IMG/VR virus record: IMGVR_UViG_3300047557_000960
Coordinates: 1-47,713 of that record
Length of the DNA stretch: 47,713 nucleotides
Direction: 5' to 3' (one strand)
DNA from: a virus
Shown here: positions 1 to 47,713 of the stretch, one piece after another
Position numbering within the stretch: position 1 is the first letter of the stretch
How the letters are laid out: each line of letters opens with the position of its first letter
Notes under the pieces: generated by a model
Told to the model about the DNA's origin: nothing
What the model saw: the letters and a program-made list of their open reading frames with translations, nothing else
Databases searched by the model: none
Translations under genes and position numbers: made by a program

Positions 1-334
1 CTCCTTTCTTATAAGCAACAGTATCGTAGTTGCCTTCTGCCTTTTTAAATGCAGCAGTTGGTTTAAACTTAAATGTTACTGGACCTCTGTAGTTAGAATC
101 AATAACTCCTACTGCGTTAGCTAAGGCAAGGTCAGTCTTACAGATTGAAGATCTTGGGAAGATCAATCCAACGTAACCTTCTGGTATTTCCATTGCAAGT
201 CCTGTGTCGTAACTTGCATTGCCGTTCTTATCAACTTCAAAGTCTACTGCTGTTAAGTCAAGTCCAGCATCCCCTTCCTTTTGATAGGAAGGGATTATTG
301 CTTCTGGGTGTAGTTTTTTAAATTTTAATTTCAT
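1..334 (-). CDS. dut: dUTPase, partial (3' end cut by window edge)
   Basis: Read on the minus strand from ATG at 334 to the window edge, this gives 111 residues. It contains dUTPase motif 1 (GDAGLDL, residues 21-27), motif 2 (PRSS, 60-63) and motif 3 (GVIDSNYRG, 76-84). Known role of the family: hydrolysis of dUTP to dUMP and pyrophosphate, which keeps uracil out of phage DNA and supplies the precursor of dTMP. Motifs 4 and 5 lie beyond position 1. The start codon is one base after the stop of the ribonucleotide reductase gene, so the two are probably one transcript. Joining the window ends as a circle does not continue the protein sensibly, so sequence is missing at this edge. Confidence 0.9.
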   Translation of the reverse strand, partial: MKLKFKKLHPEAIIPSYQKEGDAGLDLTAVDFEVDKNGNASYDTGLAMEIPEGYVGLIFPRSSICKTDLALANAVGVIDSNYRGPVTFKFKPTAAFKKAEGNYDTVAYKKG

Positions 335-335
335 A

Positions 336-2204
336 TTATTTAATTTCACAAGCTCCTCCTGCACAAGCTGCTTGATCGGTTAGTGTTGTGTTGTCATCCA
401 TTTCAATTATCTGAGAAAGGTCTACGTTAACTAATGACTTCATTAACTCTTCGTACTTTTCTTTAGTGCAATCTTCAAAAGGCGCTTGGATATAAGTACC
501 TCCGTCAAAAGGCAATACTGATAAACCATTATAGAACTCTCTGTTGGTCCACATCCAGTTGCCTACTTCTTCCCATTCATTCTCTCTCAAAGATATCGTA
601 GCGCTTACGTTGTGGCTATTAGCTCCATCTCTATGGCCAGGGTTTACCCACTTCTCAGTTACAAGCTTAACTCTTTCTAATAAATCTAAAGCAGTTTCTG
701 TTCTAGTGATTGATCCTTCTGGTGCTTTTTGCGGTACGCTAATTACAGCGGTATCGTGTGGTCTGAAGTATTCATCTTCAATTAACTCAGGATGGTTAGT
801 AGCCAAGTGAGAATAGATAGCTTCATTCTTTCCTACTCTTATTCTACGGATGTAGTAATCGTTATGCCAAGCGTGGATACCAGATGATGTACCTAAAGTT
901 AATGATGTTGTACCAGCAGGTTTAACCGTTGTAGTTCTTGCTGCTTTGTTTACACCAATTGATTTAGCAACTCTTTCGTTCTCCATCTTTACAACATTAG
1001 CTGCCTCAGTCATATCTAATTTTAACACAGCACCAGATGCGATACCTGTCATCGATACGCCAATTAGAGCATCCTTCTCTGTTGTTCTTTTCCAAATAGA
1101 TCTCAAGTAATGGAAGTCAGTATAACCTGCCTGTAATGTACCTATAAATGCTGCTGCTTTCATTCTGCTATTCAAGTCCTCTTGGCTTTCTACATTAGAT
1201 ACATTTACTTCCGTTAAGTTACAGAATTGATTTGGTCTTAATGCAATCTCGCAACAAGGGTTTGTACCCCAATCTTTGTCGTGAGTCAAGTAGATACCTG
1301 GCTCTCCAGATCCACTATTCTTAATTCTTTCCCATAAGTCGAAGAATAAATCTTTAGATAGTTTTCTTCTAACCAATGCTGCTGAGTTATTAGCTCGGCC
1401 TCTTTGAGGATTTAATTCCCACCAGTTGCCAGACTTACAAGATATCATCTCGTCATCGTCAGCTGAGAATAAAGAAATCAATGCAGCTCTTCTGATACCT
1501 CCAGCCAATACAGCGTCAGCAATATGACAAACCATATCGTGAACTTCGATAGGAGAAAGTTTATCGCCATCTACTTTGCTAGACAACATACCTTCGATCT
1601 TAACTAAACATTCCTTTAATGGTTGAGCGCCTGGGGCTTTACCGCCAGATGTAATTAGTCTTGCACCCTTAGGTCTGATATCTCTAAAGTCAAAATCTAT
1701 GCTTAGGCCTCCAAAGAAATAACTCTTAACAAGAACTTTAACAGCATCTGCCCATCCTTCGATTGAGTCGGCAACTAACCATCTCTTTTTTCTTGAACCA
1801 TTAGGCTTTCTTATTTCTGGCAATTGTTCCACGTGGTGTTTCTGAACAGAGAATCCAACTCCAGTTCCGCCTAATAATAGGAACATAATTTCTGAGAACA
1901 CTCTCCAATCATCTACAGGAGCAAAGCAACAGTTGTAAATTCTATTTGGGCTAATCTCAATTGGCTTGCCTCCAAACTGAAGTGATCTCATAGATGGCAA
2001 TACCTTTTTGTCGAAAACAAATTTGTAGTTTTCAATAATCTCGTTGGTTAGATGAGGGTACTTTTTGATATGCATTAGCATATTCCTAGATACTAATTCT
2101 TCCCACGTTTCTCTTCGGTTTAATTCAGGTTGGTACTTCGCATACTTAAGGAATACCGTTACTTCTGAAAGGATTTGTGACGCTTGGTCCAGTTGTTTTG
2201 TCAT
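336..2204 (-). CDS. nrdJ: Ribonucleotide reductase, adenosylcobalamin-dependent (class II, monomeric RTPR type)
   Basis: A 622-residue protein with ribonucleotide reductase landmarks: NCC at 91-93, GGTGVGF at 112-118, NPCCEIALRP at 316-324 (radical cysteine of the NPCxE motif), a further Cys at 328, KPAGT at 428-432, and a C-terminal CAGGACEIK with the cysteine pair 614/619. The tail resembles the redox-shuttle tail of monomeric Lactobacillus-type RTPR, which is why I favour class II (B12-dependent) over class I. It would reduce ribonucleotides to deoxyribonucleotides without a small subunit, and none is encoded nearby. It sits one base ahead of dut and is preceded by a terminator and a phage-type promoter box, so dNTP supply appears to be its own transcription unit. 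An additional Cys (318) replaces the usual residue after NPC. Confidence 0.9.
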   Translation of the reverse strand: MTKQLDQASQILSEVTVFLKYAKYQPELNRRETWEELVSRNMLMHIKKYPHLTNEIIENYKFVFDKKVLPSMRSLQFGGKPIEISPNRIYNCCFAPVDDWRVFSEIMFLLLGGTGVGFSVQKHHVEQLPEIRKPNGSRKKRWLVADSIEGWADAVKVLVKSYFFGGLSIDFDFRDIRPKGARLITSGGKAPGAQPLKECLVKIEGMLSSKVDGDKLSPIEVHDMVCHIADAVLAGGIRRAALISLFSADDDEMISCKSGNWWELNPQRGRANNSAALVRRKLSKDLFFDLWERIKNSGSGEPGIYLTHDKDWGTNPCCEIALRPNQFCNLTEVNVSNVESQEDLNSRMKAAAFIGTLQAGYTDFHYLRSIWKRTTEKDALIGVSMTGIASGAVLKLDMTEAANVVKMENERVAKSIGVNKAARTTTVKPAGTTSLTLGTSSGIHAWHNDYYIRRIRVGKNEAIYSHLATNHPELIEDEYFRPHDTAVISVPQKAPEGSITRTETALDLLERVKLVTEKWVNPGHRDGANSHNVSATISLRENEWEEVGNWMWTNREFYNGLSVLPFDGGTYIQAPFEDCTKEKYEELMKSLVNVDLSQIIEMDDNTTLTDQAACAGGACEIK

Positions 2205-2225
2205 ATGTTTTTTCTGTTTAGATTA

Positions 2226-2237
2226 TATATACTACGC
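2226..2237 (-). promoter_or_regulatory. Phage-type promoter box ahead of nrdJ
   Basis: On the minus strand this reads GCGTAGTATATA, one mismatch from the GCGTATTATATA core seen ahead of several late genes. It lies between the terminator at 2244-2265 and the nrdJ start codon (2204), about 21 bases from the ATG. The promoter role is inferred from position and recurrence. Confidence 0.45.
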
Positions 2238-2243
2238 CTTAGT

Positions 2244-2265
2244 AAAAGGGGAGCGTTAACTCCCC
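2244..2265 (-). terminator. Intrinsic terminator after the SSB-like gene
   Basis: On the minus strand, GGGGAG pairs with CTCCCC around a six-base loop and is followed by TTTT. It lies 24 bases past the stop of the SSB-like gene and just ahead of the nrdJ promoter box, so it separates the two units. Confidence 0.75.
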
Positions 2266-2288
2266 ATAAACTATTAATATCCAATCAA

Positions 2289-2555
2289 TTAAAATGGAAG
2301 ATCCATATCTGCTGGAGCAGCTGACTTAGAAGTAGGTGCAGACTTTGTACCTGTACTTGCCATTGGTTCGCTTACTTGGATTGATAAGAAAGTTGAACCA
2401 GACTTTGCTTGCTTCTTCCAACCTGCGATGCGCATTTCCTTTCCGTTAATTAACACAGTTCCAGAATAATCAGGAGCTTTGTCGTTTCCTTTTTTGTCGT
2501 TTACGAATAAGGTACCACTACCTTCTCTTTGTTCGTACTTAGCTTGTGTACTCAT
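2289..2555 (-). CDS. Small SSB-like DNA-binding protein with acidic C-terminal tail
   Basis: An 88-residue protein. The start at 2555 (MSTQAKYE) is preferred because a longer reading would run into the tRNA-like gene at 2595. The core has the pattern GTLFVNDKKGN, then PDYSGTVLINGKE, then AGWKKQAKSG and FLSIQVSEP, which resembles short phage OB-fold-like proteins. It is followed by a low-complexity Ser/Ala linker and the tail DMDLPF, similar to the DDDIPF tail by which bacterial SSB recruits partners. Inference: single-stranded DNA binding in support of the recombination genes to its right. I did not recognise a named family with certainty. Confidence 0.65.
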   Translation of the reverse strand: MSTQAKYEQREGSGTLFVNDKKGNDKAPDYSGTVLINGKEMRIAGWKKQAKSGSTFLSIQVSEPMASTGTKSAPTSKSAAPADMDLPF

Positions 2556-2594
2556 AATATATCCTCGGTTATCCCATACTCCGAAAGGTTTTAG

Positions 2595-2663
2595 TGCCAA
2601 GACAGGAATCGAACCTGCGTCTCCCACCTACAATGGTGGAGCGTTACCATTACGCTACTTGGC
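2595..2663 (-). tRNA. tRNA-like gene with abnormal anticodon arm
   Basis: On the minus strand this has a 6-bp acceptor stem (GCCAAG/CTTGGC), a D arm (GCGT, loop with GGTA, ACGC) and a T arm (GCAGG, TTCGATT, CCTGT). The anticodon stem CCACC/GGTGG closes only a six-base loop, ATTGTA, instead of seven, so no anticodon can be assigned safely (UGU or GUA are possible readings). CCA is not encoded. It may be a decayed tRNA or one needing unusual processing. Confidence 0.6.
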
Positions 2664-2763
2664 TAATGTGGCGAACAATTTGCGGTTGTTCATTTCTACT
2701 TCTGAATGTGCTGATTAAGTTAACATCACAGCAGGAATTTCATTTTCGTCTATTACCACTTTG
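2664..2763. other. Spacer between two tRNA-like genes
   Basis: A hundred bases without an open frame that I trust. It contains a short hairpin (GAACAA with TTGTTC near 2673-2690). It probably forms part of the tRNA precursor. Confidence 0.3.
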
Positions 2764-2844
2764 TAGTCAGGGAGGAGTCGAACCTCTTGAGGGCTTACGA
2801 CCTCTGCTATTCTGTTTACTACAATACCGTGTAGCCACCTGACT
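2764..2844 (-). tRNA. tRNA-like gene with long variable arm and unpaired anticodon region
   Basis: On the minus strand the acceptor stem AGTCAGG/CCTGACT has seven perfect pairs, with a D stem CTAC/GTAG, a variable arm GAGG...CCTC and a T arm GAGG, TTCGACT, CCTC. This is a class II (Leu/Ser/Tyr-like) outline. The 17 bases where the anticodon arm belongs do not form a stem, so the identity cannot be given. The acceptor stem nearly matches those of the two tRNA genes at 10505 and 10660. Confidence 0.55.
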
Positions 2845-2977
2845 ATTTGCAACTTTTGTCTATACACCTTTGAGTTGCCAACAAAGCCTACCAACGATTA
2901 GGAGACCGCAGTTCTTATGGTATGTCTCGCCTGTGCTTCGTTCCCTTGTACTTCGGGATGCTATTCTTCAATTTGTT
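2845..2977. other. Non-coding spacer upstream of tRNA-like genes
   Basis: No convincing gene is seen here. A GAGAC...GTCTC pairing near 2900-2928 and a TCCC/GGGA pairing near 2940-2957 suggest folded precursor RNA, but I recognise no RNA family. Confidence 0.3.
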
Positions 2978-3376
2978 TTACTTTATAATGTAGCTTATGT
3001 CTTCTCCGTCTTGTATATGGATAAACCCTACTACCTTTTGTACCCAATTCTTATTATTAAAGTCTGTTGTCTTTGGCATTGATTTGGTTTCCCAAGTAGG
3101 CTCTGGCAATGCAGAAACTTTAAACCTCCAAATGCCTATAGGTGTTGAGCAAATATATATTGGCTTCATACCTATCTTGTAAGACTTCTCAAGTAAAGAA
3201 TCGTATTTCATTTTTTCGATAACCAAGTCATCGTAGTGAGTTCGTCTTGACTTAAGCTCTATCATCTCTAAGTTTATAAAACTAATACAATCAAATGTAG
3301 ATGTAGTGCTTTCTGACTGGTCAAGATCAGGGTATATCGTTTGTTTCAATATACCCATCAATTGCTTTTCATTCAT
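2978..3376 (-). CDS. PD-(D/E)XK-type nuclease-like protein
   Basis: A 132-residue protein. The N-terminal half shows FDCISFIN followed by EMIELKSR, giving Asp29 and Glu40-x-Lys42 in the spacing of a PD-(D/E)XK nuclease core, then a basic Arg-rich stretch and helix. It lies directly downstream of the exonuclease and annealing protein genes on the same strand (one base separates it from the exonuclease stop), which fits a DNA-processing role such as Holliday-junction or flap cleavage. The exact activity is not visible. Confidence 0.55.
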   Translation of the reverse strand: MNEKQLMGILKQTIYPDLDQSESTTSTFDCISFINLEMIELKSRRTHYDDLVIEKMKYDSLLEKSYKIGMKPIYICSTPIGIWRFKVSALPEPTWETKSMPKTTDFNNKNWVQKVVGFIHIQDGEDISYIIK

Positions 3377-3377
3377 C

Positions 3378-4199
3378 TTAAAATTCTAGATCTTTTCTTT
3401 CTTGTTGCTTAACTGCCCAAGATGGCAAATCTAATGCCTTAAGGTTCCATCCGTCTCCCCAATTACCCATCGCTCTTACCATTTTAAATTCACTAATAGC
3501 ATCTGCTAATTGCTTCTCACCGAAAGCCATATATCTATCTGTAGCAGGTAGCATATAAACTTTGTAAGGCGCAACTGTTTGTACAATTACATACTCTAGA
3601 ACTGGATCCACTCCGTGGAACTCTCTAACCATACGCTTGTACAATGCAGCTTGCATAGTGTACTTATAATTGTAGAACGAGGACAATAGCTTATCAGCAT
3701 CTACATCTGAAGTTGTTTTAACTTCGAAGATGGTGCCGTGGTCCAAAGATAAACCATCAATGATAGTTTTGAATCTTAAGTCCTCAATATCTTTTTGGAT
3801 AACCAACTCAGCATAACCAAGTTGCTCTCTCATATAGTTCAATTCATCTGAACCACTTGACAATATCATTTGAGCTTTTGCAAACTCTTCATCAGTCAAT
3901 ACTATCTTGCCAGCATTCTGCTCAGCAAACAAAGCTTTCTCTTCTTGCTCTGCTTTTGTTCTTCCGAACTTTTTACCTACAACATACTTGCCTTCAAATG
4001 TTTCTGGCTCCAACACTAATGTATGGATAAGTGTGCCGAATCTTTGTGCAGGTGTAGACTCTTGCTCTGTTTTAGTTAGCTTCTCCATAATGGTACAGTA
4101 GAAGTTAGCAGGAGAACTCAATACACTTTTAAGTGTAGAATAAGACAAACGGAAGTCTGGTCCGTTCAACCAGTCAATAAATCTTTGGTCGATTTGCAT
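3378..4199 (-). CDS. PD-(D/E)XK exonuclease, RecE/exonuclease VIII-like
   Basis: A 273-residue protein with the motifs of the RecE C-terminal/Cas4-RecB nuclease class: GTLIHTLVLEP (His59), IIDG (Asp148), EVKTT (Glu159, Lys161) and the helix QAALY (Gln183, Tyr187). The family digests one strand of double-stranded DNA 5'-3' to expose single strands. The next gene upstream encodes a DUF1071 annealing protein, so the pair forms a RecE/RecT-like recombination module. The N-terminal part (SYSTLKSVLSSPANF) is also typical of the family. Confidence 0.85.
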   Translation of the reverse strand: MQIDQRFIDWLNGPDFRLSYSTLKSVLSSPANFYCTIMEKLTKTEQESTPAQRFGTLIHTLVLEPETFEGKYVVGKKFGRTKAEQEEKALFAEQNAGKIVLTDEEFAKAQMILSSGSDELNYMREQLGYAELVIQKDIEDLRFKTIIDGLSLDHGTIFEVKTTSDVDADKLLSSFYNYKYTMQAALYKRMVREFHGVDPVLEYVIVQTVAPYKVYMLPATDRYMAFGEKQLADAISEFKMVRAMGNWGDGWNLKALDLPSWAVKQQERKDLEF

Positions 4200-4277
4200 T
4201 GGTTAGAATTTAAAGGTTAGAAAAAGGTCGTAGCGAAGGGAGAATTTCTCCTCCCAATCACTTCCAACCAAGAGAGG

Positions 4278-4862
4278 TTACTCCGCTAGGGTTCCAGCGT
4301 ATGTTGTTAATTGAGCTTTTATTTCTTTTTGCTGTGCAGGGCTTAATGTAGCATACCATTCTTTCAATGATGCTTTTGTTTTATAGTCAAGCATAACTTC
4401 AGACATTGATCTAGTTTCAACAGACTTAGGTAAATCTTCACCAGCGTAGATGTAATGACCTAGACCGAACATAGCTAAGTTCTTAGTAAGGCATCTCATA
4501 ATAGCTGTGTTGATGTCAAACATTGTAGCAGCTTCTACTGATTTCTCAGCGAACTTAGTCTTATAAGTATAAGCCATATGTTTTTGTGCCTTGTTTGAAC
4601 CGTCCATAACTGGTAACGACATAGGGATTGTTTCGCCATCGATTGTAACTTTAGTGGTAACTAAGTAGCCTAAGTTTACATCGTGTAAGAAAGGCTTGTC
4701 GAAGTAATGAACTACTTCATAGTTAGCAGATGGATAGTAAGACTTAACAATACCCCAAGCCCAAGCCCAAGATAAATAAGTTAAACCATTCTTTTGTTCT
4801 GTGTGGTCGTTGCAATTGATTGCAGATAGCGTAGCGAAGACGCTTTGTTTAGTTTCTTTCAT
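4278..4862 (-). CDS. DUF1071-family single-strand annealing protein
   Basis: A 194-residue protein with the characteristic YLSWAWAWGIVK at 29-40, then strands around HYFDKPFLHD, SLPVMDGSN, and the central ATMFDINTAIMRCLTKNLAMFGLGHYIYAGED. This pattern belongs to DUF1071 (Sak3-like, Rad52/RecT-type annealing proteins). It should coat single strands and pair them with complementary DNA. It has its own host-type promoter at 4886-4916 and leads the exonuclease and the second nuclease. Confidence 0.8.
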   Translation of the reverse strand: MKETKQSVFATLSAINCNDHTEQKNGLTYLSWAWAWGIVKSYYPSANYEVVHYFDKPFLHDVNLGYLVTTKVTIDGETIPMSLPVMDGSNKAQKHMAYTYKTKFAEKSVEAATMFDINTAIMRCLTKNLAMFGLGHYIYAGEDLPKSVETRSMSEVMLDYKTKASLKEWYATLSPAQQKEIKAQLTTYAGTLAE

Positions 4863-4885
4863 AAGGTTGGATGTTTATTATATTA

Positions 4886-4916
4886 CAAAAGTAATGATTG
4901 TTGTATTAGAAAACAA
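4886..4916 (-). promoter_or_regulatory. Bacteroidota-type promoter for the recombination genes
   Basis: On the minus strand, TTG (4916-4914), 20 bases, then TACTTTTG (4893-4886) matches the TTG / TAnnTTTG consensus. The predicted start is near 4881, about 20 bases ahead of the DUF1071 gene's ATG (4862). Confidence 0.75.
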
Positions 4917-4921
4917 CTTTT

Positions 4922-5776
4922 TTAAGAAATATTTTTTCTCAAATGTAAAATTAATTCTGAAACGTAAGCCTCGCCTTGCTTTGGAGTTAGGTCGTAGTAC
5001 AAACAAACTTCTTTAAAGTCCTCAGCAGATACCTCAAACTTGGAAAGTATCATACGCTTTGCTTGGGTATTTAATCCCTCAATGATAGACGCTAAATCCA
5101 TATTGGTGTCAAATATATTCACTTGACGTGAGCTGTCTCCTATGGTTTCTTCCAAGGATACCTCTCCATCTGTTGGCGTTTCTGAAAGGTTTATGATATC
5201 GTAACCAAGTTCTATTGCTCCGATCCTTTCTGATCGTTCCATCTTGGCGTTAACAATAAATTCTATAGGGATGTAGGCCTCATCAATTTGGAGATCATTC
5301 ACCGAATCTTTAAGGCCCTTCTTGATTTTTGCCCTAAGTCGTAGTGGCTTTCTTGTAAAGAAAACAATTGATTGATTTCTTTCTATATATGCCAGTACAT
5401 ACTTTCTTGCGAAGTAATAAGCATAAGAGGACACCTTGGCCCCATTTGCCTTTCCTTCATCATATTTTTCTATGCCTTCTGAGAATCCTATTATTGCCTC
5501 TTGGAATAGGTCAGATACTGGGAACTGACCTTGTGAGGTTCTTAATGCTAGATACAATAACAACCTAAGATTGCCATCTATTATTTTATTCTTGAACTTA
5601 ACATCGCCTGTAAGTCTATACTCGGAAAGGTTTCTCAAGCATTCATCATTGGATATAACCAACTTAGATTTGCTGAACTCCTTCTCGTTAAGCATACGAT
5701 ACAGAGACTCATCATCTATTAGTATAGACGAGGAGAACTTAGGTTTCCCTTCCCAATGTTTTTGTATGAAGCTCAT
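4922..5776 (-). CDS. Sigma-70-like factor
   Basis: A 284-residue protein. Residues about 63-135 match sigma region 2: NLRLLLYLAL, then VSDLFQEAIIGFSEGIEKYD (core-binding helix), then VSSYAYYFARKYVLAYIER (-10 recognition). The C-terminal half is divergent but ends in a helical segment consistent with region 4. Role by family: it directs host RNA polymerase to phage promoters. It is the only transcription-machinery gene seen, so it is the natural candidate to read the GCGTATTATATAGG boxes (inference). Its start overlaps the stop of the upstream gene (TAATG), so translation is coupled. Confidence 0.8.
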   Translation of the reverse strand: MSFIQKHWEGKPKFSSSILIDDESLYRMLNEKEFSKSKLVISNDECLRNLSEYRLTGDVKFKNKIIDGNLRLLLYLALRTSQGQFPVSDLFQEAIIGFSEGIEKYDEGKANGAKVSSYAYYFARKYVLAYIERNQSIVFFTRKPLRLRAKIKKGLKDSVNDLQIDEAYIPIEFIVNAKMERSERIGAIELGYDIINLSETPTDGEVSLEETIGDSSRQVNIFDTNMDLASIIEGLNTQAKRMILSKFEVSAEDFKEVCLYYDLTPKQGEAYVSELILHLRKNIS

Positions 5777-6144
5777 TACTTTAATTTATAAATTGCGTGG
5801 GTAGGTTTTGATCTAGCGTCGTGCCATAGCGCATTCATAATATCGAATGGGATATTAATCTCAATGCAGTCCATCATAGACTCACCTTTAAAGTAGACTA
5901 AGGTTAGTGCTACTGGCTTTTTCTTTGGGTTCTCTGGAGTCAACACAGAGCCGACCATTAGCATCTTAATTTCAGATGGATCAAATGTAATGTCTACCCA
6001 TAGTTTACCATCCATCTCTATGCCTAATTGCTCAGCCATTTCTAAGGTGGTGGTATCCTGTACTAAACACTCGCAGTGGATTAGTTGATCGTCACAAACT
6101 GAGTAGTTCTTCGGATCCATTTCGGAACGATAATGATTTTGCAT
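5776..6144 (-). CDS. Hypothetical protein cotranscribed with sigma factor
   Basis: A 122-residue soluble protein rich in Met, Asp and Glu; I see no known motif. It is first in a two-gene unit with the sigma factor, coupled by a one-base overlap, and has a host-type promoter 15 bases upstream. By position it could be a regulator or partner of the sigma factor, but nothing in the sequence proves this. Confidence 0.75.
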   Translation of the reverse strand: MQNHYRSEMDPKNYSVCDDQLIHCECLVQDTTTLEMAEQLGIEMDGKLWVDITFDPSEIKMLMVGSVLTPENPKKKPVALTLVYFKGESMMDCIEINIPFDIMNALWHDARSKPTHAIYKLK

Positions 6145-6158
6145 AGATGGATTTTTGA

Positions 6159-6191
6159 CAAAGGTATATGTTAATTTGAATAATTAATCAA
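6159..6191 (-). promoter_or_regulatory. Bacteroidota-type promoter for the sigma-factor unit
   Basis: Minus strand: TTG at 6191-6189, a 22-base spacer, then TACCTTTG at 6166-6159. The predicted transcription start is about 10 bases ahead of the ATG at 6144. The sigma factor would therefore be made by unmodified host RNA polymerase. Confidence 0.75.
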
Positions 6192-6206
6192 ATACCTAAA
6201 AATATT

Positions 6207-6287
6207 TTAGCCTTGACCTTGTTCGAAGTCAATGTCGCTTATAACCTTAATTATAACTTCAGCAATCTGAACGAGTAAATTCTCCAT
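6207..6287 (-). CDS. Very small hypothetical peptide (26 aa)
   Basis: A minus-strand frame from ATG at 6287, five bases past the GNAT-like gene's stop, to TAA at 6207. The peptide begins MENLLVQIAEVIIKV and is amphipathic, ending in a Gln/Gly tail. Support is only its close spacing and the absence of other content, so it may be chance. Confidence 0.4.
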   Translation of the reverse strand: MENLLVQIAEVIIKVISDIDFEQGQG

Positions 6288-6292
6288 CTATA

Positions 6293-6811
6293 CTATAGTA
6301 CGCTCGTTAAATCATTTACTCTTTCAAAGTGTTCCAACACACAATAGTCCCTGCCTTCGTGGTCCTTGTCCTCTAAAACAATTAGGTATCCATTGTTGTT
6401 TAACCATTGGATAGCCCTTTCGTTTCTGTTATATAGGGCGAACTGGTAGTTAGGATAGGCTTTCTTTATAAGGTCTATAAAATCCTTAGAGTATTCCTTC
6501 CTGTGCTTAGGGAATATGCCGAAGCTGTAAACCAATTTCAATTGATCGGTTACTACTAGGAATCCTATAGGCTTTCCGTCAGATTCTTTCTTTACCTCAA
6601 ATAGATTAAGCTTCTTGTTGATTCTAGCCAAGTCGAAAATAGATTCAATCACTTGATTGGTTACATACATAGCCTTATCTCTGTCGTTCATAAAGCTCTT
6701 CTTGGAGATGTCATCTCTAAAGTATTTGTCTATTGATTGGTCTTTGTAGAAAGAATCATAGATTAATCCGTGAAGCTGGATTACATAAGATAACCTATTT
6801 AAGTAAATCAT
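6293..6811 (-). CDS. GNAT-like acetyltransferase-fold protein
   Basis: A 172-residue protein. The order of elements fits a GNAT fold: GKPIGFLVVTD (79-89, central strand), a helix after FGIFPKHRKEYSKDF, then FALYNRNERAIQWLNNNGY (124-142), the C-terminal helix-strand pair typical of N-acetyltransferases. A clear Q/RxxGxG/A acetyl-CoA loop is not seen, so it may be divergent or inactive. The target is unknown. The start overlaps the gene upstream by 17 bases. Confidence 0.6.
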   Translation of the reverse strand: MIYLNRLSYVIQLHGLIYDSFYKDQSIDKYFRDDISKKSFMNDRDKAMYVTNQVIESIFDLARINKKLNLFEVKKESDGKPIGFLVVTDQLKLVYSFGIFPKHRKEYSKDFIDLIKKAYPNYQFALYNRNERAIQWLNNNGYLIVLEDKDHEGRDYCVLEHFERVNDLTSVL

Positions 6812-7016
6812 TTAGTGTTGGTTTTTCTTGTTCAAACATTTTTATTACGCCATCAAACTTTGTGTTCGTCATCATCCTCTTTAGCAAACCTAATAGGTTA
6901 TTATTCATTGTAGCTTCTCGGATTATGTTTCCTTTCTCGTCAACTATTACTACCTTATTGACTACTATCTTGCCGTCTACTATCTCGGCGTCGTGGATCT
7001 GGATATAAGTTTCCAT
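6795..7016 (-). CDS. Hypothetical protein (73 aa)
   Basis: A small acidic/basic mixed protein. The first half is beta-rich (EIVDGKIVVNKVVIVDEKGN), the second a helix ending LNDLLK. No family is recognised. It overlaps the GNAT-like gene and follows a membrane-protein gene by three bases, so it is part of the same leftward operon. Confidence 0.65.
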   Translation of the reverse strand: METYIQIHDAEIVDGKIVVNKVVIVDEKGNIIREATMNNNLLGLLKRMMTNTKFDGVIKMFEQEKPTLNDLLK

Positions 7017-7019
7017 AGT

Positions 7020-7247
7020 TTATTTTTTTATGTTGTAGAACTTACATAAGTCAAAATTGCTATACATTATTATACTAAGGACAAGACAAACTGTATTAAG
7101 GAAAGGCAAGAATGTATAAATTAATTCAATAATACTTGGTTTTAAATTTTCCCAACGACCACCTTTTGAGAATTGTTTTTTTGTAATGAAGTACATACCA
7201 ACTGTACTTATTAAGTAAATTAAAATTATAGTTTCTATACAAGTCAT
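7020..7247 (-). CDS. Small membrane protein (75 aa)
   Basis: Two hydrophobic segments (about residues 6-22, IILIYLISTVGMYFI, and 45-65, FLPFLNTVCLVLSIIMY) flank a basic loop, predicting two inner-membrane helices. The function is unknown; small membrane proteins of this kind in early phage regions are often exclusion or host-takeover factors. The ATG carries the AATAACTATG-type leader used by many neighbours. Confidence 0.65.
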   Translation of the reverse strand: MTCIETIILIYLISTVGMYFITKKQFSKGGRWENLKPSIIELIYTFLPFLNTVCLVLSIIMYSNFDLCKFYNIKK

Positions 7248-7259
7248 AGTTATTTTTTT

Positions 7260-7460
7260 TTAAAATTTAGATTCGTTATCAAACCAGCGGTGTGTTATCT
7301 TCTGATACCATTTACCTTTCTTTACAACCCTTTCCTCTGGATCGTAATGTTCTTTGGCTATTAGGCATATGCGTTCAGCTATCCTATCTGCTATGTCATC
7401 GTTAGTTATGTTAGCCATCTTTAGTAGGTGAATCACCTCATATTTTACCTGTTGCTTCAT
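7260..7460 (-). CDS. Hypothetical protein (66 aa)
   Basis: A helical N-terminal half (KYEVIHLLKMANI, then ADRIAERICLIAKEHY) and a basic, aromatic C-terminus (KKGKWYQKITHRWF). No known domain. Its start overlaps the end of the next gene upstream by 23 bases. Confidence 0.65.
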   Translation of the reverse strand: MKQQVKYEVIHLLKMANITNDDIADRIAERICLIAKEHYDPEERVVKKGKWYQKITHRWFDNESKF

Positions 7461-7617
7461 TCTTTTTAAATAGTTTTTTAATTCTGTTTTTAAATGAGTT
7501 TGCTTTTTTCTTTTCGATCATAGCGTTAGTCATATGAATAGCTATCCTCATACCAGTATCGTTGCATTGGTATTGTAATATTTCTAGGTGTTCTTTTAGT
7601 TCTTTTAGGTATTTCAT
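7438..7617 (-). CDS. Small basic hypothetical protein (59 aa)
   Basis: Minus-strand frame from ATG at 7617 to TGA at 7438. It starts MKYLKELKEHLEILQYQ, a coiled-coil-like helix, and ends in a Lys-rich stretch (KKKANSFKNRIKKLFKKN). It overlaps both neighbours: four bases with the gene upstream (ATGA) and 23 with the one downstream. This tight packing supports real translation. Confidence 0.65.
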   Translation of the reverse strand: MKYLKELKEHLEILQYQCNDTGMRIAIHMTNAMIEKKKANSFKNRIKKLFKKNEATGKI

Positions 7618-7730
7618 TTTTTAGTTAGGTTATAATTTTCAAATAGCCAATAAATAAAGTTAGCCATTGTTACTTGGGTTTCTGTTCTCTCGCATTCGTT
7701 GATGAATGCTATTAATACTTCGTCTTTCAT
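7614..7730 (-). CDS. Very small hypothetical protein (38 aa)
   Basis: ATG at 7730, TGA at 7614. It begins MKDEVLIAFINECERTE and is predicted helical. The start sits in a TAATG overlap with the upstream gene and the stop in an ATGA overlap with the downstream gene, so it is a link in a coupled chain. Confidence 0.6.
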   Translation of the reverse strand: MKDEVLIAFINECERTETQVTMANFIYWLFENYNLTKK

Positions 7731-7828
7731 TAGCAGTAAAATAAATAAATTATAGCAAATATGTAGCCAATTAAAGCCATTGTAACCATAAATCCTATTA
7801 TGATTGAATGTACATTTTCTTTTTTCAT
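7730..7828 (-). CDS. One-helix membrane peptide (32 aa)
   Basis: ATG at 7828, TAA at 7730. After MKKENVHS comes one uninterrupted hydrophobic segment (IIIGFMVTMALIGYIFAI) ending IYLFYC, predicting a single membrane helix. First in the coupled chain of mini-genes at 7438-7828. Its leader, ACCTTTACACTATG, resembles the conserved early leader. Function unknown. Confidence 0.6.
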   Translation of the reverse strand: MKKENVHSIIIGFMVTMALIGYIFAIIYLFYC

Positions 7829-7841
7829 AGTGTAAAGGTAT

Positions 7842-8036
7842 TTAGTTTTTAGTAAATTTCCAATTCATTAATTGAGGTATAGAGTAAGAAGTCCAAGAGC
7901 CGTCTTTTATTTTTTCCTCTGCGTATTCAAAGGCGTACTTTTCCTGTAGTACATCAAACTTACAGCCCTTCTTTATTTGTCTTTTAGCTACATCAATATC
8001 GTTGTAGTATATTCGTACTCGTTTCGTATTAGCCAT
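7842..8036 (-). CDS. Hypothetical protein (64 aa)
   Basis: A basic small soluble protein (begins MANTKRVRIYYNDID) with no recognised motif. It overlaps the next gene upstream by eight bases. Confidence 0.65.
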   Translation of the reverse strand: MANTKRVRIYYNDIDVAKRQIKKGCKFDVLQEKYAFEYAEEKIKDGSWTSYSIPQLMNWKFTKN

Positions 8037-8274
8037 ATATATTTCTGTTTAAAGAGGTTTCTGTTTTGTATTCTTTATTTAGTTTATCCAAATATTCAGA
8101 CCAAAATGAATATCCCTTAATAGATTCGGACCAATCAAATACCTGTATAAAATGATCAAACTCGTCATAGTCAGATGTAAGGTAAGATACAGGGTTTTCA
8201 AGCTCTGATATCTCTCTTAGCCAATGTTGTTGCATATTGGTTGATAATTTGTTTAGGCAATCTAATCCATTCAT
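8029..8274 (-). CDS. Hypothetical protein (81 aa)
   Basis: Acidic, rich in Asp/Glu and aromatic residues (DYDEFDHFIQVFDW, then FWSEYLDKLNKEY). No family is recognised; an acidic DNA-mimic or inhibitor-type protein is possible but unproven. The start carries the AATAACTATG leader. Confidence 0.65.
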   Translation of the reverse strand: MNGLDCLNKLSTNMQQHWLREISELENPVSYLTSDYDEFDHFIQVFDWSESIKGYSFWSEYLDKLNKEYKTETSLNRNIYG

Positions 8275-8285
8275 AGTTATTAGTT

Positions 8286-8906
8286 TTAGTTAAGTTTTTT
8301 AATATCATAATAAAAAGAATCAGTATCTTCTGATACCCATTTATCTGATTGATTTTCAACAGAAATCAACTCTGTGTCTACTTTAAATTGTTTTAAATCT
8401 TCAGGCATTTGTTTAGTTATCCAATTACTATCCTTCCAAAATATTCTATTGTTTGGTTGACATAGCAAATAGCCATCGTCAGATTTAAATATATGACCAC
8501 ATTTATAGTCAGAAGGCTCGTCACTATATGGGTTCTTATACCAATCAATTGTAAATAAATATGTACCCCATACTTTACTTCCGTCTCTTAGTACAATCTG
8601 AGCTCTGTGAGAAGTCAAAAAGTCGTATTCAATTACTGAAACATTTTCGCTAAAACAATCCCATAGTTGTTTAAAATTAAATGGTATATCATCTGTTGGT
8701 ACTTTTGTATATATCTCAGATAGTGGAACTCTACTTCTCATCATACCAGTATCTGTCATAGTGTGAAATGTTATAATTTTTCCTGAACAAGACTGAATAC
8801 CAAAAACATAAACATCATAAAACTCATTGCTATCGTCAATATTTTTAGTGAAGTAAGATTTTTTTACCAATGCTTTAAATGAAGGTATATTGCAATTTAA
8901 TTTCAT
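8286..8906 (-). CDS. Hypothetical protein (206 aa)
   Basis: A soluble mixed alpha/beta protein with regularly spaced aromatic residues (GTYLFTIDWYKNPYSDEPSDY, KCGHIFKSDDGYLLCQ, NRIFWKDSNW). No signal peptide, membrane helix or catalytic motif is visible. It lies between small early genes on the same strand and six bases past the stop of the secreted protein gene. I do not recognise it. Confidence 0.7.
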   Translation of the reverse strand: MKLNCNIPSFKALVKKSYFTKNIDDSNEFYDVYVFGIQSCSGKIITFHTMTDTGMMRSRVPLSEIYTKVPTDDIPFNFKQLWDCFSENVSVIEYDFLTSHRAQIVLRDGSKVWGTYLFTIDWYKNPYSDEPSDYKCGHIFKSDDGYLLCQPNNRIFWKDSNWITKQMPEDLKQFKVDTELISVENQSDKWVSEDTDSFYYDIKKLN

Positions 8907-8912
8907 ATTTGT

Positions 8913-9290
8913 TTAATTACATAGGTTAAAAATAATTTTATAATCATTGTATTTACCTACTGCAACCCATTTACCTGTTGCCTGTATGAATATATCTTTG
9001 TCAATCTTATGACTTAGAACTACTACACTAACACCATCTTGTGTTTTATTAGACTCTACTTTCAAGTCAGCTTTAGCGTAGTTAAAATACAATTCACCAT
9101 CTACATATATTCTAATGGCATCATCTGTAGTGTACATATAACCAACACTTGTTGTTGTTTTATCAAGATAATAACTTCTTGAATAGTTGTTGTACTTATA
9201 TACTTCTATAGTGCAGAAGCTGAATGTTGTTTGTCCTTTAGATATAAAAGGATACAAGAATAATAAGGCAATCAATAATAGTTTTTTCAT
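8913..9290 (-). CDS. Secreted or periplasmic protein with signal peptide (125 aa)
   Basis: The N-terminus is a clear Sec signal peptide: MKK, a hydrophobic core LLLIALLFLYPFI, then SKG before Gln (likely cut near residue 19-20). The mature part is beta-rich with many Tyr and Ser and two cysteines near its ends (FSFCTIEVY and FNLC), which could form a disulfide. The product should act in the periplasm or at the outer membrane of the host. An early-region, exported phage protein suggests envelope modification or superinfection exclusion (inference). Confidence 0.7.
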   Translation of the reverse strand: MKKLLLIALLFLYPFISKGQTTFSFCTIEVYKYNNYSRSYYLDKTTTSVGYMYTTDDAIRIYVDGELYFNYAKADLKVESNKTQDGVSVVVLSHKIDKDIFIQATGKWVAVGKYNDYKIIFNLCN

Positions 9291-9394
9291 ATTTATTTGG
9301 TTTTAGTTAAAGTTAATTAATGTTATATTATTATTGGTTAAATCTTTATATTTATTTATTGCCGTCATATTCAATGATGGGTTTCGTTGGGTTG

Positions 9395-9913
9395 TTATAG
9401 ATAGGCATCTTTGTGTGGCAACCAAGAATAGTCTATCCCATCGTCATATCTAGGTTTCAATAAATCTTCAATCTTCTTACCCTCTTTTCTATTTGTTATT
9501 ATATTTGTTTTTATATCTTTGTTATTATCTTTTGCCTTTTCAACCATAGGGGTATAGTCATTTTCAACCATAGGGTCTTTCCTTTTTCGACGAGAGGTCT
9601 TTCCTTTTTCAACCATACCCCCTGTGTTAGGATGCTCCTTTATTATTATTACCCTCATCTTAATTTCTTTGCTTACTGGATCAATATTTAAGATTCTGGA
9701 TATGTAACCTTTTTCTTCAAGTTCTGCCACGTTTTTGCTTACCGTTATTTGGCTTATATCAAGGCATTCTCCGAGGTATTTATTAGAAGCATAGCAATAC
9801 CCTTTCTCGTTAGATAAATTGCTTATTAGTGCCATTAAAAGCTTCTGTGTTGATGACAAGTCTTTAGCCATTAAAACCTTAGCGGTTATAACAGCATACC
9901 AGTTGTGATTCAT
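9395..9913 (-). CDS. Winged-helix DNA-binding protein, replication-initiation type
   Basis: A 172-residue protein. Residues about 18-85 form a winged helix: KDLSSTQKLLMALI, then YASNKYLGECLDISQITVSKNVAELEEKGYI, the usual HTH_36 / replisome-organiser pattern. The C-terminal half is polar and basic (SRRKRKDPM) and ends in an acidic, tryptophan-containing tail. Phage proteins of this form load the host replication helicase or regulate transcription; which applies here is not decided. It is followed by about 100 bases without a clear gene. Confidence 0.7.
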   Translation of the reverse strand: MNHNWYAVITAKVLMAKDLSSTQKLLMALISNLSNEKGYCYASNKYLGECLDISQITVSKNVAELEEKGYISRILNIDPVSKEIKMRVIIIKEHPNTGGMVEKGKTSRRKRKDPMVENDYTPMVEKAKDNNKDIKTNIITNRKEGKKIEDLLKPRYDDGIDYSWLPHKDAYL

Positions 9914-9915
9914 AA

Positions 9916-10320
9916 TTATTTAATTTTATGGAATATGTAAGATATTGTATTGTTAGATTCGGTCATCTTTTTATTTAGAGAAATAATAAGCTTAGATAGT
10001 ATTTCTATTTTAGATATACCTTGTATTCTTATCAATATAAATCCATTGTTTTTTGCAAATTTATTCTTTACAGAATCTCTATATAGTTGATCGGCATTAG
10101 AATGGTACTTTAATCCATCGTATTCAATAAGGCAGTTAAGAGATGGAATATAAAAGTCAAACCTTAGTTTTTGTTTAGTCTTGGGGTTTACGCATCTGTT
10201 AAACTCAACCTCTTTTATATACTTTATTTCGTTTTCAGCCAAATGATTAGCTATTAATTCCTCCATAGGAGAAGGCTTTATCTTAGATAAAACCCTAAAC
10301 TTTAATTTACCTAAAGTCAT
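9916..10320 (-). CDS. EDxHD-type (Vsr-like) homing endonuclease-like protein
   Basis: A 134-residue protein with RFDFYIPSLNCLIEYDGLKYH: Asp55, Glu66-x-Asp68, His73 and Asp82 fit the EDxHD/Vsr-like PD-(D/E)XK core, followed by a helix KNKFAKNNGF and strand ILIRIQG. Such free-standing nucleases are common mobile genes in phages and often sit by tRNA clusters, as here (tRNAs at 10505-10733). It is two bases from the winged-helix gene. Confidence 0.7.
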   Translation of the reverse strand: MTLGKLKFRVLSKIKPSPMEELIANHLAENEIKYIKEVEFNRCVNPKTKQKLRFDFYIPSLNCLIEYDGLKYHSNADQLYRDSVKNKFAKNNGFILIRIQGISKIEILSKLIISLNKKMTESNNTISYIFHKIK

Positions 10321-10415
10321 AAATGAAAAAAGGCTTAAGAAATCTGAGCAGGTTGCAGCTACTCTTCATTCAAAAGCCAATAAGTTATTAAAAACCGCTG
10401 CAACAGGTTATTAGT

Positions 10416-10427
10416 AATATAATACGC
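10416..10427 (-). promoter_or_regulatory. Phage-type promoter box, leftward
   Basis: The minus strand reads GCGTATTATATT, 11 of 12 matching the box before late genes. It follows the terminator at 10438-10470 and precedes the endonuclease gene (ATG 10320), leaving a leader of about 95 bases, longer than at other copies. Confidence 0.45.
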
Positions 10428-10437
10428 TCTATAGTTG

Positions 10438-10470
10438 TAAAAAAGTCCCCTCCATTTTACTGAAGGGGCT
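10438..10470 (-). terminator. Intrinsic terminator after tRNA pair
   Basis: Minus strand: AGCCCCT, a 12-base loop, AGGGGACT, then six T. It ends the leftward tRNA transcript. Confidence 0.75.
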
Positions 10471-10504
10471 TTCCCCTTTAAACTTTACCAACTATGAACT
10501 GGTG

Positions 10505-10577
10505 CAGTCAGAACAGGAATCGAACCTGTATTTGTCACAATAATTTGTTTAGCGTTTACCAATTTCGCCATCTGACT
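10505..10577 (-). tRNA. tRNA-like gene with abnormal anticodon arm
   Basis: Minus strand: acceptor AGTCAGA/TCTGACT (seven perfect pairs), D arm GCG...GGTAAACGC and a perfect T arm ACAGG, TTCGATT, CCTGT. The total length of 73 is right, but the 17 bases between D arm and variable loop (starting AAACAAATTATTG) do not form an anticodon stem. The identity cannot be assigned. Confidence 0.55.
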
Positions 10578-10659
10578 ATATTCGTGGTAAGTCACGACCT
10601 ACATATCCCTGATTTTTAGCTAGCATTTCAGCTCAGGTATTTGTTACACTGTATTTTTG
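10578..10659. other. Spacer between tRNA genes with hairpins
   Basis: Contains CGTGGTAAGTCACG (4-bp stem, near 10583-10596) and, on the minus strand, CCTGA...TCAGG enclosing AGCT...AGCT. It is probably tRNA precursor spacer; no known RNA is recognised. Confidence 0.3.
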
Positions 10660-10733
10660 TAGTCAAGACAGGACTTGAACCTGTAACCTAGATAGTATAA
10701 GTATCTTGCGCTAACCAATTGCGCCACCTGACT
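10660..10733 (-). tRNA. tRNA-Ile (anticodon UAU)
   Basis: A full cloverleaf: acceptor AGTCAGG/CTTGACT (one G-U), D arm GCGC...GCGC, anticodon stem AGATA/TATCT with loop CTTATAC (anticodon UAU at 10699-10697, U33 present), T arm ACAGG, TTCAAGT, CCTGT, discriminator A. CCA is not encoded. It reads AUA, a frequent codon in this AT-rich phage that hosts usually decode with a modified CAU tRNA, so a translation-boosting role is plausible. Confidence 0.85.
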
Positions 10734-10739
10734 ATATAA

Positions 10740-10747
10740 CAAAGATA
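10740..10747 (-). promoter_or_regulatory. Possible host promoter -7 element for tRNA pair
   Basis: The minus strand reads TATCTTTG, a perfect TAnnTTTG element, about six bases ahead of the tRNA-Ile 5' end. No TTG lies at the expected distance upstream, so the support is partial. Confidence 0.45.
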
Positions 10748-10821
10748 AACAATGTTATATTAACTTTTCTCTTTTTTTTTATTTTTTTTCTGGGGGGGGG
10801 CAAACTCTTTCTTTTGCACTA
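10748..10821. other. Low-complexity spacer with homopolymer runs
   Basis: T-rich runs of nine and eight followed by nine G (10792-10800) on the plus strand. No gene is seen. Run lengths here may vary or be misread. Confidence 0.5.
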
Positions 10822-11100
10822 TCATCTTTTCTTTCCTCTTGCTCGTTTGTCACCAGCAGAATCGTTCTTGTCGCCCCTGTTTTTAGAAGCCTTAGCGTAG
10901 CCTACAATCTTTTTACCCTTATGCACCGCATCGAGTCCATCCCCGTTACCGTAAGTTTTCTTTTTCCTGTTGTAAGCGTTCAGCTCTACTCTTTTCTTTT
11001 TAAGGTCGTCTCTTTTACCTAGCTTAGAATCGTATTTCTTTTTCTTAGCATATGACTCAGGGTTTTCCTTATAGTAGTCGGCTCTAGTTTTCTTTTTCAT
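10822..11100 (-). CDS. Highly basic small protein (92 aa)
   Basis: About a third of the residues are Lys or Arg (begins MKKKTRADYYKENPESY, ends ARGKKR), with no hydrophobic core typical of an enzyme. It should bind nucleic acid or be packaged with DNA. Similar Lys-rich proteins are encoded at 21319-22214 in the rightward region. A phage-type box lies immediately ahead of its ATG. Confidence 0.65.
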   Translation of the reverse strand: MKKKTRADYYKENPESYAKKKKYDSKLGKRDDLKKKRVELNAYNRKKKTYGNGDGLDAVHKGKKIVGYAKASKNRGDKNDSAGDKRARGKKR

Positions 11101-11101
11101 A

Positions 11102-11113
11102 CCTATATAGTAC
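11102..11113 (-). promoter_or_regulatory. Possible phage-type promoter box
   Basis: The minus strand reads GTACTATATAGG, close to the CGTATTATATAGG box. It overlaps the stop of the gene upstream and ends one base before the ATG at 11100, which is closer than at the other copies and lowers confidence. Confidence 0.3.
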
Positions 11114-11414
11114 GACTCTTTTTAAATTCGGCAAGCTTGTTAGATAGCTTCCTCATTACATTCTTAGGGTTTAAAGCCAAGATATACAGGCAGTTATCTT
11201 TCTTGAACGCTGACTTGTTGCCCTCTACTATGGTTACCTCGGCTTCCCTTATCTCCTGCGTCTTGAGGTCTACTTCCCACAATTTGTTTCCTGTTGGGAT
11301 CGACAAGCGTTGCACCTTGGTTATCTCTTTGGCGGTTTCCATTTCCTCATTAGAGGGTAAAGATACTTTCTTCTTTCTTGTTTTCTTTGGTTGGTCGTTC
11401 ATTGAAGCTTTCAT
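11103..11414 (-). CDS. Hypothetical basic protein (103 aa)
   Basis: Starts MKASMNDQPKKTRKKK, a Lys-rich N-terminus, followed by a beta-rich part (KLWEVDLKTQEIREAEVTI) and a basic helix at the end. ATG at 11414 is chosen; 11402 is an alternative. It overlaps the DnaA-like gene by 65 bases. No family is recognised. Confidence 0.55.
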   Translation of the reverse strand: MKASMNDQPKKTRKKKVSLPSNEEMETAKEITKVQRLSIPTGNKLWEVDLKTQEIREAEVTIVEGNKSAFKKDNCLYILALNPKNVMRKLSNKLAEFKKSRTI

Positions 11415-11739
11415 TGTGGAACATTGTTTTTTCAAAGTTAGTAATAAGTTCGGTTATATAATCATCTTTGCCATTTAAGAAATCAATCTTATCCAATATG
11501 TACGATATGGTTGTATGGTCTTTATGCACCAATCTACCCAAAGGCACTACGCCTAGACCACTATACTTACGGCAAAGATATACATAGGTGTGTCTAATAA
11601 ATACTACCTCGTTCTTCCTTGTGGTATTATCAAATACTGATTCGTCTATATTGTTAGCCATACACATTACTTTCTTCACTACCTCTGGGCTTATCCTGTG
11701 TGTTCCTATCTTAATTGACCTCATTTTTCTGCTCTTCAT
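11350..11739 (-). CDS. Stand-alone DnaA domain IV-like DNA-binding protein
   Basis: A 129-residue protein. Residues about 40-90 match the DnaA C-terminal DNA-binding domain: EVVFIRHTYVYLCRKYSG (helix), VVPLGRLVHKDHTTISYIL with the signature DHTT at 74-77. The ATPase domains of DnaA are absent. The family domain binds DnaA boxes (TTATNCACA). Inference: it marks or blocks DnaA boxes on host or phage DNA. Met at 11724 is an alternative start. The gene overlaps both neighbours. Confidence 0.75.
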   Translation of the reverse strand: MKSRKMRSIKIGTHRISPEVVKKVMCMANNIDESVFDNTTRKNEVVFIRHTYVYLCRKYSGLGVVPLGRLVHKDHTTISYILDKIDFLNGKDDYITELITNFEKTMFHNESFNERPTKENKKEESIFTL

Positions 11740-11893
11740 TTCGGTATGGGTTAGTTCTTAAATAATCAGTTTCGCAATCTCTTCCGTATCTCTTCATAGG
11801 GTTATCCTCTAGGTCAAATACATTGAGGGTTTCTAATTCCCACTCATTAAATTTGGTGGGTGCAATCATAGTTTCATAGTGTTTGTCTTCCAT
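11711..11893 (-). CDS. Hypothetical protein (60 aa)
   Basis: A polar, acidic protein (begins MEDKHYETMIAPTKFNEWE) with no recognised motif. It has the GATAACTATG-type leader and overlaps the DnaA-like gene by 29 bases. Confidence 0.6.
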   Translation of the reverse strand: MEDKHYETMIAPTKFNEWELETLNVFDLEDNPMKRYGRDCETDYLRTNPYRNEEQKNEVN

Positions 11894-11895
11894 AG

Positions 11896-12159
11896 TTATC
11901 CTTCGTCTTCTTCAGGGTTAAATAATTCAAAGTGAGTGTTTTCATCCATCTCTTTCCATCCGCCTTCACCTTCCATATAAGTGAATGCTAATGTTACAAT
12001 GCAACTTCTTAAGCCATCCATTTCTTTTTGAATAGAGTCAGGGCTGATTATAATCTCAGGATCAAAACTTTTGTCTTTTATGTTTTTATTTAATTTTTCT
12101 GCTAGGCAATTATAATTCCATAGCAATTGATTTCTTAATCCATTCATTGATACTTCCAT
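11896..12159 (-). CDS. Hypothetical protein (87 aa)
   Basis: An acidic protein ending FNPEEDEG, with a helical centre (LLWNYNCLAEKLNKNI) and Trp-rich C-terminal half. No family is recognised. It is two bases from the next gene in the leftward operon. Confidence 0.65.
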   Translation of the reverse strand: MEVSMNGLRNQLLWNYNCLAEKLNKNIKDKSFDPEIIISPDSIQKEMDGLRSCIVTLAFTYMEGEGGWKEMDENTHFELFNPEEDEG

Positions 12160-12163
12160 AGTA

Positions 12164-12445
12164 TTATCGGTTTAAGGTTAGTTTACTTAAGTTAATTTCC
12201 TCTACTTGATAGCCATCTCCTATCTTGTGGTGGTTCTTAGGGTTAGGGTAGTCGTTCCATTGGAATGAATCGCAATCAAAGATATCTCCGTCTAGGCTAG
12301 GTAAATCAATCTCGTAGTATTTAAAATGTAGGTGGCTCTCTGTCCTGTCTTGGCAATGCTTTGAGCAGGTGTTTACTTTATAGTTTGTGGTTACAAAGTA
12401 ATTGCCACAATGGGTACATTGCTTGTTTCTATTTATCTTATCCAT
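12164..12445 (-). CDS. Small zinc-finger protein (93 aa)
   Basis: CTHC at 10-13 and CSKHC at 27-31 form a likely four-cysteine zinc site; this CxxC...CxxxC form is common in small phage regulators and in the N-termini of HNH nucleases, but no nuclease motif follows. The remainder is acidic (DGDIFDCDSFQWNDY). It could be a zinc-ribbon adaptor protein. Confidence 0.65.
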   Translation of the reverse strand: MDKINRNKQCTHCGNYFVTTNYKVNTCSKHCQDRTESHLHFKYYEIDLPSLDGDIFDCDSFQWNDYPNPKNHHKIGDGYQVEEINLSKLTLNR

Positions 12446-12662
12446 TAGTCGTTGGTTTAGTGTATTGCTTCTGAGGGAATACGATTGATAATTTAATTCC
12501 GTTGTTTACGCAATGGTCTATAGTTTCCTCATAGAGCGCCTCAAGTTTGTATGATATGGTATTGCTCTTATCTTTGTTACAAGCCTCTAGAATCGTCGTA
12601 AAGTAGGCAAGATGACGGAGGTGGTCAGGCAGGTCGTATAAATCGTTTACTTCTTGTTGCAT
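12438..12662 (-). CDS. Hypothetical protein (74 aa)
   Basis: The start at 12662 (MQQEVNDLYDLPDH) is preferred to an upstream ATG because it carries the AATAACTATG leader and avoids overlapping the neighbour. Predicted mostly helical. No family is recognised. Confidence 0.6.
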   Translation of the reverse strand: MQQEVNDLYDLPDHLRHLAYFTTILEACNKDKSNTISYKLEALYEETIDHCVNNGIKLSIVFPQKQYTKPTTNG

Positions 12663-12664
12663 AG

Positions 12665-12883
12665 TTATTTGTTTAGCGTTGATAAAGTTAGATAAATACC
12701 TGTCCAATCTGACTTAGCATCAGGGTGGTCGTGAGGGAATGCACCTAGCAATGCCTCTGACAATGACGGCTCTTTTAAATTAGATTCATAGCTTCCGCTA
12801 TCAATAGACAAATAGATAGCTTCTGCTTTAATATCTTGAGGTAACTGCTCAAACCATTCCTTAATTGTTTTCATTTGTTTCAT
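12665..12883 (-). CDS. Hypothetical protein (72 aa)
   Basis: Begins MKQMKTIKEWFEQLPQDIK and is acidic and helical, with no known motif. Preceded by a TAACTTTAACTATG leader like the conserved early leader. Confidence 0.65.
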   Translation of the reverse strand: MKQMKTIKEWFEQLPQDIKAEAIYLSIDSGSYESNLKEPSLSEALLGAFPHDHPDAKSDWTGIYLTLSTLNK

Positions 12884-12901
12884 AGTTAAAGTTATTAAAA
12901 G

Positions 12902-13030
12902 TTATATTGTTTTAAAAAGTTTTTTAAGGTAATTTATAAGTAAACAAAGCGCAAGCGATAAGCCTATATTCCATAGGTGCATACCATATACAAAAGGAAA
13001 TAGACCTATATATTTTAGATAGTGTTTCAT
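12902..13030 (-). CDS. Small membrane protein (42 aa)
   Basis: ATG at 13030 overlaps the stop of the gene upstream (TAATG); TAA at 12902. Hydrophobic stretches YIGLFPFVYGMHLW and IGLSLALCLLINYL are followed by a Lys-rich end, predicting one or two membrane helices. Function unknown. Confidence 0.6.
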   Translation of the reverse strand: MKHYLKYIGLFPFVYGMHLWNIGLSLALCLLINYLKKLFKTI

Positions 13031-13269
13031 TAGTACATACCTCCTATTTGTTTTTCTTTTACGATTCGTTCAGCCTGTTTCTGAGCGTTAAAGATCGATT
13101 GACTATTGGCACCTCTATTGGTTGCCACATCAAAGCTGTCTTGTCCGTCAGAAGCGTACCAATCAAATATATCGCACCATTGTACAAGCTCGTTGCCGTC
13201 GGCATCGTATTGCGTTCCCTGTGCTATTTCTTTTTCTCTTTGTCTTGAATATAATACTGAAAATCCCAT
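13030..13269 (-). CDS. Hypothetical protein (79 aa)
   Basis: The start at 13269 (MGFSVLYSRQREKE) is chosen because the conserved leader CTTTAAAACTTTAAACACTATG precedes it. A polar protein with WCDIFDWYASDGQDSFD in the middle and a helical C-terminus. No family is recognised. Confidence 0.65.
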   Translation of the reverse strand: MGFSVLYSRQREKEIAQGTQYDADGNELVQWCDIFDWYASDGQDSFDVATNRGANSQSIFNAQKQAERIVKEKQIGGMY

Positions 13270-13289
13270 AGTGTTTAAAGTTTTAAAAG

Positions 13290-13574
13290 TTAAATGAATA
13301 TTCTTACCCATACATTTTTTAAAGGTTTAGTATAATCTACCTTGAAATTGTTCTCGGCATCTACCTCGTATAGTTTAACAAGGTCTTGAGTGTTTTGCCC
13401 ATAGGCGTGGCATATACTCCAATCGTATTGTTTGCCGTCAAAGATAAGGCTTCCCCAATCTTCTATTCCGTTAGTGTACTTATCTATATGAACCAATTTG
13501 TCGTCGCCATTGGTTACGGCAAACCTAATCTCGTTATAAAACGGATGCACATCTACATTAAAAAATAGTTTCAT
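13290..13574 (-). CDS. Hypothetical protein (94 aa)
   Basis: A beta-rich small protein (MKLFFNVDVHPFYNEIRF, then DWGSLIFDGKQYDWSI). No signal, membrane helix or motif is seen. It is three bases from the upstream gene. Confidence 0.65.
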   Translation of the reverse strand: MKLFFNVDVHPFYNEIRFAVTNGDDKLVHIDKYTNGIEDWGSLIFDGKQYDWSICHAYGQNTQDLVKLYEVDAENNFKVDYTKPLKNVWVRIFI

Positions 13575-13577
13575 AAT

Positions 13578-13838
13578 TTAAAAGTTAAAATTAATAATGT
13601 GGTAATGGAATATAGAATCGGTAGGTATATGCTCTTCCTCTTCGTATGGTTTAAAGTTACTGCATTTGTATACTTTCTCTTCGGTATTGCATATTGTCTG
13701 AACGACTGAGGCGTGTTCATTTGTTCCCTCTAATTCTTTCAGTAATCCGACTGCTAGGTATTGGAAGTCGTGGTAGGCCAAAGGTTCTAATCTATTGGCG
13801 CATAGTGTAGCGTATACTCTTTGTTGTAGTAGTGTCAT
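13578..13838 (-). CDS. Hypothetical protein (86 aa)
   Basis: Helical N-terminus (MTLLQQRVYATLCANRLEPL) and acidic C-terminal half with four consecutive Glu. Three cysteines. No family is recognised. The leader is of AATAACTATG type. Confidence 0.65.
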   Translation of the reverse strand: MTLLQQRVYATLCANRLEPLAYHDFQYLAVGLLKELEGTNEHASVVQTICNTEEKVYKCSNFKPYEEEEHIPTDSIFHYHIINFNF

Positions 13839-13840
13839 AG

Positions 13841-14224
13841 TTATTTAATTTGTTGGTTATACCAATTTAAAAATTCCCATATAGCTTGTGTTAATCCTTC
13901 TTTATCGCATTTCAATAAGCAGGAATTTATATCTAACATATATGGGTTGTAAATATATTCATCTGATTTTTTCCAACTATAACTTTCAATCTTTTTAACA
14001 ACCTCCATTATCCAATTCCAATCTGTGCCAAACTTTAAATAATCCATAGGTAAAAGAAACGGAAAGTCATCTCTTGAACATTCATATTGTGTATTAGCAT
14101 AAACACACATAAACTCTGATTCTAATCGTGATGTAGATAATTCTCGTCCATATATTTCAGAATATTCTATTTCCATAAATTTAGCACATAGATTGTTGTA
14201 TTCTTCTTTGTTAAATTGTTTCAT
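13841..14224 (-). CDS. Hypothetical protein (127 aa)
   Basis: An acidic protein rich in Tyr and Trp with four scattered cysteines (for example FMCVYANTQYECSRDDF). No known domain. Two bases separate it from the next gene on each side, consistent with one operon. Confidence 0.65.
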   Translation of the reverse strand: MKQFNKEEYNNLCAKFMEIEYSEIYGRELSTSRLESEFMCVYANTQYECSRDDFPFLLPMDYLKFGTDWNWIMEVVKKIESYSWKKSDEYIYNPYMLDINSCLLKCDKEGLTQAIWEFLNWYNQQIK

Positions 14225-14226
14225 AA

Positions 14227-14646
14227 TTATTTAATTTTTTCTGTTAGGTTAACGAATCTGATGAAATCTAATTTAGGTAAGGTATCCATATTGAATTGCT
14301 TAGCGTATCCTTCTAAAGACCATACATATCCTTGCTCTTCTGCTGAGGTTATGAAGTCGTCGTCTGATAAATTAAGATGGAATCTTAAGGCTTCTTCCCT
14401 CGGCATTTCCACAAGCTTCACTCCGTATACTTGTACTATAATTGGTTTAGGTTCTTTAGTTTCCTCAATCATCGTAAGGTATTCGTCGTAGTATTGATCA
14501 AACAATTTTTGTGCCTCGTCGGTGTAAGTGAAGGTATTAGTATTGGTATCCAATCGTAAGTAATTAGCAAGTAATATATTCCTTACTTTTTCTTTTGCTA
14601 ATTCAGAAGCTAATTCAATTGCATTGATAGTTATAATGTGTTCCAT
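14227..14646 (-). CDS. Hypothetical protein (139 aa)
   Basis: A mixed helical protein (IELASELAKEKVRNILLANYL; then EEAQ-type acidic centre). It has the conserved leader CTTTAAAACTTTAAACACTATG. No domain is recognised. Confidence 0.65.
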   Translation of the reverse strand: MEHIITINAIELASELAKEKVRNILLANYLRLDTNTNTFTYTDEAQKLFDQYYDEYLTMIEETKEPKPIIVQVYGVKLVEMPREEALRFHLNLSDDDFITSAEEQGYVWSLEGYAKQFNMDTLPKLDFIRFVNLTEKIK

Positions 14647-14669
14647 AGTGTTTAAAGTTTTAAAGGTTA

Positions 14670-14807
14670 TTAGTTTAAGTTAGGCATTCTGTGTTTTGCT
14701 TTGTAGCAATTAGCATTCATTCCGTTTCCTGTTCCCCATCCAATTTTTGTTGTGGTGCAAGATGCAAATAGAATAGCGATTAGTGTTAGTGTTAGTACTT
14801 GTTTCAT
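14670..14807 (-). CDS. Small predicted lipoprotein (45 aa)
   Basis: Minus-strand frame from ATG at 14807 to TAA at 14670. MKQVLTLTLIAILFASC is a lipoprotein signal with lipobox FASC (Cys17), followed by a short hydrophilic tail with a second Cys. After lipidation the product would be anchored facing the periplasm or outer membrane. Phage lipoproteins of this size are often superinfection-exclusion factors; that role is inferred. Confidence 0.65.
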   Translation of the reverse strand: MKQVLTLTLIAILFASCTTTKIGWGTGNGMNANCYKAKHRMPNLN

Positions 14808-14810
14808 TGG

Positions 14811-15011
14811 TTAAAAGTTTTTAGGGTTAGTAATAAATACTCCGTACTTTGTACGCTCTACTATGAAGCCTTGCTTCTGCAATTGCTTATAGTATTTTTC
14901 TTTGTCTTGAATAGGTCCGTCTAGGTTTCTTACTCCTGTGTTTACAATTGGACCACAATAGGTTTCTTTGATCTTGATCGTTGACTTCTTAGTCAGTGCG
15001 TTGTCATTCAT
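14811..15011 (-). CDS. Hypothetical protein (66 aa)
   Basis: A basic small protein; the C-terminal half (KEKYYKQLQKQGFIVERTKYGVFI) looks like a helix plus beta-hairpin, as in small DNA- or RNA-binding folds. It has its own host-type promoter at 15043-15072 and heads a transcription unit with the lipoprotein. Confidence 0.65.
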   Translation of the reverse strand: MNDNALTKKSTIKIKETYCGPIVNTGVRNLDGPIQDKEKYYKQLQKQGFIVERTKYGVFITNPKNF

Positions 15012-15042
15012 AATTTTTAGTTTTAAGGGTTATTTAATATTG

Positions 15043-15072
15043 CAAAGATAGTTAGTTAAAATTTATATCCAA
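15043..15072 (-). promoter_or_regulatory. Bacteroidota-type promoter in the early operon
   Basis: Minus strand: TTG (15072-15070), 19 bases, TATCTTTG (15050-15043). This is a perfect match to the host consensus, with a start predicted about 27 bases ahead of the ATG at 15011. Confidence 0.8.
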
Positions 15073-15104
15073 ATTGATTTTTATTATATGGCTATAGGCT
15101 TTGT

Positions 15105-15389
15105 CTATTCAGCGCACAGACTCCAATCCTGAAACTTATGTAGGTTCTTTCCGTTTATGCCTAGCTCCTTACATATGAACTTAGCTAGTTTAATATTGCC
15201 TTCTTTGGTATCCAATCTGTTAGTACCTATACGGCTTACTACATAAGAGGGACTCATACCTAAAACCCTGTTGCAGAATTTAACATCCTGCCCTAGATAG
15301 AAGGCTCTTTTTTGCTTAGGTGTTTCGCATACTAATATCCAATTGTGGTCGAAGCCGTAGTTACTTGTAAATTCAATTTTAGTTTTCAT
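15105..15389 (-). CDS. Hypothetical basic protein (94 aa)
   Basis: Contains KQKRAFYLGQDVKFCNRVLGM and a helix-rich second half (NIKLAKFICKELGI), suggestive of a small nucleic-acid-binding protein, but no named family is recognised. Confidence 0.65.
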   Translation of the reverse strand: MKTKIEFTSNYGFDHNWILVCETPKQKRAFYLGQDVKFCNRVLGMSPSYVVSRIGTNRLDTKEGNIKLAKFICKELGINGKNLHKFQDWSLCAE

Positions 15390-15409
15390 AGTTATAAAGT
15401 TTTTAAAGT

Positions 15410-15763
15410 TTAGTTAATAAAAAATTCTTCGTTAAATTCATATCTTTCGCCCTCAAAATTAGGGTTGTATATTAATTTACTTTGTGTTGCCATATATGAT
15501 ATACATTCTTGATTCATTACTGAACAAAGGGCTTCCGTTACGGCATCGATATCTAAACCCTCATTTAACCATAAGTTGCCTACATATGTATACTCAGGCT
15601 CTCCATTATACAAACCTTCGCATATCTTATAGTAAGGATCTGCATATCCGTACTGCATAAGCAATTTAAGGATACCTAATTGTAGGTTGTCAGGGGTGGT
15701 GCCGTCTGAGTAGAACTTAGTTAAAGGGTTATTTCCGAGTCCGATATTGAATTTGATTCTCAT
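15410..15763 (-). CDS. Hypothetical protein (117 aa)
   Basis: An acidic protein starting MRIKFNIGLGNNPLTKFY, ending EFNEEFFIN. It carries the fullest copy of the conserved leader, ACCCTTTAAAACTTTAAACTATG. No domain is recognised. Confidence 0.65.
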   Translation of the reverse strand: MRIKFNIGLGNNPLTKFYSDGTTPDNLQLGILKLLMQYGYADPYYKICEGLYNGEPEYTYVGNLWLNEGLDIDAVTEALCSVMNQECISYMATQSKLIYNPNFEGERYEFNEEFFIN

Positions 15764-15782
15764 AGTTTAAAGTTTTAAAGGG

Positions 15783-15977
15783 TTAGTTATTAGTCATATT
15801 TTTTAAATGAATTTTAGGAAGAACTTCAAATTTAAAGTTCCAAAGATGCCATAGTTTTTTAATGTTACCTTGGTTTAAAAGTTCCTGCGCTCTGTCTAAA
15901 TTGCAAAGTAGATAGTCATCGTCAAAAGTTAGAATTTTAAAAATCCTTTCGTCTGTTTTAATTGTGTTAGGTTCCAT
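15783..15977 (-). CDS. Hypothetical protein (64 aa)
   Basis: A small protein with a helical centre (DDDYLLCNLDRAQELLNQGN). The leader AAAACTTTAAACTATG matches the repeated early leader. No family is recognised. Confidence 0.65.
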   Translation of the reverse strand: MEPNTIKTDERIFKILTFDDDYLLCNLDRAQELLNQGNIKKLWHLWNFKFEVLPKIHLKNMTNN

Positions 15978-15988
15978 AGTTTAAAGTT

Positions 15989-16120
15989 TTATTTTGTTAA
16001 AGTAATAGGCGTTTGGTTTACGTCTTTTGCTAATTGGTTATCCACTGAAGAGCCGATAAAATATAGCGTAATTAATACGGCTACTAAGATAATTGCGTTT
16101 GTTACTTGTTGAGGTTTCAT
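15989..16120 (-). CDS. One-helix membrane protein, first gene after the ribozyme (43 aa)
   Basis: Minus-strand frame from ATG at 16120 to TAA at 15989. MKPQQVTNA is followed by a single hydrophobic helix, IILVAVLITLYFIG, and a polar tail. It is the first gene of the leftward early operon; its ATG lies 21 bases after the 3' end of the hammerhead ribozyme. The leader ACCCTTTAAAAAATTAAACTATG belongs to the conserved early-leader group. Function unknown. Confidence 0.65.
   Translation of the reverse strand: MKPQQVTNAIILVAVLITLYFIGSSVDNQLAKDVNQTPITLTK
16038..16046 (+). promoter_or_regulatory. DnaA-box-like site
   Basis: TTATCCACT matches the DnaA box TTATCCACA at eight of nine bases. It lies inside the small membrane-protein gene beside the putative origin region. 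A single near-match could be chance. Confidence 0.25.
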
Positions 16121-16141
16121 AGTTTAATTTTTTAAAGGGTT

Positions 16142-16194
16142 ACTTGTTTCGTGCTTTTGCACTCATCAGTTACGATACACATCGTAATACAAGT
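16142..16194 (-). ncRNA. Hammerhead ribozyme, type III
   Basis: On the minus strand every core element is present in order. Stem III 5' strand ACUUGU (16194-16189) is followed by cleavage base A (16188; triplet GUA). Stem I is UUACGAU (16187-16181), loop GUGU, AUCGUAA. Then come core CUGAUGA (16169-16163), stem II GUGC, loop AAAA, GCAC, core GAAA (16150-16147), and the stem III 3' strand ending CAAGU (16142). Stems I, II and III have 7, 4 and 6 uninterrupted pairs. Stem III carries the open ends, so it is type III. The family cleaves itself after the H of NUH, here between 16188 and 16187. It lies in the 5' leader of the early operon. Confidence 0.92.
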
Positions 16195-16357
16195 TACTTG
16201 CCTTGCTACGTATCTTCACAAGGTACTTACGTTTCGGCTATGTGTCCATAAAGGCGCTTACTAAGTCAGAACATATTGCGTAGGTCGTTCCGTGTTCACC
16301 TATCAAGCTTTGGAAAGGGACTAAGTAGCTTAGTGAGGCTAGGTATTTCCGATTTGA
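16195..16357 (-). ncRNA. Predicted structured leader RNA upstream of the ribozyme
   Basis: Between the promoter at 16363-16393 and the ribozyme lie about 160 bases without a gene but with many pairings on the minus strand: hairpin ACUAAG-CUA-CUUAGU (16334-16320), UAUG-GACA-CAUA (16250-16239), and two interleaved pairings that can form pseudoknots. These are UAGGU/ACCUA with GAACA/UGUUC (16302-16269), and ACGUA/UACGU with CCUUG/CAAGG (16232-16201). I match it to no known RNA family. Cleavage by the ribozyme would free it as an RNA of about 170 nt. Confidence 0.55.
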
Positions 16358-16362
16358 TAATG

Positions 16363-16393
16363 CAAAGATGCGACGGCAAAAAACAATTTCCAA
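16363..16393 (-). promoter_or_regulatory. Near-consensus host promoter for the leader RNA and early operon
   Basis: Minus strand: TTG (16393-16391), 20 bases, CATCTTTG (16370-16363), one mismatch from TAnnTTTG. The predicted start is near 16357, just upstream of the structured leader. Confidence 0.55.
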
Positions 16394-16658
16394 ATTTTTT
16401 CAATACTTATTTTCTATAGCAATTATAGATAAAATTTATAATGGCAATCAAAGGCAATAGAATCAAGTATTTTAATACGGCAAAATATTTAAAAATAATT
16501 TTCAGATAGGCAAAAATAATTTGAATATAGGTGTTATATTAAAGAAAAAGATAATATCAAAGGGAGAAAAAAAACAATACAAAGTAAGTAATAATCAATA
16601 GCACCAATGGTTACAGACAATTTGCCTATACAAAAAACGCAATATACTATATATATAA

Positions 16659-16688
16659 GTGGGTAATTGTGGGAGTATGTGGGTAATT
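16659..16688 (+). repeat. Three GTGGG repeats at 10-base spacing
   Basis: GTGGGTAATT, GTGGGAGTAT and GTGGGTAATT follow one another without a gap, placing GTGGG on the same face of the helix three times. An inverted copy, ACCTACCCACTT, occurs at 16921-16932. This is iteron-like and may bind the RepL-like protein (inference). Confidence 0.7.
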
Positions 16689-16822
16689 AATTAATAGGGT
16701 AAAAAGAGAACGGAGGCTATCCCCTCCTTTTACTCCTTTCCTCCCAAAAAAATATACAGCTATAATGAAAAATAAATTTCCCCTACTCAAGTAAAAAGTA
16801 TTTACCAACATATGCAAGTAAG

Positions 16823-16869
16823 AGACCTAAAGTAAAGCTTTAGATATAGTATATAGTAGACCTAAAGTA
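16823..16869 (+). repeat. 12-base direct repeat AGACCTAAAGTA
   Basis: Exact copies at 16823-16834 and 16858-16869, 35 bases apart, in the putative origin region. Confidence 0.7.
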
Positions 16870-17079
16870 GTACTTCAAGTAGCCAATACAATGAGAGTAA
16901 AAAAATATTCATATATCAGTACCTACCCACTTGAGAGGAGCGAGTTCCCCTAGCGTGAGGGTACCCCTATGTATAGTATATAACCCCAACAACACACTAT
17001 ATCCCAGATTTATATGCTTATGCGTATAAATAGCCAATGTTTATAAGTATTATATGTATTTACGTATAGCCATAAGTTC

Positions 17080-17094
17080 GGCCTTCGAGAGGCC
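17080..17094 (+). other. GC-rich hairpin in the divergent region
   Basis: GGCCT, loop TCGAG, AGGCC: a 5-bp stem standing out in AT-rich DNA. There is no T tract, so it is not a clear terminator; it could be an origin or operator structure. Confidence 0.4.
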
Positions 17095-17207
17095 TCACTA
17101 CTTGGTTAATTATACTGTATTATATAGGGTGTATCTTATTATATAAGAAGGAAGGTGTTATAACTCTATGGTTATCAATAAGTGTAGTATTGTTGAAAAG
17201 ATATATT

Positions 17208-17237
17208 TTGTATTCTCCTAGAATACTCTTACCTTTG
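17208..17237 (+). promoter_or_regulatory. Bacteroidota-type promoter giving a leaderless RepL-like mRNA
   Basis: TTG at 17208-17210, a 19-base spacer, TACCTTTG at 17230-17237, then ATG at 17242. The usual start lies about five bases past TTTG, which coincides with the start codon, so the mRNA should have little or no leader. Confidence 0.8.
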
Positions 17238-17241
17238 TATT

Positions 17242-17679
17242 ATGACGATAAACAAACAAAAAGAAATTACGCCTCTTAATGGTTTAAGGAAGGTTATAAC
17301 TAAGAAGGTAGTTAACCAATTAATGGATCCTAAGACAGGGGAAGTATTTGAGGTGCTCCAAGCAGGGGAGGAGAAGGTAATAGATTCCTTACCTTTTGTA
17401 AAGGTATACTATGAGATGATCAATTTTATGTTAAGGAATAAATGCCAGGCGACCATAAAATTAATCTTATATATTATGAACGACTTGGAATATAAAGATA
17501 GTTACGTATATTTGCGCAGTACTGAGGTTTGTAAGGATTTAGGATGGAAGACTAAGGGTCCTTTCTATAAGGCCGTAAAGGGGCTAATAGAGGCCAATGT
17601 GATCAAGCGTACGGAGATAGTTAACTTGTACTATGTAAATCCTAATATGGTTTTTAATGGTAATAGGATAAAGAAGTAG
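17242..17679 (+). CDS. RepL-like initiator or regulator with winged helix
   Basis: A 145-residue protein. An N-terminal strand pair (KVVNQLMDPKTGEVFEVLQ) precedes a winged helix at about 60-130 (ATIKLILYIMNDLEY, then EVCKDLGWKTKGPFYKAVKGLIEANVIKR), and the C-terminus has YYVNPNMVFNGNR, the typical RepL ending. RepL proteins start rolling-circle-independent plasmid replication. In phages such proteins may start replication or control transcription. It is the first rightward gene, next to the repeat-rich region, under a host promoter with no leader. A phage-type box directly follows its stop. Confidence 0.75.
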   Translation: MTINKQKEITPLNGLRKVITKKVVNQLMDPKTGEVFEVLQAGEEKVIDSLPFVKVYYEMINFMLRNKCQATIKLILYIMNDLEYKDSYVYLRSTEVCKDLGWKTKGPFYKAVKGLIEANVIKRTEIVNLYYVNPNMVFNGNRIKK

Positions 17680-17680
17680 T

Positions 17681-17694
17681 GCGTATTATATAGG
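17681..17694 (+). promoter_or_regulatory. Phage-type promoter box GCGTATTATATAGG
   Basis: Exact copy of the box, starting two bases past the RepL-like gene's stop and ending 17 bases ahead of the next ATG (17712). Confidence 0.65.
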
Positions 17695-17711
17695 TATAAA
17701 ATTTAAAACTA

Positions 17712-18014
17712 ATGGCTTCTTTTCAAAAAGACGTAAACTATCAAGCAGGCTTAGCTAAGTTGTTTGTAACTACAGTTACTGATCCAGCTACGCAGGTTGC
17801 TTATAATGCTAATGTGAATCCTTCTTTGAATCCAGCAGGATACTGCGGTGGTATATATATAGGTGGTGATGGTAACTTGATCGTTGTAATGGCTCAAGAT
17901 ACTACAGATACTTTGGTTACTTTCAATGGCGTTAAGGCAGGTACTTTCCTTCCTATCCAAGTTAAGAAAGTAAGCTCTACATCTACTGCTACAAACATTA
18001 TGGGTTTATGGTAA
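17712..18014 (+). CDS. Putative small virion protein (100 aa)
   Basis: A Gly/Thr/Val-rich beta protein (AGYCGGIYIGGDGNLIVVMAQDTTDTLVTFNGVKAGTF) with no charged core, as expected of a head-decoration or fibre protein. It begins MASFQKDVNYQ. The exact role is not visible. First gene behind the phage-type box at 17681, overlapping the next mini-gene. Confidence 0.65.
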   Translation: MASFQKDVNYQAGLAKLFVTTVTDPATQVAYNANVNPSLNPAGYCGGIYIGGDGNLIVVMAQDTTDTLVTFNGVKAGTFLPIQVKKVSSTSTATNIMGLW

Positions 18015-18130
18015 ACGTAATATGGAATACAATAGTAGATTCAGCTGATGCTGCTGCTACTTTTATATCCAACATATGGAACTTAGTTACCCTTAATTGG
18101 GAGAATGACTCAAACAATTGGGAAGCTTAA
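18008..18130 (+). CDS. Small Trp/Asn-rich protein (40 aa)
   Basis: ATG at 18008 overlaps the previous stop (ATGGTAA); TAA at 18128. Begins MVNVIWNTIVDSADAAAT and ends LNWENDSNNWEA. An amphipathic helix plus a polar Trp-containing tail. The coupled start supports translation; function unknown. Confidence 0.55.
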   Translation: MVNVIWNTIVDSADAAATFISNIWNLVTLNWENDSNNWEA

Positions 18131-18149
18131 CAATATAAAAAATTAAAAA

Positions 18150-19370
18150 ATGTCTACATTAACAGGAACCCAGATAAAAAATACATATCCGTCATTATTA
18201 AAACTTATTAATAATGGGAGCTTACAAACATCTATGCCAACAATTATATCAGATGGTTTGGGTAATGCAACTCCTTTGCAATTAGCAGAAACGAGAATAC
18301 AAACTCAGTATTCAGCAAATAATATTGGTTTAGATTTGGATTTCAATAACAATGCATTTGTAATTGGTGATTATGATTTTACATCTACAAATACATCTTT
18401 GAAAGTAAATGTGAATGGTGCACAAATTATAACAACTAGTAACGGTGGTTTTAGAGGGATTAATTTAGATTTTTTTAATGACTCTTATCAATTTGGAGAT
18501 GTTGGTGGCGTAACAAATGGAAGTTTATTTGTTGTAGATAATAACAACTCTGTTATTAAGACAATGAAATTTGCTTTGAATAAAGGTTTGTTTATAGATT
18601 TTACAAATAAAATTTACAGACTTGGTGATTATGGTTCATCTACTAACGGAACTATGTTAGAGGTAAATGAAAATACCGAAATAATAAGAACAATAAATAT
18701 AAATGAGCCAAAAGGTTTATTATTTGATTATAACAATGCTATTTATAAGTTTGGTGATTTTAACAACTATAATAATGGTTCTGCATTAATTATTTCAGAT
18801 GCAGGAGAAAATATATATACTTTAAATGGCGGTGCGGTTAAAGGTATAAATTTTGATTATTCAAATAGTATTTATACTTTTGGTATAGCTTCTGATGGAA
18901 TGACTGTTAATAATGGATTAATAAAAACCGTTACAGTTTATTCAAACGGAACACAATATGTAGATATAGACGGAGCAAATAATACTTCATATTTTGGTAT
19001 TGATGGGGCAAGATTATTTTCTAATAATGCAAGCTATTGTGCATTAGGTGATTATTCAGGTTCTATTAATAATATATTTTTAGAAACAGATAATTTTAAC
19101 CAATTAATACAAACAAAAAAAACTAGTCCGATAGGTTTAAAATTAGATTTTCCAAGTAAAACATACAGCTTAGGTGATTTTGGTGCAGTAGATAATGGTA
19201 CTTCAATTGCTGTAGATGATGGTAATGAAGAAATCGAATTAACAGCTAATTCAAAAATTACTCTAACTGGAACTAACTTTATAGCTTCAACAAGCACTCC
19301 ATTATCTAATACCCATTTAAAAATATGGATTAACGGTACTGAATATAGAATTAAATTAGACGCAGTATAA
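18150..19370 (+). CDS. Solenoid-repeat spike or fibre protein (406 aa)
   Basis: After a short N-terminus (TGTQIKNTYPSLLKLINNG) come about eight repeats of roughly 40 residues with the pattern GLxxDFxNxxYxLGDYxxxxNGT (for example GLFIDFTNKIYRLGDYGSS), predicting a beta-solenoid. It ends THLKIWINGTEYRIKLDAV. The same repeat logic and a matching C-terminal strand pair occur in the 487-residue protein at 42068, so the two are related. The role is inferred to be host-surface recognition or enzymatic tailspike. It lies far from the main fibre cluster. Confidence 0.65.
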   Translation: MSTLTGTQIKNTYPSLLKLINNGSLQTSMPTIISDGLGNATPLQLAETRIQTQYSANNIGLDLDFNNNAFVIGDYDFTSTNTSLKVNVNGAQIITTSNGGFRGINLDFFNDSYQFGDVGGVTNGSLFVVDNNNSVIKTMKFALNKGLFIDFTNKIYRLGDYGSSTNGTMLEVNENTEIIRTININEPKGLLFDYNNAIYKFGDFNNYNNGSALIISDAGENIYTLNGGAVKGINFDYSNSIYTFGIASDGMTVNNGLIKTVTVYSNGTQYVDIDGANNTSYFGIDGARLFSNNASYCALGDYSGSINNIFLETDNFNQLIQTKKTSPIGLKLDFPSKTYSLGDFGAVDNGTSIAVDDGNEEIELTANSKITLTGTNFIASTSTPLSNTHLKIWINGTEYRIKLDAV

Positions 19371-19401
19371 ACTTTTTTTTAACCATAAAACACAATACAC
19401 G

Positions 19402-19548
19402 ATGAAACAAGTAGTATTAAACGAAGAACAATTAAAAGCTTTAGATGCTTTCTTACAAGAGTTACCAATGAAGTATGGTGCTCCAATCGTAAACTTCTTA
19501 AACGAGGCTATCAAGTCTCAAGAAGCTGAAGCAATCGAAGCTGAGTAA
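19402..19548 (+). CDS. Small acidic helical protein (48 aa)
   Basis: Begins MKQVVLNEEQLKALDAFLQE and ends AEAIEAE. A single long amphipathic helix or helical hairpin. The leader ACACAATACACGATG belongs to the ACACA-type late leaders. A terminator follows. Confidence 0.65.
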   Translation: MKQVVLNEEQLKALDAFLQELPMKYGAPIVNFLNEAIKSQEAEAIEAE

Positions 19549-19552
19549 TTAT

Positions 19553-19578
19553 AAAGGGGGATTAAGTTCCCCCTTTTT
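19553..19578 (+). terminator. Intrinsic terminator
   Basis: AAAGGGGG, an eight-base loop, CCCCCTTT, running into five T. It separates the spike group from the membrane-protein group. Confidence 0.8.
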
Positions 19579-19592
19579 AAAAATTAAAAACT

Positions 19593-19874
19593 ATGAAAAA
19601 ACTAATAAACTTTATTGCAGGTTTCTTTTTAGATAAACCAGATGCTCCATCAATGAAGCGTTTAATCGCTTTATTCTTAGGTATTCTTTTAGGTGTAACC
19701 CTATATCATAATAGCTTTAGTGAGCAACACGTAGCTCCTTCTGAAGCTTTAGTATATTCAGTAACTTTATTAATTGCTGCCTTATTGGGTTTGAAAGTAG
19801 TTGAGAAAGCTATTGACGGATATTTTGGAAAGAAAAACGGAACTGATGACGCAAGCAAAGAAACCAGCAACTAA
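19593..19874 (+). CDS. Holin-like small membrane protein (93 aa)
   Basis: A basic N-terminus, then two hydrophobic segments: about 24-38 (LIALFLGILLGVTLY) and 52-69 (ALVYSVTLLIAALLGLKVV), then a charged C-terminus (KKNGTDDASKE). Size and layout fit a class II holin. The following genes encode membrane-anchored coiled-coil proteins, as in a lysis cassette, but the endolysin lies 12 kb away, so another membrane role remains possible. Confidence 0.55.
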   Translation: MKKLINFIAGFFLDKPDAPSMKRLIALFLGILLGVTLYHNSFSEQHVAPSEALVYSVTLLIAALLGLKVVEKAIDGYFGKKNGTDDASKETSN

Positions 19875-20148
19875 GAAAACAGCAACCAAGAAAGTAGTTG
19901 ATACTGCATCAGGGGCTGTTAAGTTACCTGTTAGTTTTAACCAATTTAGAAAGTACCCTATTGCAGCGGTAGCTTTCCTTTGTGTATTTGGTATTATCTA
20001 TGTATACAAAGATATGAAAGCTGGATCAAGCAAAGGTATTGACAATTGTATTGAGGATAACCGTAATCTTCAAAAGACAGTTGACAAGAAAGATTCTATT
20101 ATTTATAACATTATAGCACAACAAGCCATTATCAATGCAACCAAATAA
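19846..20148 (+). CDS. Single-pass membrane protein (100 aa)
   Basis: The ATG at 19846 is preferred over an upstream TTG. A Lys/Ala/Thr-rich N-terminus (AKKPATKKTATKK) is followed by a membrane helix about residues 40-55 (AAVAFLCVFGIIYVY) and a polar helical C-terminus (LQKTVDKKDSIIYNIIAQQ). It overlaps the holin-like gene by 29 bases and the next gene by 14. An inner-membrane spanin component is possible. Confidence 0.55.
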   Translation: MTQAKKPATKKTATKKVVDTASGAVKLPVSFNQFRKYPIAAVAFLCVFGIIYVYKDMKAGSSKGIDNCIEDNRNLQKTVDKKDSIIYNIIAQQAIINATK

Positions 20149-20491
20149 AGCAGGAATAGTAATTATACTTACGATACTTGGGTTGATATTAATAATGTTG
20201 ACCTCTATAACAGCACAGAAAGCTATTAAGCCCCACCCTGTTAAAGGATGGCATTCTATGAACATAGACTCTATGGTTAGTGTAACCGTAAAGAAAAATA
20301 GTGCATTCATCCAAAAGAGGGTTGGTGAGTTAAAGCAAGCTGAGAAAGCTTGTGATAGCTTTAAAGAAGTAGTAACTGAATTGAAACAAGAAAATAAAAA
20401 ATTAAATGAAAAGGTTAACGGTACTGATGATGATGTTGTTGGTGAGCCATTTGAGCTTAAGCCAATCGTATCCAAAAACAAAGATAATTAA
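20135..20491 (+). CDS. Membrane-anchored coiled-coil protein, i-spanin-like (118 aa)
   Basis: N-terminal membrane anchor (GIVIILTILGLILIMLT, residues 7-23), then a long periplasmic part with heptad-like helix (KRVGELKQAEKACDSFKEVV). This layout matches Rz-type inner-membrane spanins. The next gene begins inside its 3' end and encodes an exported coiled-coil protein, the arrangement seen for overlapping Rz/Rz1 pairs. The function is inferred. Confidence 0.55.
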   Translation: MQPNKAGIVIILTILGLILIMLTSITAQKAIKPHPVKGWHSMNIDSMVSVTVKKNSAFIQKRVGELKQAEKACDSFKEVVTELKQENKKLNEKVNGTDDDVVGEPFELKPIVSKNKDN

Positions 20492-20804
20492 TGGAGACAC
20501 TGTCGTGCTTTTATTAAAAAGCCAAGCAGATGATATTAACACAAAATTCTATAACTATAATGAAAAAATTAATTCTCAAAAAACTAAAATCGATAGTCTC
20601 TTCTTATTTATCAAAAATTCTGAGTTTGATCAAATAGATAGCTTGAGAGAACAATTGAGTATAGCCATAACGGCTAACAACCAATTATTTGGATATAATG
20701 AAGGGTTAAGAAAGGCCTTTGAAGATATGAGTAGTTCTATAGATAGCGCTTTAATGAGAAGGGCGAAATATATAAAGAGAAAATACATACTAGACAATTA
20801 TTAA
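20406..20804 (+). CDS. Exported coiled-coil protein, possible o-spanin partner (132 aa)
   Basis: Signal peptide MKRLTVLMMMLLVSHLSLSQ without a lipobox cysteine, then helical segments (DDINTKFYNYNEKINSQKT, IDSLREQLSIAITANNQ). It overlaps the previous gene by 86 bases in another frame. The overlap and export suggest a partner of the upstream membrane protein. The missing lipid cysteine argues against a classic o-spanin. Confidence 0.5.
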   Translation: MKRLTVLMMMLLVSHLSLSQSYPKTKIINGDTVVLLLKSQADDINTKFYNYNEKINSQKTKIDSLFLFIKNSEFDQIDSLREQLSIAITANNQLFGYNEGLRKAFEDMSSSIDSALMRRAKYIKRKYILDNY

Positions 20805-20807
20805 ACT

Positions 20808-21317
20808 ATGCCATTTAAGAGTAAAGATTTTGGGTATAAAAATTGTTTAGAATGTGATACAATAATATATCATAAAGTAAAAAGAGATATAGAAAGAAAA
20901 AAATATTGTAGTCATTCTTGCAGGGCAAAATATTTATCTAAACAATATTCGATAGAACATATGCAGAATATGTGGGAAGCTTGCAATACAGAAGAATCAA
21001 ATATTAAAAAAGGCAAAAAAGGAGAAAACCATCCGAAGTATATTAAAGATAGAACTAAAGTAAAAGGAAGGCCTAGATATGAAATGTCTGATTGGAGAAA
21101 AAAAATATTTGAAAGAGATGATTATACCTGTAAAGAATGTGGAGTAAAAGGTGGTAAATTACAAGCGGACCATATATTGCCATATTCATTATTTGAAGAG
21201 CATAGGTGGGATTTAGATAACGGAAGAACGCTTTGTGTAGATTGTCATAAGAAAACAAATACATATGGCAATAAAGTGAAAAAATTAAAAAGAGAAGATT
21301 TTATAAATACAATATAA
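20808..21317 (+). CDS. HNH homing endonuclease
   Basis: A 169-residue protein. An N-terminal zinc site (CLEC 13-16, CSHSC 34-38), then GENHPKYIKDRT (72-83, a NUMOD-like DNA-binding motif), then the HNH domain with CKEC (108-111), ADH (120-122), Asn138 and CVDCH (143-147). A free-standing mobile nuclease. Its start MPFKSKDFGYK resembles that of the next gene (MSPFKSKAQRGF), as if it had landed at that gene's beginning. Confidence 0.85.
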   Translation: MPFKSKDFGYKNCLECDTIIYHKVKRDIERKKYCSHSCRAKYLSKQYSIEHMQNMWEACNTEESNIKKGKKGENHPKYIKDRTKVKGRPRYEMSDWRKKIFERDDYTCKECGVKGGKLQADHILPYSLFEEHRWDLDNGRTLCVDCHKKTNTYGNKVKKLKREDFINTI

Positions 21318-21318
21318 T

Positions 21319-21474
21319 ATGAGCCCATTTAAGTCAAAAGCACAAAGAGGATTTATGTACGCTAATAACCCAGAGATGGCAAAGCGTTGGGAGAAAGAAA
21401 CTCCAAAAGGAAAGAAGTTACCTAACAAGGTAAAGACTAAGGTTCAATCTAAGATGGCAAAAAAAAGAATGTAA
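21319..21474 (+). CDS. Small basic phage protein (51 aa)
   Basis: Begins MSPFKSKAQRGFMYANNPEMA and continues with a Lys-rich tail (GKKLPNKVKTKVQSKMAKKRM). Similar short proteins are common next to phage head genes and are thought to bind DNA or enter the virion. It leads a chain of five short, tightly spaced genes. Confidence 0.7.
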   Translation: MSPFKSKAQRGFMYANNPEMAKRWEKETPKGKKLPNKVKTKVQSKMAKKRM

Positions 21475-21475
21475 T

Positions 21476-21622
21476 ATGAAAGCAAAATTACCAGGCCTTT
21501 GGGAAAATATTAGAGCCAAAAGAGCAAGAGGCGAAAAGCCTGCAAAGAAAGGAAGCAAAGCTTATGTTAAGGCTGTTGCTGCTGCTAAGAAAATAAATGC
21601 TAAAGCTAAAAAGAAAAAGTAA
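21476..21622 (+). CDS. Small very basic protein (48 aa)
   Basis: Begins MKAKLPGLWENIRAKRARG and ends in Lys/Ala repeats (AAAKKINAKAKKKK), much like a histone tail. Two bases separate it from the gene before, and its stop overlaps the next start (TAATG). Nucleic-acid binding is likely; target unknown. Confidence 0.65.
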   Translation: MKAKLPGLWENIRAKRARGEKPAKKGSKAYVKAVAAAKKINAKAKKKK

Positions 21623-21831
21623 TGGTTGCTATCCACGAGTTTCAATCTACATATTGGGTTGACACTCCACACGGAGAAGGAATCGCAATATTAATGATAG
21701 ACTATGGGATACATCAAAACACTATATGGGTTGTGGCAGATAAGGACGATGGAAGAGTTCGCCATTACGATTCAAATGATATTAAACTTAGTATAAACAA
21801 TACAATTCATTTAAATGATACAAAAGGGTAA
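21622..21831 (+). CDS. Hypothetical protein (69 aa)
   Basis: A small beta-barrel-like protein (STYWVDTPHGEGIAILMIDYG, then NTIWVVADKDDGRVRHY), resembling short SH3- or PRC-like barrels in phages. It overlaps both neighbours. Function unknown. Confidence 0.6.
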   Translation: MVAIHEFQSTYWVDTPHGEGIAILMIDYGIHQNTIWVVADKDDGRVRHYDSNDIKLSINNTIHLNDTKG

Positions 21832-22084
21832 AGAAAAGTTTGCAGGGTATAACAAACCTAAAAGAACTCCAAGTCATCCAAAGAAAAGCCACGCTGTACT
21901 TGCTAAAGACGGAAGTAAAGTAAAGCTTATTCGTTTTGGCCAACAAGGCGTTCAAGGCGCAGGAAAAAATCCAAAGACAGCTTCTGAAAAAGCAAGAAAG
22001 GCTTCCTTCAAAGCTCGTCACGCAAAAAATATTGCTAAAGGAAAAATGAGTGCAGCGTATTGGTCTAATAAAATCAAATGGTGA
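21815..22084 (+). CDS. DUF6321-like basic protein (89 aa)
   Basis: Contains HAVLAKDGSKVKLIRFGQQG and ASFKARHAKNIAKGKMSAAYW, features I recall from the phage DUF6321 group. Very basic; probably virion- or DNA-associated, but its activity is not known. ATG at 21815 overlaps the previous gene by 17 bases. Confidence 0.65.
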   Translation: MIQKGKEKFAGYNKPKRTPSHPKKSHAVLAKDGSKVKLIRFGQQGVQGAGKNPKTASEKARKASFKARHAKNIAKGKMSAAYWSNKIKW

Positions 22085-22088
22085 GATA

Positions 22089-22214
22089 ATGGCAAAGCAA
22101 GTATCTAATTCAAACAAAGTAGTATTCGGTGCTAGAAAAAAAGGCAAAGCAAAAAAGTCTTATAATAAACACAATCCAAAGCCTAAAGCATATAGAGGTC
22201 AAGGAAGAAAATAA
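22089..22214 (+). CDS. Small basic protein (41 aa)
   Basis: Begins MAKQVSNSNKVVFGARKKG and ends KPKAYRGQGRK. Last of the short basic genes; four bases past the previous stop. No domain. Confidence 0.6.
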   Translation: MAKQVSNSNKVVFGARKKGKAKKSYNKHNPKPKAYRGQGRK

Positions 22215-22247
22215 TTAGTATAAGTTACGGATATTTACGTATCTTTG
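22215..22247 (+). promoter_or_regulatory. Host-type promoter ahead of head genes
   Basis: TATCTTTG at 22240-22247 matches TAnnTTTG. The -33 element is only TTA (22215-22217) at 22 bases. The expected start is near 22252, 19 bases ahead of the ATG at 22271. Confidence 0.55.
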
Positions 22248-22270
22248 CGAATATAAAACACAAACACACA

Positions 22271-22864
22271 ATGAGTAAAAGATCTATGCCTCCTGGTAGT
22301 CAACTATTTGTTGAGGTACCAGAGATTCTCCAATCTACTGTTACTACTGAAAATGGAGTAACTTTATTTATCGATCCTTCCTTTGAACCTGAACAACACG
22401 CTCAAGTGAATGGAAAGGTTTATTCTTTAGGTGGTCGATGTAAATTAAATTTAAAAGAAGATGATGAAATTGCTATATCTTATCATATGGCTGCTGACTA
22501 TTACACTCTTGATGATGGCAGTCGTAAGTTTAATAGAGCTCACAATATTGATGACAAGCTTGTGTGGCTTTGTGACGAAGGCTTTGTTATGGCTCGTAAA
22601 GTTAATGGAGAGTGGCAAGCAGTGGGCGATTGGGTTCTACTTAAGGCTATTCCAGAGAATGAAATAAAGTCAAGTCTTATAATAATACCAGATACAATTA
22701 CTACAAAGTATAAGCAAGGCAAGTGTACATTTTTGTCAGGAGACTTAGATGTTCCTGTCAACAGTACAGTTTTATTTGAAGAAATATATCGATCTGTGTA
22801 TAAATTTAAAGATGGCACAGAATTTGTAATACTAAAGAAAGATAGGATTTATGGCTACGAGTAA
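22271..22864 (+). CDS. GroES-like co-chaperonin (197 aa)
   Basis: The N-terminus (PPGSQLFVEVPEI, then TENGVTLFID and VNGKVYSLG) and C-terminus (NSTVLFEEIYRSVYKFKDG, then EFVILKKDRIYGYE) follow the two halves of the Cpn10/GroES barrel, the latter ending in the usual 'DILA'-like strand. It is about twice the length of GroES because of a central insertion, as in phage T4 gp31-like proteins. It would cap host GroEL so that the phage capsid protein can fold (inference). It stands directly ahead of the terminase, portal and capsid genes. Confidence 0.6.
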   Translation: MSKRSMPPGSQLFVEVPEILQSTVTTENGVTLFIDPSFEPEQHAQVNGKVYSLGGRCKLNLKEDDEIAISYHMAADYYTLDDGSRKFNRAHNIDDKLVWLCDEGFVMARKVNGEWQAVGDWVLLKAIPENEIKSSLIIIPDTITTKYKQGKCTFLSGDLDVPVNSTVLFEEIYRSVYKFKDGTEFVILKKDRIYGYE

Positions 22865-23426
22865 ATACGCACAAACACAGGTAGCCAAAATGATTATCAA
22901 TCCATATTGCGGAGATGTGCTATCTGAATACCCAAGACTAAAAGAAGTTATTGGAAACACAAACACGAAACACATAACACAGCAGATAGCATTTCTCTCT
23001 TGGGTTTATGACTTTAATTCGCCTGCCGTAAGGGATTTTTCAGACATAAACAAAAGAAAAGAATGGGCAAGACTTGAGACTGAGATTACACAAGATCCTA
23101 GTTACGAGCTTGCCGTTTCTTTTTTAACCAAGGTGGTGAAGTCTAGAACTTGGACTTTAATATGTAGCTTAGAATCTACATTTACTGAATATGCAGAGCG
23201 TGTAGCAAAGCGTATTGAAGACTCTGAGAACGGAAAAGAAATTGATATATTAAAAGCCGTTGAGATTAAAAACAAGATGCTTAATCAGATGGCAGATATG
23301 AGTAACTCTATAGATGAACTATATGGTAAGTTATTCTCTAATGACCAAGACCTAATTGAGGAACATAATAGAAAAACTATGTTTACACCAGAGGCTATGT
23401 CTAAACTAACAAAGAAAAATGTTTAA
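22851..23426 (+). CDS. Protein next to terminase, possible small subunit (191 aa)
   Basis: A mostly helical protein (KHITQQIAFLSWVYDF; LAVSFLTKVVKSRTW; EYAERVAKRIEDSENG). It overlaps the GroES-like gene by 14 bases and the large terminase gene by eight. Position suggests a terminase small subunit, though no helix-turn-helix is evident. Confidence 0.55.
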   Translation: MATSKYAQTQVAKMIINPYCGDVLSEYPRLKEVIGNTNTKHITQQIAFLSWVYDFNSPAVRDFSDINKRKEWARLETEITQDPSYELAVSFLTKVVKSRTWTLICSLESTFTEYAERVAKRIEDSENGKEIDILKAVEIKNKMLNQMADMSNSIDELYGKLFSNDQDLIEEHNRKTMFTPEAMSKLTKKNV

Positions 23427-25461
23427 ACCAATAAAACAACAGAATTGGTCATCTACAGAAGTAGAGATTGCAGGATTAAATTGCCATATACCTGCAAAAG
23501 GATGGTTGTATAATCCATTTACTTCTAAGTGGGAATACTTTGGTATTGAACGTAGATCGACTAAGATGGAGTTATGCTATTGGGAACCAGATCCTAGATT
23601 CCAAGAATATCAAAAGTGGGAGAAAGAAGAACAAGCAAAACAAAAGAAAGATCCAGAATATATCCATCCAGAGTTGGAGGATTTTAAAAGATACTGTTGG
23701 ATTAGAAGATTGAGCGGACATTGGTTTAGTAACAATGGTGAACCTACTTACATTACAGGTGTTCATTGGTATTACTTGTCTTGCTATCATATGGACGTTG
23801 GTCTTCCAAGATACAGAGATAAAGATAGAGAGTTGTTTTACTTTTGGGATTACAATGTAGAGGATCCAGAAAGCTTTGGTATTGTATACGTAACTAAGCG
23901 TAGATCTGGTAAATCATTTACAGCAGGTTGTATTGCATTAGAGGCAGCGTCTAGAAGTGAAAACTTTTGGGCAGGTATCCAATCTAAAACGGATGAGGAT
24001 GCAAAGATATTATTTAGAAAAACAATTATAAACGCATATAGAAAGTTACCTTCTTTCTTTAGACCATTGTCAGATGTTCCTTTAACAGGAAAGGTTCCAG
24101 CAACTGGTCTTAAGTTCTCTACAGGTAAACTAGAACTAGACGAGGAAGAGTTGATGTCAGGTATTGACTTTAGATCTTCTGGTGTTACTGCTTATGACGG
24201 ACAGAAACTAGGATACTATTTACACGATGAGATTGGTAAGGTAACGCTATTAGATATTAGGGATAGATGGAATGTCGTTAAGTATTGTTTACTTGATGAC
24301 CAGGGTAAGATAATAGGAAAGTCTTTTCATACGACAACGGTAGAGGAGATGGAAGCAGGTGGTAGTCAGATGTTGGACTTATGGAAGAACTCAAACCAAT
24401 ATGAAAAGAAAGGAAAAAGGACTGCCAGCGGTCTTGCTAGATTCTTTGTAGCGGCAGACGAAACAAGACATCTTCATCCAAAATATGGTATAGCAAATAA
24501 AGAATTAGCTAGAGCAGAGATACTAGAAGAAAGGGAGTCTTTGAAAGAAGATCCTAGAGCTTTATCTTCTGCAAAAAGAAAGGAACCGTTAGACGAGAAA
24601 GAAGCCTTCCAATCAGATAGTTCTGTTTGTGTATACAATCCAATATTATTAAACGACAGGTTAGATATATTAAAGTGGAGCAAGTCTAGATTAAAGAAAG
24701 GAAACTTCCAATGGAAAGATGGGGTTAGGGATTCTGAGGTTGAGTTTAGAGAAAGCGTAAACGGTAGATTCTTAATTGCCGAGATGCCAGCTAAGCCAAA
24801 TGCATTTGAAAAGAAAGGCAGCGTTATTAAACCTATGAATAGTTCTATGTATTCAGCAGGTGTCGATCCATTCTCTCACCAAACGGTAAGTAAGTCTCAC
24901 GAATCAAGAGCTTCTAATGGAGCTATGGTTATATTTAAGAAGGCCAATCCTTTATCTACTACAGAGTTTGATATGAGTCCTGTTCTTTACTATTGTAATC
25001 GCCCAGATTCGCCTGAAACCTTTTATGAGGATGTACGTATGGCTTTATGCTTTTATGGCTGTAATGCGCTTATAGAGAACAATAAACCAGGTATCATTTA
25101 TTACCTTGAGGAAAAAGGTTGTGCAGACTTCTGCTTTATGCCTCCAGATAAGACCACAAGTGGGTTGTCAGCTACACTAAAGACTACTACGTATATGGCC
25201 GAACTAACGGACCAGTACATAAATGACCACATAAACAATGTTTGGTTTGAAGGTCTTATAGAGGAGTGGTTGCAGTTTGATCCAGGAGATACTACCAAGT
25301 CGGATAGCGCAATGGCGGCAGGCTATGCACTTATGTTAATTAATAACCATAAGTATAATCCAAAGGTCGAAAAGAAACAAGATATTGATGTTTTGAACGT
25401 ACTGCCATTCTTGAGGGGAAAGAAGTCTAGCAACCTTTTGGGCAAAAAACTAGGTTTTTAA
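23419..25461 (+). CDS. Terminase large subunit
   Basis: A 680-residue protein with an ATPase Walker A variant TKRRSGKS (159-166), Walker B YYLHDE (266-271) and a C-terminal nuclease whose acidic residues appear in YSAGVDPF (about 478-485), NALIENNKPG and GDTTKSDSAMAAGYALM. The N-terminal part shows GVHWYYLSCYHMDVG, common to terminases of Bacteroidota phages. It pumps DNA into the prohead and cuts it. It precedes the portal with a phage-type box between them. Confidence 0.9.
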   Translation: MFKPIKQQNWSSTEVEIAGLNCHIPAKGWLYNPFTSKWEYFGIERRSTKMELCYWEPDPRFQEYQKWEKEEQAKQKKDPEYIHPELEDFKRYCWIRRLSGHWFSNNGEPTYITGVHWYYLSCYHMDVGLPRYRDKDRELFYFWDYNVEDPESFGIVYVTKRRSGKSFTAGCIALEAASRSENFWAGIQSKTDEDAKILFRKTIINAYRKLPSFFRPLSDVPLTGKVPATGLKFSTGKLELDEEELMSGIDFRSSGVTAYDGQKLGYYLHDEIGKVTLLDIRDRWNVVKYCLLDDQGKIIGKSFHTTTVEEMEAGGSQMLDLWKNSNQYEKKGKRTASGLARFFVAADETRHLHPKYGIANKELARAEILEERESLKEDPRALSSAKRKEPLDEKEAFQSDSSVCVYNPILLNDRLDILKWSKSRLKKGNFQWKDGVRDSEVEFRESVNGRFLIAEMPAKPNAFEKKGSVIKPMNSSMYSAGVDPFSHQTVSKSHESRASNGAMVIFKKANPLSTTEFDMSPVLYYCNRPDSPETFYEDVRMALCFYGCNALIENNKPGIIYYLEEKGCADFCFMPPDKTTSGLSATLKTTTYMAELTDQYINDHINNVWFEGLIEEWLQFDPGDTTKSDSAMAAGYALMLINNHKYNPKVEKKQDIDVLNVLPFLRGKKSSNLLGKKLGF

Positions 25462-25462
25462 A

Positions 25463-25474
25463 GCGTATTATATC
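25463..25474 (+). promoter_or_regulatory. Phage-type promoter box ahead of portal
   Basis: GCGTATTATATC directly past the terminase stop, 20 bases before the portal ATG. Confidence 0.6.
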
Positions 25475-25494
25475 AACACAACTAATAAGACGAG

Positions 25495-28128
25495 ATGTCA
25501 GCAGAAATAATTAGCAATGCAAGGACCTTATTCCCAAACGAGGATGTAAGCCCTAAAGAAAAAGAATCAAAAGCTTGGTTGATGCAATTTGCGCAAGCAG
25601 CATTTAACTCCTACGGAGACACACCATTTGGTTCAATCGGTTATAGATCTAGAGACAAATATGAGTGGATTAAAACATACGCTCAAGGCCGTCAATCTAT
25701 AGAAAGATATAAAAGAGTATTAACTCCAGATCAAGATCCTAATAACAATACACTTGTTGTTGACTGGTCTGTATTGCCTATTATACCTAAATTCAGAAGA
25801 ACAGCTTTAGGATTATTAGAGAAACAAAACTATGATATTCAAATAGATCCAGTGGATCCGTTTGCTCAATCAGAAAAAGATATGCTAGTTGCTGAAATGA
25901 AAGCAAAAGCTATTCTTAGAGAAGAATTTAAAAAACAAGGAAGACCAGATCTAGCGGAAAGCGCAGCGATTATGGCTAACCCTGGAGAGCCAGATGATTT
26001 AGATGGAATTGAAGTTGCTGAATTAGGTATGCGTCATAAAACATCTATGGAAGCTGAGTTAGTAGTTGAATTGGTATTTGACCAAAACGATTATGAAGGA
26101 CAACGTAGACAACAATTACAAGATCAGTTTGACTATGGTGTTGCTATATTTAAAGATTACGAACAAGATGGTTTAGTAGGATTTAGAAGAGTAGACCCTA
26201 GAAGATTTTTATCTAACTTCTGTACATACCCTGATTTTAGAGATTTAAGATATGCAGGTGAAGTATTAGAGGTTCCAGTTGCTCAGTTGATTCAAATGAG
26301 TAATGGTGAATTAACAAACGAAGATATTGAGTTTATTTATAAGTATGCAAATGCAAACCAATGGCGTGGTAATATGCCAGTAGGTAATGCATACTACGGT
26401 ACATATAATGACTTTTGGAATAAAGGAAAGGTTCAAGTATTAGACTTAGAGATTTATTCTACAGACAATTTAGTTAGAGAAGAAAGAGTTGACAGAAGAG
26501 GAAATGTTGTTTTTGGTAGAGCTGGATTTGAAGATACGAATAACAAGAAACAAAAGTTCAAAAGAAAACAAGTTGTAGGCGTATATAGAGTTAAATGGAT
26601 TGTTGGAACTAACATTTGTTTTGACTACGGTAAACAATGGAATGTTAAACGTGATCCAATTAACATAGCAAGAGCAAAACCTAGTTTCCACATTGGAGCA
26701 GTTGACTTCTTTGATATGAAAACATTCAGCCGTATGGAAGCTATTATCCCTTACGCTGACTCTATTCAATTAGCTTACTACAGATTACAACACGAATTAA
26801 ACACCGCTGTTCCACGTGGTTTTAATATTAACTTAGCAGCTTTAGAAGAAGTGAGTTTATCTGGTGGAGGAAAGGCTATGAGCCCTTCTGATATCATTGA
26901 CTTATACTTACAGAGAGGTGTATTGGTTAGTCGTTCAGTAGCAGCAGACGGAAGACAAGTTCCTCCAGCTATCAACCAATTGGAAGGTGGTGTAGGTAAT
27001 GCTATCGCTGAGTACTGGAATATGATTAATAACAATCTAGATATGATTCGTCAGACTCTAGGTTTAAATGAACTTACAGACGGTTCTACACCTAACCCTA
27101 AGTTCTTAACTACAGTTGCTCAATTAGCAGCATCTGGAACTAACAATGCATTAAGTGATATTAGCTATTCAGACAGAGCGCTTGCTCAATCTTTATCAGA
27201 GGCTATCATTATACGTGTACAAGATGTAATTAAAAGAGGTGGCGGAGAAGCATACGAAAACTCATTGGGCTTAGGAACTGTAGAGTTATTGAAGCGTTCT
27301 CAAGAAATATCTAAATATACTTATGGTATTGCTATTGTAGACAAACCTACAGCTGAAGAAAAAGCTAAGCTAGACGAGTTAGTTAAAGTTGCTTTACAAT
27401 CTGGTCAAGTTAATATTGATGACGTTATCCGTTTGAATAATATCCAAAATATTAAACAAGCAGAAATGTTCTTGGCTTACAAAGTTAAAAGAAATAGCGA
27501 GAAGAAGCAACAAGAAGCAATGCAGGCTCAACAAATGAATGGTCAGATCCAACAACAATCTGCTATGGTAGCTGAGCAAGCTAAACAACAAACTATCCAA
27601 ATGGAATACCAAATGAAGTCTGAGCTTGAAAAAGTTAAGGCGGATATGGAAGCTCGTTTAATTGAATTGCGTGGTCAGTTTGATTTAGAGAGAGAAAGAA
27701 TTTCTGCAACAGGTAGAGTTGAATCTTCATTTGTTCAAGCGAAAGAAAGAGATGCAGCTAACATTAGAGATAATAAAACTAAGTTGATGCAAGATGGAAA
27801 AATGGAAGATATGGGCGAGATTGACGTTCCAGCAGAATTAGAATCTAGAGTAGCTCCAGAAACAGCAGGAGGTCAACAATTAAATATTCAAGAACCTTCA
27901 GGATTCTCTTTCTTAGGAAGTGCTAATAAACAACAACCAGCTGCTCAAGGTGCAGAAATGATGCAACAAGGAATGAATGAGCAAATGAATGCTGTAAATC
28001 CTATGCAGGAAGAGCAAGGTATGATGGAGGAAATGCAAGGTGCAGAGGTAGAACAAGGTGAACCAGTAAATGAGGAACAGCAACAAATTCAAGATATGTT
28101 AGCGTTCCAAAATCAAGGTCAAGCGTAA
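25495..28128 (+). CDS. Portal protein (877 aa)
   Basis: Large portal: an N-terminal wing region with Tyr/Arg-rich strands (YRSRDKYEWIKTYAQGRQSIERYKR), a middle with GVAIFKDYEQDGLVGFRRVDPRRF and the stem/crown helices around ELNTAVPRGFNINLAALEEV and NNLDMIRQTLGLNEL. The last 200 residues are a Gln/Met/Glu-rich coiled coil with a low-complexity end. The dodecameric portal is the DNA gate and packaging-motor dock. Position between terminase and scaffold supports the call. The large size is typical of podovirus-like portals. Confidence 0.85.
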   Translation: MSAEIISNARTLFPNEDVSPKEKESKAWLMQFAQAAFNSYGDTPFGSIGYRSRDKYEWIKTYAQGRQSIERYKRVLTPDQDPNNNTLVVDWSVLPIIPKFRRTALGLLEKQNYDIQIDPVDPFAQSEKDMLVAEMKAKAILREEFKKQGRPDLAESAAIMANPGEPDDLDGIEVAELGMRHKTSMEAELVVELVFDQNDYEGQRRQQLQDQFDYGVAIFKDYEQDGLVGFRRVDPRRFLSNFCTYPDFRDLRYAGEVLEVPVAQLIQMSNGELTNEDIEFIYKYANANQWRGNMPVGNAYYGTYNDFWNKGKVQVLDLEIYSTDNLVREERVDRRGNVVFGRAGFEDTNNKKQKFKRKQVVGVYRVKWIVGTNICFDYGKQWNVKRDPINIARAKPSFHIGAVDFFDMKTFSRMEAIIPYADSIQLAYYRLQHELNTAVPRGFNINLAALEEVSLSGGGKAMSPSDIIDLYLQRGVLVSRSVAADGRQVPPAINQLEGGVGNAIAEYWNMINNNLDMIRQTLGLNELTDGSTPNPKFLTTVAQLAASGTNNALSDISYSDRALAQSLSEAIIIRVQDVIKRGGGEAYENSLGLGTVELLKRSQEISKYTYGIAIVDKPTAEEKAKLDELVKVALQSGQVNIDDVIRLNNIQNIKQAEMFLAYKVKRNSEKKQQEAMQAQQMNGQIQQQSAMVAEQAKQQTIQMEYQMKSELEKVKADMEARLIELRGQFDLERERISATGRVESSFVQAKERDAANIRDNKTKLMQDGKMEDMGEIDVPAELESRVAPETAGGQQLNIQEPSGFSFLGSANKQQPAAQGAEMMQQGMNEQMNAVNPMQEEQGMMEEMQGAEVEQGEPVNEEQQQIQDMLAFQNQGQA

Positions 28129-28160
28129 TATATTGATTAACAACATAAACACAAACACAG

Positions 28161-29300
28161 ATGGAAAACACACAAGAAACAGCACAAGTGACTGAGCAAG
28201 TAGTTGAACAAACTGCTCCAGTTGCAGAAGCAACTCCACAGGCGGAAGCTCCTCAAGAGAATCCATTTGCAGGAGAAGGAAAGTGGACATTAAAAGGTGA
28301 GTACTCAAGTGCAGGCGTTCAATACAACCAGCCTAAGAAACAATTTGAGGAAGCACCTGCTGAAACAAAGGTAGAAGAAACTCAAGCTGTGGCAGAAAGT
28401 GCACCAGCTGAAACTACAGATGTTCCAGTTTACAAAGCAGAAGATACAACGGAAAGCGTAGTATCTACACAGGAACAAGCTACTCAAGAACCAATTGTTT
28501 TTGATCCTTGGGAAAAATTAGGTTTACAAGAAGACGATTACGCTAAGCAATTAATCGAAGCTTATAAAACTAACCAGCTTGATGAGTTCTTAATTAAGAC
28601 GAATACTAACTACGACTTGTATACAGACGAAGAGATTTTGAAAACACAAATCGATTCTAAATATCCAAGTTTAGGTGAGGAAGAAAGAAATCTGATATTA
28701 CAGAAGACTCTACAAAAAGAGTTTGGAATAACAGGAGACGAAGAGGAAGATAGAGTTGCACGTTTGATGATGAAGCTAGAGGCAGACAAGATCCGAGAGG
28801 GATTAAAAGCCGAGCAAGCTCAGTACAAACCTAAAGCTTTTGAAAACCCTGCGTCGGCAATTGAAGCACAGTTGAAAGCTCAACAAGAAGCAATTCAGCA
28901 ACAAGTAGAAAGCTTCAAGAATCATTTAACTTCATTGCCAGATTACAAGCAATTCGAGACGAGCAGGCTTGTAGAATTTGGAGACGGTGAAAACAAAATG
29001 AATTTTGAAGTAGACAAAAGCGCTGACTTTTTGGGTGAAACATTAGACCAAAACAAATTCTTTCAAAAATTCGTTGGCCAAGATGGTCAATTGGATATGA
29101 AGAAATGGATGAAAGCTTGGACATATGCAAACAACCCAGCTGCTGTAGAAAAATCTTTAATCAATTATGGTAAATCCCTAGGAGAGAAAAGATTGTTTAA
29201 CGAGCTTAAAAATACTAAAGCTGAAGATGTTGTTCAGACTCCTTCAAGAGGCTCTGGATTCGTGATAAAAGCTATCGATGGAAAACCATTCGGTGGATAA
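28161..29300 (+). CDS. Scaffold or head-assembly protein (379 aa)
   Basis: The first 110 residues are disordered and rich in Glu, Gln, Pro, Thr and Ala (QVVEQTAPVAEATPQAEAPQ). The rest is helical and charged (EEERNLILQKTLQKEFG; ASAIEAQLKAQQEAIQQQV). Place and composition between portal and capsid are those of a scaffold. No protease domain is visible. The leader ACACAAACACAGATG is of the late ACACA type. Confidence 0.7.
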   Translation: MENTQETAQVTEQVVEQTAPVAEATPQAEAPQENPFAGEGKWTLKGEYSSAGVQYNQPKKQFEEAPAETKVEETQAVAESAPAETTDVPVYKAEDTTESVVSTQEQATQEPIVFDPWEKLGLQEDDYAKQLIEAYKTNQLDEFLIKTNTNYDLYTDEEILKTQIDSKYPSLGEEERNLILQKTLQKEFGITGDEEEDRVARLMMKLEADKIREGLKAEQAQYKPKAFENPASAIEAQLKAQQEAIQQQVESFKNHLTSLPDYKQFETSRLVEFGDGENKMNFEVDKSADFLGETLDQNKFFQKFVGQDGQLDMKKWMKAWTYANNPAAVEKSLINYGKSLGEKRLFNELKNTKAEDVVQTPSRGSGFVIKAIDGKPFGG

Positions 29301-29340
29301 AATAAAAAACAATTTTTTAAAAACTTAAAACTAAAACAAA

Positions 29341-30708
29341 ATGGCATTTACTTACGGCTATGGTGCACAAGGTGCTACCGACAAGTACACCGCCTCCGCG
29401 GTGGCTCTCTTAGACCAAAGAGAGATTTATAACCAACTTATTGACATCCAAGACGATGCTGAGTGGTTAGATTTTATGTATATGGCAGGAAAAAAAGACG
29501 CTACTGCGGTTCCTTTCTATACTTCATTCTACAATGACAACTTATACAAGTTGATCGACACAACTGGCGCTACAGTTACTACTGGTGCTGCTACAATCGA
29601 AGTTTATGGATTACCTACAGCGGTATTCAACTTCTTAGTTGTTGGTGATTTGTTAAAATTCCAAAATGGTAAAGTAGGTCGTGTTCAAGTTAAAGGTGAT
29701 AACACATCTGGCGATCCAATGGAAATCCAATCTGTTGACGGTACTAACTTAACTTTAGTTGCTGGTAACAAATTATCTGCTTTCTCAAATGCACAAGAAG
29801 AGGGTTCAATTGAACCACCATCTCGTCGTTGGTCAGTTAACTCTTTACAAAACCGTGTTCAAATCTTCCGTAATGCAATCAAAATTACAGACGTTCAGAA
29901 CGCTTCTAAAATTGAGTTAGAATTTAACGGCAAACCATACATCTTACCTTATGAAATGATCCAAGGTTTACAAAAACACCGTGGTGATATTTCTTTAGCT
30001 ATGTGGTTAGGTGAAGTTTCAAACACTTTGTTTGCTGACTTAGAGCCAGGTGTTTCTGCTGGTTCTTACTTAGCAGGTGCTCAAGGTTATGGTGTTCAAA
30101 CTACTCGTGGTATGGATTCTTACATCACTAACTATGGTGTTAATGATACTGTTGCTGCAGCTGGTTCTTTCACTTTAACTGATTTAACTGACTTAGAATC
30201 TAAATTAACTGCTGTTCGTGCTCCAATGGAATATATGATCGCAGGTTCTAATCCAGCAGTTGCTGTTATCTCTGACTTCTTGAAAAACTTACCTTCTTCT
30301 GGTGGTGTTTTCTCTGGTCGTATGATGGTTGACGGAAAAGAAATCGATTTACAAGCTGAGAAATTCCAACACGGTGGATACACTTACAACTTGAAAGCGT
30401 TTAAAGTATTATCTAATACTGACGTTATCAACTACACTGGTGGTCCTATCGCTAAATCTATCTACTTCTTACCAATGGGTAAAGTTAAAACTGTAGGTGG
30501 TGGAATGAACGATTACTTCCGTTACAAATATATGGCTCAACCAGCTCCTGGTACAGGTTCTGTAGAGACTGCTGAATTAATGACTGGTGCTCTTGCTCCA
30601 ACCCCAACAAACCAAGAACAAAGCTTAACTGTTACTTGGACTTCAAATATGGGTCTTGAAGTATTTGCTCCTAACAAATTTGCTAAAATTACTAATATCT
30701 TAGCATAG
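29341..30708 (+). CDS. Major capsid protein (455 aa)
   Basis: Begins MAFTYGYGAQGATDKYT, followed by an N-arm helix (SAVALLDQREIYNQLIDI) and HK97-like elements: PSRRWSVNSLQNRVQIFR, then a long helix LQKHRGDISLAMWLGEV, and the central beta domain (RAPMEYMIAGSNPAVAVISDFLK). The best codon bias and lowest complexity of the window, flanked by scaffold and a terminator, fit the most abundant virion protein. Confidence 0.85.
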   Translation: MAFTYGYGAQGATDKYTASAVALLDQREIYNQLIDIQDDAEWLDFMYMAGKKDATAVPFYTSFYNDNLYKLIDTTGATVTTGAATIEVYGLPTAVFNFLVVGDLLKFQNGKVGRVQVKGDNTSGDPMEIQSVDGTNLTLVAGNKLSAFSNAQEEGSIEPPSRRWSVNSLQNRVQIFRNAIKITDVQNASKIELEFNGKPYILPYEMIQGLQKHRGDISLAMWLGEVSNTLFADLEPGVSAGSYLAGAQGYGVQTTRGMDSYITNYGVNDTVAAAGSFTLTDLTDLESKLTAVRAPMEYMIAGSNPAVAVISDFLKNLPSSGGVFSGRMMVDGKEIDLQAEKFQHGGYTYNLKAFKVLSNTDVINYTGGPIAKSIYFLPMGKVKTVGGGMNDYFRYKYMAQPAPGTGSVETAELMTGALAPTPTNQEQSLTVTWTSNMGLEVFAPNKFAKITNILA

Positions 30709-30724
30709 TAAAACTTGAGGAAAG

Positions 30725-30742
30725 GAGGGGGTTCGCCCCCTC
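30725..30742 (+). terminator. Strong hairpin after the capsid gene
   Basis: GAGGGGG, loop TTCG, CCCCCTC: a 7-bp GC-rich stem with a UUCG tetraloop just after the capsid stop. No T run follows, so it may also protect the capsid mRNA's 3' end. Confidence 0.65.
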
Positions 30743-30795
30743 TAATCTTCACTTAAAACACACAAACATTTTTTAACACAAAACACAAAAACACA

Positions 30796-31674
30796 ATGGC
30801 ACTTAAAAGGTTAGGAGTCTACAATGACTTCTCTGATGAATTAAAAAAGCTTATAGCTTTGCCTAAAAAAGGCACACAAATTTCCTACAGATTTTTAGAT
30901 ACGTATTATGATCCAATGAGTGGAGGTACGTTCTTTAAAGCACATCTTAAAATTCCTCCATTTTCTAAATGCTTTGACCCAGGTAAAAACGAATGGGTTG
31001 AAATAGGTTTGGTAAATGGTATAGATTCATATGGAAATCCAATTCCAAACAGAATAAGAAGAGTTTGGGTATCGCCACAAGAGAATGCAGGTATGTTGCA
31101 TTTAACTATTGGTAATTCACAAGACGATGAATTATTTCAATATCTTGAGCTAGCTTCATTTAACAAAGCTAATACTAATAGAGACGAAGAGATTCACCCT
31201 ATTTTAGAGAGAGTTAATTTTGAAGCAGAAGCTAAGGAAAACCGTCAAGCTTTACGTATGAAGCGAGATGCTTTAATTAAAGCCGCAGCTTTATCAAAAG
31301 AAGAAGTATACAATTTAACATTGTTACTTGGTTACAATACCGAACTTTCTGAAGAGGAAATGAGATTTAATATTGAAGATTACTCTGAAAATGATCCTGA
31401 AGAATTTATGGCTAGAATTAACGATAAGCAAATCGGAATTAAATCTTTAGCTGCACAAGCTATTGCTTTAGATGTTGCTTACGTTGACGTGGAGTCTAGA
31501 AAATTAAAATGGTCTGATTCTGATGGAGAAATTATGAAACTTGCAGATCTTGAAGACGATATGGTTTACGAACAATTCGCAGACTTTATTGAAAAGAAAA
31601 AGCAAGTAGCTATTCTTGATCAGATGAATAAATTAGTAGACGTTAAATTAGCTAAAAAGAAAGCTAAAAAATAA
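30796..31674 (+). CDS. Putative virion protein (292 aa)
   Basis: A soluble protein with a beta-rich N-terminal half (GTQISYRFLDTYYDPMSGGT, FFKAHLKIPPFSKCFDPG) and an acidic helical C-terminal half ending in Lys-rich KKKAKK. Placed after the capsid gene with an ACACAAAAACACAATG leader. Role unknown; head completion or a regulator of late expression are possible. Confidence 0.65.
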   Translation: MALKRLGVYNDFSDELKKLIALPKKGTQISYRFLDTYYDPMSGGTFFKAHLKIPPFSKCFDPGKNEWVEIGLVNGIDSYGNPIPNRIRRVWVSPQENAGMLHLTIGNSQDDELFQYLELASFNKANTNRDEEIHPILERVNFEAEAKENRQALRMKRDALIKAAALSKEEVYNLTLLLGYNTELSEEEMRFNIEDYSENDPEEFMARINDKQIGIKSLAAQAIALDVAYVDVESRKLKWSDSDGEIMKLADLEDDMVYEQFADFIEKKKQVAILDQMNKLVDVKLAKKKAKK

Positions 31675-31695
31675 CTTAAAGATGTGTTTGTGTTG

Positions 31696-31730
31696 CTCAA
31701 CGGCCCCTATTCTTAGGGGCTTTGAGTTTT
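31696..31730 (+). terminator. Intrinsic terminator
   Basis: CTCAA, GCCCCTA, loop TTCT, TAGGGGC, TTGAG form a two-part stem followed by a T tract. It ends the head-gene transcript just before a phage-type box. Confidence 0.85.
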
Positions 31731-31738
31731 TATAAAGT

Positions 31739-31750
31739 GCGTATTATATG
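31739..31750 (+). promoter_or_regulatory. Phage-type promoter box ahead of lysis genes
   Basis: GCGTATTATATG, between the terminator and the endolysin ATG (31761), ten bases from it. Confidence 0.6.
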
Positions 31751-31760
31751 AGTATATTTT

Positions 31761-32360
31761 ATGGAAATGTTTGATAAATTAAAAGGGCTTGTTCCTCAGA
31801 CTCTTATAGACGATATGATTGCTCACGATATTGATACTCCTTTACGAGCAGCTCATTTTTTAGCACAAGCAGCTCACGAGTCAGGTGGGTTTAAATTCAA
31901 ATCAGAAAACTTAAATTATGGAAAGGAAGGATTGTTAAAGATCTTCCCTAAGTATTTTACTCCAGCATCTGCTGAAGCATATAACAGAAACCCAGAAAAG
32001 ATTGCATCTAAAGTTTATGCCAATCGTATGGGTAATGGTGATGAAGCAAGCAAAGATGGTTGGAAGTTTAAAGGTCGTGGTTATATTCAATTGACAGGTA
32101 AAGACAACTATAAAGCATTTAGCGAGTGGGCTAAAGAACCTTCTATATTAACAAACCCAGATCAAGTTGCTGAAGATAAATATGCAGGTTTAAGTGCTAT
32201 TTGGTTTTGGAATAAAAACGGACTAAGTAAGATAGCAGACACAGATAATTTAAGAGATAACTCTACAGTTGAAAAAATAACTAAAAGAGTTAATGGTGGT
32301 ACACACGGACTTGCTGATCGTGTAGAAAGATTTAATAACTACAAAAAGCTTTTATTTTAA
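31761..32360 (+). CDS. Endolysin, GH19 chitinase-like
   Basis: A 199-residue protein with AAHESGGF (catalytic Glu40), NRMGNGDEASKDGWKFKGRG and GRGYIQLTG (105-113), the GH19 signature. No signal peptide, so export depends on a holin. It cleaves glycan strands of peptidoglycan. The following two genes (holin-like, spanin-like) complete a lysis set under the phage-type box at 31739. Confidence 0.85.
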   Translation: MEMFDKLKGLVPQTLIDDMIAHDIDTPLRAAHFLAQAAHESGGFKFKSENLNYGKEGLLKIFPKYFTPASAEAYNRNPEKIASKVYANRMGNGDEASKDGWKFKGRGYIQLTGKDNYKAFSEWAKEPSILTNPDQVAEDKYAGLSAIWFWNKNGLSKIADTDNLRDNSTVEKITKRVNGGTHGLADRVERFNNYKKLLF

Positions 32361-32539
32361 TGATCACAGGTAACGAAAATCACGATAATCACATATTGTT
32401 GTGGTCTAGCATAATGTTGAATATATTAGCTAATTTAGATAGAACAAACATCACTTTTGGTTTAGGTGTTATTGTTTCTATTCTTGCTATAATCAATTAT
32501 GTTATTCAAATCAAAAAGAATCTTAAGAAAAGAAAATAA
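32360..32539 (+). CDS. Small membrane protein, holin-like (59 aa)
   Basis: ATG overlaps the endolysin stop (TAATG). One strong hydrophobic segment (FGLGVIVSILAIINYVIQI) plus a weaker N-terminal one (LLWSSIMLNILANL), and a basic end (KKNLKKRK). Size and place next to the endolysin fit a holin. Confidence 0.65.
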   Translation: MITGNENHDNHILLWSSIMLNILANLDRTNITFGLGVIVSILAIINYVIQIKKNLKKRK

Positions 32540-32542
32540 TTT

Positions 32543-33082
32543 ATGGGCTCGAAGGCTTTATATGTATTCTTATTGGGCGCTATTATTGGCGTGTTTTATT
32601 CCTGTAGCCCTGTTAAGAGAGTGCTTAGCAATCCCAAATATTATGCCGAAGTTAAGAAACAAGTTATCCTTAACGGAGAGTGCGTTAATGACACGATTAC
32701 GGAAGAGATACTTAAAGATACTATAATTTACAAGGACACCGTTATTCACGATAGCTTTAAAGTTAATATGCCAATGGAATGCCATTTGGATACTATTGTA
32801 AATGACTTTAGCGTTTACTTGGAGAATGGCAACTTATGGGTTAAATGGTTAGGTCAAGTACCTACCAGAACCATAAACAAACAAACAACTCACGTTGTTG
32901 TAGACAGAGCGAAAGAGGCTATATTAATAGATTCTTGCGCAAATCAAGAAAGAAAAATATACGATTTAAACAACAAGATTGGATCTAATAAAAAGACCAA
33001 GTTTAAGTTATTAGCAATCATAGTAATACTTACGCTGTTACTGTTTAGAAAGCCCCTACTAAGACTCGTTAAGCCCTTTTAA
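32543..33082 (+). CDS. Lipoprotein with C-terminal membrane helix, u-spanin-like (179 aa)
   Basis: N-terminal lipoprotein signal (VFLLGAIIGVFYSC, Cys21), a periplasmic beta-rich middle (DTIIYKDTVIHDSFKV), and a single C-terminal membrane helix (KLLAIIVILTLLLF, about 157-170). This layout, lipid anchor in the outer membrane and helix in the inner membrane, is that of a unimolecular spanin, which fuses both membranes at lysis. It follows endolysin and holin-like genes. Confidence 0.7.
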   Translation: MGSKALYVFLLGAIIGVFYSCSPVKRVLSNPKYYAEVKKQVILNGECVNDTITEEILKDTIIYKDTVIHDSFKVNMPMECHLDTIVNDFSVYLENGNLWVKWLGQVPTRTINKQTTHVVVDRAKEAILIDSCANQERKIYDLNNKIGSNKKTKFKLLAIIVILTLLLFRKPLLRLVKPF

Positions 33083-33085
33083 GAA

Positions 33086-33099
33086 GCGTATTATATAGG
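33086..33099 (+). promoter_or_regulatory. Phage-type promoter box GCGTATTATATAGG
   Basis: Exact copy, four bases past the spanin stop and 13 bases ahead of the next ATG (33113). Confidence 0.65.
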
Positions 33100-33112
33100 A
33101 AACTTAACGTAG

Positions 33113-33832
33113 ATGCAGAATGTATCTGATTTATACAACTTTATAAACTTCATAGCTGATAAAAATCGCAGAGGGTATTTGTCTCCAGAAGAGATTTCCC
33201 AAGCGTTATCTTCGGCTCAAGTAGACCTTTGGAACTACTATTGGGGTTTACCGCAAACTGCCCAAGCATTAAAGGGTGGAGCGCCTAATCCAGACTACGG
33301 ATCCAGCCAATTAACTATTGACGCATTAAGTCCATTTAGAACTAGAACTCAAGTAACTCCAGGTCCTGGAGGAATTATATATTTGTACGATAATAGTGTT
33401 AGCTATCAAATCCCTGACTTTGGCCACTTCATTGGTTTATTTAAAATAAACACATCAACTAACGAAATAAGTGGAGTTAACCAATATTTGAACTCAGAGA
33501 TAATAGAGGCCATAAGATCTACATTGTATCCAGTTACTGTAGATGACCAAGTGTTCGTATTCGAAAACGACTTGATTCAGTTGTATCCAAGAACGACTAT
33601 GCCTACTGGATATGCAGCTGAAGTTCACTATATAGCACTTCCGAGCGATGTAGTTATTGTTTATACAGTTACAGGTAATACTATTACTATTAACAATACT
33701 GCTTCAACTCCTCCTCAGTTTGATTCTACATATTGGGTTGAATTAGTTGCTAGATCACTACCTTACGTAGGCGTTAACTTGTCCGCACAAGAAGTACAAG
33801 CATTAGCTAACCAACAAATACAATCTGTATAA
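33113..33832 (+). CDS. Putative head-tail connector protein (239 aa)
   Basis: Begins with a helical part (LYNFINFIADKNRRGYLSPEEI) and continues beta-rich with YLYDNSVSYQIPDFGHF and LYPRTTMPTGYAAEVHY. The next two genes follow with one-base overlap and a short gap. Three consecutive proteins of 215-307 residues after the head genes are typical of a podovirus neck. The exact ring position cannot be told. Confidence 0.6.
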   Translation: MQNVSDLYNFINFIADKNRRGYLSPEEISQALSSAQVDLWNYYWGLPQTAQALKGGAPNPDYGSSQLTIDALSPFRTRTQVTPGPGGIIYLYDNSVSYQIPDFGHFIGLFKINTSTNEISGVNQYLNSEIIEAIRSTLYPVTVDDQVFVFENDLIQLYPRTTMPTGYAAEVHYIALPSDVVIVYTVTGNTITINNTASTPPQFDSTYWVELVARSLPYVGVNLSAQEVQALANQQIQSV

Positions 33833-34479
33833 TGACTACTAAATCACAAATGATTGAGCGTTGCAGAAGGATGTTATCTGGTGGTTTCCCATCAAACAGA
33901 GATCGTGTGCGTGATGCTGAGATTGAAAAGCATCTAGAGTCTGCGATGAACAGACTATTAAAAACAGAAGTTTTAAATACAACATTCAACATAGACGGTG
34001 CTACAATTCCAGATGGAGTTGTTTTAGGCACATACGAAAACGTATCAGTAACAGGTGGGCTAAATGACACGTGCACGGTGAAGCTCCCTGTTACGCCAAT
34101 GTATCTTCCAGAGAAGATGGGTGTGTTTAGTGTATATCCATCTAGCTATCCTGAGTTAGAATTTATTCCTATTCCTGCTGGACAATATTATATATTGCAG
34201 CAAGTAAAAGAAGTTAATTCTTTATTAGGTAGAGTTCCTTACGTATGGGAAGGACAAAAATTAACAATATATAGAAATATTATTGGTGACGGTTTGTATA
34301 CTGTAGACTTAAAGATAGCTATTGCTGACTTGTCTCAGTATGGTCCAAATGATCCATTGCCTTTGTCTCCAGAATTAGAAGAGCAAGCTATCCAAGCTGT
34401 TGTTTCAATCTACATTGCTGAGCCTAGAACAATTAGAGACGAAAGTTTCCAAGCATCACCAGAGAACTTTATAAAATAA
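33832..34479 (+). CDS. Putative neck protein (215 aa)
   Basis: A basic N-terminal helix pair (QMIERCRRMLSGGFP; DAEIEKHLESAMNRLLKTE), then a beta part (PVTPMYLPEKMGVFSVYPSSY). ATG overlaps the previous stop (TAATG). Proteins with this head-to-tail adaptor-like helical start bind beneath the portal; inference by place. Confidence 0.6.
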   Translation: MTTKSQMIERCRRMLSGGFPSNRDRVRDAEIEKHLESAMNRLLKTEVLNTTFNIDGATIPDGVVLGTYENVSVTGGLNDTCTVKLPVTPMYLPEKMGVFSVYPSSYPELEFIPIPAGQYYILQQVKEVNSLLGRVPYVWEGQKLTIYRNIIGDGLYTVDLKIAIADLSQYGPNDPLPLSPELEEQAIQAVVSIYIAEPRTIRDESFQASPENFIK

Positions 34480-34485
34480 TAACAA

Positions 34486-35409
34486 ATGACACCAAACGGA
34501 GCTTTTGTATCATTGGATGAGATAATCAATGCGTGGTTATTTAAGAATGGAAAAACCATTCATAACTACGCAAAGGTTCTTACGTTTGCAGCTGAGGCTG
34601 TTCGTGAGTTATCTGTTACTTCTCTCCAATTGGTTAACCATAAAATATTAGTTAGAGATTGCCACGATTGGTGGGATCTTCCTAACGACTTTACAGACTA
34701 CATTAGTGTAGGTATTAGAGTTGGTCAATATTGGAGACCTATTGGTGTAAGAAAAGGCATTATGCCAGTTCCTTACACAGATGGTTTAGCTCAATATAAC
34801 CCAAGTGAATTTAGTGAGATTCCAGGAGAAATGAATACTTCTGGAGAATGGATTAATTGGATAGGTGAACCTTGCGAAGAGGCAGACTTTTGGATGGATG
34901 ATTTCTACTTAGATGACTTTACTACTCAAGATCCAAGAAAGCCTCAACCTGTTTTCAATCCTACCGTGTCTCCAGTTGGACAAACTTATACTCCATACCA
35001 AGGTTTTGTTCCTTTCTTTTACTCTGATATCTATAACGATTGGGGTCAGTTAAAAGGTAGAGCATTTGGTTATGCAGATGGAAACAGAGTTGACTCTGTA
35101 AACATAAATGTAGAACAAGGCATTATAACTTGTCCATCTAATTTCCCAGGAAGGGAACTTTATTTGTGCTATGTTGGTGTTGGTAATGTTGACTCTATGA
35201 GTATGTTACCTAAGAAAGCTCAAGTAGTTATTGAAGCTTACATTAGCTACAAGATGGCATCTGTAAAACGCAATAGCTTACAAGAAGCTGGATTGAGAAA
35301 ACAAATCTACGATCAAGAGTTTAGATTGCTTAGAGCTAAAAACAATAACCTTACTACTACTGATATTAAGCGTTCATTACAAGCAGCGTTTGGTAGAACA
35401 AGAGAATAG
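34486..35409 (+). CDS. Putative neck or tail-stump protein (307 aa)
   Basis: An N-terminal helical part (FVSLDEIINAWLFKNGKTIH), then a beta-rich Trp/Tyr-rich middle (DCHDWWDLPNDFTDY; PCEEADFWMDDFYLDDF) and a basic helical C-terminus (KMASVKRNSLQEAG). Part of the same compact group. Function by position only. Confidence 0.6.
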   Translation: MTPNGAFVSLDEIINAWLFKNGKTIHNYAKVLTFAAEAVRELSVTSLQLVNHKILVRDCHDWWDLPNDFTDYISVGIRVGQYWRPIGVRKGIMPVPYTDGLAQYNPSEFSEIPGEMNTSGEWINWIGEPCEEADFWMDDFYLDDFTTQDPRKPQPVFNPTVSPVGQTYTPYQGFVPFFYSDIYNDWGQLKGRAFGYADGNRVDSVNINVEQGIITCPSNFPGRELYLCYVGVGNVDSMSMLPKKAQVVIEAYISYKMASVKRNSLQEAGLRKQIYDQEFRLLRAKNNNLTTTDIKRSLQAAFGRTRE

Positions 35410-35411
35410 AT

Positions 35412-36167
35412 ATGAATATAAACCAATTAAATGCTATAGTTGACCAAGCAGATAATAACCCAAGAGGACTTGTCAGTTGGATAGGTGCAAATGGGTTAAA
35501 AATGCTACAACAGTCAATCATCTCTACTCTTCGTGAGAGAGGGATTGTTACTGTTCCTAATACTACAGTATTGCAATCTCAAACATTTAACAATACTCCT
35601 GTATGTTATGTTATAGGTAGTGGGTTTTTTAGATGGAACGCTACAGGTACGCCAAACGGAAGTACAATATTTCCTGCGGCAGATGGTGGTGTATGGGCAT
35701 CGGAGTCAATATCAAATGTTGGTAACTTACAACAAGTAACCAATAATGGCAATACTACTACAAATGATATTATAGCAGCAAAGCTAATAGCAAACGATGA
35801 GGTAATGTCTGACTTGTTTAGTGTTACTAATTCTGGTTCTATTGTTTTTGATACAGGTACTTATTCTATTAATGTGTATGCTGAGACAGCTACATCTGGT
35901 AGAAATATACGAGTTCCAAATGAAAGCGGTACATTAGCTACAAGGGAATGGGTACAAGCTCACCCAGTTAATAACCCAACTTATATATTTACTCAAGCAA
36001 CTCCTAGTAGTACTTGGGTTATAACTCATAACTTAAACTCTTTCCCATCTGTTACTACAGTTGATTTATTAAATGTACAAATAGTTGGAGATTTAGAATA
36101 TACAAACGTAAACCAATTAATTGTAAACTTTAGCGCGCCAACAGATGGTAAAGCATATTTAAACTAA
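35412..36167 (+). CDS. Tail fibre protein with anchor domain (251 aa)
   Basis: The N-terminal 100 residues (LNAIVDQADNNPRGLVSWIG, then an ADGGVWASE strand) belong to a domain also present in the proteins at 41630 and 42068. The C-terminus (TWVITHNLNSFPSVTTVD) is shared with the following protein. It is likely an adaptor that fixes fibre parts to the tail. Three bases separate it from the neck gene. Confidence 0.65.
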   Translation: MNINQLNAIVDQADNNPRGLVSWIGANGLKMLQQSIISTLRERGIVTVPNTTVLQSQTFNNTPVCYVIGSGFFRWNATGTPNGSTIFPAADGGVWASESISNVGNLQQVTNNGNTTTNDIIAAKLIANDEVMSDLFSVTNSGSIVFDTGTYSINVYAETATSGRNIRVPNESGTLATREWVQAHPVNNPTYIFTQATPSSTWVITHNLNSFPSVTTVDLLNVQIVGDLEYTNVNQLIVNFSAPTDGKAYLN

Positions 36168-36173
36168 AATACT

Positions 36174-37385
36174 ATGTCATACAAATTTCTCACCAACGTC
36201 AATATGACGCAGAACCAATTACTAAATGTAGTAATTGAAAAATCAGGAACTCCACCTTTAAGTCCAGTAAGTGGTCAACTTTATTATAATACCACAAGTA
36301 ACTTGTTGTTTATGTACAACGGTACTACTTGGATTGATATCGCATCAGGCGACATTACCGCAGTTAATGCTGGTACTGGTCTTTCTGGTGGTGGTACATC
36401 TGGTGCTGTTACTTTAAACTTCAACCCAGATAATACTACTATTGAAGTAGATGGTAGTAATAACGTACGCATTAAAGACTTAGGGGTTACTACTGCTAAG
36501 TTGAATACTGATGCTGTAACTACTATTAAAATCTTAGATAAGAATGTTACCTTTGCTAAGATACAAGACGTTCCTACCTTAACGGTAATTGGTAACTTAT
36601 CTGGTACTACTGGTACTCCTTCAAATGTATCTGTAGTTACTGACTTTACTAGTCCTTTAAATACTAATATTCCTACTACTCTTGCAGTTAAAAACTATGT
36701 TGATACAACTGTAGGTAGTTTAGGTAATTTAGAGGGTGGATATGATGCAACAAATGCTACCTTACCTGTTGGTGCTGGTGGTACTAAGAAAGGTGACTAT
36801 TGGTATGTAACTGTAGCAGGTACACCAAGTGGTGTTTCTCCTTCTGTTACGTTAGCAGTTGGTGATGTTGTTATTGCAAATCAAGATAACGCATCTACTA
36901 CTAACTCAACTCAATGGATATTCTTAGAAACTAACCAACAACAAGCTACTACTACAATTGTAGGTATTACTCGTTATGCTACTGGTGTTGAGACTCAAGG
37001 TCAAACATTAAGTACTGCTGCTGTAACTCCTCAAGGTTTAGCTTCTGTAGTTGCTACAGAGACAAGTCAAGGTCTTGCTGAAATTGCTACTCAAGCAGAA
37101 ACTAATGCTGGGTTAGACGATACAAGAATAGTTACTCCTTTAAAGTTAGCTACTTATATCTCTAATACTGTAGGTGCTTTTTCTGCTAATGTTGGTGATG
37201 GCGTTAATACATCATTTACTGTAACCCATAACTTAAATTCAAACAATGTGTTGGTGCAGTTATATGAAAACGCTACAGGAGCACAAGTAATAACTGATAT
37301 TGTAATTACAGGTGTAAATACAATTACGGTTAGTTTTACAGCTGTTCCTACATCAAATCAATATAAGGTAGTAATACAAAAATAA
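36174..37385 (+). CDS. Tail fibre protein (403 aa)
   Basis: Gly/Thr-rich repeats (GDITAVNAGTGLSGGGTSGAVTL), a pyocin/T4-fibre-like stretch (TSQGLAEIATQAETNAGL, VTPLKLATYI) and a C-terminal beta domain with VTHNLNSNNVLVQLYENATG like that of the preceding protein. Such fibres contact the host surface. It lies in a row of fibre genes. Confidence 0.75.
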   Translation: MSYKFLTNVNMTQNQLLNVVIEKSGTPPLSPVSGQLYYNTTSNLLFMYNGTTWIDIASGDITAVNAGTGLSGGGTSGAVTLNFNPDNTTIEVDGSNNVRIKDLGVTTAKLNTDAVTTIKILDKNVTFAKIQDVPTLTVIGNLSGTTGTPSNVSVVTDFTSPLNTNIPTTLAVKNYVDTTVGSLGNLEGGYDATNATLPVGAGGTKKGDYWYVTVAGTPSGVSPSVTLAVGDVVIANQDNASTTNSTQWIFLETNQQQATTTIVGITRYATGVETQGQTLSTAAVTPQGLASVVATETSQGLAEIATQAETNAGLDDTRIVTPLKLATYISNTVGAFSANVGDGVNTSFTVTHNLNSNNVLVQLYENATGAQVITDIVITGVNTITVSFTAVPTSNQYKVVIQK

Positions 37386-37390
37386 ACTAA

Positions 37391-40300
37391 ATGGCTTATA
37401 AATTTTTAAGTACAATATTAGGCATTGATGCCAACTTTACAGGTAACGTAGGGGTAGGAACAACTACCCCTACTAATAAATTAGACGTTATTGGTACTTC
37501 ATACTTTTCAACGGATATGTATGTTGGACAAAACCACGGTATATTCTTCAATGGTAATGGTGGGTATGCAATGGGTCTGTTTAGTTCTGGCTCTGATTTG
37601 CTTTTTCAGGGAGGTAGTGTTGAAAGAATGAGACTTACTTCTGCTGGTAATTTAGGGTTAGGCACAACAAATCCTCAAAGTGAATTAGATATATACAGAG
37701 CTTCTAACCCTACTATTTTATTAAGAGACAGTTCAGCTATAGCTAGATTATTACCATATGCAGGAAATGTTTATTTTCAGACTGCTCAAGCATTTTCTGG
37801 TGGTTCAACAGCAGATTTGTATTTTACTGGTATGTATGGTACTCCTGTTAATATGCTTATTAAATCAACAGGTAATGTACTTATAGGGACAACTACAGAT
37901 GCTGGATATAAGTTACAGGTTAATGGCAGCACAACATCTGGTTATGCAAATCAATCTGCGTTATTAGTAACTGCATCAGGCACAGCAAGTACACAAAATG
38001 CAATAGCAATACAACAGTTAACTTCAGAAGGAGATACTACAATATTTGCAGATTATGAACCATATGCTGAATATGGTATAACTGCAAAAAACAGTTCAGA
38101 TTCTATTGATTTTACAGGAGGAACAGCTGTTAATTATTTAGATTCTTATAACATTACAAATAGGTCTGGAAATGCTAGAACAGCATATGTAAAAGCAAGA
38201 ATTGGTTTAGCTAGTGGAGTTACTTGGTTTGGAGGAAACGTAGGTATAGGAACTTCAAGTCCTGGCTATAGACTAACTGTTGACGGAGGCGATATATACT
38301 TTAATAGTGCAAATGCATCTGCTAGTTATTACTTAAGATTAAACCATAATAACTCTTACGACGGTGGTATTTTATTAACAAGAGATGTTAGTACTTATGA
38401 TTGGCAAATGAATAATTCTGCTGGGACAGGAGACTTTATAATGTATTCTTATGGAATTGGAAATGTTGCATTAACATTAAAAAGAGCAAGTGGAAATTTA
38501 CTAATAGGTACTACAACAGATGCTGGATATAAACTAGACGTTAATGGAACAGGTAGATTTTCAGGCAATTTGACTTTAACAAATAGTGGTAATATTGGTA
38601 TGTATTTATCAAGAGGATTATCAACTAGTTCAAATTCAATTATTTGGCAAACTGCATCTACATTTGATTGGTTTTTAGGTTCGTCTCCGTTAGGAACATC
38701 TACATCTGATTTATCTTTATATTCATATGGAACATCTTCAATTGTTTTAAATATTGCTCGTTCTACAGGAGTATTTACATTATCTTCTTTATCTGGTTCT
38801 GGTACTCGTATGGTAGTAGCAGATAGCACAGGTACATTATCTACTCAGTCTATACCTACTGGTACAGTTACAGGTTCTGGTACTACTAACTATGTATCTA
38901 AATGGTCAAGTAGTTCTAGTTTAACTAATAGTTTGTTATATGACAATGGTACTAATGTAGGTATTGGAACTACAAGTCCTGCAGCTAAATTAGAAGTTCG
39001 TGGCTCTACTGCTCAATTATTGATAAGTCAAGATGCGACACATCAAATGTATTTTGGTGTTGATAATTCTTATGCAGAAATACAAGCAATTAGGTCAGGA
39101 ATTGCTTTTGACAAACCTTTAATTTTACAAAGACAAGGTGGTAATGTAGGTATTGGGGCAACAAATCCTGCAGCCAAATTACATCTTAGTCAATCTTCAG
39201 GAAATACAGAAAGCATTATAGAGGCTATTGGTGGAACTCCAATTTTTACTATGTTAGGAACTAGTTCATCAGTTCCTTTATTTGGATTTAATGGTACAGG
39301 GTTAAGAATTGGTAGTGTAACAGGAGCAAATGCAGCAGGATTTAGTGAACTTATGCGTATCACTTCTGCTGGTAATGTAGGTATAGGTACTACAAGTCCT
39401 ACTGCGAAATTAACTGTTGTTGGAGAAGGTACAGGTTTAGCGCTTATAGGCGACCCTGGGTTTGTAGGTAGTAACTATACAGCAATTTCATTAAACAATA
39501 CATTAAGTACTTCTTCTTATAATTTTCTTAGTTCTCCTACTGATGCTACACTTTATATAAATAGACCTAGCGGTGTTTCTATTAGATTTAGAGAGGCTAA
39601 TGGTGCAAACCAAATGGTTATAGAAACTGGGGGTAATGTATTAATAGGAACATCTACAGACAATGGTAATAAACTGCAAGTTAATGGAAGTGCAACAATA
39701 GGTTCTTCTGGAGGTGCTGATTTTATTACTATTAATGGTGGACCTAACGGTACAGCTAGTTATTATGGCTCAGGTGTTGGTAATGGTTCTTGGGATTCTA
39801 GGCCTAATGGTAATGCACCTTATATAAATCAATGGCATACAGGGTTAACATTTAGTGCTAATTCTTATTATGGTGGTATTAGATTTTATAATCAAGCTTA
39901 TCCAAATGTTTATTCATCTACATTAGTAATGAGTGTTACTAATGATGCTGTTGGCATAGGCACTACATCTCCTAGTTCTAAATTACACGTAGACAATCCT
40001 GGTTATTCATTTATTGCAGGATATGACGCTGGAAATAGAAGAGTATATATTGGATTAGATTCTTCTGGAGAGCCTTCTATTCAGTCAGCATTGTCTAATG
40101 GAGTTCCTAGACAATTAGATATAAATCCTCTTGGAGGTAATGTAGGTATAGGTACTACAAATCCTAACGGTTTTGCTACTACTGGAAGAACTATATTGTC
40201 ATTAAACGGGGCTTCTAACACTTTAATAGAGTTTAAGGTTGGAGATGCTTTTCAAAACTATATATATAGCACAACAAGTACATTTGAATTATATTCAAGC

Positions 40301-41230
40301 AGTATAATAGATTTTCAATCTTTGGGTGCAAGTAGATTAAGAATAGCTTCTTCTGGTAATGTATTGGTAGGAACTACTACAGATAATGGTGCAAAATTAC
40401 AAGTGAGTGGTAGAGCTTCAATTTACACAGGGGCTTCAGTTACAGATGCAGTTGCTTTTACTGCCAGTGATGGTTCAAATGCACTTAATTTCATACCTTA
40501 TGTTGGAACAGGTAGTTATAACAACTTAAGTTATGGTGGTGGTTCTTTATTATTCAATAATATATCAAGTAGATTAACAGTTGGTACTCATAATGGTACA
40601 GCTATACAATTTGGTCCAACTGATACTTTAATATCTGGTGCAATTACATTATTTTCTTTAGCTGGTTCTGGAACTAGAATGGTGGTAGCAGATGCTTCAG
40701 GTGTTTTATCAACCCAAGCAATCCCAGGTGGTGGTGGTGTAAAAGCATATGGTTCTTGGCAAAATAATAATACCCAATTATCACCTGCTAATAATTTCCC
40801 AACGCCTGTAATATATGATACATTAAATTTCAATAATAATGTAATAGTTGACAATGACTCTTCATTCCAATATACATTAATTAGAATGTTAGTTGATGGT
40901 AGATTTAACATTCAATTTAGTTTTGAATTTAGAAATACTAGCTCAAGCGATGAAGATGTTAACATATGGTTTAGAAAGAATGGTGAAACTACATCAGATG
41001 ATATACCTAATTCAAATACATTAATTTCAATACCTGCTAAACACGGTAGTGGGACTCCTGGACATACTGTAGCAGCTTGGAATTTCTTTGTAGAAGCTAC
41101 AGCAGGGGAGTTTTTCCAAATAGTATGGGCTACTTCAAATAAAGCTGCTATAACAATGGAATACATTCCACCAACAGCATTCTGCCCAGGTACTCCATCA
41201 GCAATATTAACAGTAAACAAAATAGATTAA
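37391..41230 (+). CDS. Large repeat tail fibre (1279 aa)
   Basis: About twelve copies of a strand-turn motif of the form GNVGIGTTSPxxKL or GNVLIGTTTDAGYKL, spaced through the protein, with Ser/Thr/Gly/Asn-rich beta stretches between. The last 150 residues (DGRFNIQFSFEFRNTSSSDE, then EFFQIVWATSNKAAITMEY) look like a jelly-roll head domain. No peptidase S74 self-cleaving chaperone is seen at the end, unlike many proteins with these repeats. Likely the main receptor-contacting fibre. Confidence 0.75.
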   Translation: MAYKFLSTILGIDANFTGNVGVGTTTPTNKLDVIGTSYFSTDMYVGQNHGIFFNGNGGYAMGLFSSGSDLLFQGGSVERMRLTSAGNLGLGTTNPQSELDIYRASNPTILLRDSSAIARLLPYAGNVYFQTAQAFSGGSTADLYFTGMYGTPVNMLIKSTGNVLIGTTTDAGYKLQVNGSTTSGYANQSALLVTASGTASTQNAIAIQQLTSEGDTTIFADYEPYAEYGITAKNSSDSIDFTGGTAVNYLDSYNITNRSGNARTAYVKARIGLASGVTWFGGNVGIGTSSPGYRLTVDGGDIYFNSANASASYYLRLNHNNSYDGGILLTRDVSTYDWQMNNSAGTGDFIMYSYGIGNVALTLKRASGNLLIGTTTDAGYKLDVNGTGRFSGNLTLTNSGNIGMYLSRGLSTSSNSIIWQTASTFDWFLGSSPLGTSTSDLSLYSYGTSSIVLNIARSTGVFTLSSLSGSGTRMVVADSTGTLSTQSIPTGTVTGSGTTNYVSKWSSSSSLTNSLLYDNGTNVGIGTTSPAAKLEVRGSTAQLLISQDATHQMYFGVDNSYAEIQAIRSGIAFDKPLILQRQGGNVGIGATNPAAKLHLSQSSGNTESIIEAIGGTPIFTMLGTSSSVPLFGFNGTGLRIGSVTGANAAGFSELMRITSAGNVGIGTTSPTAKLTVVGEGTGLALIGDPGFVGSNYTAISLNNTLSTSSYNFLSSPTDATLYINRPSGVSIRFREANGANQMVIETGGNVLIGTSTDNGNKLQVNGSATIGSSGGADFITINGGPNGTASYYGSGVGNGSWDSRPNGNAPYINQWHTGLTFSANSYYGGIRFYNQAYPNVYSSTLVMSVTNDAVGIGTTSPSSKLHVDNPGYSFIAGYDAGNRRVYIGLDSSGEPSIQSALSNGVPRQLDINPLGGNVGIGTTNPNGFATTGRTILSLNGASNTLIEFKVGDAFQNYIYSTTSTFELYSSSIIDFQSLGASRLRIASSGNVLVGTTTDNGAKLQVSGRASIYTGASVTDAVAFTASDGSNALNFIPYVGTGSYNNLSYGGGSLLFNNISSRLTVGTHNGTAIQFGPTDTLISGAITLFSLAGSGTRMVVADASGVLSTQAIPGGGGVKAYGSWQNNNTQLSPANNFPTPVIYDTLNFNNNVIVDNDSSFQYTLIRMLVDGRFNIQFSFEFRNTSSSDEDVNIWFRKNGETTSDDIPNSNTLISIPAKHGSGTPGHTVAAWNFFVEATAGEFFQIVWATSNKAAITMEYIPPTAFCPGTPSAILTVNKID
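37440..40420 (+). repeat. Coding repeats for GIGTT(S/T)(P/D) motifs
   Basis: Recurring DNA such as GGTAATGTAGGTATAGGTAC inside the 1279-residue fibre gene, about twelve degenerate copies. They offer sites for recombination that would change fibre length. Confidence 0.7.
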
Positions 41231-41253
41231 TAAACCTAAAAACTCAAATAAAA

Positions 41254-41574
41254 ATGCAAAAAGCAATCGAACCAGTACAAATCTGGACAAACGGACAAAC
41301 AGACGAAGCAGTAGTATTTAACTTAATTTCTGTAAACGACAACTTACAAAACTCTGCAACATTCTATTACAGCTTGTTAGGAGCAGCACCAGTAACTCAA
41401 TCTGAAGTAGCTGTTGAACCTACACCTGCTATGGGTGGTGCAACCTTAACCCAAGGTAACTTAACTTTAGGTCCTGACCAATACCCAGAATGGGACGGAA
41501 GCAACGCTTGGATTCTTGATTGGGCTGCTGAACAATTAAATTTAACCTTTGTTCCAGGAGCTGAGATTATCTAA
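41254..41574 (+). CDS. Small tail-associated protein (106 aa)
   Basis: A mixed protein (PVQIWTNGQTDEAVVFNLIS, then WDGSNAWILDWAAEQLNL) found between fibre genes. It resembles small proteins that sit with fibre genes in other phages, of unknown role. A tandem phage-type box follows. Confidence 0.65.
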   Translation: MQKAIEPVQIWTNGQTDEAVVFNLISVNDNLQNSATFYYSLLGAAPVTQSEVAVEPTPAMGGATLTQGNLTLGPDQYPEWDGSNAWILDWAAEQLNLTFVPGAEII

Positions 41575-41579
41575 GTAAA

Positions 41580-41593
41580 GCGTATTATATAGG
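41580..41593 (+). promoter_or_regulatory. Phage-type promoter box, first of a tandem pair
   Basis: GCGTATTATATAGG, exact, six bases past the previous stop and 36 bases ahead of the ATG at 41630. Confidence 0.6.
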
Positions 41594-41601
41594 TAATATA
41601 A

Positions 41602-41615
41602 ACGTATTATATACT
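41602..41615 (+). promoter_or_regulatory. Phage-type promoter box, second of a tandem pair
   Basis: ACGTATTATATACT, 22 bases after the first box (two helical turns) and 14 bases ahead of the ATG at 41630. Confidence 0.55.
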
Positions 41616-41629
41616 AAATAATAGGAATA

Positions 41630-42061
41630 ATGACAATTCTAACTTTACTTAATAAAATCTTTAATGCCGACCAGACACCTAGCAATACGGTGTCTTGGTC
41701 TGGTACTAATGGGTTGAAAGACATACAAGACGACATTGCTGAAGAACTTCGTGCTCGTGGTATGGTTGTAGTACCTACTACTATAGCTTTAAGTGCACAA
41801 GGCAAGAACAACTCTCAAAGCGCATTAGTTTTGGGTGTTGGACTTTATACTTGGCAAGCTACAGGACCAGCTAATGGCGATTTAATTGTATCGGCTAACG
41901 ATGGTGGGTTTTGGTATCTACAAGCTACAAATGGTTATATCCCAACTGTAACAACTACTCCTGCTGCAAAATCAAATGGGGTTGTCTTGTTTTACCAAGG
42001 TGGCTCATTAAAATATGTAAGACCAGATTCTTCTGTAAAAACTATAACTGTAACACCTTAA
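41630..42061 (+). CDS. Fibre anchor-domain protein (143 aa)
   Basis: Essentially one copy of the anchor domain (LLNKIFNADQTPSNTVSWSG, ARGMVVVPTTIAL, NDGGFWYLQ) also found at the N-termini of the proteins at 35412 and 42068, plus a short tail. It may compete with or extend the adaptor layer at the fibre base. Confidence 0.65.
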   Translation: MTILTLLNKIFNADQTPSNTVSWSGTNGLKDIQDDIAEELRARGMVVVPTTIALSAQGKNNSQSALVLGVGLYTWQATGPANGDLIVSANDGGFWYLQATNGYIPTVTTTPAAKSNGVVLFYQGGSLKYVRPDSSVKTITVTP

Positions 42062-42067
42062 TAAAAT

Positions 42068-43531
42068 ATGGCAACTTTAGATACTTTAAGTAATTTAATT
42101 ACTAACGCAAAACAAACTCCTTCTGGTAAAGTAGAATGGACTGATACCTCATTAAAAGGTATTCAAGATGAAGTTAAACTTTTGTTCTCTCAAAATGGAG
42201 CACAAGTAACTGAAAACACAGGAACATTAAGTGTTCTAAACAATGAAAGCTCTCAATTAGCTATTGTAACAGAAGATGCTACAGTTGCTAACAATGGTGT
42301 TTACTTTTGGAACTTAACTCCAGTATCAAGTATTTTCTTCCCAGCAGGAAGCAATGGATATTGGAACATATTAGAGTTTGGTGTATTGACTGCAATTGCC
42401 GCTGGATATTTTCCATATAGTGATGGTTCTAACTTTATTCAAAGTTTATTACAACAAACTACTAATGAAATTAAAATGGTTGGGGGTAGTTTTGTAGCAA
42501 ACAACTCTACTTCTGCTGGTCCATACTTCCAATGTGGCGATACCGACTCTATTGGAAACGATGTTATATTTACTGTAGATGATAAAATTCAAACAGTTTC
42601 TACTAAAAAAGGAGCAGCTAACAAAGGTATTAGATTAGACCTTAATGGAAACATTCATCTTGTTGGAGATTTAGATACAAGAAAACAACTTTCTATTGAT
42701 GGTAATAACTCAGTATATGCATTAGGTGATGCAATTGCAACTAAAGGTCTTCGTATTGATACGGTAGCGCCAACTTACAAATTAGGTAATTACAGTACAA
42801 ATGTAGGTCTTATATTAGCAGATACAACTGGTTATTTAGGAAGCTCAACAGTTAAGTTTGACTATACAGCAACTTCTTTATTTGCAGGGTTTACATCTAA
42901 CTCTTCAGGTATGACATTAACATCACCTGCAATTGGTAGATTTGGTACTAATGAAATGCAATTAAGCTACAATAATACTACTAAAATTATATTTTTAGGA
43001 GATGCTTCTTTCCCAAGAGGTTTAACTATTAACGCTGCTGCAAACGGTATTTTCTTAGGAGATGCGCCATTGGATAGAGGATTAACTTTATTCCCATCAA
43101 CAGGTATTTGCATATTAGGTGGTGCTGCTAACCATAGATTATTAAAAATTGACATCATAAATCAAACTTTCTTTATGGGCAATGACACTAATAATTTTGG
43201 TTTAAAAATAGATTTATTAAATCAAGTTTATACTTTAAGTGAAGCTGCAGGTGCTGGTTTAATTATGAACGCATCTAATGATACATATAGATTAGGTAGC
43301 ACAAACTATGGTGTTGATATTAATGAAACCAATGGAACATATAAATTAGGTGGATTTAATCCAGGTGTAGCTAAGGCAATTGGTGTTCATAATGCAAATA
43401 ATCCTGAACCTGAATTTTATGTTGACGATGCATTAATTGATGGGTCTCCAGCAAATACTCCGTCTAATCAAAAAGTAAGAGTTTATATACCAGGTCTTGG
43501 TGTTAAATACTTGCAATTATTTGACAACTAA
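42068..43531 (+). CDS. Solenoid spike with anchor domain (487 aa)
   Basis: The N-terminal 100 residues are the anchor domain. From about residue 215 follow short repeats of about 20 residues, GLxIDxxNxxYxLG (GLRIDTVAPTYKLG, GLKIDLLNQVYTLS, GVDINETNGTYKLG), predicting a beta-solenoid, then a C-terminal strand pair (KVRVYIPGLGVKYLQL) matching that of the 406-residue protein at 18150. Receptor binding is inferred. Confidence 0.7.
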   Translation: MATLDTLSNLITNAKQTPSGKVEWTDTSLKGIQDEVKLLFSQNGAQVTENTGTLSVLNNESSQLAIVTEDATVANNGVYFWNLTPVSSIFFPAGSNGYWNILEFGVLTAIAAGYFPYSDGSNFIQSLLQQTTNEIKMVGGSFVANNSTSAGPYFQCGDTDSIGNDVIFTVDDKIQTVSTKKGAANKGIRLDLNGNIHLVGDLDTRKQLSIDGNNSVYALGDAIATKGLRIDTVAPTYKLGNYSTNVGLILADTTGYLGSSTVKFDYTATSLFAGFTSNSSGMTLTSPAIGRFGTNEMQLSYNNTTKIIFLGDASFPRGLTINAAANGIFLGDAPLDRGLTLFPSTGICILGGAANHRLLKIDIINQTFFMGNDTNNFGLKIDLLNQVYTLSEAAGAGLIMNASNDTYRLGSTNYGVDINETNGTYKLGGFNPGVAKAIGVHNANNPEPEFYVDDALIDGSPANTPSNQKVRVYIPGLGVKYLQLFDN

Positions 43532-43543
43532 TAAAGCTTTTTA

Positions 43544-46500
43544 ATGGCTCAAATTACAAAACTTTTTACGAAAGGTTTAGATACTGATACGGCTCCCCAT
43601 CTTCAAGACAAGGAGTCGTATTCTTCTGCTATGAATGTCCATTTCTCTTTAGGCTCTTTATTAGGCGTAAGTGATGGTCAGAGTGGAAATATGAGTGAAT
43701 ATAATATTGGAGGTGATCTAGGAGTCTTAGAGCCATTTGCTGGTAATACAGATTGGACTACTTTATTCTCTACATTAGGCGTTACTAGTTATAATCAGAA
43801 TGGCGCTAAATGTATAGGTTATGCAACAGACGATACTGAGTCAATAAGTAACGATACAAGGTTTATATATTTATTTATATATACACCTCAATATGGTTCT
43901 CCTATTAATCCATCAAACTCTTATATAGTTAAGGTTGCAATTAAATATAATACAACCAATAAGGTTAATCAAATATCGATTGCAGATTCATCTATATTAT
44001 TAAGCGGAACTTGGGTTTTAGGTCCTAATATTGATAATATTGGATTTTTAGGAACTTACTTTGTTTCTGCTAGAGTTAGCGGAGAGCAATTGGTTTGGAC
44101 AGATGGTGTTAATCCAATTAGATATGTAGATGTAAATAAAAATTACTTCACAAACAATCCTACGTTAGAAGAATTATCTTTGATTACAGAGCCTGGTCAC
44201 ATACCATTAACTAGCTCTAGAGGGACAGATAATACCAAGGCTTTATTAATACAAAAGAAAGGTATTCAATTTACATATAGAATAACCAATGAAGATAATT
44301 TAACTTCTGTATTGTCTCCATATAGTTTAACATCTTTGCCTCCTTGGCAAGAACAATTAGATGCAAATAACTATGAAGACAATATAGTAACTATAAGTTT
44401 AAGCAAAGATCAAAAAATACCAAGCAATTGGAAAAAGATAGATATAGTTGTTAGATACTTGGATACCAATATATTCCAAGTTATTAGAACTATAAATAAA
44501 TATGACACATCTACTAGAACTTATGACTTTGGATTTGGTCCAGTTAGTTTAACAGATGCTCAATTGGTAGCTGATCATAATGACCCTGGAGCAACTGGTA
44601 TATACATTACGTACCAAAATTGGGATGGTACAAATATAATAGAAACATTAGACGCTGCTTATTGTGCTAAACAATTTGACAATGTACCTATAACTTCTCA
44701 GTCTTTAGAGCTTGCTTCTAATAGATTGTTGGTTGCTAATAACCTAGAAGGTTACGATACTCCGAATACACCTATTTCATTTGCGTCTACTCCATCTTTT
44801 GTTAATTCATTTGTAACTCCAGATGCTGTAGAACCAATTATAAATCAACAACCGATATATATAGCCATAAAATCAAATGGCACAGATAGTTGGAGTTGGT
44901 GCGTTGTAACTCAAAAAGCTATAACTGGAGGATATAATTATTATGCATATCCATTAGATTGTAGTATTGGTTTATTTCCAAATTCAGTTGTTCCTACAGT
45001 AACTAGTGGCGCAGGCTTTTTTGGAACTCAAAGTTTTGTTGGTTTTTCTACAGAAAACTTTATGACTCTTCCAACGGAAGTTTCTATAGAGAATATGATT
45101 AAATTAGATTTTTCTTGGAATCTTGATTTAACAACTTTGTACAATAAATATCCTTTAGCAATATCTACTGAAGCAAATGTTTTGTCTTCAATTATGAGTG
45201 AGGTAAATGATTCTTATAGTGGAGTTTGGGCTACAACAACTCAATCAGCAACAAACTTTGCTCAAATGATTGTTGTTCCTTATTATCAGAACCAAGTGAC
45301 TTGGCCATCTTTTTCTCCTTCAAATAATTGTGCTATAATTCAAGCTGCAACATATAATGTAAGTTCAGAAAATAGAGCGTTTCTTCCAGGTTCGTCTTAT
45401 AGTTATGGAATTACTTTTTATGACGAAGCATTAAGAAAGTGTGGCATACAAAGATTAGGGGCAGTTGACGTTCCAGAATATTACCCAGATACCAGAACTC
45501 TATATCAATCATTGCAATTTGATTTAAATAGTTCTCAGTCTTTACCAACTTGGGCTAAACACTACTCTATAGATGTTTCTAAAAACAACACATATTCTAC
45601 ATTTATTTCTTTTGTTCCTGACATAATCAAGTTTGCATATAAAGACAGCAGCGATGTAATTGTTTTTGATCAAAACGAATTTACAACAAACGCCTCTTAC
45701 TATGGTGTTGCAATACCTATATCTTCTTTAGCTAAAGATGGCGTTGGGTATGCATACAAAGATGGAGACATTTGTAAATTAGCAATGTATAATACTATAA
45801 CATCTACTCAAGAATTATTTTTTGGTGCTGTTATAGATCAACAATCTGGATATATTATTGTATCAATACCTCAATCTACAATTTTACCTTATTTATCATT
45901 ACAGAACAATAAACAATTAATATATTTAGGATCAAACTTTGGTGCTTACAATGGTGACTTTGCAAACTTTGTAAATACAGGAAGAAGATACCAATCTAAA
46001 TGTATTGCATATATTGCTACACCTCAGTCATTATCTAACCAAGAGTATGAAGTTGCAGGATTTGGAGAGGTTATAGACTCATCTACTTTAGGTGATTTTT
46101 ATTCTACAGGCTCTTTAATTTATGAATTAAGTGGAGATACATACACTCAAGGAAGAGATGCAAATGGCGGTTCTTTAACTGTTGTATCAATGAATCCTTA
46201 TGAGAAGAATTTCACACAATGGTTAACAGATTCTGGAAGAATTACTCCAATAGATACTATAGGGCAAAAAAGACTTACTAATCAGATTAGATGGTCTAAC
46301 GCTAAAATACCTCAAACTCAAAGCAATGGTTTGTCTTCATTTGATGCATTAGATGTTACAGATGTTGACGGAACAGCAGGTCCAATTACTTCAATTATAT
46401 TATCCTCTAAAGAAGCTAACTTGGCGTCTAGAATAGTTATACTTTGTAATAGTGGTAGTTTTATTGGCTTAGTTGGTCAAGCACAAATTTATAGTCAAGA

Positions 46501-47707
46501 CCAATCTACAGCATTCTTATCTTCTGCCCCTGTAATAGGAACCATTCAACCAATAACTGGTCAATGGGGTTGTATAAGTCCACAAGGTGTTATATCTTAT
46601 AAAGGTATGGTATTTTGGGCAGATGCATTAAACAGAGAGATTATCCAATTAGCTGGCGATGGAGCAACTCCAATTAGCCAACAAAAAGCTGGATTCTTAT
46701 GGAATCAAGTATTTAGAAATCTTCCTTTTGACGAGTCTGCTATAAGTGCAAAGAATATTAAAATAGGAATTAATCCATATACTTCAGAGGTATTTATTAC
46801 TTGTCCTGTGCCTAATATTACTCCTACTCAATTCCCTGCTGACTGCGGAGAAAACAGATTGAATCAATATATAGGTGACAAGAAAGTTAGTTATGTATAT
46901 AACTATCAATTAAATAGATGGGTAGGTGCATATGAAGATAATCCAGATCAATGGATAAGAATAGGTGACGATGTGTTTACTGTTGGTTCTCAATACGGAA
47001 CTAATGGATTAAAACTATACAAAGAGTTTGATTCAACTCCAGGAGACTTCAACCAATTGGCTACTCCAAGTTGTTACATATCTTTCCCAATTTCAGAAGG
47101 ATACCCTGCAACTATTGAACCATTAAGCGTAATACTTATGGGTCAATTAACTACAACGAATACAGTTGTATACGCAAGAGATAGTTCATCAACTGTAAAC
47201 AACAACTTAACTCAAGTTACTTGTTGGAGTGATTCTAACTACGCTACAAGAGAAGGAGAAAAGTTTGCACCTGTATTAAGAAACAGATTAAGCAATAACG
47301 CTAACCAATCTCAAGTATTATCTATATCTCCAATAAGCTTAGGTAGTGGATACCTTACTGCGCCATCGGTTGCAATAGGTCCTCCAAATATAGCTGGTGG
47401 AACACAAGCGGCTGCTACATCTATAATAAATACAGCAGGTGAAGTAATTGGCTACACAATAACAAATCCAGGGACTGGTTATACTTTAACTCCTGCGATA
47501 TCAGTAGGTGTGCCTCCGTCAGGTGGAACGCAAGCTACCGCCTCAATAAGCGTGGGAATATCTCCGACTAACACTTATGACTATCAAGGAATAAAAGGCG
47601 ACAGAATACGCTCTAAAACGCCTTGGGTGCAGGTAACCTTCCCAGCTGAGCAACAGATTAATTTTCAAGGCGCAAGAGTCGAGGTGAAACCGTCAAGCGG
47701 ACACTAA
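43544..47707 (+). CDS. Large tail protein (1387 aa)
   Basis: Begins MAQITKLFTKGLDTDTAPHL with a stretch (KESYSSAMNVHFSLG) common to large tail-tube/stump proteins of podovirus-like Bacteroidota phages. Long beta-rich centre, then near the end two related segments, GSGYLTAPSVAIG and GTGYTLTPAISVG, and a basic end. It is the largest protein and the last late gene. A tail-nozzle or spike-hub role is inferred from size and place. The gene ends six bases before the window edge. Confidence 0.7.
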   Translation: MAQITKLFTKGLDTDTAPHLQDKESYSSAMNVHFSLGSLLGVSDGQSGNMSEYNIGGDLGVLEPFAGNTDWTTLFSTLGVTSYNQNGAKCIGYATDDTESISNDTRFIYLFIYTPQYGSPINPSNSYIVKVAIKYNTTNKVNQISIADSSILLSGTWVLGPNIDNIGFLGTYFVSARVSGEQLVWTDGVNPIRYVDVNKNYFTNNPTLEELSLITEPGHIPLTSSRGTDNTKALLIQKKGIQFTYRITNEDNLTSVLSPYSLTSLPPWQEQLDANNYEDNIVTISLSKDQKIPSNWKKIDIVVRYLDTNIFQVIRTINKYDTSTRTYDFGFGPVSLTDAQLVADHNDPGATGIYITYQNWDGTNIIETLDAAYCAKQFDNVPITSQSLELASNRLLVANNLEGYDTPNTPISFASTPSFVNSFVTPDAVEPIINQQPIYIAIKSNGTDSWSWCVVTQKAITGGYNYYAYPLDCSIGLFPNSVVPTVTSGAGFFGTQSFVGFSTENFMTLPTEVSIENMIKLDFSWNLDLTTLYNKYPLAISTEANVLSSIMSEVNDSYSGVWATTTQSATNFAQMIVVPYYQNQVTWPSFSPSNNCAIIQAATYNVSSENRAFLPGSSYSYGITFYDEALRKCGIQRLGAVDVPEYYPDTRTLYQSLQFDLNSSQSLPTWAKHYSIDVSKNNTYSTFISFVPDIIKFAYKDSSDVIVFDQNEFTTNASYYGVAIPISSLAKDGVGYAYKDGDICKLAMYNTITSTQELFFGAVIDQQSGYIIVSIPQSTILPYLSLQNNKQLIYLGSNFGAYNGDFANFVNTGRRYQSKCIAYIATPQSLSNQEYEVAGFGEVIDSSTLGDFYSTGSLIYELSGDTYTQGRDANGGSLTVVSMNPYEKNFTQWLTDSGRITPIDTIGQKRLTNQIRWSNAKIPQTQSNGLSSFDALDVTDVDGTAGPITSIILSSKEANLASRIVILCNSGSFIGLVGQAQIYSQDQSTAFLSSAPVIGTIQPITGQWGCISPQGVISYKGMVFWADALNREIIQLAGDGATPISQQKAGFLWNQVFRNLPFDESAISAKNIKIGINPYTSEVFITCPVPNITPTQFPADCGENRLNQYIGDKKVSYVYNYQLNRWVGAYEDNPDQWIRIGDDVFTVGSQYGTNGLKLYKEFDSTPGDFNQLATPSCYISFPISEGYPATIEPLSVILMGQLTTTNTVVYARDSSSTVNNNLTQVTCWSDSNYATREGEKFAPVLRNRLSNNANQSQVLSISPISLGSGYLTAPSVAIGPPNIAGGTQAAATSIINTAGEVIGYTITNPGTGYTLTPAISVGVPPSGGTQATASISVGISPTNTYDYQGIKGDRIRSKTPWVQVTFPAEQQINFQGARVEVKPSSGH

Positions 47708-47713
47708 AAGAAA

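Follow-up and report, generated by a model that had tools for sequence, protein, structure and literature searches.

The early mRNA of phage T7 is processed by RNase III, which makes intercistronic cuts and leaves structured ends with 5'-phosphate and 3'-OH groups. At the locus described here, the cut would be made by RNA catalysis rather than by a protein enzyme, with 5'-OH and 2',3'-cyclic phosphate as the predicted termini. Hammerhead ribozymes are already known in phages: the relevant passages of Perreault et al. 2011 (PMC3088659) report cleavage of native polycistronic RNA by tandem phage hammerheads, both in vitro and in E. coli, and propose that hammerheads flanking single genes divide long transcripts into mRNAs of one gene each. 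These passages list ardA among the neighbours, much as an anti-restriction gene lies beside a hammerhead in one viral contig of our set (L237), but they stress type II and pseudoknot tertiary contacts; the uniform type III form with stems of 7 and 4 bp, the adjoining hairpin and the range in Patescibacteria that we found do not appear in them. Theta ribozymes of gut phages (PMC10879173) are likewise self-cleaving elements of Caudoviricetes with mostly Bacteroidota hosts, but have an HDV-like fold, lie beside tRNA genes and were proposed to trim tRNA 3' ends. The locus studied here, in a virus record of 47,713 nucleotides (IMG/VR IMGVR_UViG_3300047557_000960; "the window" below), adds one more type III copy to the known phage hammerheads.

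A first-pass annotation of the window had described a complete hammerhead of type III on the minus strand (stems of 7, 4 and 6 bp), and direct reading, a script search and the match to a covariance model (R1, see below) all bore this out. Direct reading also recovered the entire invariant core (C3U4G5A6N7G8A9 and G12A13A14) and the cleavable NUH triplet GUA before stem I. Stem III is open, stems I and II are closed by loops, and the 53-mer, folded by itself, had exactly the hammerhead structure as its minimum free energy state (-13.0 kcal/mol). Our coordinates for the predicted cut agree with those given earlier, as does the position of the 3' end, 21 nt ahead of the ATG at 16120 on the same strand. 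No second type III hammerhead was found in the window by script search. By all sequence and structure tests applied, this is a real and sensibly placed hammerhead, which very probably cuts itself; its cleavage and function are inferred.

Features of the ribozyme locus in the window, in the direction of transcription
Feature	Positions	Strand	Basis
Bacteroidota-type promoter: -33 TTTG (16394-16391), 20-nt spacer, -7 box CATCTTTG (16370-16363)	16363..16394	-	sequence and conservation
Non-coding 5' leader, about 163-165 nt, start approximate	16195..16357	-	homology break, no ORF, GC
Weak hairpin CCUUGU/GCAAGG, 11-nt loop, 6 nt upstream of the ribozyme	16201..16223	-	z = -0.5
Type III hammerhead ribozyme, complete	16142..16194	-	direct reading, script, R1 69.8 bits, fold
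Stem III, 6 bp, ACTTGT/ACAAGT	16194-16189/16147-16142	-	
Pair A15.1-U16.1	16147/16189	-	
NUH triplet GUA, with H17 = A16188	16190-16188	-	
Predicted cleavage site A17 (16188)/U1.1 (16187), triplet GUA	16187..16188	-	inferred by homology to the hammerhead consensus
Stem I and loop 1 (6 bp + UGUGUA, or 7 bp + GUGU)	16170..16187	-	fold; loop common to family
Strands of the 7-bp stem I, TTACGAT/ATCGTAA, around loop GTGT	16187-16181/16176-16170	-	
Core CUGAUGA (DNA: CTGATGA)	16169-16163	-	
Stem II, 4 bp, AAAA tetraloop	16151..16162	-	script and family alignment
Strands of stem II, GTGC/GCAC	16162-16159/16154-16151	-	
Core GAA	16150-16148	-	
First early gene, 43-aa hydrophobic peptide MKPQQVTNAI...	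15989..16120	-	conserved in relatives

At the gathering threshold, Rfam 15 reported no hammerhead family in the whole window, and in a targeted search with RF00008 (Hammerhead_3) the ribozyme scored 20.8 bits (E 0.0016), below the cut-off of 48.5. Rfam scans of window and leader by gathering threshold and by E-value returned only tRNAs and one chance hit; the lax scan of the leader gave a single chance hit and no hammerhead. We built an independent covariance model, R1, on 80 distinct hammerheads taken from other viral contigs, with the window excluded. R1 scored the window ribozyme at 69.8 bits with E = 5e-20 (E-values are rough, owing to a short calibration). None of the 13 loci with clear relatives reached gathering for any Rfam family. 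Since these unmistakable relatives are Rfam-silent as well, the silence reflects a coverage gap for hammerheads with U-GUGU-R and RAAA loops. The window copy resembles Hammerhead_3 in its open stem III, its CUGAUGA...GAAA core, its A15.1-U16.1 and G10.1-C11.1 pairs and the monomeric cis cleavage expected of it, but scores below the cut-off and belongs to a loop family outside the Rfam models.

The extent of this family emerged from two scans of viral contigs. One used the core pattern alone, with loops unspecified; the matches listed included many full hammerheads, 25 type III motifs were among them, and about 10 of these motifs resembled the window copy, sharing a 7-bp stem I, a GUGU loop (once GAGU), a 4-bp stem II and an AAAA, GAAA or AAGA loop. 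The other, with a specific pattern, yielded at least 119 viral stretches of the same loop and stem family. Among the 126 matches listed from it, all seven stem I pairs were formed in 123, and position 17 was C in 108 and A, as in the window, in 14. Of the stem cells of 80 distinct homologues, 94.7% were paired, and both sides had changed in 444 cells, compared with 137 in shuffles and at most 67 with the partner slid; covariation was strong in all three stems. While GUGU in loop 1 was fixed by the search pattern, the U preceding it was not, and this U was invariant across the family although absent from the pattern. The window loops match the recurrent pair U-GUGU-R and RAAA, as a contact between loops 1 and 2 would require. 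An exact search for the window stem II in other viral contigs gave no match, and no named phage carrying the family was found by blastn, a weak tool for such short RNAs. The window ribozyme belongs to a phage family that is abundant and has loop 1 U-GUGU-R and loop 2 RAAA.

Members of this family sit between genes in sense orientation on the coding strand. Among 135 homologues, the distance from the 3' end to the ATG clusters at 22-24 nt, the upstream stop codon usually lies 20-60 nt before the ribozyme, and the ribozyme falls inside an ORF of at least 80 aa in only 8. The window copy shares this placement, being sense-oriented with its 3' end within the range of about 20-30 nt before a start codon. 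A coding gene precedes most members, and the neighbours vary (HNH endonuclease, ATPase, gamma-glutamyl cyclotransferase, anti-restriction protein and many unknowns). Immediately 5' of the ribozyme, a hairpin with z < -2 was found in 64% of viral members versus 23-26% of other gaps in the same contigs, and hairpin and ribozyme were separated by 0 nt in 57 of 76 viral members; the 48 nt downstream folded strongly in 4% of members. In the 48 nt upstream (L031-L319), the abutting hairpin often read GGGGGC-UUCG-GCCCCC or GUGUCUUUAAAGACAC. It is frequent yet not universal and so not strictly defining, and because the ribozyme follows it directly, it is not a terminator with a U-tract. Apparent H-type pseudoknots with an A-rich third loop replace the hairpin directly before the ribozyme in L263, L267, L279, L293, L300, L302, L308, L314, L316, L319, L162, L208 and L215; family-wide, the pseudoknot test was mildly above shuffles (25% vs 16%). 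In the simplest reading, the abutting hairpin would shield the 3' end left by cleavage and stem I would form the new 5' end. Series of two or more hammerheads, most of them preceding a separate gene each, occurred in L172, L261, L210, L188, L208, L043, L311 and L277.

Searching 84,980 species genomes for the same pattern returned 57 stretches, nearly all of the named ones from Patescibacteria. Of 380 genomes sampled from the phylum of L281 (Candidatus Giovannonibacteria), R1 matched 30 at E <= 1e-6, the seed genome included. From the phylum of L291 (Henriciella; Pseudomonadota) it matched 1 of 299, which was the seed itself, leaving 0 of 298 sampled Pseudomonadota genomes. In five long-contig regions of the Patescibacteria sample (one contig of 792 kb), the hammerheads lay beside cellular genes, including those for dTDP-rhamnose synthesis and an ion channel, and up to nine clustered hammerheads occurred in one Patescibacteria genome (G009). 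Hosts are named after the record titles, and most of the genomes are MAGs, in which single cases may be contamination; contamination is unlikely as the cause of the consistent 8%. The family is frequent in Patescibacteria, at about 8% of sampled species, and among the papers searched none mentioning hammerheads in this group was found. The first-pass annotation called such a copy unusual; a rare, isolated case is not supported, given the at least 119 viral stretches, the same start-codon distance and the occurrence in Patescibacteria.

The window terminase matched 106 phage records, mostly of Flavobacterium and Cellulophaga, in line with the earlier assignment to a Bacteroidota phage. Placement in the early leader also held, as the ribozyme lies on the transcript strand behind a conserved Bacteroidota-type promoter and ahead of the first gene. 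The promoter block is kept in L008 and L017, two relatives in which the -7 box is a perfect TATGTTTG, and elsewhere in the window the strict promoter consensus was found 7 times versus 1.3 expected. On the plus strand, a RepL-like protein (17242-17679) is probably made from a leaderless mRNA, because a perfect promoter (17207-17245; TTTG, 19 nt, TACCTTTG) stops 4 nt short of its ATG. The early and RepL-side transcription units diverge, and about 700 nt between them (16500-17240) contain no long ORFs. Near-identical initiation regions of the type CTTTAAAACTTTAAACTATG, at 15977, 15763, 14646 and 13269 on the minus strand, precede several early genes and contain no Shine-Dalgarno sequence. The window also holds three tRNA-like genes (2594-2664 and 10505-10733, minus strand), two of which (2594-2664 and 10505-10577) are poorly typed, either having an unclear anticodon or not being called by ARAGORN.

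The close IMG/VR relatives L006, L008, L017 and L018 keep the promoter (to ~16350) and the first gene (from ~16138), with at least one ORF and no hammerhead in between. Of the contigs compared, this phage alone has the segment 16139-16350, and the leader is not conserved in the closest phages; because these lack both ribozyme and leader, the ribozyme is dispensable. A candidate decayed hammerhead at the equivalent place in L008 (hairpin ACGAU...AUCGU) was rejected, its alignment not being significant (p = 0.14). Unlike most family members, the window ribozyme has no upstream cistron. No strong hairpin abuts its 5' end; the weak hairpin upstream (z = -0.5) is possibly a poor counterpart of the strong one in other members. 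An H-type pseudoknot upstream, from two interleaved 5-bp pairings (ACGUA/UACGU and CCUUG/CAAGG), was discarded, as one connecting loop would have only 1-2 nt.

On balance, we consider it fairly probable that the window ribozyme is a genuine type III hammerhead, acting in cis and belonging to a widely distributed phage family, and that its most likely use is protein-free mRNA end formation, with an effect like that of RNase III on T7 early transcripts. The early transcript would cleave itself once, in the leader, after A16188. The 5' product would be a leader RNA of ~165-170 nt, consisting mostly of the non-coding leader and ending in a 2',3'-cyclic phosphate, and the 3' product an early mRNA with a 5'-OH, the stem I hairpin flush at its start and a 67-nt 5'-UTR. 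Such a cut would separate upstream RNA from the downstream cistron and give the latter a structured 5' end lacking the triphosphate or monophosphate used by 5'-end-dependent decay, and may stabilise it. In most members, both RNA ends created by cleavage would be structured, one by the hairpin and the other by stem I. The more than 100 similar copies in phages and some Patescibacteria, just before genes, probably serve in mRNA trimming without a protein enzyme. More tentatively, the hammerhead and its abutting hairpin (in some an H-type pseudoknot) may be a standard protein-free module for mRNA end formation in many uncultured phages and on Patescibacteria chromosomes beside cellular operons such as rhamnose synthesis, leaving a structured upstream 3' end and a flush downstream 5' hairpin; the window copy would then be a stripped-down version in a phage leader. 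Against end formation as the role stand competition for stem III, absence of the ribozyme from the closest phages, the missing upstream cistron and strong hairpin, and the GUA triplet, which is less common in the family.

A chance resemblance to a hammerhead can be dismissed for practical purposes. Many windows may have been scanned and the Rfam gathering search was negative, but the E-value of 5e-20 came from an independent model, and loops, strand and place are all correct. Even looser stems (at least 4, 3 and 4 pairs) have a chance expectation of 0.008 per window, and 60 Mb of simulated Markov sequence contained zero hammerheads with stems of at least 6, 4 and 6 pairs. How the locus is used is a separate matter. 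The main job might be maturation of the upstream leader into a non-coding RNA of ~165 nt whose 3' end is defined and which acts on its own, for example as a regulator or decoy; the mRNA 5' end would then be incidental. The leader lies between the conserved promoter and the ribozyme, has no upstream cistron to be separated, and its lack of any ORF above 22 codons, which also rejects a hidden gene, is accompanied by a GC content of 44% versus 35% for the window. We nevertheless regard this role as unlikely: the leader folds no better than shuffles (z = +1.1), which rejects it as a structured RNA, it has no homologue in any locus searched and no Rfam match, and most family members have a coding gene upstream.

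The leader could instead bear on cleavage itself. In the modelled leader (start 16352), stems I and II were stable, and stem III had a probability of 0.2-0.5 versus 0.96 in isolation, since GCAAG, immediately upstream, offers its 5' strand another pairing partner. With this alternative GCAAG/CUUGU helix and a duplicated CAAGUAAC flanking the ribozyme on both sides, cleavage might be tuned by translation or transcript state. Such a switch seems improbable to us, as it is suggested by thermodynamic folding of a leader that has no homologues. Equally doubtful is that the ribozyme was acquired recently and neutrally, for instance by recombination from a phage with a gene-hammerhead-gene cassette, and cleaves without a selected role. 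The other ORFs at the same spot in the nearest relatives, which lack the ribozyme, and the deviating GC of the insert would fit such an origin, but three perfect stems and the kept 21-nt distance to the start codon suggest maintenance. Of these readings we retain mRNA end formation as the preferred one.

The recurrent architecture and host range of the family are of more interest than the single locus. The family is common, missed by current Rfam thresholds, poorly catalogued and frequent in Patescibacteria. The window copy, clean and short, provides a flavobacterial phage locus on which to test it. The reason for hammerheads in phages and bacteria has been a question ever since their discovery there, and this family offers a testable answer, because defined RNA ends follow from the layout that its members share (structure, ribozyme, ~22 nt, start codon).

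Follow-up and report, generated by a model that had tools for sequence, protein, structure and literature searches.

The put RNA of phage HK022 is a structured RNA that lies right behind an early promoter, remains attached to its transcript and exerts its effect in cis. Hammerhead ribozymes flank genes in phages, where a role in transcript processing has been proposed, and they also sit between ordinary phage genes (Perreault et al. 2011, PMC3088659). Theta (HDV-like) ribozymes process phage tRNAs at their 3′ ends, mostly in phages with Bacteroidota hosts (Nat Commun 2024, PMC10879173), and pseudo-ToxI of phage PhiTE, which mimics the ToxI pseudoknot, provides a precedent for counter-defence (PMC3475682).

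The DNA analysed here, referred to as the window, is the whole 47,713-nt stretch of IMG/VR record IMGVR_UViG_3300047557_000960 (positions 1-47,713), whose portal and terminase proteins are kin to those of phages of Flavobacterium, Cellulophaga and Tenacibaculum. On its minus strand, a Bacteroidota-type promoter is followed by a noncoding leader of ~165-170 nt, a hammerhead ribozyme and a gene for a 43-aa protein, with which a long leftward operon begins (Table 1). This protein contains a hydrophobic stretch and, judged by eye, is probably membrane-spanning. Elsewhere, the window encodes a ribonucleotide-reductase-like protein (336-2204, minus strand), a sigma-70 region 2 protein (4922-5776, minus strand) and a RepL-like replication protein (17242-17679, plus strand).

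Table 1 Features of the early promoter, leader and ribozyme region of the window
Feature	Position	Strand	Description and basis
Early promoter, Bacteroidota type	16363..16394	-	TTTG 16394-16391, 20-nt spacer, CATCTTTG 16370-16363; sequence, kept in kin
Noncoding leader RNA, ~165-170 nt	16188..16357	-	3′ end at the predicted hammerhead cleavage site; no ORF, ribozyme-set boundary
Candidate H-type pseudoknot 1, better register	16267..16302	-	S1 UAGGU 16302-16298 / ACCUA 16285-16281; S2 CGGAACG 16292-16286 / UGUUCUG 16273-16267; loops 5/0/7
Candidate pseudoknot 2, as first named	16201..16232	-	ACGUA/UACGU with CCUUG/CAAGG; middle loop 6 nt
Type III hammerhead ribozyme	16142..16194	-	Descriptor and independent covariance model R2
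Exchangeable cassette, leader and ribozyme	16142..16351	-	Breakpoints from alignment to L021/L023/L033 and L032
First gene after the ribozyme, 43-aa protein	15989..16120	-	ORF; conserved in kin without the cassette

Compared with put of HK022, the locus differs in that a ribozyme would part the leader from the mRNA. The type III hammerheads (RF00008) of phage and prophage operons are alike in core, three stems, conserved loop pairs and location ahead of a gene (PMC3088659); here, however, the first ribozyme of the early operon closes off a long noncoding leader, a conserved pseudoknotted RNA in relatives, and the present ribozymes score under the Rfam gathering threshold. The closest working analogy is that of the theta ribozymes, in which a noncoding RNA of a phage likewise has its 3′ end set by a phage ribozyme (PMC10879173), although the ribozyme class is another one here and no tRNA lies 5′ of the cleavage site, none having been found in the promoter-leader-ribozyme region. 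Pseudo-ToxI and the type III antitoxin RNAs are also small structured or pseudoknotted RNAs from a phage or defence locus (PMC3475682, PMC12373285), whereas the present leader contains no tandem repeats (~34-50 nt), has no recognised toxin gene beside it and would receive its 3′ end from a ribozyme in cis. The open-licence literature that we searched holds no description of such leaders. Hammerheads in phage operons are already known; the leader RNA family and its behaviour as a cassette appear to be new.

A descriptor search of the window returned a single type III hammerhead, with stems I, II and III of 7-8, 4 and 6 bp, respectively. Stem III (ACUUGU/ACAAGU) is open, and stem I (UUACGAU/AUCGUAA, loop GUGU) and stem II (GUGC/GCAC, loop AAAA) are closed by their loops, as in the type III topology. 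The core carries CUGAUGA and GAA, the A15.1-U16.1 pair is formed by A16147 and U16189, and the cleavage triplet is GUA, a NUH sequence, with cleavage predicted between A16188 and U16187 of the minus strand. The minimum-free-energy structure of the 69-mer is the predicted hammerhead fold. A covariance model (R2) of 17 ribozymes from other phages, from which the window was left out, matches 16196-16140 of the minus strand with 66.5 bits (E 1.7e-17), its sole credible match in the whole window; the training ribozymes themselves are 95.9% paired, with double changes at 13 of 16 pairs, and none of 500 shuffles was as good. The descriptor and R2 agree with the first-pass annotation, which had placed the ribozyme here and ended the leader at 16188. 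By these sequence comparisons the hammerhead is a real one, and its self-cleavage is predicted. The Rfam model RF00008 yielded just 20.8 bits with a misplaced alignment, below its gathering threshold of 48.5 bits, which is a library cut-off and no structural criterion; clear relatives of this hammerhead also miss that threshold, narrowly, at 43-45 bits. With such a score, the window hammerhead would escape ordinary annotation. The 3′ strand of stem III is repeated in the leader (CAAGUAAC at 16200-16193 and 16146-16139, minus strand). It is possible that the leader copy competes for the 5′ strand of stem III and so forms a switch, the 8-base match being at about chance level. We rejected the direct repeat around the ribozyme as an insertion scar because, by our own estimate, ~0.4 such repeats are expected by chance in such a length.

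Transcription from the early promoter is expected to start at ~16360-16354. The stretch from there to the ribozyme had been described as gene-free, and it indeed holds no ATG ORF of at least 25 aa, the ORF of the 43-aa protein being the first gene; a 51-aa TTG ORF over the leader was rejected as coding because its start lies upstream of the −7 box of the promoter. Two pseudoknots had also been named in the leader, and the minus strand contains all eight of their 5-mers at the pairings given: UAGGU (16302-16298), GAACA (16297-16293), ACCUA (16285-16281) and UGUUC (16273-16269) for the first, and ACGUA (16232-16228), CCUUG (16223-16219), UACGU (16212-16208) and CAAGG (16205-16201) for the second. 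The doubt voiced about the first, which has no linker as drawn, was justified: a better register uses the second GAAC copy and pairs CGGAACG with UGUUCUG into a canonical H-type pseudoknot, with an energy that is not significant, being equalled by 7-14% of shuffles. The second is not canonical as drawn because its middle loop is 6 nt long. Among dinucleotide shuffles, 1.5% contain two H-type pseudoknots that are disjoint and have 5-bp Watson-Crick stems, and 25% contain one; the loop limits were chosen after the data had been seen. The named strands thus exist, but the first pseudoknot is better drawn in another register, and both are candidates that stand weakly above chance. In its nested fold, the leader gains no stability over shuffled sequences (z = +0.68; 154 of 200 shuffles fold at least as well).

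The same architecture is found in other phages. Relatives were gathered by means of a common early 94-aa gene and by pattern scans of viral contigs, and the descriptor detected 98 distinct type III hammerhead sites in the gathered loci and viral contigs. The order of promoter, noncoding leader, type III hammerhead and first gene recurs in tens of phage contigs, and a large set with Flavobacterium-type promoters carries ~110-330 nt of noncoding leader from the early promoter to the ribozyme. Among cultured phages, those of Elemovirus (host Flavobacterium sp. BAL314; 68 records) share the arrangement, and GenBank annotates no RNA gene for the leader there; the RNA predicted from it is ~180 nt long and ends at position 5177 of locus L127. 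The pattern of the type III ribozyme is rare in the genomes of bacteria and archaea, with 8 stretches as opposed to 91 in viral contigs. This recurrence bears out the earlier view of promoter, leader and hammerhead as one unit, predicted to free an RNA of ~165-170 nt.

Hammerheads also occur in other settings among the loci collected. One contig (L078, IMGVR_UViG_3300042884_000166) carries nine hammerheads of type I and one of type III on one strand within 14 kb, apparently near a large share of its genes. In other phage lineages (L065, L067, L070, L074, L076, L098, L101, L112, L116, L120, L122), a gene end and then a short strong hairpin, for example AGUGUCUUUAAAGACACU, precede the type III hammerhead, such that the upstream mRNA would retain a protective hairpin at its 3′ end after cleavage. 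Long structured-looking leaders of differing sequences precede the ribozyme in L140, L133, L135, L143, L176, L181, L186 and L189, and in L181 a tRNA lies nearby. A tRNA-like match in L052 (3816-3956) spans 141 nt, far beyond normal tRNA length, which suggests an insert inside a tRNA gene.

Two groups of leaders could be aligned. The alignment of the first (group A, nine leaders) displays an H-type pseudoknot together with two hairpins, one small and internal, the other 3′, with a loop of AAAUA and stopping a few bases short of the cut. Stem S1 of the pseudoknot is GGGU/ACUC and S2 varies (GUCC/GGAC, GCAU/AUGC, GACU/AGUC and others); 94.7% of the cells are paired and 11 of 21 pairs show double-sided changes, values that none of 500 shuffles reached, and control structures slid along the alignment pair 27-48% of the cells. 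A covariance model (R1) built from these nine leaders, a group defined in the present analysis, detects further leaders, one per record and each abutting the cleavage site of a ribozyme, and it matches 14 of 22 other records directly upstream of the type III hammerhead. The group-A leader is a genuinely conserved pseudoknotted RNA. Group B (L053, L088, L099, L106, L165) is characterized by another leader, which forms a pseudoknot of its own, GGCUG/CAGUC; its S2 is present in five differing sequences, four of which pair fully and the fifth at 4 of 6 pairs as aligned by hand. Neither group matches an Rfam family. Selection would maintain the leader structure in these alignable groups.

The leader of the window has the position of a group-A RNA, with a promoter before it, a type III hammerhead after it and its 3′ end at the predicted cleavage site; R1 gave no match on it, and we rejected its assignment to that group. 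No homologue was retrieved by blastn from phage records or the collected viral loci, nor by a pattern scan of viral contigs, and the genome of the window holds no second copy. No Rfam 15 family matches the leader, and the single match at relaxed thresholds, TCV_H4, was dismissed as chance. The best of 98 pairwise comparisons of 3′ ends with the window leader gave p 0.003, as expected by chance from that many, and a likeness of its 3′ end to those of L082/L127 and L111 (UGG..CCGA, CUUG..CAAG) was not significant in these comparisons. By these searches, the window leader has only position and ribozyme in common with the leaders of relatives.

Alignment to close kin delimits the leader and ribozyme as a unit. 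Three relatives (L021/L023/L033) have ~90% DNA identity to the window and a fourth (L032) is also close kin; all match the window promoter region up to '..GCATTATCAAAT', and L032 and L033 keep the promoter as ..TATGTTTGCATTATCAAAT.., there before a different first gene. Between the promoter and the 43-aa gene, these kin carry one or several protein genes, and their records lack the hammerhead. Since both flanks are kept with protein genes in between, positions 16351 to ~16142 of the window would represent one unit that is gained or lost whole. The small protein genes in the slot behind the promoter also differ between kin (~1100-1540 in L033, ~1540-2680 in L032), which indicates that the slot acts as a hotspot for accessory genes. 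Exchange of the leader itself is apparent among other loci: the alignment score per base between L052 and L053 is 0.78 in the promoter flank, 0.11 in the leader and 0.94 in the first gene, that between L053 and L103 is 0.94 in the flank and 0.08 in the leader, and many other locus pairs have the leader in common and not the first gene. By these alignments, leaders are exchanged as cassettes among phages.

As the simplest reading that accommodates these observations together, we propose that 16351-16142 of the minus strand is, on balance, probably an accessory and exchangeable phage RNA gene, with a 3′ end made by the hammerhead and a product that serves as folded, trans-acting cargo. The early promoter would start the transcript at ~16357 and, once stem III is completed, the type III hammerhead would cut the nascent RNA at 16188|16187. 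This would free an RNA of ~165-170 nt that carries a triphosphate at its 5′ terminus and ends in a 2′,3′-cyclic phosphate, and the remaining early mRNA would bear a 5′-OH and begin within stem I of the ribozyme. The ribozyme would thereby act as a terminator-independent 3′ processing site of the leader, and the freed RNA, most likely pseudoknotted, would target host or defence factors in trans. We favour a role in trans because cleavage would free the leader, because kin run the operon without it and because unrelated leaders precede the same gene. A regulatory or anti-defence role, as suggested in the first-pass annotation, is one of several possibilities, and counter-defence would fit the rapid exchange of leaders. 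Against an RNA gene in the window itself speak the lack of a homologue or R1 match, a nested fold similar to that of shuffles and pseudoknots close to chance.

An alternative that we consider unlikely is that the ribozyme only processes the early mRNA, giving it a 5′-OH end that might shield it from 5′-dependent decay, and that the leader is a discarded remnant of the 5′ UTR. As hammerheads are common between ordinary phage genes (L078; Perreault et al. 2011, PMC3088659), processing of the mRNA could suffice to account for the one in the window, and the absence of excess stability in the window leader is in line with this. However, a discarded spacer would be expected neither to be conserved nor to be swapped whole with its flanks kept, and the leaders of relatives are conserved, with double-sided covariation and in single copy exactly before the type III ribozyme. 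Similarly improbable is a cis element of the early operon, be it a put-like RNA for polymerase read-through or an aptamer that controls ribozyme cleavage. The leader does immediately follow the promoter of a long leftward operon, its CAAG at 16200-16197 could pair with the 5′ strand of stem III in rivalry with cleavage, and a short hairpin just ahead of the cut is common to many leaders; yet the competing CAAG pairing is not conserved in group A, cleavage would separate the leader from the mRNA, and close kin run the same operon leaderless. Moreover, the unrelated leaders that precede the same gene in L052 and L053 suit cargo better than operon control.

Another reading, to which we assign a rather low probability, has the leaders serve as decoys that engage RNA-antitoxin (type III toxin-antitoxin) systems or other defences that sense RNA, in the manner of pseudo-ToxI of PhiTE. 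An early RNA that is pseudoknotted, predicted to be released, exchangeable and diversifying would suit such a decoy, for which pseudo-ToxI sets the precedent (PMC3475682), but tandem repeats, the hallmark of ToxI-like RNAs, are absent, and neither an adjacent toxin gene nor an Rfam family was recognised. Lastly, an ordinary intergenic stretch beside a chance look-alike of a hammerhead, a reading with which the weak single-sequence pseudoknot statistics would agree, is very improbable given a ribozyme that scores 66.5 bits on a model from other phages and an architecture that recurs.

Beyond the accessory RNA gene proposed for the window, we raise, tentatively and with more doubt than confidence, a wider possibility: in many phages, the first element of the early operon may be a fast-diversifying class of pseudoknotted RNAs with hammerhead-cut 3′ ends, swapped as cassettes and consistent with counter-defence or host takeover in trans, of which the window would be a so far unique member. 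If true, a ribozyme gives a dedicated early noncoding RNA of phages its 3′ end, and such RNAs form a large and variable class that was overlooked because Rfam thresholds skip the ribozymes, the leaders belong to no family and the Elemovirus leader is unannotated. The presence of the arrangement in Elemovirus, on a cultured host, makes cleavage, the freed RNA and its partners accessible to direct testing. A ribozyme-made RNA of this kind would also provide a concrete answer on the purpose of hammerheads in phages, a question that dates from 2011.
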